A DNA stretch of 64,000 bases from Streptococcus suis (lineage in GTDB: Bacteria; Bacillota; Bacilli; Lactobacillales; Streptococcaceae), in assembly GCF_019856455.1 (NCBI RefSeq), contig NZ_CP082205.1, positions 1,302,001 to 1,366,000 of the forward strand, given 5' to 3'. The translations under genes and the position numbers were made by a program. Numbering within the stretch: the first letter of the stretch is position 1; each line of letters begins with the position of its first letter. The notes under the pieces were generated by a model. The model ran no database searches, had not been told where the DNA came from, and saw only the letters and a program-made list of their open reading frames with translations. Positions 1-64,000 of this stretch are shown piece after piece.

Positions 1-360
1 ATTTCGTTCATCAGGATCTAGTGGATGAAGTGGAGTTAGCAACTGTGCATTTGGACCAAGCATGGCATTTTTGCCAATGGTGATGGGACAAACATCCAAC
101 ATGATACAGTTGAAATTAGCGTAAAAATCCTCACCAACATGAATATTGCTACCGTAATCACAGTAGAAATTTGGCTCCATGTAAATCCGCTCACCTGTAG
201 CTCCAAACCAGTTCTTCAAGATTTGAGAACGTATAGAGCCATCTAATTCATTATTGAAGTCCCGCATATTGTGGCGAGCCTGCGTTCGCATTTGAGACAA
301 TTCTGGGTCCCAGGCCTGATAGAACTGACCTGCAATCATTTTTTCTTTTTCTGTTGGCAT
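1..360 (-). CDS. Sugar O-acetyltransferase (maltose O-acetyltransferase type), 3' end outside window
   Basis: Reading the minus strand from the ATG at 360 gives about 120 residues starting MPTEKEKMIAGQFYQAWDPE. They run into the left-handed beta-helix of the Maa/NodL/LacA hexapeptide acetyltransferases (CDYGSNIHVGEDFYANFNC, then the TPLHPLDPDER stretch). The family transfers acetyl from acetyl-CoA to sugar hydroxyls in the cytoplasm. The usual length is about 185 residues, so roughly the last third, with more hexapeptide repeats, lies beyond position 1. It is transcribed away from the rhodanese gene at 490. Family assignment is firm; the sugar substrate cannot be read from sequence. Confidence 0.85.
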   Translation of the reverse strand, partial: MPTEKEKMIAGQFYQAWDPELSQMRTQARHNMRDFNNELDGSIRSQILKNWFGATGERIYMEPNFYCDYGSNIHVGEDFYANFNCIMLDVCPITIGKNAMLGPNAQLLTPLHPLDPDERN

Positions 361-489
361 ACATTTGCTCCTATTTTGTTTTTTCATATCTATCATAGGA
401 CTTCTTATTCTAAAAGTCAAACTTTCTTGACAAGTCCAGCTAAGATTTGGTATTGTTCTTATTAATTTAAACCAACGAAAGAGGGAATC

Positions 490-801
490 ATGCAAGAAAA
501 ACATGAACAAACTATAACTTTGACTGCTACAGAATTGCTTGGGTTGATACAAACTGAATCGGTGCAATTGCTAGATGTTCGTGACCCAGAAGAATATTCA
601 GCTGGTCATATTGGTGGTGCTATTAATTGTCCCATGGATCGGATTGCCGCATTTGATGGACCAGTCGACCAACACTATCTCCTCATCTGTAAGAGCGGAA
701 AACGTAGCAAGCTGGCCAGAGGAATCATGTCATCTAAGGGATTTAAGGCAAATGATATTGCAGGTGGCATGGATGCTTGGGACGGATTGATTGTGAAATA
801 A
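490..801 (+). CDS. Single-domain rhodanese-like sulfurtransferase
   Basis: 103 residues forming one rhodanese domain. LLDVRDPEEYSAGHIGGA is the typical N-terminal half, and the active-site loop CKSGKRS places the sulfur-carrying cysteine at about residue 67. There is no signal peptide, so it is probably cytoplasmic. The family moves sulfane sulfur between thiols; physiological partners are unknown. An AAAGAGGGAATC ribosome-binding stretch precedes the ATG. It stands alone, divergent from the acetyltransferase upstream and about 95 bp ahead of the DUF1836 gene. Confidence 0.88.
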   Translation: MQEKHEQTITLTATELLGLIQTESVQLLDVRDPEEYSAGHIGGAINCPMDRIAAFDGPVDQHYLLICKSGKRSKLARGIMSSKGFKANDIAGGMDAWDGLIVK

Positions 802-897
802 GGGTATTTCGGAAAGGAAGCATCCTTTTTCTTTACTTTATTTTTTAAAAATTATATAATCTAGTTATCATTACTAGATAAAAGAGAGTAGATAATC

Positions 898-1449
898 ATG
901 AAACAAACCATCCCCTACTGGCATGAACTGCCAGACTTGGACCTCTATTTAGACCAAGTTCTGCTCTATGTTAATCAAGTAGTCAATTCTCAGGAAAGCC
1001 TTGAACAGAAGAGTTTATACTCAATGAAAATCAACAGTAGCCTAGGAAACGAAGTCGATGATAGAACTGGGGTTCATCAAGGCAAGGTGACAACGGATAA
1101 TATTGATTTTCGAAGAGTATTGACTGCTGCCATGATCAATAACTATGTCAAACATAAACAGATTGAAAAACCTGTTAAGAAAAAATATCAAAAACAGCAA
1201 GTTGCCCGCTTGATTGCCTTGACTATCTTAAAAAATGTCTTTTCGATTCAAGAAATCAGTCAGACCTTAAATCTTCTTCTCCAGTCTAGCAATTCAGAAA
1301 CCTTATACAATCATTTTGTTGACTGCATGCGAAACGAGGAAAATGAAGAAACGCCTGACATCATTCGCTACGCTTGTCAATCCATCAAACTCTACTACAA
1401 AACCCGTCAACTCACTATGGAGTTAGAAAGGAGTCACCATGAATCCTAG
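898..1449 (+). CDS. DUF1836 domain protein
   Basis: 183 residues, no signal peptide or membrane segment. It resembles the DUF1836 proteins of streptococci (IPYWHELPDLDLYLDQVLLYVNQVV near the N-terminus; LTAAMINNYVKHKQIEKPVKKKYQKQQVARL at about 80-110, which reads like a MerR-type helix-turn-helix core). Function is not established; a DNA-binding role is an inference from that helical segment. The end overlaps the hemolysin III start by 11 bp, so the two are almost certainly co-transcribed. A TATAAT-like box precedes it near 855. Confidence 0.72.
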   Translation: MKQTIPYWHELPDLDLYLDQVLLYVNQVVNSQESLEQKSLYSMKINSSLGNEVDDRTGVHQGKVTTDNIDFRRVLTAAMINNYVKHKQIEKPVKKKYQKQQVARLIALTILKNVFSIQEISQTLNLLLQSSNSETLYNHFVDCMRNEENEETPDIIRYACQSIKLYYKTRQLTMELERSHHES

Positions 1450-2089
1450 TTTAAAATTGAGCCTGCAACTATCCTTTGGAGAGGAGGTTGCTAACAGTGT
1501 CACACATGCAGTTGGGGCCTTGCTTATGCTGATTTTACTCCCTATTACTGCTATTCATTCCTATCAAGATTATAACGTGACAGCGGTAGTCGGCATGTCC
1601 ATCTTTGTTATCAGTCTTTTTCTCATGTTTCTGTCATCCTCTATCTACCACTCCATGCCCTATGCTTCTACTCACAAATACATCCTGAGGATTATCGACC
1701 ATAGCATGATTTACATTGCCATTGCCGGAAGTTACACACCCGTCGCCCTATCCTTAGTCGGTGGTTGGCTGGGCTATCTGATTGTTGGTTTGCAGTGGGG
1801 ATTGACTATTTTCGGTATACTCTATAAAATTTTTGCTAAAAAAATAAACGAAAAATTCAGCCTCTTCCTCTATCTTTTCATGGGCTGGTTGGTTGTCTTT
1901 ATCTTGCCAGCCATTCTTCAAAAAACTGGACTTATTTTCGGAATTTTGATGCTGGCTGGTGGACTATCTTATACTATTGGAGCCCTCTTCTACGCCAAGA
2001 AAAAGCCCTACTTTCACATGATTTGGCATCTCTTTATCCTACTAGCTTCGGCACTTCAGTATATCGCCATTGTCTACTTTATGTTATAA
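1439..2089 (+). CDS. Hemolysin III family membrane protein (PAQR-like)
   Basis: 216 residues with seven hydrophobic segments, the hemolysin III/YqfA (PAQR) fold. Conserved family positions are visible: the early NSVTHAVGALL motif (His about 23), SSIYHSMP, the DHSMIYIAIAGSYTP stretch and a C-terminal IWHLFIL histidine. In the family these histidines are proposed to bind zinc. The name comes from a Bacillus cereus hemolysin; a hemolytic role here is not implied. Translation is probably coupled to the preceding DUF1836 gene, whose end it overlaps, with AAAGGAG just upstream. Confidence 0.88.
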   Translation: MNPSLKLSLQLSFGEEVANSVTHAVGALLMLILLPITAIHSYQDYNVTAVVGMSIFVISLFLMFLSSSIYHSMPYASTHKYILRIIDHSMIYIAIAGSYTPVALSLVGGWLGYLIVGLQWGLTIFGILYKIFAKKINEKFSLFLYLFMGWLVVFILPAILQKTGLIFGILMLAGGLSYTIGALFYAKKKPYFHMIWHLFILLASALQYIAIVYFML

Positions 2090-2090
2090 G

Positions 2091-2123
2091 AAAACAGCTT
2101 CTAATCACCTAGAGGCTGTTTTT
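2091..2123. terminator. Bidirectional terminator between convergent genes
   Basis: AACAGCTTCT and AGAGGCTGTT form a 10-bp stem with one G-T pair around AATCACCT. A-run and T-run on the two sides let it stop transcription from both the hemolysin III gene and the YdcF-like gene. Confidence 0.8.
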
Positions 2124-3132
2124 AATACATTAAACTGATGATCACTCCAATCAAGTAAAGGGCTGACACGATGCTCAAAAAGACCAAATGCGTCTTTCGG
2201 CTCATGACTACATAGCCTACAAATTCCCGAATGAAGGCATTAAGGCTAAAGTAAAATTTGGTTTTTGCGCCATAGCCGATACATTTGATTTTCAATTTTC
2301 GGGCCAATAGCAGAGCTCTGAAAACATGATAGTAATTGGTTACAAGTGCAAATCGGCTGCCTGGTTTCATCAAGGCATAGGAGTATTTCAAATTTTCTTC
2401 TGTGTTGGTCGATTGGTTTTCGATGAGAATGTCTTTAGCAGGCACTCCTTTCTCCAAGGCATAATTTGCCATAGCTTGACCTTCAGCTATGAGTTCATCA
2501 GGACCTTGTCCGCCTGACATGATGAGCTTACTGCCAGGCTGTTTCTGGTAGATCGCTATGCCTTTGTCAATCCGCGAAGCCAAAAGTGGCGTCACCTTGT
2601 CACCAATCAATCCAGCTCCAAGAACCACCACATAATCAAGTTTTCCAGGGAAAAGATTAACCAAGTTGACAAAGCTAGATGTCGTATAGAGCATGCTAAT
2701 GATAATGGCATAGGACACCAAAAATCCTACATAAACAAACACCATATTGAAAAAGCTGATAGCAGAAAGGGTGCTTGCTACAGACGGTGCGATAAAGAGA
2801 TAAAAAGTTAAGCCGATAGCCAATCCTAAAGATAAAAAGTTATGGAAGCGCACACCTTCTCGCTTCAAAATCCGAAAACCGTTCAGATAGAGGGTAATTA
2901 GCAAGACAAATGGACCACTTAACAAAGCTAGAGCCAATAACATTGCCAGAGCGATTGCCAACAACCGCAAGATTTCGTTATTTTCTAAAATACCTGTTGA
3001 AACAATCCAAGCCAAAGCCCAGATGAGGATGTTCAAGGCAAATAGGGAGATAAAAATCGACCGTCGCTCCCAGAAATATAGGAGACCAAATAAGCCTATG
3101 GAAGCTAGAAAAATCCAGAAAAAGACCGTCAC
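2122..3132 (-). CDS. YdcF/ElyC family membrane protein (DUF218)
   Basis: 336 residues. The N-terminal ~160 residues hold several membrane helices. They are followed by a cytoplasm-type DUF218 domain starting [24 protein letters not shown], with [22 protein letters not shown] and the [16 protein letters not shown] motif, as in YdcF, SanA and ElyC. A last hydrophobic helix closes the protein. ElyC/SanA relatives affect envelope integrity; the reaction is unknown. The start overlaps the rnhB end by 4 bp, so it belongs to the rbgA-rnhB transcription unit. Confidence 0.8.
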
Positions 3133-3908
3133 GACGATTTTCCCCCTGCTAGCATAGACTTAATGGGCTCAAAGGTCTTACGGTGAATGGGCGTGATGCC
3201 TAGCTTGTTCAAGCCTTCTAAATGCTCTGCCGTTCCATAGCCAGCATTCTTGGCGAAGCCATAGCCAGCGAACTCCTTGTCATAGTCCGCCATCATCTTA
3301 TCCCGCGTCACCTTGGCAACGATTGAAGCTGCTGCGATAGACAGGCTATTGGCATCCCCCTTGATGATGGAAGTTTGCGGTATGGGCGTATCCAACTTCA
3401 TAGCGTCTATCAAAAGGTGTTCAAGCTCTTGGCTCAACTGCCCCAAAGCCTCCAACATGGCTAACTTGGTCGCCTCGTAGATATTGACCTGGTCGATAAC
3501 AGCTGCATCTTTTATTCCCACACCGACTGCCACCGCCCGCTCCATAACCTCTTGGTAGATGGCTTCATGCTTGGACTTGGGGATTTTCTTGGAGTCGTTG
3601 AGGTAGCGGATTTTGCACCCTTTGGGCAAGACAACCGCCGCAGCCACCACAGGACCTGCTAGAGGCCCCCGGCCGACTTCGTCGATACCAGCGATGAACT
3701 CTACCCCATTTTCATAAAGGGCTTTTTCGTAAAATAGCATAGCTTCTAAGCGGGCATCTTCTGCTGCTTCTTTTTCCAACTCCTTTTGGCGTTTCTTAAT
3801 AGCAGCCTGAACCCCTGCTCGCTCATCCTGAGCCAAGTCTGCCCATACAGGACTGACCAGACTATCTACCTGAGCCAGCAGAGCAGTCACTTCCTTAATT
3901 GTTGCCAT
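3129..3908 (-). CDS. rnhB: Ribonuclease HII
   Basis: 259 residues. Ribonuclease HII cuts RNA in RNA-DNA hybrids and misincorporated ribonucleotides. The catalytic block [22 protein letters not shown] begins near residue 72 with the Asp-Glu pair at about 76-77, followed by [24 protein letters not shown], and [24 protein letters not shown]. These are the family's metal-binding acidic residues and RNA-recognition segment. It overlaps rbgA upstream by 14 bp, the common rbgA-rnhB arrangement of streptococci. Confidence 0.95.
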
Positions 3909-4746
3909 CTAAGTCACTCACCCTGTCTAATGTATAAGTACCCAAGCGACCATCTCGAACATCCTTGACAAAGAGATTGTAAAAACGGTCATAATCATCA
4001 CGGAAGCCCAATTTCTTGGTCCAGTCCATGATGAGTTCAGGTGTTTCCTGCTCCAAATCCATGCCCTTGAACCTCTCTTCTAGGCGTTCTGGATAATTTG
4101 CCTTGAAATAGTCCAGACCGAAAATAGTCACTTCGTCCATGGGCAAGAGCTGATCCTTAATGGCACCAGTCAGAGCCAACTTGAGACCGACTTCTTGGTC
4201 TTCAAACTTAGGCCAGAGAATACCTGGTGTATCAAGGATTTCAAGGTCTTTATTGGACTTGAGCCACTGTTGGCCCTTGGTCACACCTGGTTTGTTACCG
4301 ACGACGGCGATTTTTTTACCTGCCAGACGGTTCATGAGGGTAGATTTTCCTGCGTTTGGAATGCCGATAATCATGGTCCTCAGGGTTTCTTTTTGAATGC
4401 CCCTTTGGCGGAGGCGTTCAATCTTCTCTTTCATCAGACTCTTGGCTGCGTCGGTCACCTTTTTAACCGTCGCTTGTTCTTTTGAGTTAATAGCAAGGGT
4501 ACGGATGCCTTGACCTTCAAAGTAGCTCTGCCATTCTTTGGTACAAACAGGGTCTGCCAAATCGACCTTGTTGAGAATCATGAGCTTGGGCTTATCGCCG
4601 ACAATCTTGGTCAGCATGGGGTTTTGGCTGGATAGGGGCAGGCGGGCATCGACCAAAATGGTCACGAAATCAACGTGCTTGATGTTCTCCTGCACCTGCC
4701 GGCGGGCCTTGGACATATGGCCCGGAAACCATTGAATAATTGCCAT
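3895..4746 (-). CDS. rbgA: Ribosome biogenesis GTPase A (YlqF/RbgA)
   Basis: 283 residues from the ATG at 4746 ([19 protein letters not shown], the usual N-terminus). This is a circularly permuted GTPase: the G4 motif NKVDL comes before the P-loop GIPNAGKST and the G3 motif DTPG. RbgA acts in late assembly of the 50S subunit. The same frame is open for another 33 codons upstream to 4845, but that extension (MVIETLVPIWCLDEK...) is not part of the family and derives from the neighbouring integrated-element remnant, so the internal start is preferred. Confidence 0.94.
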
Positions 4747-4845
4747 GTAGTGTAAATCCTTTCGTAGCAAGGGTTTAAGGCCCTTGACTTCTTTTCTTAA
4801 TTTTTCATCTAGGCACCAAATAGGCACCAAAGTTTCTATTACCAT
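4747..4845 (-). other. Junction between rbgA and a decayed integrated element; candidate attachment site
   Basis: Between the rbgA start and the integrase remnant are two direct TTTGGTGCC units (minus strand, about 4812-4832) and a short inverted pair AAGGG/CCCTT near 4770. Short repeats at the integrase end beside a conserved gene start are what a tyrosine-integrase attachment site looks like. I found no second copy elsewhere in the window, so the call is tentative. Confidence 0.35.
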
Positions 4846-5395
4846 GACATTTCATAAGCTAACACTTTACCTTTTTCTTTTAGTGTCAAAACTTCAAACT
4901 CAGGATAAATTTTTGTAAGTTCTTTTTTTATCTTAGGTAGAATATTTGCTGAAATAGTCGTGGCTGATAAGTAGTTGTTAATCGAAGTTTTTCTCTAAAT
5001 TCATCCACAGTAAGAACAATTTTATTATTTTTTGATGTTTCTATTATTTCACTTGCAAGTTTCGAATGTTTACTAGCAAAAAATTGATGTGTAGAAAAAT
5101 CTATATTCTCTATCAATTGTTTGTTTTTTACAGACACAGACCAAGAATTGAACCAACTTTCTTTCAATTCTCCAAATGTTTTTATTTCGGAAGCAGAAAA
5201 AGAAGATTTAGTTTTTTCCTGCAATGTTTCAATTTTTTCAATCAATTCCAGCTCTGCCTGTTTACGTGCTCGACTCGAATTCTTGTAATATGAAATTATT
5301 GCGGTCTTCCATTTCCCGATTAGTGGATCTTTATATTTTTCAACTACCTCATATCGAATTTTTCCTTTTGAATTAGTTTTAGTTCTATAAAACAT
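4839..5395 (-). pseudogene. Tyrosine integrase remnant (N-terminal part only)
   Basis: The readable 155 residues (MFYRTKTNSKGKIRYEVVEK, then YKNSSRARKQAELELIEKIE and FGELKESWFNSW) match the arm-type DNA-binding and core-binding N-terminus of phage/ICE integrases, which are normally about 380-390 residues. Near 4970-4990 the frame shifts: another frame continues INNYLSATTISANILPKI and on to YPEFEVLTLKEKGKVLAYEMSW before a stop at 4839. The catalytic domain (Arg, His-x-x-Arg, Tyr) is absent. It cannot be an active recombinase. It abuts rbgA and precedes an excisionase-like remnant, the usual order at the end of an integrated element. Confidence 0.72.
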
Positions 5396-5476
5396 CGTTA
5401 TTCTCTATATCAAAATAGAAAATCGATACAATTATAGAATTTAACCAATTCATATTATACCATGATTTATTCTGAA

Positions 5477-5674
5477 TTACCGCTTTTGTTTCCATTCAAG
5501 AAACTCTTGAAAACCATCTAAATTAATAAATACGATTTTATGGGAGGGGTGCAATATATAGTAACGAAACCTTTTCATTTCTCTCATTTCCTTTAACCAG
5601 CGGTTAAGAGTATAGTATTCCTCCAATTGCTATATATTTTTTCGACAATTTGGAGGGCTTCGTGTCTTATTCAT
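5477..5674 (-). pseudogene. Excisionase-like small protein remnant with in-frame stop
   Basis: From the ATG at 5674 the minus strand reads MNKTRSPPNCRKNI, a TAG stop, then in the same frame QLEEYYTLNRWLKEMREMKR and FRYYILHPSHKIVFINLDGF, ending EWKQKR and TAA at 5477. The second part is a compact basic protein with the look of ICE/phage excisionases (winged-helix type), and it lies directly upstream of the integrase remnant. The stop, or a small deletion around it, should inactivate it. It is short and was identified by reading only. Confidence 0.5.
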
Positions 5675-5758
5675 ACTTGAAACTCTCTTTGTAAATTTAT
5701 TTCCTCCCCATTTAGTAAGTGAATTATTCAATTGCTGGTTTCACTTTTAAAAAAAAAA

Positions 5759-5796
5759 GAGCAAAATTTCATGATTTACATCTTGAAATTTTGCTC
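5759..5796 (-). terminator. Terminator of the GH98 gene
   Basis: A perfect 13-bp stem (GAGCAAAATTTCA at 5759-5771 with TGAAATTTTGCTC at 5784-5796), followed on the minus strand by a long T-run. It lies just downstream of the GH98 stop and ends the fucose/blood-group transcription unit. Confidence 0.85.
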
Positions 5797-5821
5797 AATT
5801 TTTATTACTTAACTATTATGT

Positions 5822-8761
5822 TTAATAGTTAATATTCAAATCAACATAACCATTTGATAGTATTCTAATAGTTGCGGTTTTTAATTCAGAATTGTATTCT
5901 ACGCTTGGAGTCACAATATTTGAATCACTAGAATTTAGTATCTCAATAGTCGGTTGTTTACTTACATTCTTTAATACATAAACCGTCTCACGCTGCTCGG
6001 AGCTTGGAGTATTATGGATATAAGTATTAAATACCCAATTTATTGCATCAGATTTTGATAGTTGAGGTAATGCTCTAGCTTGTGTTGAATTTGAAGCACC
6101 TTCCCATAATGAATCTTTATTGATTCGGAAGTTATTTTGTTTGATATTTAATCCTGTTGCAATATTCTCTACAATCGTGAACGAGTGAGATTTCAAAGTT
6201 ACATCAAACTCTTTACCACTAAGTTCGAATGTACCAGTCTGGTCATTGTCACGATTATACTCATAATTATAGATAAATGCTCTATTGTCAATCTCATCAC
6301 CAAAAATGTTCCCAGTATACTCTTCTGGGTATAGGCCGTTTAATAAATTTCTTCTATTAGCCGCCGAAGACATACTGCCGTCATTTAGACTGACAACCTG
6401 AATATGGTCAGGTAATTTTGAATTCAATACTTCTGAAGAAATACTAGATGGTACAGCAGGGATTACACCATATCGACCAGTTGTATATAGTGGACTTTGG
6501 TGTGTTGCTGTATTGACGTCAACATAGAAATGACCATCTCGTTTAGATGAGAAATTTCCATTTATCAAAATTTTTGTAGCAGCGAGTACATCTTCTTTAG
6601 AAGGTGCAGGATTATTTATTACATATTTGAAAAAGTTTTCAATTACATTTGAATATAATGGTGATTCTTCATTTCTTACACCATAGGTATAGGCAGGATG
6701 CTCAAAATTATATACCGATCCACCATTTAAATAGATATTAATAGCCTCTGCTCCTAACATGGCTTCTGGCTGAGTTAACCATTGTCTATTCCCTTGTGTT
6801 TTTCCAATTCCAGAGCTTTCAAACAACTTCCATTTTCCTGTTTCATACCATTTCCAAGTGTCCATCAATCCACCCCACTGGTATGCATAGTCAGCAAGCC
6901 ATAGACCTGTCATATAACTTACGGTTGGAGCGTCATTTCCTTCATGTGCAGGTGTATTTTTGAACATGAAGATAAAGTTTTGCCAATACTTTTCAACTGT
7001 CTCTTTAAAGATTGTTCTTCCTTGAGTTCCTAGTGCTTTTTCAATTGAAGCACCATTGTTTTGCTCAGACCAAATGAAATATCCTCCATGTCTTGCAGAC
7101 AATTTTAAGTACTCGGCTGCATTACTTTCAACATTCCCAGCCCAGACCCAATAATTTTCAGTTGAAAAGATTCCTTGAAGGCAGGAATACTTTTTATACA
7201 TTCTATCAATCCATTCCATTGTAATCCAATGTGCCGCAGTATAATGCGATTGGTTACCTGCTGTATAAACAGTCAAAACAACTGGAATAGGTTCATTTTG
7301 ACCGGTGGTTGGATTCACATAGTTTTGAGCTTGTTCGAGAATTTTCTCATAAAAATCCTGAGCTACTCCTGCTCTATGTGGCAAATCATCTGGGTGAACT
7401 TGAATTACTGTATAAGGCTTTAATTCTGGATCAATATTTTCCCATTTACCAACTAAAGTATCTTCACCCCAGAAGGAATAGTTTCCTTTATTGTATTCAG
7501 AACCATTCGCATACAACGGCATCATCAATAATGGGCTTGTATTCGAAATCTCTCTACGTTTTGGAGCAGGCTCAAAATCATTTGGATTTCTGAATTGACC
7601 ACTTGCAACAAAATATGCACCTGCTAAAACCAACTCATCACCCCAGGTTTGTTGACCAGAGTAGCTATTTAAACGAATTGAACGTGCACCTTCAGGAATT
7701 TCAACATCGACTTTTATTGCTGGCGTATCGTAATTAAATCCATTTGGATATTCATTTAAAGTAGAATAGATTACGGTACCATCAACTTCAATTTCAAATT
7801 TTTCAATATTTGCATATCTATTATCTGAATGACCAGCGCTTCTATCAAGTCCGACAAATGTAGTAAAGCGTGATACTCCTGCTCCAGAAATATCATATTG
7901 TATTGTCGATGGTCCAGCAGCTATTGTACCTAGCCCTTTATCAAATTCCTTAATAGTGCCATCCGACATTTTTAATGAAATTCTCTGATTACTGCCATTA
8001 TTCCCTAACGTAAATGGTTTGTTTTTCTGTACAGTTTTTGAACCTGTAGCATCACCGTGACTAGCACTTCTCCAATCTAAATCTGATAAATAAATAGCAT
8101 TCTCTCTAACAGGTAGTTCCGTTGGAGAAGTCTGTTCTACAACATCTACTCCGTCTTCCGAAGTTGCTACTCTATCAGGTATCTCAAAAAATGGATTTCC
8201 TAATACAACTTCGTCACCCCAAGTATGTTCGCCTGAGTAACTCTTAAATTCAATAGTCTGTGCATCGGACGGAATATCCAATTCAAGCCATATCGCTGAT
8301 GTATCATACTTTATCCCTTCAGGATAATTTTCAATTGAAGTATAAATAACAGCCCCATCTACAAGCACTTCAAATTTACTAATTTTGGAATATCTATTAT
8401 CCGTAGGAACAGCTGTCCTATCAATACCAACAAAAGACTTGAATTTTGTTGCCCCAAGGTTAGAAATATCATAACTAATGGTGGAAGGATTTGCAGCAAC
8501 AGTTCCAATGCCTTTCTCAAATTCTCTGATTGAGCCATCTTCCATTTTTAATGAAATCTTGTTTCCGCGATTATCATTTCCTGCAGAAAATGGTTTATTC
8601 TTCTGAACTGTTTTCGATGAAGTAGCATCTCCGTGCGTTGCAGTAGTCCAATTTAAATCAGATAATGAAACTTCAGTTGCAAACACATTGTTTTGAAATA
8701 AAAATACTGAAGCTAATGTGGCAATCGTTAAAAGTGTAAATTTCCTTTTGTTCTTTTTCAC
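5822..8761 (-). CDS. Secreted GH98 endo-beta-galactosidase with tandem CBM51/NPCBM modules
   Basis: 979 residues. A signal peptide (MKKNKRKFTLLTIATLASVF, cleavage near VFATE) is followed by two homologous binding modules at about 33-195 and 225-385. Both begin LSDL.W..A.HGDAT.SKTVQKNKPF (NPCBM/CBM51 type). The GH98 catalytic region starts near 400 (SPLLMMPLYANGSEYNKGNY) with a C-terminal beta domain. There is no LPXTG motif, so it is secreted rather than sortase-anchored. GH98 enzymes release blood-group oligosaccharides. Tandem N-terminal CBM51 is the arrangement of the pneumococcal A/B-antigen enzyme rather than the Lewis-Y enzyme with C-terminal CBM47 (family knowledge). The start codon is GTG, behind AGAGGTAGAACAA. 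Specificity for A/B antigens is inferred. Confidence 0.88.
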   Translation of the reverse strand: MKKNKRKFTLLTIATLASVFLFQNNVFATEVSLSDLNWTTATHGDATSSKTVQKNKPFSAGNDNRGNKISLKMEDGSIREFEKGIGTVAANPSTISYDISNLGATKFKSFVGIDRTAVPTDNRYSKISKFEVLVDGAVIYTSIENYPEGIKYDTSAIWLELDIPSDAQTIEFKSYSGEHTWGDEVVLGNPFFEIPDRVATSEDGVDVVEQTSPTELPVRENAIYLSDLDWRSASHGDATGSKTVQKNKPFTLGNNGSNQRISLKMSDGTIKEFDKGLGTIAAGPSTIQYDISGAGVSRFTTFVGLDRSAGHSDNRYANIEKFEIEVDGTVIYSTLNEYPNGFNYDTPAIKVDVEIPEGARSIRLNSYSGQQTWGDELVLAGAYFVASGQFRNPNDFEPAPKRREISNTSPLLMMPLYANGSEYNKGNYSFWGEDTLVGKWENIDPELKPYTVIQVHPDDLPHRAGVAQDFYEKILEQAQNYVNPTTGQNEPIPVVLTVYTAGNQSHYTAAHWITMEWIDRMYKKYSCLQGIFSTENYWVWAGNVESNAAEYLKLSARHGGYFIWSEQNNGASIEKALGTQGRTIFKETVEKYWQNFIFMFKNTPAHEGNDAPTVSYMTGLWLADYAYQWGGLMDTWKWYETGKWKLFESSGIGKTQGNRQWLTQPEAMLGAEAINIYLNGGSVYNFEHPAYTYGVRNEESPLYSNVIENFFKYVINNPAPSKEDVLAATKILINGNFSSKRDGHFYVDVNTATHQSPLYTTGRYGVIPAVPSSISSEVLNSKLPDHIQVVSLNDGSMSSAANRRNLLNGLYPEEYTGNIFGDEIDNRAFIYNYEYNRDNDQTGTFELSGKEFDVTLKSHSFTIVENIATGLNIKQNNFRINKDSLWEGASNSTQARALPQLSKSDAINWVFNTYIHNTPSSEQRETVYVLKNVSKQPTIEILNSSDSNIVTPSVEYNSELKTATIRILSNGYVDLNINY

Positions 8762-8902
8762 TTGTTCTACCTCTTATTCTTAATCTAAGAGAGCTTTTGC
8801 TTCCCAACATTTCCTAGTCCATTTTTTCTGATATTGGAAAACAAACCTGTCTATATCGATTATAATACTACGAACTATCTATTTTCATCATTTTCTTCTC
8901 TT

Positions 8903-9796
8903 CTATTGGACTAGGAACGCAGAACCAATTATTCCATTATTTCCACTATCTATTTTTGAGATGATAATATTATTCAAAATATGTTTTTGTTCATGATGCA
9001 AAGATAAGCTCAAAACGGTCTTTATATCTTCAATAAAATCTGGGTTATTTTGTGCAACACTACCACCCAAAACGATTATTTTAGGATCCAGTAAACAAAT
9101 CATATTATGAATCGCTTGGACCATGCCATCTCTCGCATTAGCAATAATAGCCGATGCTGTAATATCACCTTTACGCCAATTATCAAACACTGCCTTGGTT
9201 GACAAATCTTCACCATACATTTGCTTCCCTTGGCGTTCAATAGCTGGTCCTGAGCAGGAGATTTCTAGACCACTTGTTCTTCCGAAACTTCGAACTGGCA
9301 TAAATCCAATTTCACCCGCAAAGCCAGAACCCCTTAGAATTGTGTTATTTATGATATTTGTAGCTGCGATACCAGTAGAAATTGTGATATAACCAAACAT
9401 ATCATTGGCTTCTAGAGACAGTAATCTATACTCAGCATACGCTGCTACTTTCACATCATTGTCAATTTTTATTGGAATATTTCCAAATTCTTCTTGAAGT
9501 CGCTTAACAACAGGAAAATTCTCCCATGGAATATTATTTTGAAAAACTGCGATTCCATTTTCAACATCAACTTTTCCCGGCAAGCCAACACCAATCCCTG
9601 AAACATCCTCAATATTCAGTTGCTGACTGTTTAGTAGTTCTCGAATAGCTGTACACACGCATTGAAATAAGGTTTCTGACGACTCTTTATTGCTTGGCAC
9701 CTTTAGACTATAAGCCACATGACCTGTATCATTTACCAGTCCCACAGCAACTTTTGTACCACCAATATCTACACCTAAAGCATATTTAACTGCCAT
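8903..9796 (-). CDS. ROK family sugar kinase
   Basis: 297 residues. The ATP-binding N-terminus is YALGVDIGGTKVAVGLV; GVGLPGKVDVENG, PIKIDNDVKVAAYAEY and the C-terminal KIIVLGGSVAQN follow the ROK kinase pattern. The cysteine-rich zinc motif usual in ROK proteins is not obvious (GEIGFMPVRSFGRTSGLEIS occupies that position), and there is no helix-turn-helix, so it is a kinase rather than a repressor. It follows the GH36 gene by 1 bp with GGAGG before the ATG. A plausible substrate is a sugar freed by the GH36/GH98 enzymes (galactose or an N-acetylhexosamine); this is inference. Confidence 0.8.
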   Translation of the reverse strand: MAVKYALGVDIGGTKVAVGLVNDTGHVAYSLKVPSNKESSETLFQCVCTAIRELLNSQQLNIEDVSGIGVGLPGKVDVENGIAVFQNNIPWENFPVVKRLQEEFGNIPIKIDNDVKVAAYAEYRLLSLEANDMFGYITISTGIAATNIINNTILRGSGFAGEIGFMPVRSFGRTSGLEISCSGPAIERQGKQMYGEDLSTKAVFDNWRKGDITASAIIANARDGMVQAIHNMICLLDPKIIVLGGSVAQNNPDFIEDIKTVLSLSLHHEQKHILNNIIISKIDSGNNGIIGSAFLVQ

Positions 9797-9797
9797 A

Positions 9798-11684
9798 TTA
9801 CCCTCCTAGTTTCTCTGCAATCAGAATTGTATATGGAGCTAGTTCATACTCTGTTTCTGTCAGAGCTGTATAATCTCCTCTAACCAATTGATAGTCAGAA
9901 AGATGGATATTATCTAACTGAATAGTCGCTGAATGACTAGCTGGGTTCCGAAGCGAAAGAATTTCTTTCCCTGCTTCTTCATCAATACATCTGTAACCAT
10001 AAATTTCAAACGCTGACGGTTTCCCACCAATCATTTGACTGTGTTTTAGGGTCGCGTAATTGTCCTCTATCCACTTGACTGCACGAGCATTGGCTTTCCA
10101 TCGCTCCTCATCAAACATTGTATAGGAATAATGGAACTCCCAGAAAGCATTCCCACGAGTAGAAATAAACATCAGATAATCTTCAAACTCTTCTACACTT
10201 GCATACATTTGATGGTCCATGTACCAGGTATGAGCCGTACTCGCATAGACAGGCTCATGGTTATATAGGCTCCAAAGAGGCAATTGAATATCTCGTTTGG
10301 TCAAAAATTCTTCGTATTGGCAATCACGGTAGGTAATCATCCGTTGAATATCATTCCCAGCATTTTCCGTAAAGCCAACATCCTGTGAAATTTGTATCCA
10401 AAGGCTGTTGACCCATTGTAAGAACCATGGGCTAGGATTAACATAGGAAGTCAAGTTCAACCAGCAATCTCTATCTCCTCGCTCTGCCCTTAAATCTTTT
10501 AAGAGGTCAATCAAGAATTCATAGACAGGAGTCATAGTGTGCATGGCAAACTCACCACTAGGGTCTGGCTTATCTGGCTTCAGCAACCAACCATCGATTT
10601 TCCAATAGCTGATATCATATTTTTTCTGGTAATCCAACATTTTTTGCTTCATGCCTTCCAAATAATTAAAATCACCAATATTGACATCATTTGACAAGGT
10701 ATTCTTGCTACCGAATTCTGGATGGGCCTCCAACCAGTCACTCATGATAACTTCTGTTCCGTTATAGCCTCCACGTGGTCCGATCCAAAGACCAAGACTT
10801 GCACCTAAATTATTTACGAGAGCTTTTACCTTTGTTAGACCGTTAGGGAACTTTTCATTAAACTCCCAAACACTTTGGTAATCGCACCAGCCATCATCAA
10901 CGACATAGGCATCCAACTTCACACCATTATCTTCAAAGCCATGTGAAATTTCTTCAAAACTTTTTACAATGATTCCTTCATCAATTGCAGTCATATGGTC
11001 ATACCAAGAATTGTATTGTTTTCTGAAATAACTTGGTTGGGCTATACCACGAATGTAAGTAAAGAAGTCTTTTTGTATACTTGACTTCTCAAACCCAGAT
11101 GATGCCCCAATAACAACCGGCCAGATTTTCTTAGGTTTTTTAATCTCGTGTCCAACATAATAGCGAGAAAAATAGGTCTGGTCTTCTATCCTATTCTCCC
11201 CCATTGGAAATTCCATGCCAAAAAAGAAAGACTTGGCATAAATTGGCTGTCCCAACTCTACATAATAACCAGAAAATCCAGCCATTTCTTTGATATCTTC
11301 CTGCTTTTTCGGAAGATAGACATGTTCTAAATTTGTAAAACTAAACCGTTCCACATCAATATAGTTGATTGTATTTATGGATGACAGAATCGTCACCTCT
11401 TTGACAAGAATGTCTTCACGAACTGAATATAGAATGGTCAATTGGATTTCAGAATGATGAAAACTTACCAGAATACTTTCATTGGTTTGCTCGACAACAT
11501 GGGCCGTAAATTCTTCCGATTTGAGTTGGCTGCCATCACAGTAAGTAACAACAAATTCCGTACATTTTTCGTTCCCAATAGACTCGTTGACCTTTTTATT
11601 CAAGAGATGGGAAGTATAAAACTTCCCATCTTCTAATTTAAAATAGCGTGCTACATTTTTATTTTCAATCTTCACTATCATCAC
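9798..11684 (-). CDS. GH36 family alpha-galactosidase-type glycosidase
   Basis: 628 residues, no signal peptide, so it acts on imported sugar. The (beta/alpha)8 core shows LDAYVVDDGWCDYQ and SYWKIDGWLLKPD; Asp at about 364 in WKID fits the GH36/GH27 nucleophile. An N-terminal beta-sandwich and a small C-terminal domain match family architecture, although the protein is shorter than the ~720-residue AgaN type. Its likely task is removing terminal alpha-linked Gal or GalNAc from imported blood-group A/B oligosaccharide. The start overlaps the GH29 end by 20 bp; two adjacent ATGs (11684, 11681) are possible. Confidence 0.82.
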   Translation of the reverse strand: MMIVKIENKNVARYFKLEDGKFYTSHLLNKKVNESIGNEKCTEFVVTYCDGSQLKSEEFTAHVVEQTNESILVSFHHSEIQLTILYSVREDILVKEVTILSSINTINYIDVERFSFTNLEHVYLPKKQEDIKEMAGFSGYYVELGQPIYAKSFFFGMEFPMGENRIEDQTYFSRYYVGHEIKKPKKIWPVVIGASSGFEKSSIQKDFFTYIRGIAQPSYFRKQYNSWYDHMTAIDEGIIVKSFEEISHGFEDNGVKLDAYVVDDGWCDYQSVWEFNEKFPNGLTKVKALVNNLGASLGLWIGPRGGYNGTEVIMSDWLEAHPEFGSKNTLSNDVNIGDFNYLEGMKQKMLDYQKKYDISYWKIDGWLLKPDKPDPSGEFAMHTMTPVYEFLIDLLKDLRAERGDRDCWLNLTSYVNPSPWFLQWVNSLWIQISQDVGFTENAGNDIQRMITYRDCQYEEFLTKRDIQLPLWSLYNHEPVYASTAHTWYMDHQMYASVEEFEDYLMFISTRGNAFWEFHYSYTMFDEERWKANARAVKWIEDNYATLKHSQMIGGKPSAFEIYGYRCIDEEAGKEILSLRNPASHSATIQLDNIHLSDYQLVRGDYTALTETEYELAPYTILIAEKLGG

Positions 11685-12999
11685 CTACTAATTCAATTTT
11701 TATCACACTATCAATGCTATCTGGCAATGGATAAGTAAAGTGAGGAATATCACCATACTGTGCAAAGCAAATCCCTTCATACGCATTAGTGGTCCAACTC
11801 TTAGAAATCTTCACTTCACTTCCATCATGGAGGAAACTCATTCTTTTGACTTTGCTTTCATCGATACCAATCAGGGCAAGAGGGCCAATTGGCTGTTCGA
11901 AGACATGAGCATACACCGTGTTCCCTTTTTGAGTATAGTAGCCCCATTCTGGTTTAGGTAATGAACTAACGCCACAACCATAAATAGACTCACCATTCTT
12001 ATCTAACCATTTTCCAAAATCACTTAAAATATCTTGACTTTCTTGATTGAGAACACCTAGTGCATCTGGACCTACATTCAGAATCATATTCCCATTCTTA
12101 CTTACACACTCAACCAACTTACGAATAAGTGTCTTGGACGATTTGTAGAAATGATCCGTAGGATTGTAGGCCCAGTTATTATTCATTGTTAAGCAAAGTT
12201 CCCAAGGAATTGGCTCGCCGTGGATATTTCTAATCCCTTTGTGCGGAACAAGCTGCTCAGGACTAACAAAGTCTCCAGAATAGATATTGATTTCATCTGT
12301 TACAATACTTCCAAATCCTTCTCCTGATGTTTCTAACCGATTATCTACAACCACATCTGGTTGATGCTTGCGTACAAGATTAATCAAATCTGTTGCACGC
12401 CATTTCTCGCCGAACATTTCTCCGTAAGAATAGTCAAACCATAGAATATCCAGTTTGCCATACTTGGTTACGATTTCTTCCACTTGATTGTGTAAGAAAG
12501 TCAAGTAGTTGTCAAAGTCAATCTTCTCATCTTTAAAGGCTTCATTCTCACGCATAGGATGAATCATATCGCCATATTTCGGATAATCTGGATGATACCA
12601 GTCTATCAGACTGAAGTATAGACCTACTTTTAATCCTTCTTCTCGTACTGATTCAACAAATTCAGCTACTAAGTCTTTCCTGATTTGTGTATTTGTAGAT
12701 TTGTAGTCAGTATAGGCTGAGTCAAACAAGCAAAATCCATCATGGTGCTTGGCGGTCAAGACCATATATTTCATACCTGCTGCTTTTGCTGCCTTCGCCC
12801 ACTCTCTCGGATTGTACTTTACAGGATTAAATGCTTCAAAATATGGCTGATAGTCATCAATGGATAATTGTTGATGACTGCGGATCCACTCCCCTTTTCC
12901 AGGGATTGAATAGAGCCCCCAGTGAATGAACATTCCAAAGCGGTCTTTTTGGAACCACTCTGTACGTTTGTTAATTTCTTGTAAACTATTTTTTGTCAT
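11665..12999 (-). CDS. GH29 alpha-L-fucosidase
   Basis: 444 residues, cytoplasmic. GH29 signatures are clear: FGMFIHWGLYSIPGKGEW at about 21-38, TAKHHDGFCLFDS with HHDGF near 85-89, and KLDILWFDYSYGE with the nucleophile Asp at about 189. It removes alpha-linked L-fucose by a retaining mechanism, supplying the fucose isomerase-kinase-aldolase pathway encoded upstream in the same operon. It overlaps the permease stop by 4 bp and the GH36 start by 20 bp, so translation is coupled across the three genes. Confidence 0.92.
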   Translation of the reverse strand: MTKNSLQEINKRTEWFQKDRFGMFIHWGLYSIPGKGEWIRSHQQLSIDDYQPYFEAFNPVKYNPREWAKAAKAAGMKYMVLTAKHHDGFCLFDSAYTDYKSTNTQIRKDLVAEFVESVREEGLKVGLYFSLIDWYHPDYPKYGDMIHPMRENEAFKDEKIDFDNYLTFLHNQVEEIVTKYGKLDILWFDYSYGEMFGEKWRATDLINLVRKHQPDVVVDNRLETSGEGFGSIVTDEINIYSGDFVSPEQLVPHKGIRNIHGEPIPWELCLTMNNNWAYNPTDHFYKSSKTLIRKLVECVSKNGNMILNVGPDALGVLNQESQDILSDFGKWLDKNGESIYGCGVSSLPKPEWGYYTQKGNTVYAHVFEQPIGPLALIGIDESKVKRMSFLHDGSEVKISKSWTTNAYEGICFAQYGDIPHFTYPLPDSIDSVIKIELVGDDSED

Positions 13000-13835
13000 C
13001 CTTTTACTGCTCCTCCTCCAAGGGCTTCAATAAAGTATTTACTTGCAAATGCAAATAGTAAAATTGGTGGTAAGATAATCACAACAATTGCTGAAAAGAG
13101 ACCATTATAGTTAGTATTAAAGCTAGTTGTGAATTGACCAAGCAAGGCTGGAACCGTCAGCTCATCTTTATTGATGATCAACATTGATGCCCAATAGTAT
13201 TCATTCCAGTTATTTATAAAAGCTAAAATTGCTGCTGTTAAAATACCAGGTCTAGCAATAGGTAACATTACTTTCCAAAATGTCTGGGCATAGCTCGCTC
13301 CATCAATTTCAGCAGCTTCTTCCAACTCCTTAGGTATTATTGCAAAGTAATTCTTTATGATAAAGAAACTCATGGCAATACCGCTACAAGAGTAGACAAA
13401 AATCAGAGCTACTGGCGTATTATATATCCCCAAAACATTTACCAAACGATAGACAGGGAAAGTCATAGCTGTTGCAGGGATAAATAGAGTGGAGTACAAC
13501 ATTGCTGTTATCAGCTTTTTCCCACGGAAATCCATCCGAGCAATAACATAAGATGACATGGAAATCATGATAATACTGATAATCACAGATATGGAAACAA
13601 CTTTAAAACTGTTCCAAAAATAGTCCAATACATGTAACTCAGTAAAAACCTTGATATAACCATCAAAACTTAAATCAGTTGGCAAACTAATGCCTGGATT
13701 TTTCATAGGATCCGCTTTTAATGAGGATAGAAATATCCATAAAATTGGAAACACTGAAATTAAACAAGTAATAGCCATATAGATGTAAATAATTAATTTC
13801 CCTGACTTAGAAAGGCCATTCAAACGATTGTCCAT
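12996..13835 (-). CDS. ABC sugar importer permease (MalG type)
   Basis: 279 residues with six membrane helices. The coupling motif EAAEIDGASYAQTFWKVMLP at about 190-210 is the EAA loop that contacts the ATPase. It belongs to the CUT1 oligosaccharide importers. It pairs with the MalF-type permease 10 bp upstream and the binding lipoprotein further up. No ATP-binding subunit is encoded here, so it presumably uses a shared ATPase (MsmK-like) encoded elsewhere, as streptococcal CUT1 systems often do. Confidence 0.9.
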   Translation of the reverse strand: MDNRLNGLSKSGKLIIYIYMAITCLISVFPILWIFLSSLKADPMKNPGISLPTDLSFDGYIKVFTELHVLDYFWNSFKVVSISVIISIIMISMSSYVIARMDFRGKKLITAMLYSTLFIPATAMTFPVYRLVNVLGIYNTPVALIFVYSCSGIAMSFFIIKNYFAIIPKELEEAAEIDGASYAQTFWKVMLPIARPGILTAAILAFINNWNEYYWASMLIINKDELTVPALLGQFTTSFNTNYNGLFSAIVVIILPPILLFAFASKYFIEALGGGAVKG

Positions 13836-13845
13836 ATGCTCTACC

Positions 13846-14766
13846 TCACTTTCTACGTTTACCTTCTTTGAATATCAGATTGATACACAAAATGATTAGC
13901 ATTCCGCCTAAAATCTGAATCACACCTATAGTGTTAGCTCTGGCATATTGTGTACGAGAACTAGATACCGCTAACTCCCTTATGATAAAACTGATACTTT
14001 TTGTTCCAGCTGCACCATTTGTTAGGAAGAATACTTCGTTATACAATAGGAAACCCGAAGTTGCGGCCATAATCGAAACTGTCTTTAATGTTTCTTTTAT
14101 CATTGGAATGGTGATATACCATTCTCTTCTCCACCCTGTAATGTTATCTAGTATTGCTGCTTCATGGATCTCTTGTGGAATGGCGAAGATTTGACCCAAT
14201 ATCATTATTGTCGATGTCCCTGCAAAGAAAATATAAGCACAAGTCATCGCAATAATATTCAAGCCAGGTGTCAATAAAATCGCATCCGAAAATTCAGGGT
14301 TAAAAAAGCGGGTAACTTGGTTAACTACTCCATAATTTGGATTGTAGATTTGAAGAAAAATCAAACCCATTGCGGCACTAGAAATAATACTAGGTATGAT
14401 ATAAAGGTTTCGAGATAGTTTCCAACCAGCCAATTTTTTTGATAAGGCAATAGCAACTGATAAAGCTAATGGGACTTGAACTACTACACCTATAATTGCC
14501 CATGTAATTGAATTTTTCAGTGCTTCCAAAAAGAAAGGATATTCACTAAAAATGTACTTATAGTTGGCAAAAAGATTGCCAAAACCTAGAAATTCTGGGC
14601 TGGTTAAATTCGTATAATCCCACTTAGTAAAGGATGTTGCAAAAATAGTTACCACCGAATAAAAGTAGAAGAGAAAGAAACAAACTAATGTCGGGAGTAA
14701 AAATAGAAAAATAAATCGTTGTTTCAGTGCCTTCCTATTTTGTAAGGTCATGGTTTTCTTTGCCAT
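13846..14766 (-). CDS. ABC sugar importer permease (MalF type)
   Basis: 306 residues with six membrane helices and an EAA-like loop EIHEAAILDNITGWRREWYI near residue 200. The first permease subunit of the CUT1 importer, predicted to carry blood-group oligosaccharide or a fucosylated fragment released by the GH98 enzyme. The loop has Leu-Asp-Asn where most CUT1 permeases have Ile-Asp-Gly, a small deviation. Confidence 0.9.
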   Translation of the reverse strand: MAKKTMTLQNRKALKQRFIFLFLLPTLVCFFLFYFYSVVTIFATSFTKWDYTNLTSPEFLGFGNLFANYKYIFSEYPFFLEALKNSITWAIIGVVVQVPLALSVAIALSKKLAGWKLSRNLYIIPSIISSAAMGLIFLQIYNPNYGVVNQVTRFFNPEFSDAILLTPGLNIIAMTCAYIFFAGTSTIMILGQIFAIPQEIHEAAILDNITGWRREWYITIPMIKETLKTVSIMAATSGFLLYNEVFFLTNGAAGTKSISFIIRELAVSSSRTQYARANTIGVIQILGGMLIILCINLIFKEGKRRK

Positions 14767-14783
14767 AAAATACTCACTTTCTA

Positions 14784-14814
14784 AAAAAGGGCTAAGGAAT
14801 ACATCCTTAGCCCT
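14784..14814 (-). terminator. Stem-loop between binding-protein and permease genes
   Basis: On the minus strand a 10-bp perfect stem (GGGCTAAGGA with TCCTTAGCCC) around TGTAT is followed by six T residues. It sits immediately after the binding-lipoprotein stop and before the permeases. A leaky terminator or 3'-end protector here would give excess binding protein over permease. Confidence 0.8.
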
Positions 14815-14820
14815 GTTATT

Positions 14821-16119
14821 TTAGCCGATAAGGGCTTTCAAGATGTCTTGTGTTTCTTTTACTTTCTGATCGATATTGACACCGTCAGCAGCACTTTCGG
14901 TCAATGCGTTGATAATTGCAGTACGAACGTCACCACCCCAAACAGATACAACAGTAGGAACAGTTACATCTGCATTGTTTGCCATAGATGTCGCTTCACC
15001 TAAGAGTTTTACAGTAGCGTCGTCAGAACCGCTTGCAATTTGAGCAGTATCAATCGCTTGGCTAGCTGGGTTCGCTCCCACTTTTTCGAAAATTGTAGTT
15101 TGAACCTCGTCACTGGTCATGTATTTTACAAATTCCAATGCAAGTTTTTCTTCTTCCTCAGATAGTTTACTTGAAATTGTAATACCGCCACCAGCTGAAC
15201 TAATCGCAACATTACCAGCGTACAATCCTGGTTTCAAAGCTGCATTATCTTTCAAACCACCTGCAGCCCATACACCGTTGAAGAAGACTGCTGATTTATT
15301 TTCAGTAAAATCAGTTGAATAAACGTTGGCATCGCCGCCTGCATTAGCTGAACCGTTTGCTTGCACTTCTGTCATAACCAATTTAAGTGCTTCTGCAAAT
15401 TCTTTTGAATCAATTCCTTCAGAAGTTAGAGGACCTTCTAATAGTTTACGGCCAGCTTCAGATGAGCCAAGTACAGTGTTAAAGAGACGAATTGCCGGCT
15501 CTCCTGCACCAAAGGCATATACTCCTTGTTTACGAACCAAGGCCATAGCTTCAGTAAAATCACTCCACTTGGTCCATTGGTCAGGAGTTTTAGCCCCAGC
15601 TTTTGAGAAAATATCTGCATTGTACCAAAGACCTAAGGTTAATAATTGGTCGTGGACTGTATAGATTTTTCCGTTCACATCATTTTGTGTATAGTTTAGA
15701 CCAACATTTTTTTCCAATCCATTATCATCGATATATGGTTTCAAATCCAGAACCAAACTTTGTTCAATAGCTGCTAGCGAAACATCGTTACCAGCCAAGT
15801 CAATCATATCTGGAAACTCGCCACTTGCAACCTTGTTATTCATAATGTCTGTCAAGCTTCCGTTCACAGGAGTTGGTTTAAATTCAACATCACCGGTTGC
15901 ATGTTTTTTCGCAAATTCATCATAAAGATCACGCATAACTTTAGCAGCTGGCCATTCTTCTTCGCTATGGTGATAGCCATGATAGAACTCTAAAACTGTA
16001 TCATCACCACTTGCTGCTTTTTCAGAACTTGAACTAGTTCCTGATGACGATCCGCAAGCAGCTAGAATCACTGAAGCAAATAAACACAATGCTCCGCATT
16101 TCAACAAACCTTTTTTCAT
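14821..16119 (-). CDS. ABC sugar importer substrate-binding lipoprotein
   Basis: 432 residues. The lipobox is SVILAACGSSSG, giving a lipid-modified Cys near residue 21 and membrane anchoring. The mature part is a type-1 extracellular solute-binding protein (WTKWSDFTEAMALVRKQGVY; FFNGVWAAGG; KYMTSDEVQTTIFEKVGANP). It feeds the two permeases downstream. The ligand is inferred from context to be a GH98 product; nothing in the sequence fixes it. GGAGGAACATAAAATG gives the start. Confidence 0.9.
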   Translation of the reverse strand: MKKGLLKCGALCLFASVILAACGSSSGTSSSSEKAASGDDTVLEFYHGYHHSEEEWPAAKVMRDLYDEFAKKHATGDVEFKPTPVNGSLTDIMNNKVASGEFPDMIDLAGNDVSLAAIEQSLVLDLKPYIDDNGLEKNVGLNYTQNDVNGKIYTVHDQLLTLGLWYNADIFSKAGAKTPDQWTKWSDFTEAMALVRKQGVYAFGAGEPAIRLFNTVLGSSEAGRKLLEGPLTSEGIDSKEFAEALKLVMTEVQANGSANAGGDANVYSTDFTENKSAVFFNGVWAAGGLKDNAALKPGLYAGNVAISSAGGGITISSKLSEEEEKLALEFVKYMTSDEVQTTIFEKVGANPASQAIDTAQIASGSDDATVKLLGEATSMANNADVTVPTVVSVWGGDVRTAIINALTESAADGVNIDQKVKETQDILKALIG

Positions 16120-16135
16120 TTTATGTTCCTCCGTT

Positions 16136-16780
16136 TTATTTCCTTTGTCCGTAAGTTTTAAATTTTTCAGCCATCAATTCCATTTCTTCATCTGGGAGGA
16201 TGACTGGTTCACCCATGCTTTTAGCAACACAATAAATTTTTGAACAGTATTCAACCTCCTCAATGATATTGAAGGCATTTAGTAAGTCTTGAGCACCAGC
16301 CAAGATACCGTGGTTGGCAAGAAAGACTGCACGTCTGTCTTTCATAGCCTCCGCAGCATTTTCAGCCAATTCCTTAGTCCCATATGTGGCATATTCTGCT
16401 ACTCGGACATCTTTACCAGCTACCGCAATCATATAATGGCTAGCTGGTAACGGCTCTCTTAGTACTGCCAAAACAGTTCCATAAGTGGTATGGGCATGAA
16501 TGACTGCATCAAGGTCTTCTCGTTGCTGGTATTGAATCAGGTGCATATACCACTCACTAGAAGGAAGCTTTTCACCTTCGACTACTTGTCCTTCCAAGTC
16601 CATGATGACGATATCTTCTTCCTTGATTTCAAAGAAATCAATTCCAGATGGAGTGATTGCCATTAGACCTTTTTCACGGTTAAATACGCTCAGATTCCCA
16701 CCAGTACCTTTGGTTAAGCCTTCAGTAACTAACTTTTTGCCGTACTTTATAAGTTCCTTTCTTTCTTTTTCCATGAACAT
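16136..16780 (-). CDS. fucA: L-fuculose-1-phosphate aldolase
   Basis: 214 residues, class II aldolase/adducin fold. It cleaves L-fuculose-1-phosphate to dihydroxyacetone phosphate and L-lactaldehyde. TKGTGGNLS near 23-31 binds phosphate; LPSSEWYMHLIQY has the catalytic Glu (about 76); HAHTTYG (His about 95 and 97) and FLANHGILAG supply zinc-binding His. The start at 16780 follows GGAG by seven bases; a second ATG two codons on is also possible. It follows fucI by 14 bp. Confidence 0.93.
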   Translation of the reverse strand: MFMEKERKELIKYGKKLVTEGLTKGTGGNLSVFNREKGLMAITPSGIDFFEIKEEDIVIMDLEGQVVEGEKLPSSEWYMHLIQYQQREDLDAVIHAHTTYGTVLAVLREPLPASHYMIAVAGKDVRVAEYATYGTKELAENAAEAMKDRRAVFLANHGILAGAQDLLNAFNIIEEVEYCSKIYCVAKSMGEPVILPDEEMELMAEKFKTYGQRK

Positions 16781-16794
16781 AAAGTGTTCTCCTT

Positions 16795-18582
16795 CTATTT
16801 ACTATATAGCGGTCCTAAAACCTCACACATCTTGAAATCTGCCGCTTCCAAATCCTTAGTACCGACACCATCAAAAATGCTTGGACGGAAAATTCGTTCC
16901 CTTGGAATATTGTGGAGGGCTACAGGAATTCGCAACATACTAGCCAGAGTGATAACTTCTGCACCAATGTGCCCATGAACAAAGGCACCGTGGTTAGAAC
17001 CCCAATGGTTCATGACATCATAGACGGTTTCAAAACCAGGTTCTCCAAGATTCGGAGCAAACCAGGTTGTTGGCCAAGTTTTATCTGTCCGTTCATCCAA
17101 GATACGGTGCACTTCATCATCCAATGGACAGGTGTAGCCTTCTGCAATTTGTAAACTTGGACCAACACCCTTGACTAGATTGACACGAATCAAGGTCACA
17201 GGAAGTTCCCCCTGAGTCTTGAAGTGAGAAGAATAGCCACCTCCTCGGAAATATTCATAGTTTGCTCGACACCAATCTGTCGCTTCCAGACAGGCTTTTA
17301 TATCCTCCTCTGTCATATTCCAGAACTCTTTCATGGTTGGCTGACCAGCTTCATCTCGTGCTGCTGCACTTCCATCAAGAGCTGAAGCTCCTGAGTTAAT
17401 AAGGTGGAGGATGCCATCCTTAGCCCTACCTGTTAGCTCTTGACCTGTCACCCGTTTGACCGCCTCTGGGCTCCAATAAGTCCGAACATCAGAGAAAATT
17501 GGAGCCTTATTGGTTAGGAGGGTTCCAAATAACATGGCGGTCGCATTCAAAGTATCATTTTCTGTTGCAAAGGCAGTCACAGGACGTGGACCATTCCAGT
17601 CAAAAGTGGAAGCCAGAATCGCTTCAGCAAAATCACCGTTTGGCAACCAGTCTGTCCACTGACGTTGACCTTGGAAACCACCTGAAATTGCATTTCTGCC
17701 ACGAGCTTCCTCTTCCCAGCCAATCTCTGCTAAGCGAGGATTTCCAAAGAGAATATCTCGGATAATCAAGGTTTGCTTGGCAATAAATTCCCAATCCTTG
17801 TCTGCTGGAATCACCTTAGACTTGGTAATCACTTCTGGGAATTCCTTTCCTACATTGATGTCAACACCTTCTTTGCAATATTCCCTAGTCCAAGCAAGAG
17901 CTTTTTCATATTCTTCTTTATCGTAGATTTCCAACTCCATACGGCGAAGAATCTCAGTCATGTCCACAAATTCGACCAACATTCCCAGATAGTCTTCAAA
18001 GAAGGAAGTGGTAACCTGAGAACCCGCAATTCCCATTGAAGAAGCTCCAATGTTGACATAGGACTTGCCTTTCATCTGACCAGCAGCAATGGCTCCCTTG
18101 GCAAATAGCAAGATTTTTTCAGCCACATCTGCAGGAATGCTATTGTCATCCAGATCCTGAACATCATGACCATAAATCTTGAATGCTGGGTAACCCTTTT
18201 GAGCGTAGCCACTCATGGCTGCGGCTAGATAAACTGCTCCAGGCCGCTCTGTCCCATTAAAGCCCCAAATAGCTTTAATCGTATGTGGATCCATATCCAT
18301 GGTTTCTGTTCCATAGCACCAACTTGGTGTGACAGATAAGGTTGCAACTACATTGTCACGAGCAAACTCATCATAGACAATCCCTGCATCCCCTTGACCA
18401 CCAATGGTTCGACTGGCCAGCAAACATTGAACAGGGGTTCCGTCTGCGTAACGCAAATTGGACTCAATCAAATCCTTAGCAGCCAGAGCCATTTGCATGG
18501 TTTTTTCTTCTAAGGATTCCCTTACACCGCCCTGTCGACCATCAATAGTCGGACGGATTCCAATTTTAGGATAAAGTGTCAT
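16795..18582 (-). CDS. fucI: L-fucose isomerase
   Basis: 595 residues, the full family length. It converts L-fucose to L-fuculose with Mn2+. [25 protein letters not shown] at the N-terminus, [28 protein letters not shown] and the C-terminal [20 protein letters not shown] are FucI landmarks (residues recognised from the family). The start overlaps the fucK end by 17 bp. No internal stop or frameshift is seen. Confidence 0.95.
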
Positions 18583-19993
18583 TTTTTTCCTCCTTCTTTG
18601 GATAAAAATGGTTAAATGTTATAGACTCTTTTACAAGTTTCTTGGCTTCTTTCATATCTTCAACATAGCCAAGTGCCTTAAATTGAACGAGGGCATTACC
18701 GATTGAGGTTGCTTCATACAGACCAGTAACCACCGTCTTACCTGTAACATCTGCTACTAATTGTGAGAAATATTCTGACTTGGAACCACCGCCTATTAAG
18801 TCAATTCTCTTATAGATGTTCCCTGTTATCTCTTCCAATTGTATGATGACTTCTTTATATTTTTCAGCCAAACTTTGATAAACTATCTTAAATAGAATCG
18901 CTGGGTCTGTTGATACTTTTATCCCCTTATCTGAAAAATAACAGACAATTTTTTCAATCATGTTACCTGGACTTGCGAATGTCGAAGCATCTGTGTCAAA
19001 TGTTGGAACACAACTTTCCACATTGTTCACCATCTCTGTAATTTCGTCGTATGAAAAATCTTTTCCTAATTTTAAGAACGATTTTTTTAATTCTTCAATA
19101 ATCCAAAGTCCAGTACAATTTTTCAAAAATCTAGTAGTCCCATCATAGCCAGCTTCATTTGTGAAATTATACTTCAGTGCACTATCGGTAAGTATTGGGC
19201 CTTTCAGTTCTGTCCCGATAAGTGACCAAGTTCCACAAGAGACATAGAGTAAGTTTTCCTCTTCATGTGGAATCGCTGCTACCGCACTTGCTGTATCATG
19301 CTGACAGACATTGATTACTGTTATTTCATTATTCAATATTTCGTCCGATATACTACCAAGTATATTTCCTTCGGATACTAGTTTCGGTAAAAGTAATTCT
19401 GAAATTTCAAATGTTTTTAAAATTTCATGATTCCAGTCTTGTGTCAATGGGTTAATCATTTGCATTGTGGAAGCAATGCTTCTTTCAATTGCGACCTCAC
19501 CTGTCAATACAAAATTTAAGTAATCTGAAATCATTAACAGTTTATCAGCTTTGAAATATTCTTCGGGAGTTTGAGATTTACAAGCAATCAATTGAAATAG
19601 TGTGTTAATCTCCATCAACTGATTACCCGTTTTAAAATACAAATCATTTAGAGAAGAATATCTTGCAATCTCATCTAATATTGATTCAGTTCGCCTATCT
19701 CGATAGGATACTGGTTGAGCAATCATTTCTCCATTTACATCCAATAATGCAAAATCAACACCCCATGTATCAATTCCAACAGAAGATAATTCTGACTGTT
19801 CTTGAGAAATTCTGATACATTTTTTAACACTTTTTACCAAGCTTTCTATATCCCAACACAGTCTTCCCTTCACTTTTTGTATTGAATTGTTGAATCGATG
19901 AACTTCTCTCGAAATCAGTTTTCCATTTTCAATAGAATATAGGATTCCTCTTCCCGACGTAGCTCCAAGGTCAATAGCCAATACAGTTTTCAT
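18566..19993 (-). CDS. fucK: L-fuculokinase (FGGY/RhaB-like)
   Basis: 475 residues. It is a FGGY-family kinase with [15 protein letters not shown] at the N-terminus, [15 protein letters not shown] at about 76-90, [16 protein letters not shown] in the middle, and [22 protein letters not shown] binding ATP near 400. It phosphorylates L-fuculose to the FucA substrate. A rhamnulokinase is the closest alternative by sequence type; the fucI-fucA context favours fuculose. It is the first gene of the long minus-strand operon, behind AAAGGAGG and a cre site. Confidence 0.9.
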
Positions 19994-20007
19994 TTGAACC
20001 TCCTTTC

Positions 20008-20021
20008 TGTTACCGCTTTCA
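20008..20021. promoter_or_regulatory. cre site (CcpA) in the fucK leader
   Basis: On the minus strand TGAAAGCGGTAACA matches the catabolite-responsive element consensus TGWNANCGNTNWCA at every defined position. It lies between the fucK promoter and ribosome-binding site, where bound CcpA would block elongation or initiation. This predicts glucose repression of the whole fucose/blood-group operon. Confidence 0.8.
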
Positions 20022-20028
20022 TGATTTT

Positions 20029-20057
20029 ATTTTAATATATACAAACTTCTATTACAA
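20029..20057 (-). promoter_or_regulatory. Promoter of the fucose/blood-group operon
   Basis: The minus strand reads TTGTAA (-35), a 17-bp spacer and TAAAAT (-10). The start of transcription would fall just upstream of the cre site. Confidence 0.65.
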
Positions 20058-20151
20058 TACTTGAACAGTAGATTGAAAATTATTCAAAATATTGACATAA
20101 AATCGCCATTTTTGTTCAGAATATGTTATTATGTACTTAAGAGGTGTTAGT

Positions 20152-20919
20152 ATGAGTAGAGATAAACGATTAAAAGAAATAACAAATATTCTTCACAGTA
20201 GAAAGAGAATAGATGTAAAACAACTTGAAAAATTAACTTTCTCAAGTACATCAACTCTTCGTAGAGATTTAATCTATCTTGAAGAACAAGGTCTCATCAA
20301 AAGAAAACATGGGGAAGTGGTGCTAAACGCATTTAATACCGTCGAACTTGCTCATAGTATCAGAGAGACTGAAAATAGGTCAGAAAAGAAAATCATTGCT
20401 GAGCTTGCAAAAGATTTTGTTGGACCAGGGATGTGTATATACTTGGATTCAAGTACAACGGTTTATGAATTATGTCCGTTCCTTTCAACAATTGACAATC
20501 TAATTATCTTTACGAATGGACTCAATACTGCTCAGTTGCTTTCTGAACTTTCTAATCCAACAATGAAAATATTTGTCACTGGCGGTGAGGTCAAACACCA
20601 TTCTGCCTCAGTCGTAAACCATAGTATGGAAAATAGTCTTCTTGAACATTTTAGTATAGACCTTGCTTTTTGTTCTGCAAGGGGAATTGATGAAGAATAT
20701 GTTTATGAAGCTTCTTTCAGTCAAGCCATTGCAAAAAAATCTATTATTGACAAGGCTAAAGAGACAATATTACTGATTGATAGTTCGAAATTTCGGATGT
20801 CCGGATTTTTCAAAATTAACAATCTGAAACAATATAAAACCATCATATCAGACAAGCTACCTGATGAATCCTTATTAACTTCTGCCGAAAAATATGAAGT
20901 TGAATGGATTGCCGACTAA
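20152..20919 (+). CDS. fucR: DeoR-family transcriptional regulator of the fucose locus
   Basis: 255 residues from the ATG at 20152, which follows AAGAGGTGTTAGT; an upstream in-frame ATG at 20131 lacks such a site. The N-terminus is a DeoR helix-turn-helix (RLKEITNILHSRKRIDVKQL, TSTLRRDLIYLEEQGLIKRKHG). The C-terminal sugar-phosphate sensor domain carries GPGMCIYLDSSTTVYEL and MKIFVTGGEVKHHSASVVNHS. DeoR regulators usually respond to a phosphorylated sugar; here fuculose-1-phosphate is the natural candidate. It is divergent from fucK across a 158-bp AT-rich intergenic region with several TTGAA/TTCAA words. Confidence 0.85.
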   Translation: MSRDKRLKEITNILHSRKRIDVKQLEKLTFSSTSTLRRDLIYLEEQGLIKRKHGEVVLNAFNTVELAHSIRETENRSEKKIIAELAKDFVGPGMCIYLDSSTTVYELCPFLSTIDNLIIFTNGLNTAQLLSELSNPTMKIFVTGGEVKHHSASVVNHSMENSLLEHFSIDLAFCSARGIDEEYVYEASFSQAIAKKSIIDKAKETILLIDSSKFRMSGFFKINNLKQYKTIISDKLPDESLLTSAEKYEVEWIAD

Positions 20920-20937
20920 TAATACAAACTATATATC

Positions 20938-21034
20938 AGCTTACCGCTCTACAACTTTAAACTCTTGTAGCAAGCACAGTAAGTGGGTACCCTCTTACGA
21001 TAAAATTAACGAAGCAGATGCCTTTGGCTCTGCT
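20938..21034 (+). repeat. 97-bp three-hairpin repeat, copy 1
   Basis: Begins AGCTTACCGCTCTACAAC. Three short inverted repeats follow one another: CTACAA/TTGTAG, GTAAG..GGGTACCC..CTTAC, and AGCAGA/TCTGCT with a T-run. The last would work as a terminator for fucR. A second copy in the same orientation lies at 38058-38154 with three mismatches. Confidence 0.8.
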
Positions 21035-21150
21035 TTTTTCGTTACATTTTATAGTCGAATGAATTAGCTTTCAGACAAGGAACTGAGGTGCAGGCTATAC
21101 TAGAGTATGGCAAGCCGAAAGTGACGATGTATCAAAGTTAATTCAAATGA
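21035..21150 (+). other. Noncoding stretch downstream of the 97-bp repeat
   Basis: No open reading frame. A segment around 21068-21140 (GCTTTCAGACAAGGAACTGA, then GTGACGATGTATCAAAG) looks like a short intergenic sequence that recurs in streptococcal genomes. I cannot name it. Confidence 0.35.
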
Positions 21151-21798
21151 CTGATATGTAAAGCCCTTTGTCAAGTAAAAACAATCGAACTGATAAAAAA
21201 ATGAAAAGTATCTAGAAAGAGCCTAGTTCTTAGCTTCGGGCATTGGCCACTCTGATATTCGTGGATTGGTTACCTACAGGTCAATGGTTCTGCCGCGAGT
21301 CCTACTCTCTATAAGCGTGGATCACAATTGTGCCACTTAGTCGTTTCGTAGATGACTCAAACCTTGAAGTCCTAAACTCCTTCAAGATACTTTCCATTCA
21401 AACATGATTTCAATCCTTATTTCTGTCCAAATTCACCCAGTGATTTTGGATAGAAATAGGGATTCCTCATCGCTCTGATATGTAAAGCCCTTTGTCAAGT
21501 AAAAACAATCGAACTGATAAAAAAATGAAAAGTATCTAGAAAGAGCCTAGTTCTTAGCTTCGGGCATTGGCCACTCTGATATTCGTGGATTGGTTACCTA
21601 CAGGTCAATGGTTCTGCCGCGAGTCCTACTCTCTATAAGCGTGGATCACAATTGTGCCACTTAGTCGTTTCGTAGATGACTCAAACCTTGAAGTCCTAAA
21701 CTCCTTCAAGATACTTTCCATTCAAACATGATTTCAATCCTTATTTCTGTCCAAATTCACCCAGTGATTTTGGATAGAAATAGGGATTCCTCATCGCT
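21151..21798 (+). repeat. Exact tandem duplication, two 324-bp units
   Basis: 21151-21474 is repeated at 21475-21798 with no difference that I can find. Both units begin CTGATATGTAAAGCCC and end ATTCCTCATCGCT. The unit is the noncoding end of the IS110-family element, so this element has two copies of one terminus. This explains most of the gene-free stretch 20920-21851. Confidence 0.92.
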
Positions 21799-23078
21799 CT
21801 GCGATGATAAAACTTAATGGTCAAAAGTGTACATGAAAACAAGCGCTAACTTCAAGCTATTCTTCCTGTCATCATCCCCCAAATAAAACCAGACAATTCT
21901 CGTGCAATAGCTGTTTTAGCAACATTTTGTTTCTTATTTTTTCCTAGAACAAGTGTGCGATAACGTCTTCTTAAGCGTTCATTAGCCTTATCCGCATAAG
22001 CAATCACCTCCACTCGGTTTCCACTTTGTCTCCTTTTCAATTCTTTGGATTTATACCCAATCGTCCCCTTAGCCAATGATTGTGCAGCTTCTATCAGAAG
22101 TCGTCTCACATGGCTATTCCCAGCTTTGGTGATAGCACCTCTTCTCTCCTTGTCGCCGCTAGAATTTTCGCTAGGAGTTAGCCCAAGATAAGAAGCAAAA
22201 TGTTGAGCTGTCGCAAAGCGATTAAAATCACCGATTTCTGTCACAATGGAAAGAGCAGTTAGTGTTTTAATGCCAATAAAGCAAGAAAGCCGTGAGACCT
22301 TCTCTTGGTAACTGTCGCTTTGACCCAGTTGCTCAATTCGTGCATCATACCGTTCTATTTGATCTACTAATTTCTCATAGGTCAATAGATATTCTGTCAA
22401 AATCTCTGCGTAAAGTCCATCAGGATTTAGGGAACGGAGCCAGCGGACATGTTTCTGTGTCCAATTACTGCTTCCCTCGGTATAGCGAAAATCATGTCGG
22501 AGACAGAAGGCAAGAATTTGTTGTTTGATTTTCTTCAGAGCCACTTTGTGGTCTGTTCTCATGCGGATATATTCTTTGACTTGTTCATCCTCAACAGTAG
22601 GAATATGAACAGGCCGATAGCTACGAAAGGCCAGAGCTTTTGCGAGCTGAGCTGCATCTTTTTTATCAGTCTTAACACGCTTAGATCCTTCCTTCATCAC
22701 CGTTGTAGGCGCCATCACGATACAGGGGATCCCGTGAGCTTGTAGCTGGTGATATAGGGTAAATCCAAGACATCCGGCTTCGTAGCCACATAACACTTCT
22801 GCATCTTGACCATATAAACGACGAAGCTCATTCACATAGTTCACAATATAGCTAACATTTGGACCAACTTTAGTGCTATGTTTGAATTGATTCGCCATCA
22901 TATCATAATAGCAGAGTGAAAAACTTTCTTTGTGAACATCCATTCCGATGAAAAGTGTGGTAAAATGAAACATATAAGACCTCCAATTGAGTGTGGTAAT
23001 TCCTGTTAGAAGTTGATTGTTTTTTTATTCTAGTGTACAGGTAAATCCACGAATTCTCAACTGGGGGTCTTTACATAT
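21154..23078 (-). mobile_element. IS110-family insertion element with duplicated end
   Basis: Transposase on the minus strand. Imperfect terminal inverted repeats: ATATGTAAAGCCC at 21154 (again at 21478) and GGGTCTTTACATAT ending at 23078. A second shared word, TTCGTGGATT, occurs inside both ends. The long noncoding end lies downstream of the transposase, as in the IS1111 subgroup. The functional element could start at 21154 or at 21478. It differs from the other two IS110-family elements in this window. Confidence 0.75.
21852..22973 (-). CDS. IS110-family transposase (DEDD recombinase)
   Basis: 373 residues, intact. The N-terminal RuvC-like domain shows FIGMDVHKESFSLCYYD (first Asp about 12), CGYEAGCLGF (Glu) and KTDKKDAAQLAKAL (Asp pair). 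The C-terminal Tnp_20 domain has IGDFNRFATAQHFASYLGLT and PSENSSGDKERRGAITKAG with the Ser-rich active segment. These recombinases use an element-encoded RNA to choose target and donor sites (established for IS621 and relatives). About 40 bp separate the start codon from other internal signals; no ribosome-binding site stronger than AGGTC was seen. Confidence 0.92.
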   Translation of the reverse strand: MFHFTTLFIGMDVHKESFSLCYYDMMANQFKHSTKVGPNVSYIVNYVNELRRLYGQDAEVLCGYEAGCLGFTLYHQLQAHGIPCIVMAPTTVMKEGSKRVKTDKKDAAQLAKALAFRSYRPVHIPTVEDEQVKEYIRMRTDHKVALKKIKQQILAFCLRHDFRYTEGSSNWTQKHVRWLRSLNPDGLYAEILTEYLLTYEKLVDQIERYDARIEQLGQSDSYQEKVSRLSCFIGIKTLTALSIVTEIGDFNRFATAQHFASYLGLTPSENSSGDKERRGAITKAGNSHVRRLLIEAAQSLAKGTIGYKSKELKRRQSGNRVEVIAYADKANERLRRRYRTLVLGKNKKQNVAKTAIARELSGFIWGMMTGRIA

Positions 23079-23130
23079 TGTCTATACTTGTTAGGGAGAA
23101 CCCTAAGACCCCAATAGAAAGGCATAGATT

Positions 23131-23490
23131 ATGGAAAAACGTACTAGACCAAACCAATTAAAAATTCGACTTTCGGATAAAGAACTCTCTCAAGTGCGAC
23201 AAAAATATGGACAATCTCGGTCAAAATCAATGCGGCATTTCGTCCTCAAGTGTATCTTTGAAACATCGATTTATGAAGTCGATATGCAACCATTTAGAGA
23301 GTTACAACATCTCCTTTCCAAGACCTCCACTAATGTCAACCAAATTGCCAAGAAGGTCAATACTTACTCCCGTGTTTATAAAGAGGACATTATGACACTC
23401 CAAAACGAAATACTTTTCTTTAATGTTATAGTAAAATGTAACAAAAAACAGTACATTTGTAATATAATGTACTGTTTTTATTTCATTTAG
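23131..23490 (+). pseudogene. MobC-like relaxosome protein, C-terminus replaced
   Basis: The first ~92 residues (MEKRTRPNQLKIRLSDKELS, SRSKSMRHFVLKCIFETSIY, STNVNQIAKKVNTYSRVYKE DIMTLQNEIL in sequence) match MobC proteins that assist relaxases on streptococcal ICEs and mobilisable elements. The tail FFNVIVKCNKKQYICNIMYC and the stop are foreign: they read into the ISL3 element that begins at 23490. It is a fragment of a mobilisation module; no relaxase gene is nearby. Confidence 0.68.
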
Positions 23491-23612
23491 GCTCTATAAT
23501 TTCTGTAGTGGGTAAATCCACTGTAGAGATTATGGAGCCTTTTTGAGTATATACAAAAAGTCCCATATGACCTATAATGAAAAGCAACCACACTCACATT
23601 AGAAAGACTCAT

Positions 23613-24942
23613 ATGGAACTACTTCATCATACCACAGAACTAATTGGAATCAAAGGCAAAAACATCAAAATTCTCTTCGTTTTGAAACATCAGACCCATC
23701 TAGAAATCAGGGCAAAGCTGGATTACGGCAGTCCTCGTTGTCCTCATTGCCAAGGAAAGTGTATCAAGTACGACTTTCAAAAGTCATCAAAGATTCCGAT
23801 TTTGGATTGTCAGGGCTTTCCGACCCTCCTCTTGCTTAAGAAACGGCGGTTTCAATGCAAATCTTGCCAAAAAGTGACTGTAGCTGAGACAGATCTAGTC
23901 AAGAAAAACTGTCAGATTTCCCAACCTATTTGGGAGAAAATCACACAACTCCATACAGAAAACATGACCAATATAGCCATCGCTAGGAGACTACACATCT
24001 CCGTGTCGGTCGTCCAGAGGAAACTGGCTCAGTTTCAATTTGAGCATGATTTTACGAAATTACCAAAAGTCTTAAGATGGGATGAATTTAGTCGGAACAA
24101 GGGAAAACTCGCCTTTATTGCTCAGGATTTTGAGACGAGTTCGATTGTGACCATTCTTGACAATAACCGCCAAAGCACAATCAAAAACTATTTCTACAAG
24201 TATACTAGGGCGGTCAGAGAAACTGTCGAGGTAGTGACCATGCTATGTTTAGCGCCTACTACAAATTGGCTAGCCCCTTCGCTCTCCAATTTCTCGGCTC
24301 AGGCTGAAACAGTCTATTCCCAGACTGTTTCACTCCCAAAAGCTAAAATTGTCCTTGATAGATTTCACATTATCCAACACCTGAGCCGTGCTATGATGAC
24401 GACTAGAATTGATATTATGAAGACTTTCGATACGCGTTCCCTACCTTATCGATCCATGAAAAATCACTGGCGTATTCTCCAAAAAGATAGTCGAAAACTG
24501 TCTCGAAATCGCTTCTATTCCCGCACTTTTGGCCAAACAGTAACACCGAGAGAGGTTGTCCAAAAGACATTGAATTTCTCTGAGGAACTGAAATTCTATT
24601 ACGAACTCTATCAGATCCCTCCTCTTCCATTTCCAAGAGAAGAACTCGAACTATTTCTTCGAGATTCTAGAGGACAATCTGAATCTTGTCAATCCTGCCT
24701 TTAAAACTTTTCTAAAGTATAAAACGTACATCACGAACGCCATGGAGCTTCCATATTCCAACGCTAAACTGGAAGCGACCAATAAACTCATCAAAGACAT
24801 CAAGAGGCAGGCTTTCGGGTTTAGGAACTTTACGAACTTTAAAACAAAGATATATATTGCTTTAAACATCAAAAATGGGAGTGGGAAAGAACTCGACCAA
24901 GATAAAAAGAGTTCGTCTTCCCACCCCCGCACAGTTGATTAG
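23613..24942 (+). pseudogene. ISL3-family transposase, multiply disrupted
   Basis: Starts MELLHHTTELIGIKGKNIKI with the zinc-finger CPHCQGK...CKSC and a DDE core (IVLDRFHIIQHLSRAMMTTR). Lesions: a frame change near 24240 (expected continuation FSAYYKLA is in another frame); a ~36-bp palindromic insert at 24302-24337; a frameshift near 24650, after which the frame carrying FEILEDNLNLVNPAF and MELPYSNAKLEATNKLIKDI continues; and a C-terminus replaced by the interspersed repeat at 24877. The transposase is dead. Confidence 0.85.
24302..24337. repeat. Small palindromic insert inside the ISL3 transposase
   Basis: Arms TGAAACAGTCT (24305-24315) and AGACTGTTTCA (24322-24332) are perfectly complementary around ATTCCC. 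The same ~34-bp unit, with about two differences, occurs inverted at 61353-61386 within another repeat. It interrupts the expected transposase reading between the LA and LPKAKIV segments. Confidence 0.7.
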
Positions 24943-25046
24943 GCCAGATTTGGAGTGTAAAACACGAACAAATCCGCCAATCAACCACTGCGCTGAGATG
25001 TTGACACGAACTCTGAGTGGTGGTCCTGGGCTTTTTGCCCAGCCTC
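24877..25046 (+). repeat. Interspersed hairpin repeat, copy A
   Basis: Runs from GGGAGTGGGAAAGAACTC to GGCTTTTTGCCCAGCCTC. The 5' part folds back on GAGTTCGTCTTCCCACCCCC to make a long hairpin whose loop (GACCAAGATAAAAA) is the position at which IS110-family elements sit in copies B and D. It lies inside the ISL3 element and supplies the last codons of its transposase frame. From 25091 to 25250 I see only AT-rich intergenic sequence. Confidence 0.85.
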
Positions 25047-25250
25047 TAGGTGTTAGCTTTTCGTCTACCCACTACAGTTGACAAAGAGCCATTAAAAATT
25101 ATTATTTCCTTACCAAGTAATCCCCCATGTATTATGCAAGTTCTTTGAGCTGCAAAGCACACATAAATATCACTAATAAATATAATTGCTTTGTGATAAT
25201 TATTTAAGAGGCGAATTAAGTTCAAAAATTTAATGCCGAAATTAAAGATA

Positions 25251-26211
25251 CTATAATCTAATTCCTAATAGCCATTCAAAAATATAATCATTAACTTTTA
25301 CAAAAAATTGCTCATGACCATATTCTGGAACAATCTGCATGTTTTTTTTCACAATTTAATCTGTTAAAAATAGCAAATTGTGTTGATGGTGGACATACTT
25401 CATCTTCTAGCCCTGTAACAAAACCTACAGGACAACTTATTCTATGGGCTAAATTTTTTACATCTATATACGATAAAGTATGTAATATGTCTTCTTCAGT
25501 TTCATGAAACGGATCCGTAAATTTGAAGTATCTGAACAATTCATCGTAAGCTTCTGAGTTGTTACCAAGTTCTAAGACCCTTTTAAAGTCACTTAAAAAT
25601 GGATATACAGTCATAACTTTAGAAATTTTAGGATTTAATGCCGCTGCCACCAAAGCTAATGCTCCACCTTGAGATGCACCATATGCAAAGAGATGTGTGC
25701 TTTCAACAAAGTCAAATGCCGAAACAATCTCAACCAAGCGGTAAACATCCAAATATACATCTTTAAAGAATAACTTTGATGGTCCCTCAATCATTCCCCT
25801 AATTACTTGTCCTTTAGCAGTTGTTCCTTCAAAACGCCCAAAATCTTGAGATTTGCCAGCCTGACCTCGAACATCCATCGCAATTACACCATAGCCAACT
25901 GCAACAAATTTTAAAAGTTCAGACCACTCCCTACTTTGACCCTGGTATCCATGGAAATGAAATATGACAGGAATTTTCTTATCCGTTTTCGGAAATAAAC
26001 ATTTTGCATATACTTTAGAAAAGTCCGTTCCTTCAAAATACAATTCATATGTTTTTATTACATCAGTAGTACAGTCTCTTTCAAATAATTCATAGGAAAT
26101 TGGATGTTCTACAGATGCTATAGCATCTGACCAGAATTTATCAATATCATCGGGTTTTTCCTGTCTCCCATAATATTGTTTCATTTGTTCTAGTGACATC
26201 GTTTCAATCAT
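25251..26211 (-). pseudogene. Acetyl xylan esterase/cephalosporin-C deacetylase family esterase, frameshifted
   Basis: The open frame (to 25312) encodes 299 residues of an AXE1-family alpha/beta hydrolase: PVIFHFHGYQGQSREWSE, AMDVRGQAGKSQDF and the nucleophile elbow YGASQGGALAL. After NCEKK it ends in HADCSRIWS. One fewer A in the A8 tract (T8 on the plus strand, 25342-25349) restores CEKNMQIVPEYGHEQFFVKV and a stop at 25251, recovering the catalytic His in YGHE. So the enzyme lacks its His unless the tract slips. The position in the sialic-acid locus matches pneumococcal nan loci, where it may remove O-acetyl groups. Confidence 0.82.
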
Positions 26212-27109
26212 AACTCACCTTATCTAATGGATGTTTTTGAATAAAATGATAGAATGCGCCTAACATACCGGCCGCATTTTCATGTTCCGCAAATAGTAAT
26301 TTTGTTTTTTCAGAAAGATGGGGAAGAAGATGTTGTTTTAATGACATTTGCAGTTTTGGTTCTAAATATTCTTTTTGCCCCATAATGCCCCCACCAAGAA
26401 CTATTACTTCTGGATTGACAACATAACAAATCGAAGCTATGCCTTTACATAATGTATCAACCAACCGATGTATTGCTGCTTGACAAATTCTATTTCCAGC
26501 CTTTGCTTCTGCAAAGACCCTGAAACCATCCCATTCGCCTTCTGAATCTTCATGTAATTCAGCTACATAACTGACCAAGGCTTTTGTAGAAGCAATACTT
26601 TGGAACTCCCCTTCAGCCAGTGGAATATAGCCTACTTCACAGGCCGCATTACTAAATCCATGATATATTTCCTTGTTTATTAACAGACAGCCACCGATGC
26701 CTGTGCCAACGGTTAAACATAGTACAATTTTAGCATCTTTACCTGCTCCAGAAATCCCTTCAGCCAGGCCAGCACAGTTGACATCATTTTCCATTTCACA
26801 AGGCAGACCAAATGTTGCCTCGATTACAGCCTTAAATTTTGTTCCAGCGTAGTTAGGAATTTGTGGACCGGAGTAGAAGATTTCCCCCTTCTCATGGTCG
26901 ACCATGCCTGCTGAGGAGATGGCTACACCATCAATGCCTGAGCTTTCCTTGTATTTTCCAACCAAATCCTTAACCGTCGCAAGGATATGCGGACCACCCA
27001 GATGAGCCTGGGTATCCATTTTATGCTGCTCTAGGAGCTGCCCTGCCTGGTCAACCAGGCCATACTTAATCTGGGTACCTCCTATATCTACTGCTAAATA
27101 GCGTGTCAT
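26204..27109 (-). CDS. nanK: N-acetylmannosamine kinase (ROK family)
   Basis: 301 residues. ROK fold: YLAVDIGGTQIKYGLVDQAG, AISSAGMVDHEKGEI, CEMENDVNCAGLAEG, CLTVGTGIGGCLLINKEIYH and VIVLGGGIMGQKEYL. The zinc-binding CxCGxxGC motif is not present (CEVGYIPLAEGEF instead). Between nanA and the esterase it is best read as the ManNAc kinase that makes ManNAc-6-phosphate for NanE. It overlaps the esterase start by 8 bp and follows nanA by 12 bp. Confidence 0.85.
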   Translation of the reverse strand: MTRYLAVDIGGTQIKYGLVDQAGQLLEQHKMDTQAHLGGPHILATVKDLVGKYKESSGIDGVAISSAGMVDHEKGEIFYSGPQIPNYAGTKFKAVIEATFGLPCEMENDVNCAGLAEGISGAGKDAKIVLCLTVGTGIGGCLLINKEIYHGFSNAACEVGYIPLAEGEFQSIASTKALVSYVAELHEDSEGEWDGFRVFAEAKAGNRICQAAIHRLVDTLCKGIASICYVVNPEVIVLGGGIMGQKEYLEPKLQMSLKQHLLPHLSEKTKLLFAEHENAAGMLGAFYHFIQKHPLDKVSYD

Positions 27110-27121
27110 AGGTTACCTCCA

Positions 27122-28042
27122 TTAGCCGATAAAGGTCGCCTTAGCCTGCACAATCATGTCCGCCGCTTCCTTGGCAATGGCCAAATCCGCCTCATTTAGT
27201 GAAGACAGGGGTTCCCGAACAGATCCGATGTCCAGGCCTTCATTGATACGGAGAACTTCCTTGATGACAGCGTACATGTGACCGTGACCAGAGCAGAGTT
27301 TTGTAATAATTCGATTGATTTCAGCCTGGAGTTCACGGGCTTTTTCCAATTCTTTCTTAGCAATCAAATCATATAGGGCCAGAAAGAGTTCCGGCATAGA
27401 ACCGTAGGTCCCACCGATACCACCGCCAGCTCCCATGAGACGACCGCCCAAGAATTGCTCATCTGGACCATTGAAGACAATGTAGTCTGGACCAGCAATG
27501 TTGATAAAGGTGTCAATGTCTTGCACTGGCATGGATGAATTTTTCACCCCGATGACACGAGGATTCTTCAGCATTTCCTTGTAGAGGCTTGGCGTCAAAG
27601 CCACACCAGCCAACTGCGGAATGTTGTAAATCATGAAGTCCGTATTTGGTGCAGCACTGCTGATGCCGTTCCAGTAGTCAGCGATGCCGTACTCTGGTAG
27701 GCGGAAATAGATCGGCGGAATAGCTGCAATGGCATCAACACCCAATTCTTCAGAGTGACGGGCCAATTCTTGACTGTCCTTGAGATTGTTGCAGGCCACA
27801 TGGTTAATAATGGTCAATTTACCACGCGCCTCTTCCATGACTGCCTCAAGGACCTGCTTGCGGTCTGCCACACTCTGGTAGATGCATTCACCAGACGAAC
27901 CATTGACATAAAGACCTTTCACACCCTTGTCAATAAAGTAACGGGTCAGAGCCTTGACACGGTCCGAATCAATTTCTCCATTTTCGCCGTAACAGGCATA
28001 AAATGCTGGGATAATTCCTTTGTATTTTTCTAAATGAGACAT
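27122..28042 (-). CDS. nanA: N-acetylneuraminate lyase
   Basis: 306 residues from MSHLEKYKGIIPAFYACYGE; an in-frame extension to 28108 lacks family similarity and crosses a stem-loop. It is a DapA-type (beta/alpha)8 aldolase: VNGSSGECIYQ binds the substrate carboxylate, MIYNIPQLAG supplies the Tyr and RVIGVKNSS the Schiff-base Lys. It splits Neu5Ac into ManNAc and pyruvate in the cytoplasm. The symbol here means the lyase, not the pneumococcal sialidase of the same name. Confidence 0.92.
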   Translation of the reverse strand: MSHLEKYKGIIPAFYACYGENGEIDSDRVKALTRYFIDKGVKGLYVNGSSGECIYQSVADRKQVLEAVMEEARGKLTIINHVACNNLKDSQELARHSEELGVDAIAAIPPIYFRLPEYGIADYWNGISSAAPNTDFMIYNIPQLAGVALTPSLYKEMLKNPRVIGVKNSSMPVQDIDTFINIAGPDYIVFNGPDEQFLGGRLMGAGGGIGGTYGSMPELFLALYDLIAKKELEKARELQAEINRIITKLCSGHGHMYAVIKEVLRINEGLDIGSVREPLSSLNEADLAIAKEAADMIVQAKATFIG

Positions 28043-28077
28043 TTTTTTACTTCCTATTCTTTTATTTTTTAAAGTGA

Positions 28078-28105
28078 ATAGGGCTAGCATAACTGCAAGC
28101 CCTAT
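28078..28105 (-). other. Intercistronic stem-loop upstream of nanA
   Basis: ATAGGGCT and AGCCCTAT, 8 bp perfect, between the oxidoreductase stop and the nanA start. No T-run follows, so processing or mRNA stabilisation is likelier than termination. Confidence 0.55.
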
Positions 28106-28113
28106 CAATATTA

Positions 28114-29217
28114 TTACTTAATGATTTCTGAGAGCTTAACTTTTCTATCTTCATTTAGAGAAAGGGTACAAGCATCTGCTGAGGCAATAGCTTCCAACGC
28201 AGCTTCTCCAGTAAGTAATTTCTTATATTCGTCAGATACAGATCCGCCTTCCATGATTTCATGAAGGAATTTCATTTCTTTATTGATAATCGAGGCTAGC
28301 CACATTGGTGTACGTTTGCCAGGTTTACCATAAGCAATAGCACCATCCATTTCTGTACTATAATAAATTCTAGTACGATCGTCATCCTCTTCTTGGGACT
28401 CATGCACCAAGAAATGAGTCTCTTGACCATTCACTTTCAAAGTACCTTTCGTGTTAAACATATCTAGTTTGATTGCCCCTTTTGTACCTTGAATTAGAAC
28501 ATAATGTTCACCCCAATGATATGCTGATCCCCATTCTAAAACTGCAAATCGTTTTCCTGGGAATTCCATATTTACAATAATCATATCATCTTCATCACCA
28601 AAGTTCTCTCCGACGTGGGCCACATTACCTCCAATCATAGTAACGGTTTCAGGTAGTCCACCCATGATAAATTGTACACAATCCAATTCATGAATATGAT
28701 GGTATAGATGTCCACCGGATTTCTCACGAATTTTCTTCCATGAAACTGTCTCCTGCATTTCTTCCCATCCATTACGAGCAGTGTGAACATATAAAATATC
28801 ACCAATTGCTCCTTCGCTAATCAATTTTTTGGCATGCTGTACGCCATTAAAGAAGTTCATGATATGTCCTGCCATGAATGTAACACCACATTCTTTACAA
28901 GTCTCCACCATCTCCTTACAATCTTCAAAATTCAAGGCAATTGGTTTTTCACAGAATACATGCTTCCCATTCCTTGCAGCTTTAATAACTGGCTCTTTAT
29001 GGAGGTAGTTTGGCGTTGCAACGATAACACAGTCCACGTCTTCACTTGAAACGAGGTCGTCAAGAGAGCTTACTTCTACTGCTCCTAACTCTTCAGCAAT
29101 CGGACCAGCATTTTCTGGATCATAAACTTTTGTGATGATAGCTCCATCATTAAGTTTCAAATATCGTGCCAATTCTGCACCAAAATAACCTGTTCCTACT
29201 ACACCATATCTAATCAT
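28114..29217 (-). CDS. Gfo/Idh/MocA oxidoreductase, candidate 2,7-anhydro-Neu5Ac converting enzyme
   Basis: 367 residues. Rossmann NAD(P)-binding start YGVVGTGYFGAELARYL, the EKP motif CEKPIALNFEDCKEMVE and a C-terminal substrate domain (HIHELDCVQFIMGG). It is encoded right after the NanB-type sialidase. In pneumococcus the same neighbour exists, and relatives of Ruminococcus gnavus NanOx turn 2,7-anhydro-Neu5Ac into Neu5Ac (established for that family). Assignment of that reaction here rests on context. Confidence 0.8.
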   Translation of the reverse strand: MIRYGVVGTGYFGAELARYLKLNDGAIITKVYDPENAGPIAEELGAVEVSSLDDLVSSEDVDCVIVATPNYLHKEPVIKAARNGKHVFCEKPIALNFEDCKEMVETCKECGVTFMAGHIMNFFNGVQHAKKLISEGAIGDILYVHTARNGWEEMQETVSWKKIREKSGGHLYHHIHELDCVQFIMGGLPETVTMIGGNVAHVGENFGDEDDMIIVNMEFPGKRFAVLEWGSAYHWGEHYVLIQGTKGAIKLDMFNTKGTLKVNGQETHFLVHESQEEDDDRTRIYYSTEMDGAIAYGKPGKRTPMWLASIINKEMKFLHEIMEGGSVSDEYKKLLTGEAALEAIASADACTLSLNEDRKVKLSEIIK

Positions 29218-29233
29218 TTAATTTCCCTCTTTC

Positions 29234-31330
29234 TTAATTATTAATGATATCTGAAATTTCTAAATCTACATACTGCACTACGTCCGACAAATGCAACTCA
29301 TTTCTTGACCATGAATCATATTTTTCAAATAATAACCCTAGATGGCCGTTTGGTAATTCTGTAATTGCTGAATATGAATAACCAAATTTTGGTAAATCAA
29401 CATTGTAAGAATACTTCCACTCTACAGTATCATCACTATTAATCAAGCCTATCCAAATTTGACCAGTTCTACGACCAGAAGAATTATTTGGTGTTGACAG
29501 AATAATTGCATCTTTTCCATCAATTTTTTTAGAATATTTAATTGCTGTTACTTGAGTTCCATAGTTTGTTTGAACAATATGATCTAAGTAGAATACATCC
29601 GACCATGATTCTCCTGAATCATAGCTTGTCATATAAGCAATTTTGCCAGTTGTTGTTCTAAAGAATGTACGAATCACACCTTCTCTAAGTTCGACCATCT
29701 GTGCTTCAGCAGTTGCGTTTTTGAAAGGAACTGGTGCAGAAGATTTTTTCCAGTTTAACCCTCCATCATCAGTAATTAAGTATGTTAACTCACCACGAGT
29801 ATAGGTGGCAAATATTGTACGACTACTGTTTGATAGCGATAATCCTTGTCCTGGACTAAAGTATGGCGCGTTATGATTAATTCCTAAGAACGGAGGAAAC
29901 AATTTAAAGTTGCTCCAGGTTTCGCCTTTATCTTTACTAATGGTGTAACCTAAGTAATTCGTTCTTGCTACTTTAAATAAAGAATCCTTATAAAACACAT
30001 TCATAGGAACATGCTTGCCATTATGAAACTCTTGCAAGCTACCATTATCGTAACTAACAGAGTACTGTTCTACCGTTAATGGCTTATCTGCTTCAAAAAC
30101 TTCATATCTGTCGTTTAATCTATAATTTGTCGGTGTATTCCCAGTATCCTCATAAATAACACCGTCTTCACGAACCGAATAATTATAGTCTGCATCTCCC
30201 TCTTTTTTCAATTTCAGGTAATATTTACCTTCAATCTCTTTATATCCTGAGTCGTTCCGATTAGCGTTTCCATTTCCAATGCCAAACGGCATAGCATCTG
30301 CTAACATAATTACATTGCCAGTTGTCCGGTCTTCTACTAAAGCAGAGTCAATAAATGATGCACTACCATTTATTTGTGCGTCTCTTAAGCCTGTCGCTCT
30401 TGGCCAAGTCAATAGCTCCTCAGCATAATCATCAAATTTCAATGTCAATTGTGGAGTCGACCAATTCTGCCCGTTATCATCACTATACGAGGTAGCAATA
30501 TTAATCTTGCTTTTAGAATCATGTGTGCCACCATATCGAGCATCAATACTTGATAATACTCTCCCATTACTCAATGTATACAATGTTGGAATACGGAAGT
30601 AATTGGCATTAGTAGCATCACCAGATCTAAAAATGTAACTATACGGTAACTGACCAACCTTACCCTGAATTTCTTCATCAGATAATATACGATTATAGAT
30701 TGAAAGCTGGCTAACTTGACCGTTCATAGTATATGCATCGCGTCCTTCTCTATTCACGCTACCAACACTTACATTATCAAGTCCCCCAATACCTGAAATT
30801 GGAAGAAAATTATTAACAGTCTCTGAAATAATTTTCGTACCATTCACATAAACTGTATATGTCTTTGCAGTTGAATCAGCTATAAATACAACTGTATTTT
30901 CAACTGGCTCTCCTTTATGTATTCCCCAAATTGACGCTGGGCGGCTAAATAGATAATTAATGCCTCTTTGTTGATCTCGAACCTCTATTCCAATCTCTCC
31001 GGTATCTCTCATAAATATTGAGAAATAATTATTTCTAAAACCTGCTTTACTATTAGATGCTCCGAATAGAGCTTGTAATTGATTTGGTGTGTTCGATTTA
31101 AATTTTAAGACTACACTCTGAGTTTCTCCACTAATTTTATCAAATGCCTCAGAAGTAATGTCTATACCTTTATTGTTTAAAACATAATTACCAGAATGGA
31201 ATTCATTTGAATTTTCCACCACTGAAATATTACTTTCTTCTGATTGAACAACTATTGTCGAAACAGATGTTAATAATGTAGTTGATAAAAGGATAATACC
31301 AAACATTGAAATTAACTTATTATTTTTCAT
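29234..31330 (-). CDS. nanB: Secreted NanB-type sialidase
   Basis: 698 residues. Signal peptide to about residue 30, then a lectin-like CBM40/LamG domain (about 45-215) and a six-bladed sialidase propeller. The FRIP arginine is at about 246, a probable acid Asp near 271 (RYGGTHDSK), and four Asp-boxes read SDDNGQNW, SKDKGETW, TDDGGLNW and SYDSGESW. No LPXTG. Length and neighbours match pneumococcal NanB, an intramolecular trans-sialidase giving 2,7-anhydro-Neu5Ac; product specificity here is inferred. It starts 11 bp after the permease gene. Confidence 0.9.
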   Translation of the reverse strand: MKNNKLISMFGIILLSTTLLTSVSTIVVQSEESNISVVENSNEFHSGNYVLNNKGIDITSEAFDKISGETQSVVLKFKSNTPNQLQALFGASNSKAGFRNNYFSIFMRDTGEIGIEVRDQQRGINYLFSRPASIWGIHKGEPVENTVVFIADSTAKTYTVYVNGTKIISETVNNFLPISGIGGLDNVSVGSVNREGRDAYTMNGQVSQLSIYNRILSDEEIQGKVGQLPYSYIFRSGDATNANYFRIPTLYTLSNGRVLSSIDARYGGTHDSKSKINIATSYSDDNGQNWSTPQLTLKFDDYAEELLTWPRATGLRDAQINGSASFIDSALVEDRTTGNVIMLADAMPFGIGNGNANRNDSGYKEIEGKYYLKLKKEGDADYNYSVREDGVIYEDTGNTPTNYRLNDRYEVFEADKPLTVEQYSVSYDNGSLQEFHNGKHVPMNVFYKDSLFKVARTNYLGYTISKDKGETWSNFKLFPPFLGINHNAPYFSPGQGLSLSNSSRTIFATYTRGELTYLITDDGGLNWKKSSAPVPFKNATAEAQMVELREGVIRTFFRTTTGKIAYMTSYDSGESWSDVFYLDHIVQTNYGTQVTAIKYSKKIDGKDAIILSTPNNSSGRRTGQIWIGLINSDDTVEWKYSYNVDLPKFGYSYSAITELPNGHLGLLFEKYDSWSRNELHLSDVVQYVDLEISDIINN

Positions 31331-31341
31331 TCTTTACCTCT

Positions 31342-32175
31342 TTATTTCACAGAACCTTCACTTAATCCACTAGCAATCTTATTTTGAATAATTGAGAAGA
31401 AAATGATTGATGGAAGTACTACAATGACAGATGCTGCCATCATGTCTCCCCAATCAAGAATTTCAGAACCATTTAATGACCGCAATGCTACAGCGACTGT
31501 CATTTTACTTGTATCATTTATCATAATCAGCGCATATAAAAATTCATTCCAAGCATTGATAAATGTATAAATCGCAGTTGCAACAATACCTGGAGCCACA
31601 ATTGGCAATACAACTTTATAGAATGTTACAAATTTATTTGCTCCATCAATCCTTGCCGCTTCTTCTATACCAATTGGAACAGTTTGAAAGAATCCAACTA
31701 ATAACCAAACAGCATATGGCACACTAAACGAAAGATAAATTAGCATTAAGCCAAATAAACTATTTGTCAAACCTGCCTTAGCAATTGCAATTGAGTATGG
31801 AATTGCAAGTAGAATTGGCGGGAAGATATAAGTCGTTACCAGCAAGCGTGACATGATCGCTCCCAATTTTGGGAAAAAGCGTACAATACCATATGCAGCC
31901 ATTGAAGATATAATGGTTGCAACTACCGTTGCTGATAATGCAAGTAATAATGAGTTACGAATATTTGTAATAAAATTTAAATCATTAATTACATGTGTAA
32001 AATAATCAAATGTAAATGTTTGTGGCCAAAATCTAGTTGGAAATTGTGTTAATTCTCCCTTACCTTTGATTGAAGAAATAATAATCCAAACCAGAGGAAA
32101 AATTGCGATAATCGTCGCACTGGCCAAGAAAAGATGAGAAAAAATGTCTAATAGAAGTCCGTTTTTCTTCTTCAT
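31342..32175 (-). CDS. Sialic-acid locus ABC permease (MalG type)
   Basis: 277 residues with six membrane helices; the EAA loop is EEAARIDGANKFVTFYKVVL at about 188-207. It overlaps the partner permease by one base. It corresponds in position to SP1688-type permeases of the pneumococcal nanB operon. No ATPase gene is present, so a shared CUT1 ATPase is implied. Confidence 0.9.
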   Translation of the reverse strand: MKKKNGLLLDIFSHLFLASATIIAIFPLVWIIISSIKGKGELTQFPTRFWPQTFTFDYFTHVINDLNFITNIRNSLLLALSATVVATIISSMAAYGIVRFFPKLGAIMSRLLVTTYIFPPILLAIPYSIAIAKAGLTNSLFGLMLIYLSFSVPYAVWLLVGFFQTVPIGIEEAARIDGANKFVTFYKVVLPIVAPGIVATAIYTFINAWNEFLYALIMINDTSKMTVAVALRSLNGSEILDWGDMMAASVIVVLPSIIFFSIIQNKIASGLSEGSVK

Positions 32176-33059
32176 TATTTACCACCTTCCTTTTCCCATT
32201 TACTGATAATTCCAAAATATACAAAACAAACTGCCAATAAGAAGATAAATAATAAAACAGTGACAGCTGATGCTCGACCTAATAATTTTGTTCCCCAACC
32301 TAAGTTATATGCGAAGATAGGCAGAGTCATTGTTGAGTTGGAAGGTCCACCACCAGTAATTAGATAGATAAGGTCAAAGTTATTGAAAATCCAAACTGTT
32401 CTTAAAACAACCAATAACCCTACAACCACTTTGATATGTGGGAATGTAATGTATCTAAAAACTTGAAATGTTGATGCTCCATCAATTCTTGCTGCTTCAA
32501 ATTGTTCCTGTGGAACAGTTTGAAGAGCAGATAAAACATTGACCATAATCATTGGTGCACCAAACCAAATATTGATGAATACCAAACAAATAAATGCCCA
32601 GGTACTGTCTGCCAAGAACGATGGCGCCATGTCCATCAAACCAAGTTTAACAATCATATTCGGTAAATAGCCATATACACCATTCAAAATCCATTGCCAT
32701 GAAAATGCAATGACAATCGTAGGAAAAGCCCATGGAATGATGAGCAATGTCCGATATAACTTTTTAAATCGTTTTACTCTATGTAATGCCAACGCTAAAC
32801 CAAATCCAACTAGTACTTGTCCAGTTAAGGAGAATATCGTCCATTTCAATGAATTAAAGAAGGCATTAAAGAAATTTGGATCTGATAGTACTTTTACATA
32901 GTTATCAAAACCTACGAACTTGTAATTCGGCATGATTAAATGTTTGTTAGTGAAACTATAGTAAATACTTGAGAAAAAGGGATAAACAAATAGTAAACCA
33001 ACTATAATCATTGCCGGAAGTACAAAAATCCATCTAGTCAAATTTCTATCTTTGACCAT
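32175..33059 (-). CDS. Sialic-acid locus ABC permease (MalF type)
   Basis: 294 residues, six membrane helices, EAA loop FEAARIDGASTFQVFRYITF near 190. With its partner it should import 2,7-anhydro-Neu5Ac and/or Neu5Ac. It is separated from the binding-protein gene by a stem-loop. Confidence 0.9.
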   Translation of the reverse strand: MVKDRNLTRWIFVLPAMIIVGLLFVYPFFSSIYYSFTNKHLIMPNYKFVGFDNYVKVLSDPNFFNAFFNSLKWTIFSLTGQVLVGFGLALALHRVKRFKKLYRTLLIIPWAFPTIVIAFSWQWILNGVYGYLPNMIVKLGLMDMAPSFLADSTWAFICLVFINIWFGAPMIMVNVLSALQTVPQEQFEAARIDGASTFQVFRYITFPHIKVVVGLLVVLRTVWIFNNFDLIYLITGGGPSNSTMTLPIFAYNLGWGTKLLGRASAVTVLLFIFLLAVCFVYFGIISKWEKEGGK

Positions 33060-33081
33060 ATTTTACTCCCTTCAATTAATG

Positions 33082-33115
33082 GTTTGGAGATAATTATCTC
33101 TAATTATCCCCAAAC
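33082..33115 (-). other. Stem-loop after the sialic-acid binding-protein gene
   Basis: GTTTGGGGATAATTA pairs with TAATTATCTCCAAAC (about 15 bp, one G-T). There is no strong T-run. It holds the same position as the stem-loop after the fucose-locus binding protein, which suggests differential expression of binding protein versus permeases. Confidence 0.65.
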
Positions 33116-33118
33116 AAA

Positions 33119-34474
33119 TTACTCAATTTCTACAGCTACTGATTCAAATATATCGTTTAATTGTTTTTCCGCATCTTTAGCTGCTTCCATTGGGTCTTTC
33201 CCATTTGAGACAATTTCTTGGAACATTTGTTCAATGATGTGTTGGTTAGTTAACAAACCAGCTTGCACACTTGGTTTATTTTCATAACCAATTGCTGTAC
33301 CTGATTTAACTGCGTCTAAGATAACTTCTTCTGCATGTTGGAATTTTTGACGAGTTTCATTTTCTTTATATCCTGGAAGATCTGTAATACCACTGATTGA
33401 AGGCAACATTCCTACAGGTGTAGAATCAAGGAACTCCAAATAGTTGTCATCTTGATACAAATATTCAAGGAAAGCTTTAGCAACTTCTGGATGTTTTGAA
33501 TTTTTCCAAACAACCATTGGAATATTTGAAGTTTCAATACCGTGAGTTTCATCTGATTCATTGATTTTTGGCATTGGATAAGCATCAATTGAATCTAATA
33601 AATGTGGGCTGTTAGCTTCAACACCTCCAATATGGAATCCAGAGTTGAAGTCGAAGGCTGTCTTACCTTGATAGAAGAGGGTTGCTTGTTGCAATACGTT
33701 GAAGTTTAATGCATCTTTAGGGGAAATTTCATTAAACATCTTTACCCAATATTTAATTCCTTCTTGAGCCAAATCGCTTGTTAGGTCAACTTTTAAATCA
33801 TCAGTAATCAGGCTTCCCCCACCACTGCGAACATAGAAATTCAAGAAGCGTGTACCCATCAAGTCATTTGTTCCAAATGGGACTGAAATTCCATAGACAT
33901 CATCTTTGGTCAATTTTTTACTCGCTTCATATAATTCGTCCCATGTTTTTGGCACTTCGATATTGTTTTCTTTAAGTAAGTCAGTCCGAACCCACATAAC
34001 TTGTGCGTGTGAGTAAAGTGGAATAGAATAGTATTCATCTCCAATTTTCGCTTCATTCAGGGCTGTCTCATTGAAACGTTCCTTACCAATATGATCAATC
34101 GTATCATTAAGTGGAAGAATCGCATCAGAGTTTATCATCTCCATTACGTGTCCTGGAAGAGCTGTACTAATATCCGGAACATTACCGTTAGCTAAACCAG
34201 TAGTCCATTTTGTATAGAAGTCACCCCAAGAAAAAGTTTCAATTTTAATTTTTACTTTTGGATTTTGTTCCATAAATTCATCAGCTGATTTTTGGATACT
34301 TTCCAATCGTGGCCCCTGGGTGAAAGAATGCCACATAACAATTTCGCCCGACAATTCTCCAGAATCACTCGTTGCAGTTTTTTCTGTATCAGTCGATCCA
34401 CTTGCACAGGCTGCTAACCCAATTGTAGTTAAAAACAAACCTGTATACTTTATAAATTTGGATAGTTTGCTCAT
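33119..34474 (-). CDS. Sialic-acid locus ABC substrate-binding lipoprotein
   Basis: 451 residues. Lipobox TIGLAACASGS puts the acylated Cys near 23. Mature part is a CUT1 solute-binding protein (GEIVMWHSFTQGPRLESIQ; PKTWDELYEASKKLTKDDVY; KTAFDFNSGFHIGGVEAN; KAFLEYLYQDDNYLEFLDST). Corresponds in order to the pneumococcal SatA-type binding protein. It lies 20 bp after the YhcH gene with TAGGAGGAATATAAAATG. Confidence 0.9.
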   Translation of the reverse strand: MSKLSKFIKYTGLFLTTIGLAACASGSTDTEKTATSDSGELSGEIVMWHSFTQGPRLESIQKSADEFMEQNPKVKIKIETFSWGDFYTKWTTGLANGNVPDISTALPGHVMEMINSDAILPLNDTIDHIGKERFNETALNEAKIGDEYYSIPLYSHAQVMWVRTDLLKENNIEVPKTWDELYEASKKLTKDDVYGISVPFGTNDLMGTRFLNFYVRSGGGSLITDDLKVDLTSDLAQEGIKYWVKMFNEISPKDALNFNVLQQATLFYQGKTAFDFNSGFHIGGVEANSPHLLDSIDAYPMPKINESDETHGIETSNIPMVVWKNSKHPEVAKAFLEYLYQDDNYLEFLDSTPVGMLPSISGITDLPGYKENETRQKFQHAEEVILDAVKSGTAIGYENKPSVQAGLLTNQHIIEQMFQEIVSNGKDPMEAAKDAEKQLNDIFESVAVEIE

Positions 34475-34494
34475 TTTATATTCCTCCTAATTTT

Positions 34495-34944
34495 TTATAA
34501 ATGAACTTTAAATACTATTTTTTTAACTGGAAATTCATTGATTCCCACCTTTGGCTGATGTAAATCCTGGGGAAACGTAATCAAGCATGTTCCAGCATCC
34601 AACTTCACAATTTGTTCAATTTCACCTTCAAATAACTCTATATCATTTTCTGAATCATATGGATGAGTCACTTGAGTACTACTTCTTGATGACGTCGCCA
34701 TAGCCTCTACATTACTTACAACCAAGTGAATGTCTAAATATTTTTTATGAGTTTCAAAAAATTCCCCTGGTTTTCCGTCTGCTATATATGTAAAGCAATT
34801 ACCAAATAGGTTATCACCATCGATATCAATATTACCTTCAGGCAAATTCAGTAAATCAGTTTCTTCAACATATTTTACCAATTTATCAAAATGTGGATTC
34901 AAACACTTGTATGTGGCTAAATCAGAGATATTCGTAATTATCAT
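34495..34944 (-). CDS. YhcH/YjgK/YiaL family protein (NanQ-like)
   Basis: 149 residues of the DUF386 cupin-like family (LHQPKVG near the C-terminus, HKKYLDIHLVV in the middle, with metal-type His and Glu residues). Members in sialic-acid operons have been proposed to speed interconversion of sialic acid anomers. The gene sits between nanE and the importer, which fits that role. Confidence 0.82.
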   Translation of the reverse strand: MIITNISDLATYKCLNPHFDKLVKYVEETDLLNLPEGNIDIDGDNLFGNCFTYIADGKPGEFFETHKKYLDIHLVVSNVEAMATSSRSSTQVTHPYDSENDIELFEGEIEQIVKLDAGTCLITFPQDLHQPKVGINEFPVKKIVFKVHL

Positions 34945-34958
34945 ATTCCCTCCTTTAA

Positions 34959-35687
34959 CTAATATTTAGTCTCTTTACAAATACCCTCTACTGCTTGTAT
35001 AAAACGCTGTGCAATTTCTTTTGGTCTAGTTATCGCTCCTCCAATGACAATGCCAGCTGGATTTAGCTTCGCAACACTCAAAGCATCTTCGATGGTGTGA
35101 ATTTTTCCTTCTGCAATCACATCTAAACCTGCATCTACTAAATCTTTTACCAATTTCAAATCAGGTCCGTCAATCTTAGGACTGTATGCTGTGTAACCAG
35201 ATAAGGTTGTTCCGATAAAATCAATACCACAAGCTGCAGCAGTCAAACCTTCTTCAAAGGTACTTATATCTGCCATAAACATTTGATTAGGATACTTTTC
35301 TGTTATTTTTGAAAGGAAATCCTCTAAAATTTCTCCACCAACTCTTTCACGTTTTGTACAATCCAATGCAATTACGTCAATGTCTAATTCTGCTAATTCA
35401 TCAACCTCCTTCATAGTTGCTGTAATAAATGGTTCTGTAGGAGGATAATCTCTTTTGATAATTCCAATAATTGGAAGTGAGGTAACCACCTTAATTTCTT
35501 TAATATCTCTCACACTATTTGCTCGAATTCCCACAGCTCCAGCTTGTTCAGCCGCTTTTGCCATTAGTGGCATAATTCCACCATCTTCTGAATATAGGGG
35601 TTCATGCGGTAGTGCTTGACAAGAAACTATTACGCCTCCTTTTATTTTTTTCTTTAACATTTCCTTTCTATCTTTTTTATCAAACAT
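34959..35687 (-). CDS. nanE: N-acylglucosamine-6-phosphate 2-epimerase
   Basis: 242 residues, TIM barrel. It converts ManNAc-6-phosphate to GlcNAc-6-phosphate. [15 protein letters not shown] near the N-terminus, [47 protein letters not shown] and VIAEGKIHT are NanE hallmarks. First gene of the sialic-acid operon, with TAAAAAGGAGG before the ATG. Confidence 0.93.
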
Positions 35688-35703
35688 AAAGACCTCCTTT
35701 TTA

Positions 35704-35717
35704 TGTATCCGCTTACA
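35704..35717. promoter_or_regulatory. cre-like site in the nanE leader
   Basis: Minus strand TGTAAGCGGATACA matches the cre consensus with one mismatch. It lies a few bases downstream of the -10 box, the same placement as the perfect cre before fucK. Confidence 0.65.
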
Positions 35718-35722
35718 TTTTC

Positions 35723-35751
35723 ATTCTACAAAATAACACTTTGTTTGTAAA
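35723..35751 (-). promoter_or_regulatory. Promoter of the sialic-acid operon
   Basis: TTTACA (-35), 17-bp spacer, TAGAAT (-10) on the minus strand. The near-palindrome TTGTTTGTAAACAA overlaps the -35 box and is a candidate regulator site. Confidence 0.6.
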
Positions 35752-35828
35752 CAACCTATATTAACATCGGTACAAGTTTCAAAAAATATATCTATATTGT
35801 CAAATTATTGAAATTAGTTTCAAAGTAT

Positions 35829-35860
35829 AAAAAAACTGATGTTTGGAGTACATCAGTTTC
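35829..35860 (-). terminator. Terminator downstream of the broken RpiR gene
   Basis: AAACTGATGT and ACATCAGTTT form a 10-bp stem followed on the minus strand by seven T residues, separating the regulator gene from the nanE promoter. Confidence 0.82.
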
Positions 35861-35877
35861 TTGTTAATCTCTAATTG

Positions 35878-36704
35878 TTAAACATTGTGTTTTTCAGAAT
35901 TACCAATAGATTCTAGTGATTCTTTATAGATTTTTTCTTTTTGCCCACTGTCGTTGCGTTTAAAATATGCATAAATGATATCCTAATAACATAAAGGAAA
36001 TTGAGGTGATATTCTTGTTCCATAATTTAGATGTCTCTCATTTGCAATTTGTACATGCTCAGAGAATCTAGTCAAATAATTTTTCTCTGATGAAAGTAAA
36101 ACAGTTTTTGCTCCTTTTGAATGAGCAACTGCTAATGCATTTATTACTGTTTTCGTTTGACCCGATAATGAGAAACCAAATACTAAACAAGTGTCATCCA
36201 AAGTTCCATTTGTCCAATTCATTAGGTCAGGTTCAGTTACTGCTTCGCATGCAACTCCAAGTCGCATAAATCTTAAATGTGCTTCACTAGCAACAAAGCC
36301 ACTACTCCTCACCATAGAAATATACCCGTTTAGCTTCATCTATCATATTTGCAATTGATTCCAATTGTATTTCCGATATGATGCTCTTGGTTTTCTCCAT
36401 CAATTCGTTATATTCAAAAAATATTTTTGTCGTAATATCTTGAAACGAGCTATAGGTCTTAGTTAAATATTTCTGACTAAATTGAAATTCGAATACAAAC
36501 TCTCTATACCCTGAAAAACCGCACTTTTTTGCAAATCTTGTTAATGCCGACTTTGATACATACAGCAATTTTGTCATTCGTTCTGCTGACAAATCTTCAT
36601 CATAGTGAGATTCATTAAAAAAATAATGCTATAATTTTTTCGGAGTTACTCATGATTTCATAATTATTTTTAATTACCTCTAATATATTTATCGATTGAA
36701 CCAT
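35878..36704 (-). pseudogene. nanR: RpiR-family sialic-acid regulator, broken by several lesions
   Basis: Pieced together from the ATG at 36704: MVQSINILEVIKNNYEIMSN, SEKIIALFF then a frame change in a T7 tract near 36625; NESHYDEDLSAERMTKLLYV and SKSALTRFAKKCGFSGYREF (the RpiR helix-turn-helix); a second shift after VYFYG near 36305; the SIS sugar-phosphate domain (SSGFVASEAHLRFMRLGVAC, FSLSGQTKTVINALAVAHSK); a TAG stop at 35983 inside a small indel region; and the tail DIIYAYFKRNDSGQKEKIYK to a stop at 35878. Three or more lesions make it a pseudogene unless the sequence is faulty. Symbol by position and family. Confidence 0.8.
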
Positions 36705-36748
36705 ACAAACTCCTTCATTATTCTAAAAAATATCTTCAAAAACTTCGA

Positions 36749-37954
36749 TTATTGGAATAAAACTGCTGCAACTATTACCGTAGAAAATCCATTATTATAC
36801 AGTGATAAACCTTTATGTAGCCAAAAAGTTATTATTACCATATTCAAATGAATCAAGCCGGCTATTATTCCATATTTTTTTCCATATTTACTTGAAATTG
36901 GAGCAAGACCACAGCTGAAAAGTAATGCAAGTTGAAATTGTAAATCAGACAACTGGATTTGAGATAAAAATGCTCCTATAAATATCCCTATTGAAATTGG
37001 GTAACAATTTTTAATATTTTTTCCAAAAGCACTGAAACCCAATAAATTTATCAACCCTCCTAATATTGGACCCGAAAGATGACCACTAACCAAAATCAAT
37101 ATTAATAAATAAATGGAACCATTTATAAACATATTCAACAAAGTTGTTAACAAACCGAATCTTTCCAAGTAATCATTCGGAGCATTCTTCTTACTATTTG
37201 TCAAACTTTTAAAATTTTTATAACGTATTTTCTTTCTGTGAACAAACAGATAGATAACAAGAAATAGCAATATACCTAAGAAATATACAATAGGGTATAC
37301 TGAAAATTCAGAAAGAACAATTTTTACCGGGGGAGGTCCTACACCAAAATACTCTAATATTAACAATGCAATCATAGAAATTATACCTGTAGTAAAACCA
37401 AAATTGTAAAGTGAAAATCCCTTATGAAAATCATGGAAATGTTCTGCGAGCGGTAATGATAAAAATCCCAATACAAAACCTAACAAACTCGAAATGATAA
37501 AATTATCTAGTGTATGACCTGTTCCTAATGCTAAATAACTAACCAACGGTGCTGTTCCTGTCGCGAACAATATTACAGGTTGAGAAGACTTCTCTCTATC
37601 ACGGCTTATTGAAACATATACAAGCCCGCCAAAAATAATTGGTAAAACATTTAGATAATGCGTGCCAAAAAAAGCGTGGCCAATAAATGTACCTAATGCT
37701 GCAAATTCTAGACCAGTAACATTAGTTTTACCATATACTTTTAACAAAAAATACACAATCAAGAAATGCATAGCGACATTAAAAAAAGTAACTGATAGTC
37801 CAGCAGTTTCTAAGAAATCATGAATTAAATACGTTTGCTCACCTAAAAGGAGACTAATATTATCGAAAAAATATCTACTATCCGGCATTAACATTGAAAA
37901 TATCAATGTATATATAAACAGAAAAACAATGTAATATCTTTTATCTGTAAACAT
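36749..37954 (-). CDS. DUF1576 multi-pass membrane protein
   Basis: 401 residues from the ATG at 37954, which GGAGGAATA precedes (an upstream ATG at 37972 has no such site). About ten hydrophobic segments, no signal peptide. Two copies of a motif, FHKGFSLYNFGFTTG near 185 and LHKGLSLYNNGFSTV near 385, show an internal repeat like that of two-fold symmetric transporters. Probably the DUF1576 family. Function unknown. Its place upstream of the sialic-acid regulator raises the possibility of a linked transport role, but nothing in the sequence shows it. Confidence 0.65.
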   Translation of the reverse strand: MFTDKRYYIVFLFIYTLIFSMLMPDSRYFFDNISLLLGEQTYLIHDFLETAGLSVTFFNVAMHFLIVYFLLKVYGKTNVTGLEFAALGTFIGHAFFGTHYLNVLPIIFGGLVYVSISRDREKSSQPVILFATGTAPLVSYLALGTGHTLDNFIISSLLGFVLGFLSLPLAEHFHDFHKGFSLYNFGFTTGIISMIALLILEYFGVGPPPVKIVLSEFSVYPIVYFLGILLFLVIYLFVHRKKIRYKNFKSLTNSKKNAPNDYLERFGLLTTLLNMFINGSIYLLILILVSGHLSGPILGGLINLLGFSAFGKNIKNCYPISIGIFIGAFLSQIQLSDLQFQLALLFSCGLAPISSKYGKKYGIIAGLIHLNMVIITFWLHKGLSLYNNGFSTVIVAAVLFQ

Positions 37955-38057
37955 TATTCCTCCATACAGCATAATTTCACTTATGATATTATGATAGCAT
38001 GCAAAAAAAAAAAAGCAACAACGTGCAATAATAAACTAGTTGTGATACAATGTAATT

Positions 38058-38154
38058 AGCTTACCGCTCTACAACTTTAAACTCTTGTAGCAAGCACAGT
38101 AAGTGAGTACCCACTTACGATAAAATTAACGAAGCAGACGCCTTTGGCTCTGCT
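38058..38154 (+). repeat. 97-bp three-hairpin repeat, copy 2
   Basis: Same orientation as 20938-21034, 94 of 97 positions identical by eye. Here the central hairpin pairs fully (GTAAGTG with CACTTAC). The terminator-like T-run after AGCAGA..TCTGCT is replaced by CAGATTG. No gene precedes it on this strand. Confidence 0.8.
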
Positions 38155-38397
38155 CAGATTGAAGAAAAAGCCCATTTTGGACAATTTTTTTCAATCTTTT
38201 TTCTTTATGTTGAAAATTAAAAACTCTCAGAAACGCCGAAATATCAATGTTTCTAAGAGTTTAATAACTTGCTATCTTTCGCAAACTTCTTCAAGTTTTT
38301 ATATTTTTAGGAGTTTGTCTACGTTCTGAAGCCGTAAAAACGGCTTGTTTTTTTATTATTATAGCAGAAAATCAATATTTTGTCTTACTTGTTCCTC
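38155..38397. other. Noncoding interval with two hairpins
   Basis: No credible gene. AAACTCTCAGAAAC (38221-38234) pairs with GTTTCTAAGAGTTT (38249-38262), and a terminator AAGCCGT/ACGGCTT with T-run lies at 38329-38354 on the plus strand. It may be the decayed end of an insertion element; I cannot identify it. Confidence 0.45.
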
Positions 38398-38886
38398 TTA
38401 AATTCTCTCCCGTAACTTTTCGACAAAGAGATAGGCTGCGGGACAAATCAGAGTATTTTTTATTGTTAAATTATTGATTTGATAAATCTTCTTGCGGTCA
38501 GTATGCGGAAATTCTCGACAGGCTTTGGGACGAGCGTCATAGATACTACATAGATTATCGCCTCCAAGGAAGGGACAGGGCATGGATTGAAATACCTTAT
38601 CTCCGTCCTCATCCACACGCAAATACATATCCTCAAAAACTGGAAGTTTCATGCGTAAATGCTTGGCAATTCGGGTAATATCTGCTTCTGTAAAGAGTGG
38701 TCCCAACGTTTTACAACAGTTGGCACACTCTGTACAGTCGATTTCAGAAAATACTTCGGCATGAATATCTTGAACAATTCTATCCAAATTTTTAGGTGCT
38801 TTTTTCTTCAAATTTGCTAGAAATTTTCGATGTTCTCCTTGCTTCTGCTGGGCCAATTGCTTGTATCTTTCAATGTCGACGGTCAT
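38398..38886 (-). CDS. YkgJ-family cysteine cluster protein
   Basis: 162 residues from MTVDIERYKQLAQQKQGEHR, preceded by AAAGGAGAG; the frame is open further up to 38919. The zinc/iron-chelating cysteine cluster is CTECANCCKTLGPLF, followed by CPFLGGDNLCSIYDARPKAC. Biochemical role unknown. Confidence 0.82.
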   Translation of the reverse strand: MTVDIERYKQLAQQKQGEHRKFLANLKKKAPKNLDRIVQDIHAEVFSEIDCTECANCCKTLGPLFTEADITRIAKHLRMKLPVFEDMYLRVDEDGDKVFQSMPCPFLGGDNLCSIYDARPKACREFPHTDRKKIYQINNLTIKNTLICPAAYLFVEKLRERI

Positions 38887-38937
38887 AAACTCTCCTTTTC
38901 GACCACTATTATACCACAAACTAGCTATTGAGCTCTG

Positions 38938-39579
38938 CTATTTTTCAAAACCTTCTTCAGAAAAAATCCTGCGGGAAACTTCGGCTACAGGTAGACCAAT
39001 AATGGTGTAAATATCCCCTGAAATGCCCGCCACAAAGCGTGGATCCAGCTCCTGAATACCGTATACACCTGCCTTGTCGAGCGGCTGCTTTTCACGGATA
39101 TATGATTGAATAACCTCTTCAAGGGATAATAGTCGACAAAATCAATCTGTGCAACCGTATAAAAAACATCCAGTGAGTGACTTGTCCGTAGGCAGACAGA
39201 TGTTACAACGTGATGACTCTTTCCAAAATAGGAACGTAACATGGTTTCAGCTTCTGTCAAATCTTGAGGCTTGTTAAAAATTTGCCCATCTGACACGACG
39301 ATTGTATCCGCAGAAATGTAGAAATGACCAGTTACCAAATCCATGTCCGATTTGGCTTTGGAAATTTCACAACAGGTTTTTGCAGCTCGAGTGAGAAAAT
39401 CATCTGTAGCGAATTGTTTCATAAAATGTTTTTCGATACCACGCTCATCCACTTCACTGATGCAATTTGTGGTTGTAAAAATCCCAATAATTGTTTACGA
39501 CGCGGGGAGTTACTAAGCAGAACGTAAGAACTAATCTGCTCACGATCCCCTCTTTTTGATATTGAAATACAGTTTGCAT
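38938..39579 (-). pseudogene. maf: Maf-type nucleotide pyrophosphatase, frameshifted
   Basis: Three frames must be joined: MQTVFQYQKEGIVSR, then SYVLLSNSPRRKQLLGFLQP (substrate-binding SxSPRR motif), a one-base loss before DERGIEKHFMKQFA, the core ISADTIVVSDGQIFNKPQDL, and a shift near 39125 into LEEVIQSYIREKQPLDKAGV, YGIQELDPRFVAGISGDIYT and the stop at 38938. Together they make a complete Maf/YhdE protein (dTTP/UTP pyrophosphatase type). At least three single-base changes inactivate it as read; a sequencing cause is quite possible, given the same pattern in its neighbours. Confidence 0.82.
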
Positions 39580-39630
39580 GTTTCCTCCAGTCAAAAACAG
39601 AGTCCGAAGACCCTGTTTTCAGAAGATTGA

Positions 39631-41707
39631 TTAATTTTCTTTTCTACGACCTACTGCCATGGCCAGTCCTGCAAGACCTAAACCAAACAGGCTGAGCGTC
39701 AGATTCATCTGATCACCAGTATTTGGCAAGACTCCTGCTTTTGTAGTTTTTACTGGACTTGCTACTTCTGGTTTTTTATCTCCTACTTTCGGAGAATCAA
39801 CTGGGGCCTTCTTGTCCGTTGCTGAAGTATTTTGTACTTGATTAGATGGTGAATCCGTATTTTCGGCTGGAACAGTTTCTGGATTTGAGGCTGGATTTTC
39901 TGGATCAGTATCCAATAAAATTTCGATAAAGTCTGGGTAGCCATCTTCATCCGTATCAATGCTTGAATTTACAGGAATGATACGTGAATATGGGTTGACA
40001 ACCTCATAAGCTGATAAGTCAGCTGTCTTTAGATATTCAGCAAAGACGCTGTCCATTGAAGGACCTTCTTCACGTGCTCCACCAAGCATTGTGTAGCCAT
40101 CACCACCAGCAGCAAGGAAGTCATTTGTTGCTAAATAGTAGTTTTTTTCAAGATCCAAGGCGTCATATTCGCCAGTCTCTGGATTAAGAATACCGATACG
40201 AAGAACACGTTCTTCTACAGGAAGAGTTGGATCGTAGAATACGTTTGCTCCTGAAATGTGTAGGAATCCGCCACTAGCTTCAAAGAGTGGCATACCATTT
40301 TCATCTAAAAGCATCTCGCCAGTTTCTGGATTCACTTGCAATGTAGATGATAAAGACTTGGTAAACATATCATAAATTTGCTGACCAGTCACAGTGATTT
40401 GAGAAACAATGTTACCAAATGGCAAAACTGCAATAATATCACCTTTTGTAACAGGCTGATCTTTAGCAATTGTTGCACGTAGACCACCGTTAGTCACAGC
40501 AAGGCTAGTTTTGTTTGAAAATCCTGTTTGACCATAGGCATAGATCGCATCCGTCACTGCATTCCCCAAGTTGGTTTCACGAACACGCACGTTTGAGCGG
40601 TCTCCGTTTAATTCCACTGGGTTATTTTCGATAACTACTTGAGCATTTTCAGCTTCATATTTTGCTTTAATTTCATCAACCAAGGCTGCGATTTTAGCAT
40701 TTGGCGTCACGTTTTTAGTATCCGCGGTAGAAATCAAACCAGCTTCACCCAATAATTTATCGGATTTCAAGGTTACTTTACCGATATTGTTCAAGTAAGA
40801 GCCTGTTTGATTATAAGTAACGTTATCTCCATAGGTAGTCGCTTCTACCGTGTGGGAATGACCGTCGATAACAATAACACGTTTACCAGCTAATTTGCTA
40901 TTTTTAGAAAGTGCTTCAGCAAGAGTTGAACCTCTCCATTCAACAGGTGTTGTAGAATCGACACCTAGGTGAGCTAGAATGATATAGTTCTTGTAAACAC
41001 GATTATCTGCTAGAGCACGTGCTTCCACTTCGTCAATCACTTTATTGACTTCTATGACTGGGTCGGTAAATATTACTCCCTCAACATTTTTAGGATGGGT
41101 TTTTGTAGCAGTCTCAGGTGTTGTTACACCGATAACTACAAATTCATCGCCTACAACAGTTGGAGTTTTATCGACGATAGTCGAAGCTTCAAAAACACGA
41201 GCACCATTAACGTAAGTGTTAGCACTCAATAGCGGGAAGTTCAAAGTTTCCTTGTACTTGATTGCTTGATCCATCCCAAAGTCAAATTCATGGTTACCAA
41301 CAGCCATTGCATCATAGCCGACTTGGTTCATGATATTGGCGCGGTCTTCACCTTTTGTAGAGTTGGAAATTGGAAGTCCTTGGAAGGCATCCAGCATCTA
41401 CTACAATTGTATTTTCTACTTTGGCACGTTCTTCTTCAATGACTGCTGCAGCCTTAGCGTCACCGATGACATTCTTTTCTTCAAGAATGCGACCGTGAAC
41501 GTCGTTTGTGGATAATGACTGCCTCTACTGTTTCTTCCGCAGCAGAACAACAGTTTCCTCCGTTGCTACATTTTCAACTGACGTTGCTGGCTGATTGGTT
41601 GTGGTAGCTGCAGTCGTTGTCTCAGCAGCTTGTACTTGTTGAGCTAAAACAAATGGAGCTAACAAGAGTGTGGACATTACAGGCAACAAGATTTTTTTCT
41701 TTTTCAT
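39631..41707 (-). pseudogene. Cell-wall-anchored 5'-nucleotidase, frameshifted near the N-terminus
   Basis: Start MKKKKILLPVMSTLLLAPFV (signal peptide, RBS AAGAAAGG). After EETVV the frame is lost, then VHGRILEEKNVIGDAKAAAV is found in another frame, and a two-base loss at about 41393 leads into AFQGLPISNSTKGEDRANIM. The remainder is intact: metallophosphatase motifs GNHEFDFG and GHSHT, a 5'-nucleotidase C-terminal domain (GGDGYTML), and the sorting signal LPNTG with hydrophobic tail and RRKEN. The family makes adenosine from AMP outside the cell; in S. suis such an enzyme aids immune evasion (literature). About 690 residues if repaired. Confidence 0.82.
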
Positions 41708-41807
41708 AAATAGACCTTTCTTCGACATTTTTTATATCTCTATTATACACTTTTTACCAAAAACAAAAACATTAAAATCGCTTACATGTCAAAAAGGTTC
41801 GAAATAA

Positions 41808-41838
41808 GGGAGCGGGAAAGAACTCGACTGGTCAAAAA
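41808..41838 (+). repeat. Interspersed hairpin repeat copy B, left part
   Basis: GGGAGCGGGAAAGAACTCGA to GTCAAAAA: the 5' arm and half the loop of the hairpin seen whole at 57349. An IS110-family element separates it from the right part at 43467. Confidence 0.85.
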
Positions 41839-41850
41839 CATACTAAGATT

Positions 41851-42056
41851 AGTAGTGAGGAAATCTCCGACGGGAGAGAGTACTCACTACTTTTTTCATT
41901 CTCAAAATGATAAAGTAGAGGTGTCTTGTTAAGTCGAGAACTCTTTTGACGCTAGACGTCGCATCAAAAACTGGCAAGACACCTGTTTTAGAAAGAATGT
42001 TATCAAAGTATGTGGGACGCCAGACGTCGAGTATTGAAAATGACATCACTAAAACA
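41851..42056 (+). ncRNA. Candidate bridge RNA of IS110-family copy 1
   Basis: Three consecutive folds. SL1: AGTAGTGAG (41851) with CTCACTACT (41883). Loop 1: 10-bp perfect stem AGGTGTCTTG (41919-41928) with CAAGACACCT (41975-41984), capped by the inner hairpin GACG-CTAGA-CGTC (41948-41960). Loop 2: TGTTTTAG (41984-41991) with CTAAAACA (42049-42056), capped by GACG-CCAGA-CGTC (42016-42028). The 5' arm of loop 1 contains GAACTCTTTT, complementary to target AAAAGAGTTC; the 3' arm contains TCAAAAA, as in the left flank. The 5' arm of loop 2 contains AGTATGT, complementary to the element's left end ACATACT. This matches the leader hairpin, target loop and donor loop described for IS621. Exact RNA ends are unknown. 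Confidence 0.7.
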
Positions 42057-42086
42057 AGGAATCATTCAAGACAAAGAGGTAATATC

Positions 42087-43289
42087 ATGCGTGCAGTTTT
42101 TGGGATTGATGTGAGTAAGGCAAGTTCAGAAGTGGCCATTCTAGTCAATGGTGAGAAAGTTCATGGCTATACCATGTCCAATGACGCCATCGGCTTTGCT
42201 CGGCTACTTGGCGATTTGAGAACCGTCCATAAACCAGAAATCATCTTTGAAGCAACAGGTGTCTATTCTCGCCGTCTCCAAACTTTTCTAGAAGATAATG
42301 GCTATGCTTATACAAGGCTTAATCCCTTAGAAGCTAAGAAGCAACTGGATAGCTTGCGTGTGAGGAAAACAGATCAAATTGACGCTGAAAAACTGGCTCA
42401 ATCTCAATTTGTGCTGAATCGTAAACCCACTTATGTCCAAGAAGAAGTCTATCAAGAACTGCGAGATTTAAGTCGCTTCTATCAGAACTTAACTGAGGAC
42501 ATCGTTCGAGCTAAAAACCGTCTGCACAAGGTCTTGCAAGTCACGTTTCCAGAGATAGAGACTGTCTTATCAAAGCCAACTGGGGAACAATACTGGAACT
42601 TAGTTACTGCGTTTCCTTACAAGGACTTCGTGCTTGATTTAAGCAAGGACGAACTCTTAGAGAGCATTCGTCAGTCCACCTCAAAACGGATTTCTGACAA
42701 GCGTGTGGCGTATTTAGCTGAGAAGCTGATAGCACTAGCTAATCAATCTTATTGTGCCGTCAAGAAAACCTCTCCAATGCTGGAAGAGGTTCGTTACTAT
42801 GGAAAAGAATTGCTTCGGCTTTCTGAACAGAGACAAACTGTCCTAGACCAAATGGTGGAACTAGCTCAGCCATTACCTGAATATGACATTCTGCTCTCTA
42901 TTCCTGGAATAGCTGAGACTACTGCAACAAGTATTATTGGTGAACTGGGAGATATTCGCCGTTTTCAGTCTGCCAACCAAATCAATGCCTTTATCGGTAT
43001 TGATCTGAGACACTATGAATCTGGCAACTTCCTCGCTAAGGAACACATTACCAAGCGTGGCAATCCCTACGCTAGAAAGATTCTGTTCAAATGTATTCAC
43101 AATATCGCTTCAGCCAGTCACACCAAGCCTTGCCATATCGCCGACTTTTATGAGAAACGAAAAAGACAATCGCAAACGACTTCTACGAAGCCACACACGA
43201 TTGCCTCCATACATCGTCTCATTCGGACAATGTATTACCTCATAACGCATAACAAACTTTACGATTACACTTTAACCCAAAATCAGTAA
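42087..43289 (+). CDS. IS110-family transposase, copy 1
   Basis: 400 residues from MRAVFGIDVSKASSEVAILV with AAAGAGGTAATATC before the ATG; the frame is open upstream to 41946, but that part is the noncoding end. DEDD RuvC-like residues: GIDVS (Asp 8), IFEATGVYSRRL (Glu), RKTDQIDAEKLA (Asp). The C-terminal Tnp_20 part has LLSIPGIAETTATSIIGELG and the Ser-containing IDLRHYESGNFLAKEHITKR. Predicted RNA-guided recombinase. Intact. Confidence 0.93.
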   Translation: MRAVFGIDVSKASSEVAILVNGEKVHGYTMSNDAIGFARLLGDLRTVHKPEIIFEATGVYSRRLQTFLEDNGYAYTRLNPLEAKKQLDSLRVRKTDQIDAEKLAQSQFVLNRKPTYVQEEVYQELRDLSRFYQNLTEDIVRAKNRLHKVLQVTFPEIETVLSKPTGEQYWNLVTAFPYKDFVLDLSKDELLESIRQSTSKRISDKRVAYLAEKLIALANQSYCAVKKTSPMLEEVRYYGKELLRLSEQRQTVLDQMVELAQPLPEYDILLSIPGIAETTATSIIGELGDIRRFQSANQINAFIGIDLRHYESGNFLAKEHITKRGNPYARKILFKCIHNIASASHTKPCHIADFYEKRKRQSQTTSTKPHTIASIHRLIRTMYYLITHNKLYDYTLTQNQ

Positions 43290-43466
43290 AATTGTTTATG
43301 CTATATTATTGTAACACCTTATCAAAAAATTTTCAACATAAGGTGTTAATTTCGTGTACCCTTTTTTACACGTAACTTTAGTCCAAAAGAAAACAATTTC
43401 TTTATTTTGACTATTGAACTCGATATATTTTTCATCAAATACCTTGATAGGCTTGACAAATGGTAG

Positions 43467-43663
43467 AAAAAGAGTTCGTCTTCCCGCCCCCGCACAGTTG
43501 ATTAGGTCAGATTTGGAGTGTAAAACACGAATTGCTGAGATTTGCTTCGCAAATCCTATCTCCAACCTTTAACAGTCCACTGGACTGTTAAACCCAATCA
43601 ACCACTGCGCTGAGATGTTGACACGAACCCTGAGAAGCGAGGTTAAGCTTTTTGCCCAGCCTC
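43467..43663 (+). repeat. Interspersed hairpin repeat copy B, right part
   Basis: Resumes AAAAAGAGTTCGTCTTCCCG and ends TTTTTGCCCAGCCTC. Compared with copies A and C it has an extra ~60 bp (43533-43595) containing two palindromes, GATTTGCTTCGCAAATC and TTTAACAGTCCACTGGACTG. With the element's tail it fills the 380-bp gap before pyrC. Confidence 0.83.
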
Positions 43664-43669
43664 CATTTC

Positions 43670-44940
43670 CTATTTACCAAATACTATTTGTCCATTTGCA
43701 ATGGTGTAAAGGACCTGTCCTTTCAGACTATCACCAACAAACGGAGAATTAGCAGACTTCGAGGCAAAATCCGCTGTGACCAACCGATTTGCATTTGGGT
43801 CAAAAATAACAAGATCAGCTGGGCCATTTTCAGCAAGATAGCCAGCATCAAGACCATAGAGCTTGGCTGGATTAATAGTCATTTTCTCCAACAATTGCAC
43901 GAGTGTCAGATGCCCTTCTTCCACCAGATGCGTCAAACCAAGTGAAAGCGAGGTTTCCAAGCCTGTCATTCCTGAAGGAGCTTGCGTAAGATCCTCTACA
44001 TTTTTCTCATCTGCGTGATGAGGAGCATGGTCCGTCGCAATGACAGAGATAACACCAGATTTCAATCCCTCAATAACCGCTAATCTGTCACTTCCCAAGC
44101 GTAATGGCGGATTCATTTTAGCATTGGCACCTTTTGTTAGAAGTAAGTCCTCAGTTCGTGAAAAATGTTGGGGTGCGACTTCTGCCGTGACGTTTGCTCC
44201 GAGACCTTGAACAATTCAACCACCTTGACCGACTCGGCTTTGGAAAGATGCTGGATATGAACACGCGCACCCATTTCATAGGCAATCATGACATCGCGAG
44301 CGACCATACTGTATTCTGCTACGCCAGTTGCTCCACAAACATGAAAATGTTTTTCAGCTACTTGCTCGTTGAGTCCCAAGACACCATTCAGGTCAGGGTC
44401 TTCTTCATGCAGACTGATGAGACAGCCTTGCTCTTTGGCTAATTTCATAGCTTTTCTAACCACGCCAGCATTTGTCAAAGGAATACCGTCGTCCGAAAAA
44501 GCCACCGCTCCAGCTTCTAACAAAGCAGGAAAATCGGTCAGGTTTTGCCCATCGAAATGATCTGTAATGGTTGCCACACTATAAATATGGATGGCTTCTT
44601 TTTTAGCGGAATCCAATACTCCTTTTAAGGTTTCAACATTTGAAATCGTCGGATTAGTGTTAGCCATCATGACAACAGAAGTAAAACCACCCGCTGCTGC
44701 AGAAAGAGCTCCTGTATGAATATCTTCTTTATGGGTCTGACCTGGCTCCCGAAAATGCACATGAACATCGACCAAACCAGGAGCAACGACTAATCCTGTC
44801 GCATCAATCACTTCTTGCTCAACATCTTCTGAAATAGACTCCGCAATCTTAACAATCTTACTTCCGTCCATCAAGATGTCGCAAACCTTGTCTAAACCAG
44901 ATTGCGGATCCAATACTCGACCATTTTTCACTAATAACAT
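43670..44940 (-). pseudogene. pyrC: Dihydroorotase, one frameshift
   Basis: The N-terminal 250 residues include the metal motif [15 protein letters not shown] and [11 protein letters not shown]. The frame breaks at VELFK near 44193; with one extra base it continues [20 protein letters not shown] and [20 protein letters not shown], with [13 protein letters not shown]. Repaired, it is a normal ~422-residue class I dihydroorotase that closes carbamoyl-aspartate to dihydroorotate. A functional pyr pathway elsewhere in the window argues for a sequence error as strongly as for real loss. Confidence 0.88.
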
Positions 44941-44978
44941 TCATATTCTCCTTTGTAGTACCAAGCCATTACCATCTA

Positions 44979-45630
44979 CTATCGCAGCCAATCAATTCCT
45001 GTTCTGCCTTGTGAAGTCAAGTAGGCATTTGCTTTTGAAAATGGCTTACTTCCGAAAAATCCTCGGTAGGCTGACAGTGGGCTTGGATGAGCAGATTCGA
45101 TAACCAGATGTTTTGGATTGGTTATCAACGCCTTTTTCTTGCGAGCATAAGCACCCCAAAAATATAGACAACAGGCTGGTCTAAGCTATTGACCACCTTA
45201 ATAACAGCGTCCGTAAAAGGCTCCCAGATTTGCCTGCATGTCCATTTGCCTGACCAGCTGGCACAGTCAAACAGGCGTTGAGTAAGAGAACCCCTTGTTC
45301 TGCCCATGCTGTCAAATCATGATCTTGCTTGACGCCAATATCATCCGTCAATTCTTTTAAGATGTTTTGAAGAGATGGCGGAGCTGGTACCGAGTTCGGA
45401 ACAGAAAATGACAAGCCCTGTGCCTGACCAGGTCCGTGATAGGGATCCTGTCCCAAAATAACTACTTTAACCTCTTCCAAATCCGTTGTTTGAATGCAGC
45501 AAATACCTTCTCACGAGGCGGATAAATGGTTCCACCAGTATAAACATGATCTAAAAAACTGATTAATTTTACCAAAATAATGCTCTGGCAACTGTGCCTT
45601 TATCAATTCGTGCCAAGCTGAATGTTCCAT
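44979..45630 (-). pseudogene. ung: Uracil-DNA glycosylase, frameshifted
   Basis: Start [20 protein letters not shown] at 45630. The core [20 protein letters not shown] (active-site GQDPYHG), [18 protein letters not shown] and QANGHAG is open in one frame. Then [24 protein letters not shown] and [20 protein letters not shown] (HPSPLS motif) lie in other frames, ending GIDWLR at 44979. At least three one-base changes. Repaired length about 217, normal for the family, which removes uracil from DNA. Confidence 0.85.
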
Positions 45631-45639
45631 AAACTGCTC

Positions 45640-46565
45640 CTAGTTTGAACTTTTCTCTTTAACAATATAAATCGGACGTTTCTTCGTTTCCAAGAAAACT
45701 TTTGCCAAATATTTACCGAGAATACCAATGGTCATCAACTGCAGACCTCCCAAAAATAGGATGATACAAATAGTCGACGGCCAGCCAATTGTAGGATCTC
45801 CGAACACCAAGGTTTTGAAAAACCACAAAGACCATTAGAACTAGCGACAATAGGAAGGTGAAGAAACCTGTATAGGAGGCAATATTCAAAGGTGTATCTG
45901 AAAAATTGATGATTCCTTCAATAGAATAAGAAAGCAATTTCCAGAAAGACCAACTAGTTTCGCCAGCGACCCTCTCAACATTTTCATAGGGCAAGTATTC
46001 TGTTTCGAATCCTACCCAAGCAAAAATTCCTTTTGAAAAGCGATTGTATTCAGACACAGATAGAATGGCATCTACCATGTGACGACGCATGATACGGAAA
46101 TCACGGGCACCGTCTACTACCTCGACCTGGCTGATTTTATTCATCAATTTGTAGAATAATTTTGCAAAAAAGCTACGAATCGGTGGCTCACCATCTCGAC
46201 TGACACGACGGGTTCCAACGCAATCTAAATCTGGATTTCCATCCAACATAGCCTTCATTTCCATCAACATTTCAGGTGGATCTTGTAAATCAACATCCAT
46301 GACGGTCACTAGCTCACCTTGCGCAGCTTGTAGACCTGCATAGAGAGCAGCTTCTTTCCCGAAATTCCTTGAAAAGGAAAGATAGCGAACAGCTCGGTCT
46401 TGACCAGACAATTGGCGTAAAACCTTTAGTGTCCTATCCTTTGAACCATCATTGACAAAAATATACTCAAATTGTTCCCCCATTTCCTTACGAACTTTCT
46501 CCATAGCATCGTAAAAATAGGGAATTGCCTCTTCTTCATTAAAACAAGGCACGAACTGAAATCAT
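45640..46565 (-). pseudogene. GT2 bactoprenol glycosyltransferase (GtrB/YkoT-like), frameshifted at both ends
   Basis: Starts MISV at 46565; a small loss before VPCFNEEEAIPYFYDAMEKV moves the frame. The GT-A domain follows (FVNDGSKDRT, VTVMDVDLQDPPEMLMEM with the metal-binding DVD, SRNFGKEAALYAGLQ). After a helix near FTFLLSLVLMVFVVFQ a shift at about 45815 leads to LVFGDPTIGWPSTICIILFL, a second helix and KRPIYIVKEKSSN at 45640. Repaired, it is ~310 residues with two C-terminal membrane helices, the type that charges undecaprenyl phosphate with a sugar. Confidence 0.82.
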
Positions 46566-46673
46566 GTTCTTCTCCTCATACGGTCAATTATTGTATTCTC
46601 AAAATACGTTAGAGACTATTATACCATTTTACAGGATAAGTTCCCAGAAATCGTGCGTGGGCTCGTTTTAAAT

Positions 46674-47305
46674 CTAGTCTTCCTGCCAAGTTTCTTGATT
46701 TTGACGGAACTTTTTAAGCAGATTCAAACCATCTGCATTGATATATCCCTGTACTTTTGCGACCTTGATTAACTCTGAATAATTGCTAAGCGTCACCAAT
46801 TTCACGCCAGCATTATCAAAATTACGATCTGCCTTTGGCAATCATAAGTAAAGATTGCCACAACACCAATAACGTCAGCGCCTTCACGCTCAGCTGCTGC
46901 TACGGCATCTAGAACAGACCCTCCAGTAGAAATTAGGTCTTCAACGACAACCATTTTTGTCCCTTGACGATGCGACCCTCTAATTGATTCCCTGCACCAT
47001 GATCTTTTGGTTTGCTACGGATATAAGCAAATGGCAAATTCATCCGATCTGCAATGATAGCACCATGTGGAATACCTGCTGTGGCAGTTCCGGCAATCAC
47101 CTCAACCTCAGAAAAATTCTTCTTCAATGCGTTGGACAAAGCCATCTTCAATCAAATTTCGAGTTTCAGGATAAGATAGTGTAATACGATTATCTGTATA
47201 GATAGGGGATTTGATACCTGATGCCCATGTAAATGGCTTTTCTGGACGCAGATGAACTGCCTTAATATCCAATAAGTGTGATGCGATTTCTGTTGCTAGT
47301 GTCAT
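46674..47305 (-). pseudogene. pyrE: Orotate phosphoribosyltransferase, frameshifted
   Basis: Start [37 protein letters not shown], then a shift near 47110 into [20 protein letters not shown] and [17 protein letters not shown]; another near 46950 before [13 protein letters not shown] (PRPP-binding motif, partly readable); a further one near 46840 before [20 protein letters not shown]; stop at 46674. Repaired length ~210. It makes OMP from orotate and PRPP. Directly downstream of pyrF and the pyrophosphatase-like gene. Confidence 0.85.
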
Positions 47306-47770
47306 AATAGACCTCCTTCTAAATGCGTACCATTCCAACATGACCATCCCTCCGAATAGCCTGTCACTCCTAAAGTACTGGTTCAATCTATGAACCCTAC
47401 AAAAAACTATATTTATCCCTGTTGAATTCTTACAGACTTCTCTTAGTCCCACCATTTCAATCCATGAATCAAAATACTGTTCAATGAAATTGGTTTTCTC
47501 TTTTATTTCTGTCACGGTAAGTTTTTCATCAAGACCTGTCAGGGCCCACTTATCCTCGACATCATCTCTGCGATGGATAATCGCGACCAATTTCCCCTCG
47601 AAAGCTGTCAAGGGCTGCCGGACAGCTTTGGAAATGATGTAAACATCTTGCTCTTCACCATCTCCAGCCAATAGATTTGGAACATAGCCGTAATTGATGG
47701 GGTACTGGTTGCCAAATTTATCAATATACCCGATAGGTCTATCGATTATAACCTGATAAACCTTATCCAC
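47306..47770 (-). CDS. Inorganic pyrophosphatase-like protein, 3' end unclear
   Basis: Starts [20 protein letters not shown], then [25 protein letters not shown], the family-I pyrophosphatase pattern; about 105 residues look native (to [13 protein letters not shown]). No stop follows: the frame runs on into pyrE, which starts in the same frame at 47305. The tail [20 protein letters not shown] does not look like the family. Either a frameshift removed the natural stop, or the sequence is wrong here. Start overlaps pyrF by 8 bp. In a pyr operon it could pull the PyrE reaction forward by removing pyrophosphate. Confidence 0.55.
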
Positions 47771-48458
47771 GATTCCACTCCTCTTTAATAGACAAATAGG
47801 TCTGGTAAGGATGTTCTGATTTTGTAATCGGGCGACCTACTACGATATAATCACTACCGATTCGAGCAGCATCTGCTGGTGTCATAACTCGTTTCTGATC
47901 GCCTACTTCACCGCCAGTCGGACGAATTCCTGGCGTCAGGCACACAAAATCAGAACTCGTAGCATCTTTAATCAAAGCCACCTCATGCGCTGAACAAACC
48001 ACCCCATCAAGACCAGCTTCTTGTGCTCTTTGAGCATAGTGAACAACCGCTTCCTGCAAACTAGTCTGTATATTCTGGTCCGTTCTCATCTGCTCTTCTG
48101 AGGTAGAGGTCAACTGAGTGACTGCTATTAAAACAGCATCCTTACCCAATCCCCTTCGTGCGGCCCGCATCATCTCAACACCACCAGCAGCGTGAACGTT
48201 GGTCATATCCACACCGAGTTTTGCCAAGACTTTCATAGCAGACTCGACGGTATTAGGAATATCATGCAGTTTCAAATCTAGAAAAATACTGTGACCGCAG
48301 CCTTTCAAATAATTGATAATACCTGGTCCCTCCGCATAATACAACTCCATTCCAACCTTTACATAGAGTTTCTCATCTGGTGGGAACTGTTCCAGAAAAG
48401 ACTGGACTTCTTCTTTACCTGCAAAGTCAAGGGCAATAATTGGTCTTGTTTCTTTCAT
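47763..48458 (-). CDS. pyrF: Orotidine-5'-phosphate decarboxylase
   Basis: 231 residues. [18 protein letters not shown] at the N-terminus, the catalytic [18 protein letters not shown] (Asp-x-Lys-x-x-Asp), [18 protein letters not shown] and [10 protein letters not shown]. It decarboxylates OMP to UMP. Intact. A PyrR-type attenuator lies immediately upstream. Confidence 0.94.
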
Positions 48459-48476
48459 AAAATCCTTTCATTTACA

Positions 48477-48574
48477 CAAAAATCCCTGCCAAATCGGTCA
48501 GGGATGTGCACGAATTCAGCTTGAAAATCACCTTTCAAGCATATTACATGACACCTTCCTAGCCTCTCTGGACT
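48477..48574 (-). promoter_or_regulatory. PyrR attenuator upstream of pyrF
   Basis: On the minus strand AGTCCAGAGAGGCT (48561-48574) equals the PyrR-binding consensus ARUCCNGNGAGGYU. It is followed by an intrinsic terminator: ATCCCTG (complement of 48499-48505) with CAGGGAT (48482-48488) and a T-run. UMP-bound PyrR on the first site would favour the terminator and reduce pyrF-pyrE expression. Confidence 0.85.
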
Positions 48575-48622
48575 TAATTAAAGGAGATATTTTCTTTATA
48601 TTACTCTTTTATTTTACCTTTG

Positions 48623-49573
<951 letters not shown>

Positions 49574-50347
49574 CTACAAAATTAGACTACCAGTCGCAAA
49601 GACTGGACCTTCCTTGCAGACACGCTTGTTCTCGTGTTCTTGTCCCTCTTTGGGTTTGACAACACAGGCATAGCACGCCCCCATCCCGCAAGCCATCCTA
49701 GCCTCCAGTGAAATGTAGGCATGGGGATGGTCCTGAAAACGTTGGTCAACGTAATTCATCATAGCTGGCGCCCCACATGAGTAAATGGCTACAAACTCGT
49801 CTGTCAGCTCTTCAACGACCGTTGCGACATTCCCCTTACGCCCATAGGAACCATCATCCGTTGTGACATAAACTTGACCATACTTGGCTAGTTCCTCTTC
49901 CAAAATGACGGCCTCTTTGGTGGCAAAGCCAATGACTGACGTGACTTTGGCGCCACGGTTCGCCGCCTGTTTCGCCACTTCTACCAAGGGAGGAACACCG
50001 ATTCCTCCGCCAATAATGAGAATATGGTCACCTGGTTTGAGAAAAGCCACTTCAAACCCTTTCCCAAGCGGTCCCATAACATCCAAATACTGCCCAACAG
50101 TCATTTTCGAAAAGACTTCCGTCCCCTGACCTTCCACTCGGTAAATAATCCGACATTGAGACTTATTCCGATCAATCTCGGAAATAGATATTGGTCTCCG
50201 CAAGAGCATGGAATCATCTGGGACACGAATATGGATAAACTGACCCATTTTCATATCTTGGACCATATCACCCTGCAAGATCATAGCAAATATACGTGGA
50301 GCAAGTTGGACTTGGTCAACCAGTAACATCTGTTCTTTTAAAGTCAT
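49574..50347 (-). CDS. pyrK: Dihydroorotate dehydrogenase electron-transfer subunit
   Basis: 257 residues from MTLKEQMLLVDQVQLAPRIF (AGGAGAAAAG precedes); a longer frame to 50425 passes through the attenuator terminator and is not used. FAD-binding RRPISISEID, NAD-binding HILIIGGGIGVPPLVEVAKQ and a C-terminal 2Fe-2S cluster CGMGACYACVV...CKEGPVF. Partner of PyrDB. Confidence 0.93.
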   Translation of the reverse strand: MTLKEQMLLVDQVQLAPRIFAMILQGDMVQDMKMGQFIHIRVPDDSMLLRRPISISEIDRNKSQCRIIYRVEGQGTEVFSKMTVGQYLDVMGPLGKGFEVAFLKPGDHILIIGGGIGVPPLVEVAKQAANRGAKVTSVIGFATKEAVILEEELAKYGQVYVTTDDGSYGRKGNVATVVEELTDEFVAIYSCGAPAMMNYVDQRFQDHPHAYISLEARMACGMGACYACVVKPKEGQEHENKRVCKEGPVFATGSLIL

Positions 50348-50402
50348 CTTTTCTCCTATTCTATATAACAATGACACAGAAAACAAGAAAGTCGATATAG
50401 AG

Positions 50403-50490
50403 AAAAAAACCTTGCTGGCTAGCAAGGTTACACGAAAAGAAGGCAGTATTTGCCCTATTTATCACGTTCCCTTCTTCGCCTCTCTGGACT
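50403..50490 (-). promoter_or_regulatory. PyrR attenuator upstream of pyrK-pyrDB
   Basis: Minus strand AGTCCAGAGAGGCG (50477-50490) matches the PyrR site at all but the last base. A terminator AACCTTGCT/AGCAAGGTT with a T-run lies at 50403-50429. Same logic as the pyrF leader. Confidence 0.8.
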
Positions 50491-50561
50491 CAGTTAAAGG
50501 ATATATTTTTAGCATTATACATTTTTTAGAATAATTTGTCAAATCATGATACAATAGAGGT

Positions 50562-51473
50562 ATGAGAATCCAACAATTATACTATATTATCAAAATTGCA
50601 GAAACAGGTAGTATGAATGAGGCTGCCAAACAACTCTTCATTACCCAACCCAGCCTTTCCAACGCTGTACGAGACCTGGAAAAAGAAATGAAAATTAAAA
50701 TCTTTTTCCGTAATTCTAAGGGCATTACCCTGACAAAGGATGGCATGGAGTTTCTTTCCTACGCTCGTCAAATTGTTGAACAGACCGAACTATTGGAAGA
50801 CCGCTATAAAAATCCTAATGCAAAACGCCAACTCTTCAGCGTATCTTCCCAACACTATGCCTTTGTCGTCAACGCCTTTGTCTCACTTTTGAAAGAAACT
50901 GAGATGGAAGACTATGAACTCTTCCTACGTGAAACACGGACCTGGGAAATCATTGATGACGTTAAGAATTTCCGCTCAGAAATCGGAGTGCTTTTCCTCA
51001 ACCATTTCAACCGTGATGTTCTGCTGAAACTTTTGGATGACAATCGACTATCCTATACAACTCTCTTCACTGCCAAACCACATGTATTTGTCAGCAAAAC
51101 CAATCCTTTGGCACAAAGAAAGTCAATCACTCTCGATGATTTGGTAGATTTCCCCTATCTCAGCTACGAGCAAGGTATTCACAACTCCTTCTACTTTGCT
51201 GAAGAAATTCTAGCCCAGGAACACCATAAAAAATCGATTGTCGTATCTGACCGTGCCACACTCTTCAATCTCTTAATCGGTCTGGATGGCTATACAATCG
51301 CAACAGGTATCCTCAATTCAAATCTTAATGGAGATAATATTGTATCAATTCCTCTGGAATTTGATGATGAAATCGAATTGGTCTATATCCAACACGAAAA
51401 GGCATTGCTGTCCGACATGGGAGAAAAATTCATCGATTACCTACTTGAAGAGGTAAAATTCGACAAAAAATAA
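50562..51473 (+). CDS. LysR-family regulator (CpsY/MtaR-like)
   Basis: 303 residues. N-terminal winged helix MRIQQLYYIIKIAETGSMNE, AAKQLFITQPSLSNAVRDLE, KGITLTKDGMEFLSYARQIV; C-terminal type-2 periplasmic-binding-like sensor. The N-terminus resembles streptococcal CpsY/MtaR regulators of methionine and surface traits, recognised from memory only. It is divergent from pyrK and followed by an independent glg promoter, so no target is implied by position. Confidence 0.85.
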   Translation: MRIQQLYYIIKIAETGSMNEAAKQLFITQPSLSNAVRDLEKEMKIKIFFRNSKGITLTKDGMEFLSYARQIVEQTELLEDRYKNPNAKRQLFSVSSQHYAFVVNAFVSLLKETEMEDYELFLRETRTWEIIDDVKNFRSEIGVLFLNHFNRDVLLKLLDDNRLSYTTLFTAKPHVFVSKTNPLAQRKSITLDDLVDFPYLSYEQGIHNSFYFAEEILAQEHHKKSIVVSDRATLFNLLIGLDGYTIATGILNSNLNGDNIVSIPLEFDDEIELVYIQHEKALLSDMGEKFIDYLLEEVKFDKK

Positions 51474-51564
51474 ATACAAATTTATATAGACAAACAAAAT
51501 AATATGTTATAATATATTTATGAAAGCCGTTGAAAAGAAGTTTGAAATATTTCAATTTCTGTGT

Positions 51565-51601
51565 AGGAAACGCTTTCATTTTTTTATAATTTATGCTATA
51601 A
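51565..51601 (+). promoter_or_regulatory. glg operon promoter with cre-like site
   Basis: AGGAAACGCTTTCA (51565-51578) has the cre core with two mismatches at its left end and lies at the -35 position. TATAAT follows at about 51596-51601, and AAGGAG precedes glgC. Glucose control of glycogen synthesis through CcpA is plausible. Confidence 0.55.
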
Positions 51602-51633
51602 TAGACATATCATATATATTAAGGAGTGGTTAG

Positions 51634-52761
51634 ATGGCTCAAAATAAAATGTTAGCTATGATTCTTGCTGGTGGACGTGGAACACGTCTAGAAGGGTTGA
51701 CAAAAAAAGTCGCCAAACCAGCGGTCGCATTTGGCGGAAAGTACCGCATTATTGACTTTCCTCTCAGTAACTGTGCCAACTCAGGTATTGATATTGTCGG
51801 AGTTTTGACTCAGTATGAGCCTGTTCTCTTGAACTCATACGTTGCACAGTCTCAACGTTGGGGGCTTGATGTACAAGGATCTGGTGTCTTTGTATTACCA
51901 CCGAGTGAAAAAATCGAAGGTTTCGGACTTTACAAAGGTACAGCCGACGCTATTACACAGAACATTGATTTCATTGATCTTCACGATCCTGAGTACGTAT
52001 TGATTTTGTCTGGTGACCACATCTATAAGATGAACTACGACAAACTCCTTGATACACATATTCAGAAAAAAGCAGATGCCACGATTGCGGTTATCGAAGT
52101 TCCGATCAAAGAAGCTTCACGTTTTGGTATCATGAATACGGACGAAGATTACCGTATTGAAGAATTTGAAGAAAAACCAGAAAATCCTAAGAGCAATTTA
52201 GCATCAATGGGTATCTATATCTTCACTTGGAAGACCTTGAAAAAGTACCTTCAAGAAGATGACAAATTGGACACTTCATCTCACGATTTTGGGCACGACA
52301 TCATTCCGAAATACTTAGAAGATGGCCGCACTCTCATTGCCCATCCATTCCGTGGTTATTGGAAAGACGTAGGTACCGTTAACAGCCTCTGGGAATCCAA
52401 TATGGACTTGATTGATCACGCGGGAGATTTGGACCTTTCTGACCGCTCATGGAGAATTTACTCAGAAGACAAGGGCTCACCTGCTCAGGTGATTGGTGCG
52501 ACTGCAACTGTTAAATCTGCCTATATTGATAAAGGGGCAGTTATTGATGGTACAGTAGAACATTCTGTTATTTCAACAGATGTACAGGTCAACCAAAATG
52601 CCGTAGTAAAAAATTCTGTCGTCCTGCCTGGTGCTATTATCGGCGAAGGTGTTGAACTTGACTACGTCATCGTCGCTGAAAATATTAAAATTGCCGACGG
52701 AGTTAAACTCACAGGAGACATCGACCATATCCTCTTGATTGACAAGAATGTGACCAAGTAA
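51634..52761 (+). CDS. glgC: Glucose-1-phosphate adenylyltransferase, catalytic subunit
   Basis: 375 residues. Nucleotidyltransferase start [20 protein letters not shown] and [20 protein letters not shown], then [15 protein letters not shown] and the left-handed helix C-terminus ([20 protein letters not shown]). It makes ADP-glucose from ATP and glucose-1-phosphate, the first step of glycogen synthesis. Followed by glgD after 12 bp. Confidence 0.95.
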
Positions 52762-52773
52762 GAAAGGACTGCT

Positions 52774-53889
52774 ATGCTAAGAAATACTCTCGGAATTGTA
52801 AATATTGAAGGAAACAACGTACATTTTGGTGACGTGATGAAGCACCGTGGCGTACAAGCTTTCGGTTTCTTAGGTCGTTATCGCCTAATTGACTTTGCTC
52901 TATCCAATATGTCAAACTCTGGAATTACAGAATTCCAAGTATACATGCCTGCCGAAATGCGTTCAACAATTCAGCACGTTGGTACAGGGAAACACTATAA
53001 CATCAACAGCAAACGCGGTACCCTTCGCTTGCTCAATAGCGCAACAGACCCAAATAGTGTCTATCGTCACGATATTAATGCCTTCACAGAAAACATCCAC
53101 TACATCGAAAAGTCTACAAAAGATTATGTGCTAGTTGCTCCATCTTACTTCATCTATAGCCAGGATTTTTCAAAAGTCATGGATGACCATATTGCAACGG
53201 ATGCTGATATTACCGTTCTTTATAAAAACGTTTCAGATGCTAAAGAAAATTTCATCGGCTGCCAAACTCTCAAATTTGGTGAAGACCGTCGTGTCGTAGC
53301 TTTTGAGGAAAACCACGGTAAATATAAAAACCGTCCCGTTTCCCTTGAAGCCTACATTATGAAACGGACTACATTTATCGACTTGATTAAACGTGCTAAC
53401 AAAGTGTCATCTCTCTACTGGTTAAAAGATATTTTACGTGATACAGTTGACCAGTACAAGATTATGGGCTATGCACATCGTGATTATGTCGCATGTATCA
53501 ATACGACAGCTTCTTACTTCAATACTCAAATTGAATTGATTGACCAAGATACCCGCAAACTCCTCTTCAAACATGATTGGCCAATCCATACCCAAACAAG
53601 TGATAGCTCACCATGTTTGTATGGTCCATTGGCAGAGGTCAAACGTAGCCTAATTTCAAATGGAGCGAACATCAATGGTCAAGTCGAAAATTCAGTCATT
53701 GACCGCGATGTTATCATTGAAGAAGGTGTTGTTATCAAAAACTCAATCATTCTCAATGGCGTGACAATCAAGAGTGGGGCGAATATTGAAAATGCAATTA
53801 TCGATAAAGCAACTAAAATTATTCACCCAATTGACATCAAGGGAAGCGAAACTTCGCCTTCATACTTGAAACCACACCAAATCATTTAG
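52774..53889 (+). CDS. glgD: Glucose-1-phosphate adenylyltransferase, regulatory subunit
   Basis: 371 residues. GlgC-like fold, but the N-terminal nucleotide loop GGxGxRL is replaced by GIVNIEGNNVHFGDVMKHRG, and the DHIYKMNY motif by FIYSQDF. GlgD of Firmicutes is the modifying subunit that raises GlgC activity in the heteromer. FGFLGRYRLIDFALSNMSNSG is conserved. Confidence 0.93.
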   Translation: MLRNTLGIVNIEGNNVHFGDVMKHRGVQAFGFLGRYRLIDFALSNMSNSGITEFQVYMPAEMRSTIQHVGTGKHYNINSKRGTLRLLNSATDPNSVYRHDINAFTENIHYIEKSTKDYVLVAPSYFIYSQDFSKVMDDHIATDADITVLYKNVSDAKENFIGCQTLKFGEDRRVVAFEENHGKYKNRPVSLEAYIMKRTTFIDLIKRANKVSSLYWLKDILRDTVDQYKIMGYAHRDYVACINTTASYFNTQIELIDQDTRKLLFKHDWPIHTQTSDSSPCLYGPLAEVKRSLISNGANINGQVENSVIDRDVIIEEGVVIKNSIILNGVTIKSGANIENAIIDKATKIIHPIDIKGSETSPSYLKPHQII

Positions 53890-53897
53890 GAGTTAAC

Positions 53898-55343
53898 ATG
53901 ACAAAAAAATCTGTTCTCTTTGTAGCATCTGAAGGACTTCCATTCATCAAGACTGGTGGTTTGGCCGATGTAATCGGTTCCTTACCTAAAGAATTGGTAA
54001 AACAGGGGTTGGACGTCCGAGTGGTACTTCCTCTCTATAAGAAAATTGCTATCAATAACCATGCTGATTTCGATTACGTATCAAGTTTTGATGTGCGGGC
54101 TGGCGACATCCAATCTATGGCAAATGTTTACAGTCAGGTTGTTGATGGAGTAACATTCTATTTTATTGAGCACCGCGATTTCTTTGAACGCGATGAACTA
54201 TATGGATATGACGATGATGCCATGCGTTTTGGCTATTTCCAACATGCTACATGTCGTCTGTTAGAAGCACTTCATTTCTTCCCGGATGTCATGCACACAC
54301 ATGACTGGCACACTGCTGCCCTTCCATTCCTTTGCCGTACTTTCTATAGCTACCGCGAAGAATTCCGCAATATCAAGCATGTATTCACTATTCATAACTT
54401 GGCTTTTCAGGGAATTTTCCACAAACAAGCACTTTGGTCAGCGCTTGGCATGGACTATAGCTACTATTTGGATGGTATTGCACGTTTTCATGATGAATGT
54501 ATCAGCTTCATGAAGCTTGGTATCCTATACGCTGACAAGGTTACTACAGTTTCTGAAACTTATGCTCGCGAAATCCTAACGGAAGAATTCGGCGAAAACA
54601 TGCAGCATGTACTAGAGTTGCGCAAATATGACTTGGTTGGTATTGTCAATGGTATCGACTATGACAGTTGGGATAGTCAAACAGATCAGTACCTTGTGAG
54701 AAATTATAGTCTTGAAACGATTGAAAGTAAAAAGGCTAATAAACTGGCCCTGCAAGCACAATTTGCCCTTCCACAAGATGAGAATGTCCTATTGATAGGT
54801 ATCGTCTCTCGTTTGACATGGCAAAAAGGGTTCTACCTCTTGACCGAGGTACTTGGCCATCTTCTTCAAGCCCATGTCCAATTTGTTATCTTAGGCAATG
54901 GTGAGGAAGACATTGAAAATGCCTTTAATCACTTTAAACATGCTTATCCTGATAAATTTGCATTCTACCGTGGTTACAATGAACCACTTGCCCATCAAAT
55001 TTATGCAGCAAGTGATCTCTTCCTCATGCCTTCTATGTTTGAACCATGCGGCATTAGCCAGTTGATTTCAATGCACTACGGAACACTCCCTCTAGTGCGT
55101 GAAACAGGTGGCTTGGTTGATACTGTAGCACCATACAATATGTCTACCAAAGAAGGAACTGGTTTTAGCTTTGGAGGGCGTGACGCTTACAATATGCGAC
55201 AAGTCTATGATTTAGCCCTTCAAACCTACTATGACCGTCCCGATGACTGGTATGCCATGGTTGAACAAGCTATGAAGCGTGATTTTAGTTGGACAGCTTC
55301 AGCAGAGAAATACATCTGGCTATACCGGGAAATTAGTGGTTAG
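53898..55343 (+). CDS. glgA: Glycogen synthase
   Basis: 481 residues, GT5. KTGGLADVIGSLPKEL at about 18-33 binds ADP-glucose; VMHTHDWHTAALPFLC, LIGIVSRLTWQKGFYLLTEV and the C-terminal FEPCGISQLISMHYGTLPLV are family marks. It extends alpha-1,4-glucan. It starts 8 bp after glgD. Confidence 0.95.
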   Translation: MTKKSVLFVASEGLPFIKTGGLADVIGSLPKELVKQGLDVRVVLPLYKKIAINNHADFDYVSSFDVRAGDIQSMANVYSQVVDGVTFYFIEHRDFFERDELYGYDDDAMRFGYFQHATCRLLEALHFFPDVMHTHDWHTAALPFLCRTFYSYREEFRNIKHVFTIHNLAFQGIFHKQALWSALGMDYSYYLDGIARFHDECISFMKLGILYADKVTTVSETYAREILTEEFGENMQHVLELRKYDLVGIVNGIDYDSWDSQTDQYLVRNYSLETIESKKANKLALQAQFALPQDENVLLIGIVSRLTWQKGFYLLTEVLGHLLQAHVQFVILGNGEEDIENAFNHFKHAYPDKFAFYRGYNEPLAHQIYAASDLFLMPSMFEPCGISQLISMHYGTLPLVRETGGLVDTVAPYNMSTKEGTGFSFGGRDAYNMRQVYDLALQTYYDRPDDWYAMVEQAMKRDFSWTASAEKYIWLYREISG

Positions 55344-55415
55344 GAAATAAGATGAAAAAATAAACTGAATCGGAGTGTGACCCTAGTCCACTCCTTTTCG
55401 GCAACGGAGATTGCT

Positions 55416-57254
55416 ATGACAGAATTTACTGACCTAGATTTATATTATATGAATGCTGGTGAGCATACCACTCTTTACGAAAAAATGGGTGCTCACATTA
55501 TAAAAGAACGAAACAAAATTATCGGAACCCAATTTCGTGTCTATGCCCCAAATGCCAGAGAAGTATTCTTAGTTGGCAACTTTAACGAGTGGCAACGCAG
55601 TCACTCTATGGAGCGTGAAATTGATGGAGTGTTTCAACTTTATGTAGATGGATTAAAATCCCTTGAAGATTATAAATACCTGATTATCACACACGATGGG
55701 CGTGAAATATATAAGGCTGACCCTTATGCATTTTTCAGCCAAGTTCGTCCAGACACTGCCTCTACAACCTACAATTCGCGTTATAAATTCAAAGATGACA
55801 TCTGGATGTATAATCGTGTTAACTATGATTTTAAAGAACAGCCAGTATCCATCTACGAGGTGCACTTAGGTTCGTGGAAGCAAAAATTTGCTAATAAAAA
55901 TGAAGGAGGAGCTCCTGTAGAAGCTTTCAATAGTTATAAGGAAATTACTCCACTTCTCATCGAACATATCAGGGAAAATAACTACACACATATTGAATTA
56001 TTGCCAATTACCGAGCATCCTCTCGATGCGTCTTGGGGCTATCAGGTAACAGGCTACTACAGTCCAACTAGTCGCTATGGCAAGCCAGATGAACTTAAGT
56101 ATTTAGTTGACCAATGTCACCAAGCAGGAATCGGAGTGATTCTTGACTGGGTACCACTTCATTTCTGTAAAGATGCTCATGGGCTCTACCAGTTTGATGG
56201 CAGTTGGCTATACGAATACTCCTACGAACAAGACCGTGAAAACCACCAGTGGGGGACTGCTAATTTTGACCTTGGAAAAGGGCTGACTCGTTCTTTCCTT
56301 CTTTCCAATTTAAAATACTGGTTGGAATATTTCCATTTTGATGGCATCCGTGTTGATGCACTATCTTATCTCCTCTATTGGCGTGGTGAAACAGATGAGG
56401 ATAAGATAAATCATGCCGCAATTGACTTTATCAAACGTGTCAATGCCATGGTCCATACCGACTATAAGGGAGTCCTGATGATTGCTGAAGACTCTTCAAG
56501 CTTCCCTAAAGTCACACATTCTCTAGAAAATGGCGGTATTGGATTTGATATGAAATGGGATCTGGGCTGGATGAATGATACACTAAAATTCGTGGAACGC
56601 CCTGCTATTTATCGAAAATATCACTCAAATGAAATCACTTTTGGTATGTACTATAACCAAAACGAGCAATTCTTACTACCACTTTCGCACGACGAAGTTG
56701 TTCATGGGAAGCACTCCATTATCGAGAAGATGAATGGCGACTACGAAGATAAGTTCCATCTGGCTCGAGTCTACTACAGCTTTTACTTCGCCCATCCTGG
56801 AAAGAAATTACTCTTCATGGGAAATGAATGGGGTCATATCCGTGAATGGCACGAATATACAGAAATGGACTGGGGACTGCTACAATTTCCAATCCACCAT
56901 TCTTTCTATCAAATGATGAAAACATTATCTACTTTCTATAAAGAACATGATGCTTTCTGGAAATATGACTACCAAGCCTATGAAAAAGGATTTAATTGGG
57001 TAAAAATAGATGAAGAAGCAAGCCTGTATGCTTTTTCTCGCACTAGTGATGAGCAAGAAATCTTGACTATTCATAACTTTAATGATCAAGAACTATTTGA
57101 TGTACACTTGGATTTGCCAGCTGACAGCGAATATAAACTTGTCTTCTCATCTAATGCTATTCCAATGGACACATTTAGCCTCTATCCCGATGAAAATGGA
57201 GCTAGAATTACTGTACCACGTTTGACCAGTTTTTATCTAGAGCGTGTGAAATAA
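55416..57254 (+). CDS. glgB: 1,4-alpha-glucan branching enzyme
   Basis: 612 residues from MTEFTDLDLYYMNAGEHTTL with GGAGATTGCT before the ATG; an in-frame GTG 39 bp earlier lacks a comparable site. CBM48 near 40-130 (FRVYAPNAREVFLVGNFNEW), then GH13: FDGIRVDALSYLLY carries the nucleophile Asp, LMIAEDSSSFP the acid Glu, and PLSHDEVVHGKHS the transition-state Asp. It forms alpha-1,6 branches. Last of glgCDAB; no phosphorylase or debranching gene follows here. Confidence 0.94.
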   Translation: MTEFTDLDLYYMNAGEHTTLYEKMGAHIIKERNKIIGTQFRVYAPNAREVFLVGNFNEWQRSHSMEREIDGVFQLYVDGLKSLEDYKYLIITHDGREIYKADPYAFFSQVRPDTASTTYNSRYKFKDDIWMYNRVNYDFKEQPVSIYEVHLGSWKQKFANKNEGGAPVEAFNSYKEITPLLIEHIRENNYTHIELLPITEHPLDASWGYQVTGYYSPTSRYGKPDELKYLVDQCHQAGIGVILDWVPLHFCKDAHGLYQFDGSWLYEYSYEQDRENHQWGTANFDLGKGLTRSFLLSNLKYWLEYFHFDGIRVDALSYLLYWRGETDEDKINHAAIDFIKRVNAMVHTDYKGVLMIAEDSSSFPKVTHSLENGGIGFDMKWDLGWMNDTLKFVERPAIYRKYHSNEITFGMYYNQNEQFLLPLSHDEVVHGKHSIIEKMNGDYEDKFHLARVYYSFYFAHPGKKLLFMGNEWGHIREWHEYTEMDWGLLQFPIHHSFYQMMKTLSTFYKEHDAFWKYDYQAYEKGFNWVKIDEEASLYAFSRTSDEQEILTIHNFNDQELFDVHLDLPADSEYKLVFSSNAIPMDTFSLYPDENGARITVPRLTSFYLERVK

Positions 57255-57266
57255 TTATCTATAAAA

Positions 57267-57340
57267 AATGGAGTATTGATCCGACCCAAATTTTCTGTCT
57301 AACTTTTTGGGTGTAGCTCACTTACTCCATTCTTTTTTTC
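57267..57340 (+). terminator. Terminator after glgB
   Basis: AATGGAGTA (57267-57275) pairs with TACTCCATT (57323-57331), enclosing a second small stem GACCCAAA/TTTTGGGTG, and is followed by seven T residues. Confidence 0.75.
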
Positions 57341-57348
57341 ATGCAAAA

Positions 57349-57518
57349 GGGAGTGGGAAAGAACTCAACTAGTCAAAAAAGAGTTCGTCTTCCCACCCCC
57401 GCACAGTTGATTAGGTCAGATTTGGAGTGTGAAACACGAACAAATCTGCCAATCAACCACTGCGCTGAGATGTTGACACGAACTCTGAGAAGTGGCTTTG
57501 GACTTTTTGCCCAGCCTC
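57349..57518 (+). repeat. Interspersed hairpin repeat, copy C (uninterrupted)
   Basis: From GGGAGTGGGAAAGAACTC to TTTTTGCCCAGCCTC, 170 bp, very close to copy A. The loop CAACTAGTCAAAAAAGAGTT shows the empty IS110 target. It lies between the glgB terminator and the next gene. Confidence 0.88.
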
Positions 57519-57527
57519 TCGTTTCTC

Positions 57528-58328
57528 TTATTCAACACTTGTATATGTTGCAGCTTTCTCAAGGAAAGTATCAAACTCACCACTTGCTTTTACTTCTGCG
57601 ATAACCTTGTCTATCGCAGTTTTTAGTTCTGTACTACCTTTTGGCAAAGCAATGACTTTCGAATTCTCATCAATCGTTGGAAATTCAACGGATGCAACGG
57701 CTAAATCTGAATTCTGTGAAACATAACCAGCAGCAACTGGAGAATCCATTAAAATAGCATCAACTTTTCCTGATTTGAGCTCATTTACGGCTTCACCCAT
57801 CAAGGTTAAAGAAATCAGGTTAGCTTGACTAATGTTTTCTTGTGCGTAGGATTCTTGTGTTGAACCCTTTTGTACCGCGAGAGTTTTCCCCCTCATAGCA
57901 TCAATTGAAGTGAGTGAATTAGCGCTATCTTTTTTGATAAGTAATACATCAGAAATTTGATAGTAACTTTCAGAGAAATCAAAAACTTTTGCACGCTCTT
58001 CCGAATAAGATAGACCAGCAATTGCAATATCAGCTTTGCCATTTTGAACGCTAGACAATACATTGTCAAAACTCATTGCTGAAACTTCAAGCTTGACCCC
58101 AAGTTCGTCGGCTATTTTTTGAGCCAACATAATATCTGCACCAACAACTTCATTCTTTCCATCAACTAGTGCCTGAAACTCGAATGGAGCATAGTCTGGA
58201 CTAGTTGCCACTACCAATGTTCCTTTTTCTTTAATTTTATCTAATGCAGATTGTGATGATGTCGAAGAACAAGCTACCAATGTCAGTCCTGCTAAAACTG
58301 TTGCTGCTAATGCCAAGATTTTTTTCAT
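57528..58328 (-). CDS. Amino-acid ABC transporter substrate-binding lipoprotein 1
   Basis: 266 residues. Lipobox LAGLTLVACSSTSS gives an acylated Cys near 20. SBP_bac_3 (polar amino acid) fold: GTLVVATSPDYAPFEFQALV, NEVVGADIMLAQKIADELGV, SSVQNGKADIAIAGLSYSEE, VQKGSTQE. No permease or ATPase gene adjoins it. It is a paralogue of the next gene. Ligand unknown. Confidence 0.88.
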   Translation of the reverse strand: MKKILALAATVLAGLTLVACSSTSSQSALDKIKEKGTLVVATSPDYAPFEFQALVDGKNEVVGADIMLAQKIADELGVKLEVSAMSFDNVLSSVQNGKADIAIAGLSYSEERAKVFDFSESYYQISDVLLIKKDSANSLTSIDAMRGKTLAVQKGSTQESYAQENISQANLISLTLMGEAVNELKSGKVDAILMDSPVAAGYVSQNSDLAVASVEFPTIDENSKVIALPKGSTELKTAIDKVIAEVKASGEFDTFLEKAATYTSVE

Positions 58329-58433
58329 ATTTCCTAAATACCTTCTCTTTATTTTAATAAAATACTTATTCTAAAAAACAGAAGCTTATTGATTTTCATT
58401 GTATTTTCTTGCAGTTTTTCAGAATGTATTCTC

Positions 58434-58462
58434 ATTTTAATTCATTTTTATACATTTGTCAA
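58434..58462 (-). promoter_or_regulatory. Promoter of binding lipoprotein 1 with shared 20-bp motif
   Basis: Minus strand TTGACA, 17-bp spacer beginning AATGTATAAAAATGA, TAAAAT. The 20 bases TGACAAATGTATAAAAATGA are identical before the paralogue at 59435-59454. Confidence 0.72.
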
Positions 58463-58499
58463 GAAAATATTATTTTTATTCAATTTAATCGTATAAAAT

Positions 58500-59315
58500 T
58501 TAATTATTGGAAATGGATAATTCATAGGCTTCTTGAACAAATTGATCCATCTGTCCAGATTCCACTAGTTTTGTAATGACAGAGTCAACTTTTTCCTTTA
58601 AAGCTGTACTTCCTTTTGGTAAGGCAATAGCATAGGCATCTGAATAGCTACTTTTTATCTCAGTATCTAAAATAACCAAGTCATCATTTTTGGCAACATA
58701 GGCTTTCGCAATCGGCTCTTCAAAAATAACTGCTTCTAGCTTCTGTGATTTTAATTGATTAATCAGCTCTCCGTTCGAAGCTAGAGCAATAACCGTGGAA
58801 GACGGAAGCTGTTCTTTAGCAATTTGTTCTTGAATAGAACCTTTTTGTGCTCCTATATTTGCCTCAGCTAGAGAATCAAGCGATGTATATTGTGCAAGAT
58901 CCTCTTTATTTATAATAACTTTATTGGTTGAGGTGTAGTAAGGAATGGAAAAATCATACACTTTTGCACGCTCTTCAGTGGCTGAAATTCCTGAAATGGC
59001 AATATCCGATTGCCCTGACTGGACATTGTTCAAAACATTATCAAAACTCATCGCTGAAAATTCGACTTCTACACCCAATTCTTGACCAATGGCTTTTGCA
59101 AGCTCAACGTCAGCTCCAACGATTGTATCTTTGCCATCAACCAGTGTTCTAAACTCAAATGGTGGAAATTCTGGATTCAATGCAACAATTAGTTTTCCCT
59201 TTTCCTGAACATCCTTCAAAGAAGTATCTTCTTGAGTAGCATTTCCACTACAAGCACTTAGGGTCATCGTTGCCAACAAAACCAATCCCGTCATAATATA
59301 TTTTTTCATCATCAT
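58500..59315 (-). CDS. Amino-acid ABC transporter substrate-binding lipoprotein 2
   Basis: 271 residues from the first of three consecutive ATGs (59315), which follows AAAGGAGAAT. Lipobox LLATMTLSACSGN. SBP_bac_3 features: GKLIVALNPEFPPFEFRTLV, DTIVGADVELAKAIGQELGV, NNVQSGQSDIAISGISATEE, AQKGSIQEQ. About half identical to lipoprotein 1 and in the same orientation, evidently a tandem duplication with later divergence of the ligand pocket. Confidence 0.88.
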   Translation of the reverse strand: MMMKKYIMTGLVLLATMTLSACSGNATQEDTSLKDVQEKGKLIVALNPEFPPFEFRTLVDGKDTIVGADVELAKAIGQELGVEVEFSAMSFDNVLNNVQSGQSDIAISGISATEERAKVYDFSIPYYTSTNKVIINKEDLAQYTSLDSLAEANIGAQKGSIQEQIAKEQLPSSTVIALASNGELINQLKSQKLEAVIFEEPIAKAYVAKNDDLVILDTEIKSSYSDAYAIALPKGSTALKEKVDSVITKLVESGQMDQFVQEAYELSISNN

Positions 59316-59426
59316 ATTCTCCTTTAAAATAATCCTGTGCATACTTATACCGTTTTTTTATATAAAACATCGGACTTCCATTGTAGTAAAATGCATATTT
59401 TTTCTCCTTTTTTGAAATATAAAAAC

Positions 59427-59455
59427 ATTTTACGTCATTTTTATACATTTGTCAG
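59427..59455 (-). promoter_or_regulatory. Promoter of binding lipoprotein 2 with shared 20-bp motif
   Basis: Minus strand CTGACA, 17-bp spacer, TAAAAT, with the identical TGACAAATGTATAAAAATGA block seen before lipoprotein 1. A second shared word, TTGAATAAAAATA, lies about 20 bp upstream of both. Confidence 0.72.
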
Positions 59456-59509
59456 CTTATTTGTTGTATTTTTATTCAAACAACATAAAAAAGAAGCTAT
59501 TTCTAGCTT

Positions 59510-59977
59510 CTACCTAAAATTCTTATCCCACTCTCCATCGTCATTTTTTCTAGTATAAAAGAACTCGGACAAATCTGGCCCATCCATAACTTTTAAGATT
59601 TCAAGCAAGTCATAGGCCAAATCCATCTGAGGCAGGTCCGACTTCTCGACCCAACGCACCTCGCCTTCTTCAGTTGATCGGATAGTTCCTGTAAACTCTG
59701 TTGCCTTATAGAGAAATACAATGTAACGATGCCCTTCCTTATCCGGCCAATGTTTAAGACCAACCAAGCGAGCATCAGTGACTGTTAAACCTGTTTCTTC
59801 TTGCACTTCTCTAACAACTGAATCATGGAAATTCTCGCCTTCTTCAATATGTCCACCTGGAAAGGCAACACCAGACCAACGATAACGCTTGGGATCTCGA
59901 ATCTGTACAACGACCTTCCCTTCCTTATCTTCGATTAGACACATGTTGGTCAAAGTGACCATTTCTTTTCTAGCCAT
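59510..59977 (-). CDS. Nudix hydrolase (MutT-like)
   Basis: 155 residues. The Nudix box is complete: GGHIEEGENFHDSVVREVQEETGLTV at about 41-66 (key residues G, E, REVQEE). MCLIEDKEGKVVVQIRDPKR precedes it. Members of this subgroup are often annotated as 8-oxo-dGTP diphosphatase; the substrate cannot be told. It overlaps the GNAT gene by 8 bp. Confidence 0.9.
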   Translation of the reverse strand: MARKEMVTLTNMCLIEDKEGKVVVQIRDPKRYRWSGVAFPGGHIEEGENFHDSVVREVQEETGLTVTDARLVGLKHWPDKEGHRYIVFLYKATEFTGTIRSTEEGEVRWVEKSDLPQMDLAYDLLEILKVMDGPDLSEFFYTRKNDDGEWDKNFR

Positions 59978-60473
59978 TTTCTCTCTCTTTCTGTTTAAAA
60001 ATCATTCTATATTCTGTACGTTCTGCACCTAAATTGACCGTTTTTTTGACGCCATCAAATCGGAAGCCCACTTTTTCATAGAAGGCAACGGCACGCGCAT
60101 TCCCCTCCAATACCCAGAGAGTAACGGTTTCGTAGCTCTGCAATTTTTCCAAAGCTGCCTGCATGAGCTGGTAACCTATCTTCTGATTATAATAGTCCGC
60201 CAAGACATAGAGGGCGTAGAGCTCCCCTGCCCCTTGCAAATCCTCCTGACTAGACGAGCCGTAACAGGCAAAGCCAACCACCTTATCATCCATCACAGCT
60301 ATCAAGATATTCTGAGGATACCGAACTGCCCAGTCTTGACAGCGTTCTAAGGTGTAAGTATTCTTTAAAAATTCCTGAGGTAACAAGTCAGCATAGGCCT
60401 CCTGCCATGATTTCCAATGAACATAGGCCTTGCCTAGCATTTCACTTTTCGTTTCCAATGGTTTAATCATCAT
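59970..60473 (-). CDS. GNAT family N-acetyltransferase
   Basis: 167 residues. GNAT motif A is degenerate but readable (ELYALYVLADYYNQKIGYQL MQAAL); motif B has LWVLEGNARAVAFYEKVGFR FDG. It transfers acetyl from acetyl-CoA to an unknown amine. Two-gene unit with the Nudix hydrolase. Confidence 0.88.
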   Translation of the reverse strand: MMIKPLETKSEMLGKAYVHWKSWQEAYADLLPQEFLKNTYTLERCQDWAVRYPQNILIAVMDDKVVGFACYGSSSQEDLQGAGELYALYVLADYYNQKIGYQLMQAALEKLQSYETVTLWVLEGNARAVAFYEKVGFRFDGVKKTVNLGAERTEYRMIFKQKERENG

Positions 60474-60535
60474 CTAATGTACCTCCGAATTTTTTCCTCT
60501 AGTATACATTAAAAAAACAAGTTGGCACAAGACCC

Positions 60536-60596
60536 AATGTCATTAAGTTAACTAACCTATCACGTTTTGTAGTGGGTTAGTTAACTTAATGACATT
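60536..60596. repeat. 22-bp perfect inverted repeat overlapping a stop codon
   Basis: AATGTCATTAAGTTAACTAA... (60536-60557) is fully complementary to 60575-60596 around a 17-nt loop. The right arm contains the last codons (Met-Ser-Leu-Ser, stop) of the LPXTG protein. It can act as a terminator on either strand. Confidence 0.9.
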
Positions 60597-61003
60597 GCCG
60601 TCAACTCCTTCTTACCTTTTTTACCAAATCTAACAGCCAATAACAAGAGAGACACCCCACCCGCCACCAATAGTCTGGTTTCTACAGAGCCAGTATTTGG
60701 CAAAACTTGAGACGTACTTATCGATGGAGTAGATGCTGTGCCAGTAGCTGGACGATAGATCAGGTAATAATTTGCATCCGTTTCCTGAGCTAAACCAGGC
60801 AAGTCACGAATAATCAACTCCTTTTCTGCATCTGTCAATTCTTGCTCTGTCACATAGGAATAATTGATAGACTGAGCACTAGCTGACGGTGATGCTGCAA
60901 CCGATGACGCAAAAAACAAACTTGCTACAGCTGCCGAGACAAGTCCAATTGACAGTTTCCGAAAACCGAACCGCTGTCGTTTTTCACCAAAAATATTTTT
61001 CAT
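60581..61003 (-). CDS. Very small YSIRK/LPXTG surface protein
   Basis: 140 residues. YSIRK-type signal (RFGFRKLSIGLVSAAVASLF), a ~55-residue segment (VTEQELTDAEKELIIRDLPG, ANYYLIYRP) of the kind found at the N-terminus of large streptococcal zinc metalloproteases, and the sorting signal LPNTG with hydrophobic helix and GKKGKK. Sortase should fix it to the wall with almost no exposed domain. It looks like the two ends of a large surface protein joined by internal deletion. A TATAAT box lies near 61040 on the minus strand. Confidence 0.8.
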   Translation of the reverse strand: MKNIFGEKRQRFGFRKLSIGLVSAAVASLFFASSVAASPSASAQSINYSYVTEQELTDAEKELIIRDLPGLAQETDANYYLIYRPATGTASTPSISTSQVLPNTGSVETRLLVAGGVSLLLLAVRFGKKGKKELTAMSLS

Positions 61004-61059
61004 AAAAACTTCCCTATTCCCTAAATAGTATAGAAACCATTATAACCTTTTATAGGGAC

Positions 61060-61426
61060 GAGGCTGGGCAAAAAGTCCAAAGCCACTTCTCAGAGTTCGT
61101 ATCAACATCTCAGCGCAGTGGTTGATTGGGTTTAACAGTCCAGTGGACTGTTAAAGGTTGGAGATAAGATTTGCGAAGCAAATCTCAGCAATTCGTGTTT
61201 CACACTCCAAATCTGACCTCTACGACTGATGCGAACAGAGTTCGCCTTATCTCCAACCTCAAACTGTCTCCCAGACAGTTTTGTAGCGAACTTTGTTCGC
61301 TCTATTTCCAACTTCCAACTGTCCCCCAGACAGTTGGAACTATGCGGGGGTGGGAGTGAAGCAGTCTAGGAATAGACTGTTTCAGCTCAACAACTTAAAA
61401 CGAAAAATTGTTGGCGAACTCTTTTT
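61060..61426 (-). repeat. Interspersed hairpin repeat copy D, larger part
   Basis: Inverted relative to A-C: starts GAGGCTGGGCAAAAAG and ends GAACTCTTTTT at 61426, where the IS110 element begins. It is about 200 bp longer than copy C because of nested palindromes: TTTAACAGTCCAGTGGACTG at 61130, AACTGTC/GACAGTT pairs near 61263 and 61318, and the TGAAGCAGTCT..AGACTGTTTCA unit at 61357-61384. No gene is credible here. Confidence 0.82.
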
Positions 61427-61520
61427 CTACCATTTGTCAAGCCTATCAAGGTATTTGATGAAAAATATTTTGAGTTCAATAGTCAACATAAGGTGTTACA
61501 ATAATATAGCATAAACAATC

Positions 61521-62723
61521 TTACTGATTTTGGGTAGAACGATAATCGTAAAGTTTGTTATGCGTTATGAGGTAATACATTGTCCGAATGAGACGATGTA
61601 TGGAGGCAATCGTGTGTGGCTTTGTAGAAGTCGTTTGCGATTGTCTTTTTCGTTTCTCATAAAAGTCGGCGATATGGCAAGGATTGGTGTGACTGGCTGA
61701 AGCGATATTGTGAATACATTTGAACAGAATCTTTCTAGCGTAGGGATTGCCACGCTTGGTAATGTGTTCCTTAGCTAAAAAGTTACCCGATTCATAGTGT
61801 CTGAGGTCAATACCGATAAAGGCATTGATTTGGTTGGCAGACTGAAAACGGCGAATATCTCCCAGTTCACCAATAATACTTGTTGCAGTAGTCTCAGCTA
61901 TTCCAGGAATAGAGAGCAGAATGTCATATTCAGGTAATGGCTGAGCTAGTTCCACCATTTGGTCTAGGACAGTTTGTCTCTGTTCAGAAAGCCGAAGCAA
62001 TTCTTTTCCATAGTAACGAACCTCTTCCAGCATTGGAGAGGTTTTCTTGACGGCACAATAAGATTGATTAGCTAGTGCTATCAGCTTCTCAGCTAAATAC
62101 GCCACACGCTTGTCCGAAATACGTTTTGAGGTGGACTGACGGATGCTCTCTGAGAGTTCGTCCTTGCTTAAATCAAGCACGAAGTCCTTGCAAGGAAACG
62201 CAGTAACTAAGTTCCAGTATTGTTCCCCAGTTGGCTTTGATAAGACAGTCTCTATCTCTGGAAACGTGACTTGCAAGACCTTGTGCAGACGGTTTTTAGC
62301 TCGAACGATGTCCTCAGTTAAGTTCTGATAGAAGCGACTTAAATCTCGCAGTTCTTGATAGACTTCTTCTTGGACATAAGTGGGTTTACGATTCAGCACA
62401 AATTGAGATTGAGCCAGTTTTTCGGCGTCAATTTGATCTGTTTTCCGCACACGCAAGCTATCCAGTTGCTTCTTAGCTTCTAAGGGATTAAGCCGTGTAT
62501 AAGCGTAGCCATGTTCATCCAGAAAAGCTTGGAGACGACGAGAATAGACATCTGTTGCTTCAAAGATGATTTCTGGCTTATGGACGGTTTTCAAATCGCC
62601 AAGTAGCCGAGCAAAGCCTAAGGCGTCATTGGACATGGTATAGCCATGAACTTTCTCACCATTGACTAGAATGGCCACTTCTGAACTTGCCTTACTCACA
62701 TCAATCCCAAAAACTGCACGCAT
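61521..62723 (-). CDS. IS110-family transposase, copy 2
   Basis: 400 residues from MRAVFGIDVSKASSEVAILV. By eye about 10-12 substitutions separate it from copy 1, for example EATD for EATG just after the catalytic Glu, QAFLDEHGY for QTFLEDNGY, and YRSTQ for YTLTQ at the end. The DEDD residues and C-terminal Ser motif are kept. Gly to Asp beside the catalytic Glu could affect activity. Confidence 0.92.
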   Translation of the reverse strand: MRAVFGIDVSKASSEVAILVNGEKVHGYTMSNDALGFARLLGDLKTVHKPEIIFEATDVYSRRLQAFLDEHGYAYTRLNPLEAKKQLDSLRVRKTDQIDAEKLAQSQFVLNRKPTYVQEEVYQELRDLSRFYQNLTEDIVRAKNRLHKVLQVTFPEIETVLSKPTGEQYWNLVTAFPCKDFVLDLSKDELSESIRQSTSKRISDKRVAYLAEKLIALANQSYCAVKKTSPMLEEVRYYGKELLRLSEQRQTVLDQMVELAQPLPEYDILLSIPGIAETTATSIIGELGDIRRFQSANQINAFIGIDLRHYESGNFLAKEHITKRGNPYARKILFKCIHNIASASHTNPCHIADFYEKRKRQSQTTSTKPHTIASIHRLIRTMYYLITHNKLYDYRSTQNQ

Positions 62724-62753
62724 GATATTACCTCTTTGTCTTGAATGATTCCT

Positions 62754-62952
62754 TGTTTTAGTGATGTCATTTTCAATACTCGACGTCTGGCGTCCCACAT
62801 ACTTTGATAACATTCTTTCTAAAACAGGTGCCTTGCCAGTTTTTGATGCGACGTCTAGCGTCAAAAGAGTTCTCGACTTAACAAGACACCTCTACTTTAT
62901 CAGAAAGAAAAAGTAGTGACTACTCTCTCTCGTCGGAGATTTCCTCACTACT
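62754..62952 (-). ncRNA. Candidate bridge RNA of IS110-family copy 2
   Basis: Same folds as copy 1: leader hairpin AGTAGTGA/TCACTACT, target-type loop and donor-type loop. Loop-1 stem is AGGTGTCTTG with CAAGGCACCT: the one change turns a U-A pair into U-G, keeping the RNA stem. The guide arms (GAACTCTTTTGAC; AAAGTATGTGG) are unchanged. Confidence 0.68.
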
Positions 62953-62964
62953 AATCTTAGTATG

Positions 62965-62995
62965 TTTTTGACCAGTCGAGTTCTTTCCCACTCCC
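62965..62995 (-). repeat. Interspersed hairpin repeat copy D, small part
   Basis: TTTTTGACCAGTCGAGTTCT to CCCACTCCC, the other arm of the hairpin beyond the IS110 element. Confidence 0.85.
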
Positions 62996-63029
62996 AAGTC
63001 CACAAGTAAAAATTTTAAGTATTATAAAA

Positions 63030-63057
63030 GGTGGCAGGTCAATTTCTACCTGCCGCC
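63030..63057 (-). terminator. Terminator of uvrB
   Basis: GGTGGCAGGT with ACCTGCCGCC (one G-T pair) and, on the minus strand, a short T-run. It lies 47 bp past the uvrB stop. Confidence 0.75.
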
Positions 63058-63103
63058 TCTTGTAATTTCATTCTACTTAAATCACTGAACCTAGTAACTC
63101 TTA

Positions 63104-64000
63104 CTACATATTCTTCAACTCAATGACCATATCACGAATCTGGGCTGCCAGTTCAAAGTCAAGCACTTCTGCTGCTTCCTGCATTTGACCTTCCAGTTTC
63201 TTGATTATAGCCTTACGTTCATCTTTATTAAGAGCATTGAAGTCCACCACTTCTTTCTTGTCCTGAGTGACAGCCTTAGTCACGCTTATCAGGTCACGGA
63301 TCTCTTTCTTAATGGTCTGTGGAATAATTCCATGCTCCTCATTATAAGCCATCTGGATTTGACGGCGGCGGGCTGTTTCGTCCATAGCCTTGCGCATGGA
63401 CTCGGTGACCTTGTCCGCATACATAATCACATGACCTTCAGAGTTACGAGCTGCCCGACCAATAGTCTGTATGAGCCCCCGTTCATTACGGAGGAAGCCT
63501 TCCTTGTCAGCATCTAGAATAGCCACCAGACTAACTTCTGGCACGTCAATCCCTTCACGCAAGAGGTTAATCCCTATCAAGACATCAAAGACACCCAAAC
63601 GCAAATCACGGATAATCTCCGTCCGCTCCAAGGTCTTGATGTCCGAATGCATATACTTGACCTTGACACCCATTTCTTTAAGATAGTCGGTCAAGTCCTC
63701 TGCCATTTTCTTGGTCAGGGTGGTAATAAAGGTCCGCTCGCCTTTTTCAACACGGGCATTGATTTCACCTAAAAGGTCGTCCATTTGGCCCATGGTTGGA
63801 CGGACTTCCACCTCTGGATCCAAAAGCCCTGTCGGCCGAATAATCTGCTCGACAACGGTCTCTGTCTGCTCCATTTCATAGTCACCCGGCGTCGCAGATA
63901 CATAGACAATCTGGTGGACATGGCTCTCAAATTCTTCCCTGCGCAGCGGACGATTATCCAGTGCACTCGGGAGGCGGAAACCATAGTTGACCAACATCTC
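63104..64000 (-). CDS. uvrB: Excinuclease ABC subunit B, C-terminal part
   Basis: The 5' end lies outside the window; the frame is open to position 64000. It contains helicase motifs IV-VI of Uvr[13 protein letters not shown] (motif III region), [60 protein letters not shown]. The C-terminal UVR motif ([20 protein letters not shown]) binds UvrC. About 299 of ~660 residues are here. Nucleotide excision repair. Confidence 0.96.

Follow-up and report, generated by a model that had tools for sequence, protein, structure and literature searches.

Positions 41851-42056 (plus strand) of the window (the whole 64,000-nt stretch of Streptococcus suis DNA analyzed here) very probably encode the bridge RNA of an IS110-family element that reads its flanks and ends in flipped order, the recombination site having been flipped once in the ancestor of a clade within the Bacilli. 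The 5' arms of the two RNA loops correspond to the right flank and the left end (LE) of the element, and the 3' arms to the left flank and the right end (RE). Sequence comparison shows the target and donor guides, the flank or end that each one reads, and the flipped polarity. In the main text of published work, guide order is tied to family, such that IS110 elements carry an upstream RNA and IS1111 elements carry a downstream RNA with the opposite order; this clade breaks that tie. We consider it probable that the clade represents a third arrangement, with the RNA upstream as in IS110 and the polarity as in IS1111, which arose once by a flip of the site relative to the RNA-recombinase cassette.

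The element and its recombinase

The element spans 41836-43470 (plus strand; 1,635 bp from core AA to core AA), as delimited by the ends common to copies at different sites, its length, and an empty site. The left terminus, AAACATACT (41836-41844), consists of core AA and ACATACT, the latter beginning at 41838, and is the partner of the loop 2 5' arm. The right terminus, GGTAGAA plus core AA (43462-43470), was placed by comparison of copies. With few exceptions, copies at different sites have AAACATACTAAG on the left and GGTAGAA-AA on the right. A comparison of LE with the reverse complement of RE gave a longest common stretch of 4 nt and thus no longer inverted repeat. The noncoding regions measure 249 nt upstream and 181 nt downstream of the gene, with the RNA in the upstream one.

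The recombinase gene (42087-43286, stop codon to 43289, plus strand) encodes a 400 aa protein with both a DEDD RuvC-like domain and a Transposase_20 domain (PF01548, 114.3 bits, cut-off 29; PF02371, 73.5 bits, cut-off 21.3). It also matches the NCBIfam model NF033542, "IS110 family RNA-guided transposase" (234.5 bits, cut-off 140), and its PDB matches are ISCro4 and IS621. The GID, EATG, KTD-xx-DA and YESG segments line up with both of these proteins by alignment, and the DEDD and serine catalytic residues are predicted to be those of IS621. In the source genome, such recombinase genes occur in 18 full-length copies (92-100% identity) and as fragments; the frame is open in all 18 copies, one of which (L002) is without a left end. 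A scan of reference genomes retained at least 77 loci from at least 101 matching stretches, all in Streptococcus among the matches listed. The window holds a second copy (L011; 61524-62723, minus strand) with identical guides, also in a palindromic repeat. In a Streptococcus ratti copy (L027), the terminal stretch of the right end is tandemly repeated, perhaps from insertion beside an older right end.

Core and landing sites

Across 78 loci, the dinucleotide following GGTAGAA is AA in 73, AG in three, AT in one and GA in one. Read on the guide strand the cores are TT, CT, AT and TC, with T second in 77/78 loci. The core of IS621 has an almost invariant T in second place, and GT, AT and TT cores are tolerated (PMC11208158, main text). 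The core here seems to have been flipped together with the other parts of the site; the phase of the core, ambiguous within the A run, was set by analogy to IS621. Five empty target sites are present in the source genome versus none for a reversed control pattern. One of these, GACTGGTCAAAAAGAGTTCG, is the exact join of the flanks of the window element, which indicates insertion without added bases at a common core. The preferred target in the source genome is a palindromic repeat, one half of which, GGGAGYGGGAAAGAACTCGA, occurs in 40 exact copies; within the window, members of the repeat family lie at 41798-41823, at 43471-43500 and around 61524-62723. IS621 reportedly lands in REP sequences, much like the use of the palindromic repeat by this element.

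Architecture of the RNA

The first-pass annotation had described a bridge RNA with a leader hairpin and two guide loops bearing matching caps, and all of its motifs were located at the positions given. The leader hairpin runs from 41851 to 41891 according to both the single-sequence fold and the RNAalifold consensus. Stem-loop 1, the target-binding loop (41919-41984; motifs AGGTGTCTTG at 41919 and CAAGACACCT at 41975), and stem-loop 2, the donor-binding loop (41984-42056; motifs TGTTTTAG at 41984 and CTAAAACA at 42049), each contain a cap hairpin, placed by motif position and consensus fold: GACGCTAGACGTC from 41948 (41948-41960) and GACGCCAGACGTC from 42016 (42016-42028), respectively, all on the plus strand. 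Folding of 41839-42086, proposed earlier as a check, gave -67.2 kcal/mol, whereas shuffled sequences averaged -49.84 (z -3.89), with 0/200 shuffles as good. An RNAalifold consensus built from 23 Streptococcus RNAs contains the leader hairpin and both capped stem-loops. Two-sided changes occur at only 2/52 consensus pairs (covariation term -0.8) because the 23-RNA set is close; in more distant relatives, compared by eye, the layout is kept and the stem sequences are changed.

Column entropy over the same 23 RNAs separates the two loops. The loop 1 5' arm has 1.35 bits over its seven non-core columns and the 3' arm 1.12 bits over 41962-41967, while scaffold stretches range from 0.10 to 0.34 bits and both donor guides are invariant (0.00 bits). 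The arms of loop 1 are therefore the only hypervariable stretches of an otherwise conserved RNA. In the main text on the IS621 RNA, the first loop is likewise described as variable and the second as conserved (PMC11208160). Flank covariation, the donor scan, entropy and the 15-element test, described below, support the annotation of a bridge RNA with target loop 1 and donor loop 2. At gathering thresholds over the whole window, Rfam returned two hits, neither in the 41851-42056 RNA: a PyrR binding site (RF00515; 48474-48588, minus strand) and the Streptococcus sRNA Srn266 (RF02822; 23490-23600, minus strand).

Target loop

The 5' target guide GAACTCTTTT (41938-41947) is the reverse complement of the right flank plus core, and the 3' target guide TCAAAAA (41964-41970) has the same sense as the left flank plus core. 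Their partners, defined by covariation and site scoring, are the right target half AGAGTTC (43471-43477) and the left target half TCAA (41832-41835), all on the plus strand; AAAAGAGTTC, noted earlier beside the insertion, begins at 43468. Target arms could be parsed in 71/97 loci, source-genome copies included, the remaining entries being truncated, deleted, without a left end or off-pattern. Alignment of these 71 homologous loci demonstrated that loop 1 arms covary with the flanking target, as the first-pass annotation had anticipated for a target loop. The 5' arm tracks the right flank in reverse-complement sense (47 unique pairs in 21 guide classes; z 7.9, 0/2000 permutations), and the 3' arm tracks the left flank just as strongly (61 pairs in 19 classes; z 7.9, 0/2000 permutations). 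The IS621-order assignment gave no signal in the same Streptococcus loci (z -1.7 and -1.1). The window's own target is palindromic, and GAACTC is also present in the left flank, about 10 bases from the insertion point. Its own flanks alone are therefore insufficient for polarity, and elements inserted elsewhere decide it.

Identical loop 1 arms at different targets had been named as an observation that would speak against a guide function. In part, such arms do occur, since among the 17 parsed source-genome copies the 5' arm is identical in all and the 3' arm in 16. The 7-nt guide match is full at 11/18 source-genome copies and covers 4-6 of 7 bases at the other seven, where the other guide fits 2-4 of 4 bases. 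The joint score of each of the 17 two-flank copies is reached by at most 2.2% of 4,729 AAA sites in the window. The seven partial-match copies, some at sites without resemblance to the palindromic repeat, seem to occupy imperfect targets of that guide and do not look like contradictions.

Donor loop

Loop 2 reads the ends of the element, in line with its earlier designation as the donor loop. The 5' donor guide AGTATGT (42007-42013) is the reverse complement of the LE terminus, and the 3' donor guide GTATTGAAAA (42031-42040) equals the RE end GTAGAAAA with TT bulged; both lie on the plus strand. The latter pairing, in which the pattern GTA-TT-GAAAA reads RE, was not part of the first-pass annotation and has counterparts in relatives. 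Donor pairing covaries in these: L100 has ACATTCT with AGAATGT, L124 has ACATATT with AATATGT and RE GTAAGAAA with GTA-AA-AGAAA, and ISSep2 has RE GTAGGAAA with GTA-TA-GGAAA.

A donor scan, which counts contiguous matches with the ends known and compares them to mononucleotide shuffles (n = 200), scored the flipped order higher in 10/11 clade elements, with at most 5/200 shuffles as good in 9/11. The window element scored 12 in flipped and 13 in normal order (19 and 10 of 200 shuffles), nearly equal because a contiguous scan is blind to the bulged 3' guide. In L124 and L127 the normal order likewise reaches high scores (14 and 15) because the long LE arm counts in both orders. IS621 scored 12 vs 9, leaning to its own order. 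Among outgroups the scores are tied or nearly so (G271, 13/13 and 12/12; Enterococcus, 11/10; G280, 10/9), and their polarity thus rests on the target side. A blind scan in which the ends were not supplied did not separate the two orders.

Guide order in relatives

As a control, two IS621 loci were read in the same way; there the left flank and RE are the partners of the 5' arms. The IS621 LTG ATCGGGCCT fits the left flank ATCAGGCCT at 8/9 bases, the LDG ACAGTATC fits the RE end, and the RDG ATTTGCAAG fits the LE start. The flipped order is shared by relatives at 26-49% identity from Lactobacillales genomes, a Lactiplantibacillus plasmid, and ISSep2 of Staphylococcus (a name taken from the annotation of a plasmid record). 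We compared summed longest matches for 15 elements (five from Streptococcus and 10 relatives, down to 26% identity), with arms and flanks cut by eye and both orders scored on identical cuts; L125, L128 and L134 were excluded for a missing end. In flipped order, the two sides summed to 112 against a null of 60.1 (sd 5.4, z 9.7) and to 107 against 76.5 (sd 4.2, z 7.2), each with 0/5000 permutations as high, and the IS621 order gave z -2.1 and -0.2. The right-side target match is weak (4-6 nt) in ISSep2, L119, L120, L121 and L123. A search with ISSep2 of 348 genomes of the phylum found matches at E <= 1e-30 in six, the source genome included. The earlier suggestion that guides can be assigned from the DNA alone is thus borne out by flank covariation, the donor scan, entropy and the 15-element test.

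All outgroups with an upstream RNA and a readable order (G271, Enterococcus, G280 and IS621) have the IS621 order. In the Enterococcus element (L145), whose insertion point was fixed by an empty site, TTTCCTCCT of the left flank is followed by TGTTTAG, the reverse complement of the right flank. For G271 (four copies, two guide pairs), the 5' arm matches the left flank over 6, 6, 10 and 10 nt vs 4, 2, 3 and 3 nt in flipped order, and the 3' arm matches over 5, 6, 4 and 5 nt in IS621 order vs 3, 4, 3 and 3 nt flipped. For G280 (three copies), the 5' arm, from which its label is taken, matches over 6, 8 and 8 nt vs 3, 3 and 3 nt flipped, the 3' arm being undecided.

A 28-row recombinase tree places the 14 flipped rows on one side of a 100/100 branch, with G271 as the nearest labelled rows. 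The tree is rooted at its midpoint only, and 9/28 rows are without a polarity label; L085 and L103 were left out as shorter than 250 aa. ISRel25/Paracoccus (unreadable), ISSso6 (no usable ends), and ISEc32 and a Klebsiella element (ends not derived) carry no label. The simplest reading of the tree is a single switch of polarity.

Comparison with known systems

The element resembles IS621 in its upstream RNA with a leader hairpin, in having a target loop followed by a donor loop with long 5' guides (PMC11208160 and PMC11208158, main texts), in recombinase homology and in T as the second core base. In addition, the 3' donor guide has two unpaired bases, and the main text of PMC11208158 describes two flipped-out bases in the IS621 RDG. 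The element differs in that the order of target and donor guides alike is reversed with respect to the recombinase gene, in its core (AA in gene sense, CT in IS621), and in recombinase length (400 vs 326 aa). According to the main text of Durrant et al., the 5' arm pairs with the bottom strand (PMC11208160). Of the first-pass label "IS621-type", the two-loop upstream RNA therefore stands, and the guide order does not. ISSep2, from the same clade, shares the LE terminus AAACATACTAAGATTAG and flipped donor guides (TAGTATGTT; GTA-TA-GGAAA), but its recombinase has 37% amino-acid identity and the right-side target match in the copy read is 4 nt.

In the main text of Siddiquee et al., IS1111 and IS110 seekRNAs are opposite in guide order, and their noncoding regions usually occupy opposite positions, with one IS110-type element among those tested (PMC11187229). 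The seekRNA of that type, ISEc21, is similar in its upstream noncoding region and in matching both target strands, but there the bottom-strand match lies 5' of the top-strand match, the reverse of the order seen here (PMC11187229). IS1111 seekRNAs have the complement of the top strand first, as here, assuming that the top strand in PMC11187229 is the transposase strand. They differ in that the RNA is usually downstream of the gene, whereas here the longer noncoding region is upstream, and in long subterminal inverted repeats (7-17 bp; at most 4 nt here) (PMC11187229). An upstream RNA with reversed guide order is not described in the main text of PMC11187229 or PMC11208160, and the RNA of this clade is not treated in the titles or abstracts of the papers, largely outside subscription journals, found by literature search.

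The source genome has a second IS110-family element with 42 matches, one of them in the window (22065-22289, minus strand). In the ten copies examined (L103-L112), the noncoding region lies downstream and the subterminal inverted repeat, ATATGTAAAG, is 10 bp long, which makes the element one of IS1111 type. By 7-nt matches only, it hints at the IS1111 guide order and may share that of the flipped clade.

Covariation models or retargeting rules based on IS621 would put the target and donor halves of this clade on the wrong flanks. If the third arrangement is real, polarity and RNA position are independent, and interconversion of the IS110 and IS1111 layouts becomes testable, with a branch of the tree marked where site polarity appears to have switched. 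For further compact recombinases, the clade offers natural guide-target pairs and empty sites in the same genome.

Alternative explanations

An ordinary bridge RNA in IS621 order, with 5' arms reading the left flank and the RE end, would have the same two-loop architecture and upstream position, and the palindromic repeat supplies GAACTC in the left flank too, though about 10 bases off the insertion point. Given negative scores for that order in both the Streptococcus loci (z -1.7/-1.1) and the 15 elements (z -2.1/-0.2), we find this scarcely credible. It is only slightly less implausible that the structure is a leader regulating the recombinase gene, with flank matches due to chance; its place immediately before the gene and the AT-richness of the flanks, in which chance matches are commoner, speak for it, but its sole hypervariable stretches are arms that follow each element's own flanks. 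An RNA transcribed from the other strand would restore IS621 geometry. In such an RNA the core would fall at the wrong end of each arm, opening the 5' arm where in IS621 it closes that arm at its 3' end, and the leader, loop order and junction promoter all suit the plus strand, so that we give this possibility almost no weight. That the RNA once worked and copies now spread by homologous recombination between repeats might be suggested by the many copies in one palindromic repeat family. Against this relic status, which we regard as very unlikely, stand the open recombinase frame in 18 copies and the 7/18 copies at 4-6 of 7 guide matches, some at sites unlike the repeat.

A flipped order that is real but ancestral, or that arose more than once, is unlikely but deserves more consideration. 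The midpoint-only root and the 9/28 unlabelled rows leave room for it, the published IS1111 guide order is the same as here (PMC11187229, main text), and the source genome's IS1111-type element hints likewise by its 7-nt matches only. On the other hand, the flipped rows form one side of a 100/100 branch, and the other order is found in G271 (the nearest labelled rows), Enterococcus, G280 and IS621. A single flip in the ancestor of the Bacilli clade is the simplest account of the guide order, with the whole recombination site (left half, core and right half) turned relative to the RNA-recombinase cassette and the RNA architecture kept. We speculate that a palindromic AT core, which is tolerated by IS621, was a possible stepping stone to this flip.

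Proposed mechanism and promoter

Excision and circularization would join RE to LE and create a TTGACA-18-TAAGAT promoter for the RNA. The putative -35 (TTGACA, 43453-43458) lies in the right end and the putative -10 (TAAGAT, 41844-41849) near the left end, both on the plus strand, and they would meet, with an 18-bp spacer, only across the RE-LE junction. A promoter consensus scan of the linear copy gave five promoter-like sites (4.6 expected by chance), one of them on the plus strand, in the left flank (41722-41751). The recombinase would bind the RNA, loop 1 would pair with the target and loop 2 with the RE-LE donor, and strands would presumably be exchanged at the 2-bp core as in IS621. In the 3' target guide the core is followed by a C, the same base that comes after AAA in LE, and this C may act as a handshake guide.

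Variant RNAs and neighboring genes

Seven Streptococcus loci (L047, L049, L052, L059, L061, L088 and L093) have a one-loop RNA upstream. A deletion running from one cap hairpin to its near-identical partner has left the loop 1 5' arm, a chimeric cap and the loop 2 3' arm. L047 and L052 have long recombinase frames despite this, and one-loop copies represent either decay or elements moved in trans. The upstream regions of L031, L032 and L038 have about 100 nt extra, which lies within the two loops or between them. The added sequence of L032 and L038 is a nearly identical palindromic stretch and may be a small mobile element that has landed in the RNA gene.

Genes on both sides of the element (39631-41709 and 43670-44940) seem split over frames, through either decay or sequencing errors. 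From their translations, we take them to be a cell-wall-anchored 5'-nucleotidase-like gene and a dihydroorotase-like gene.
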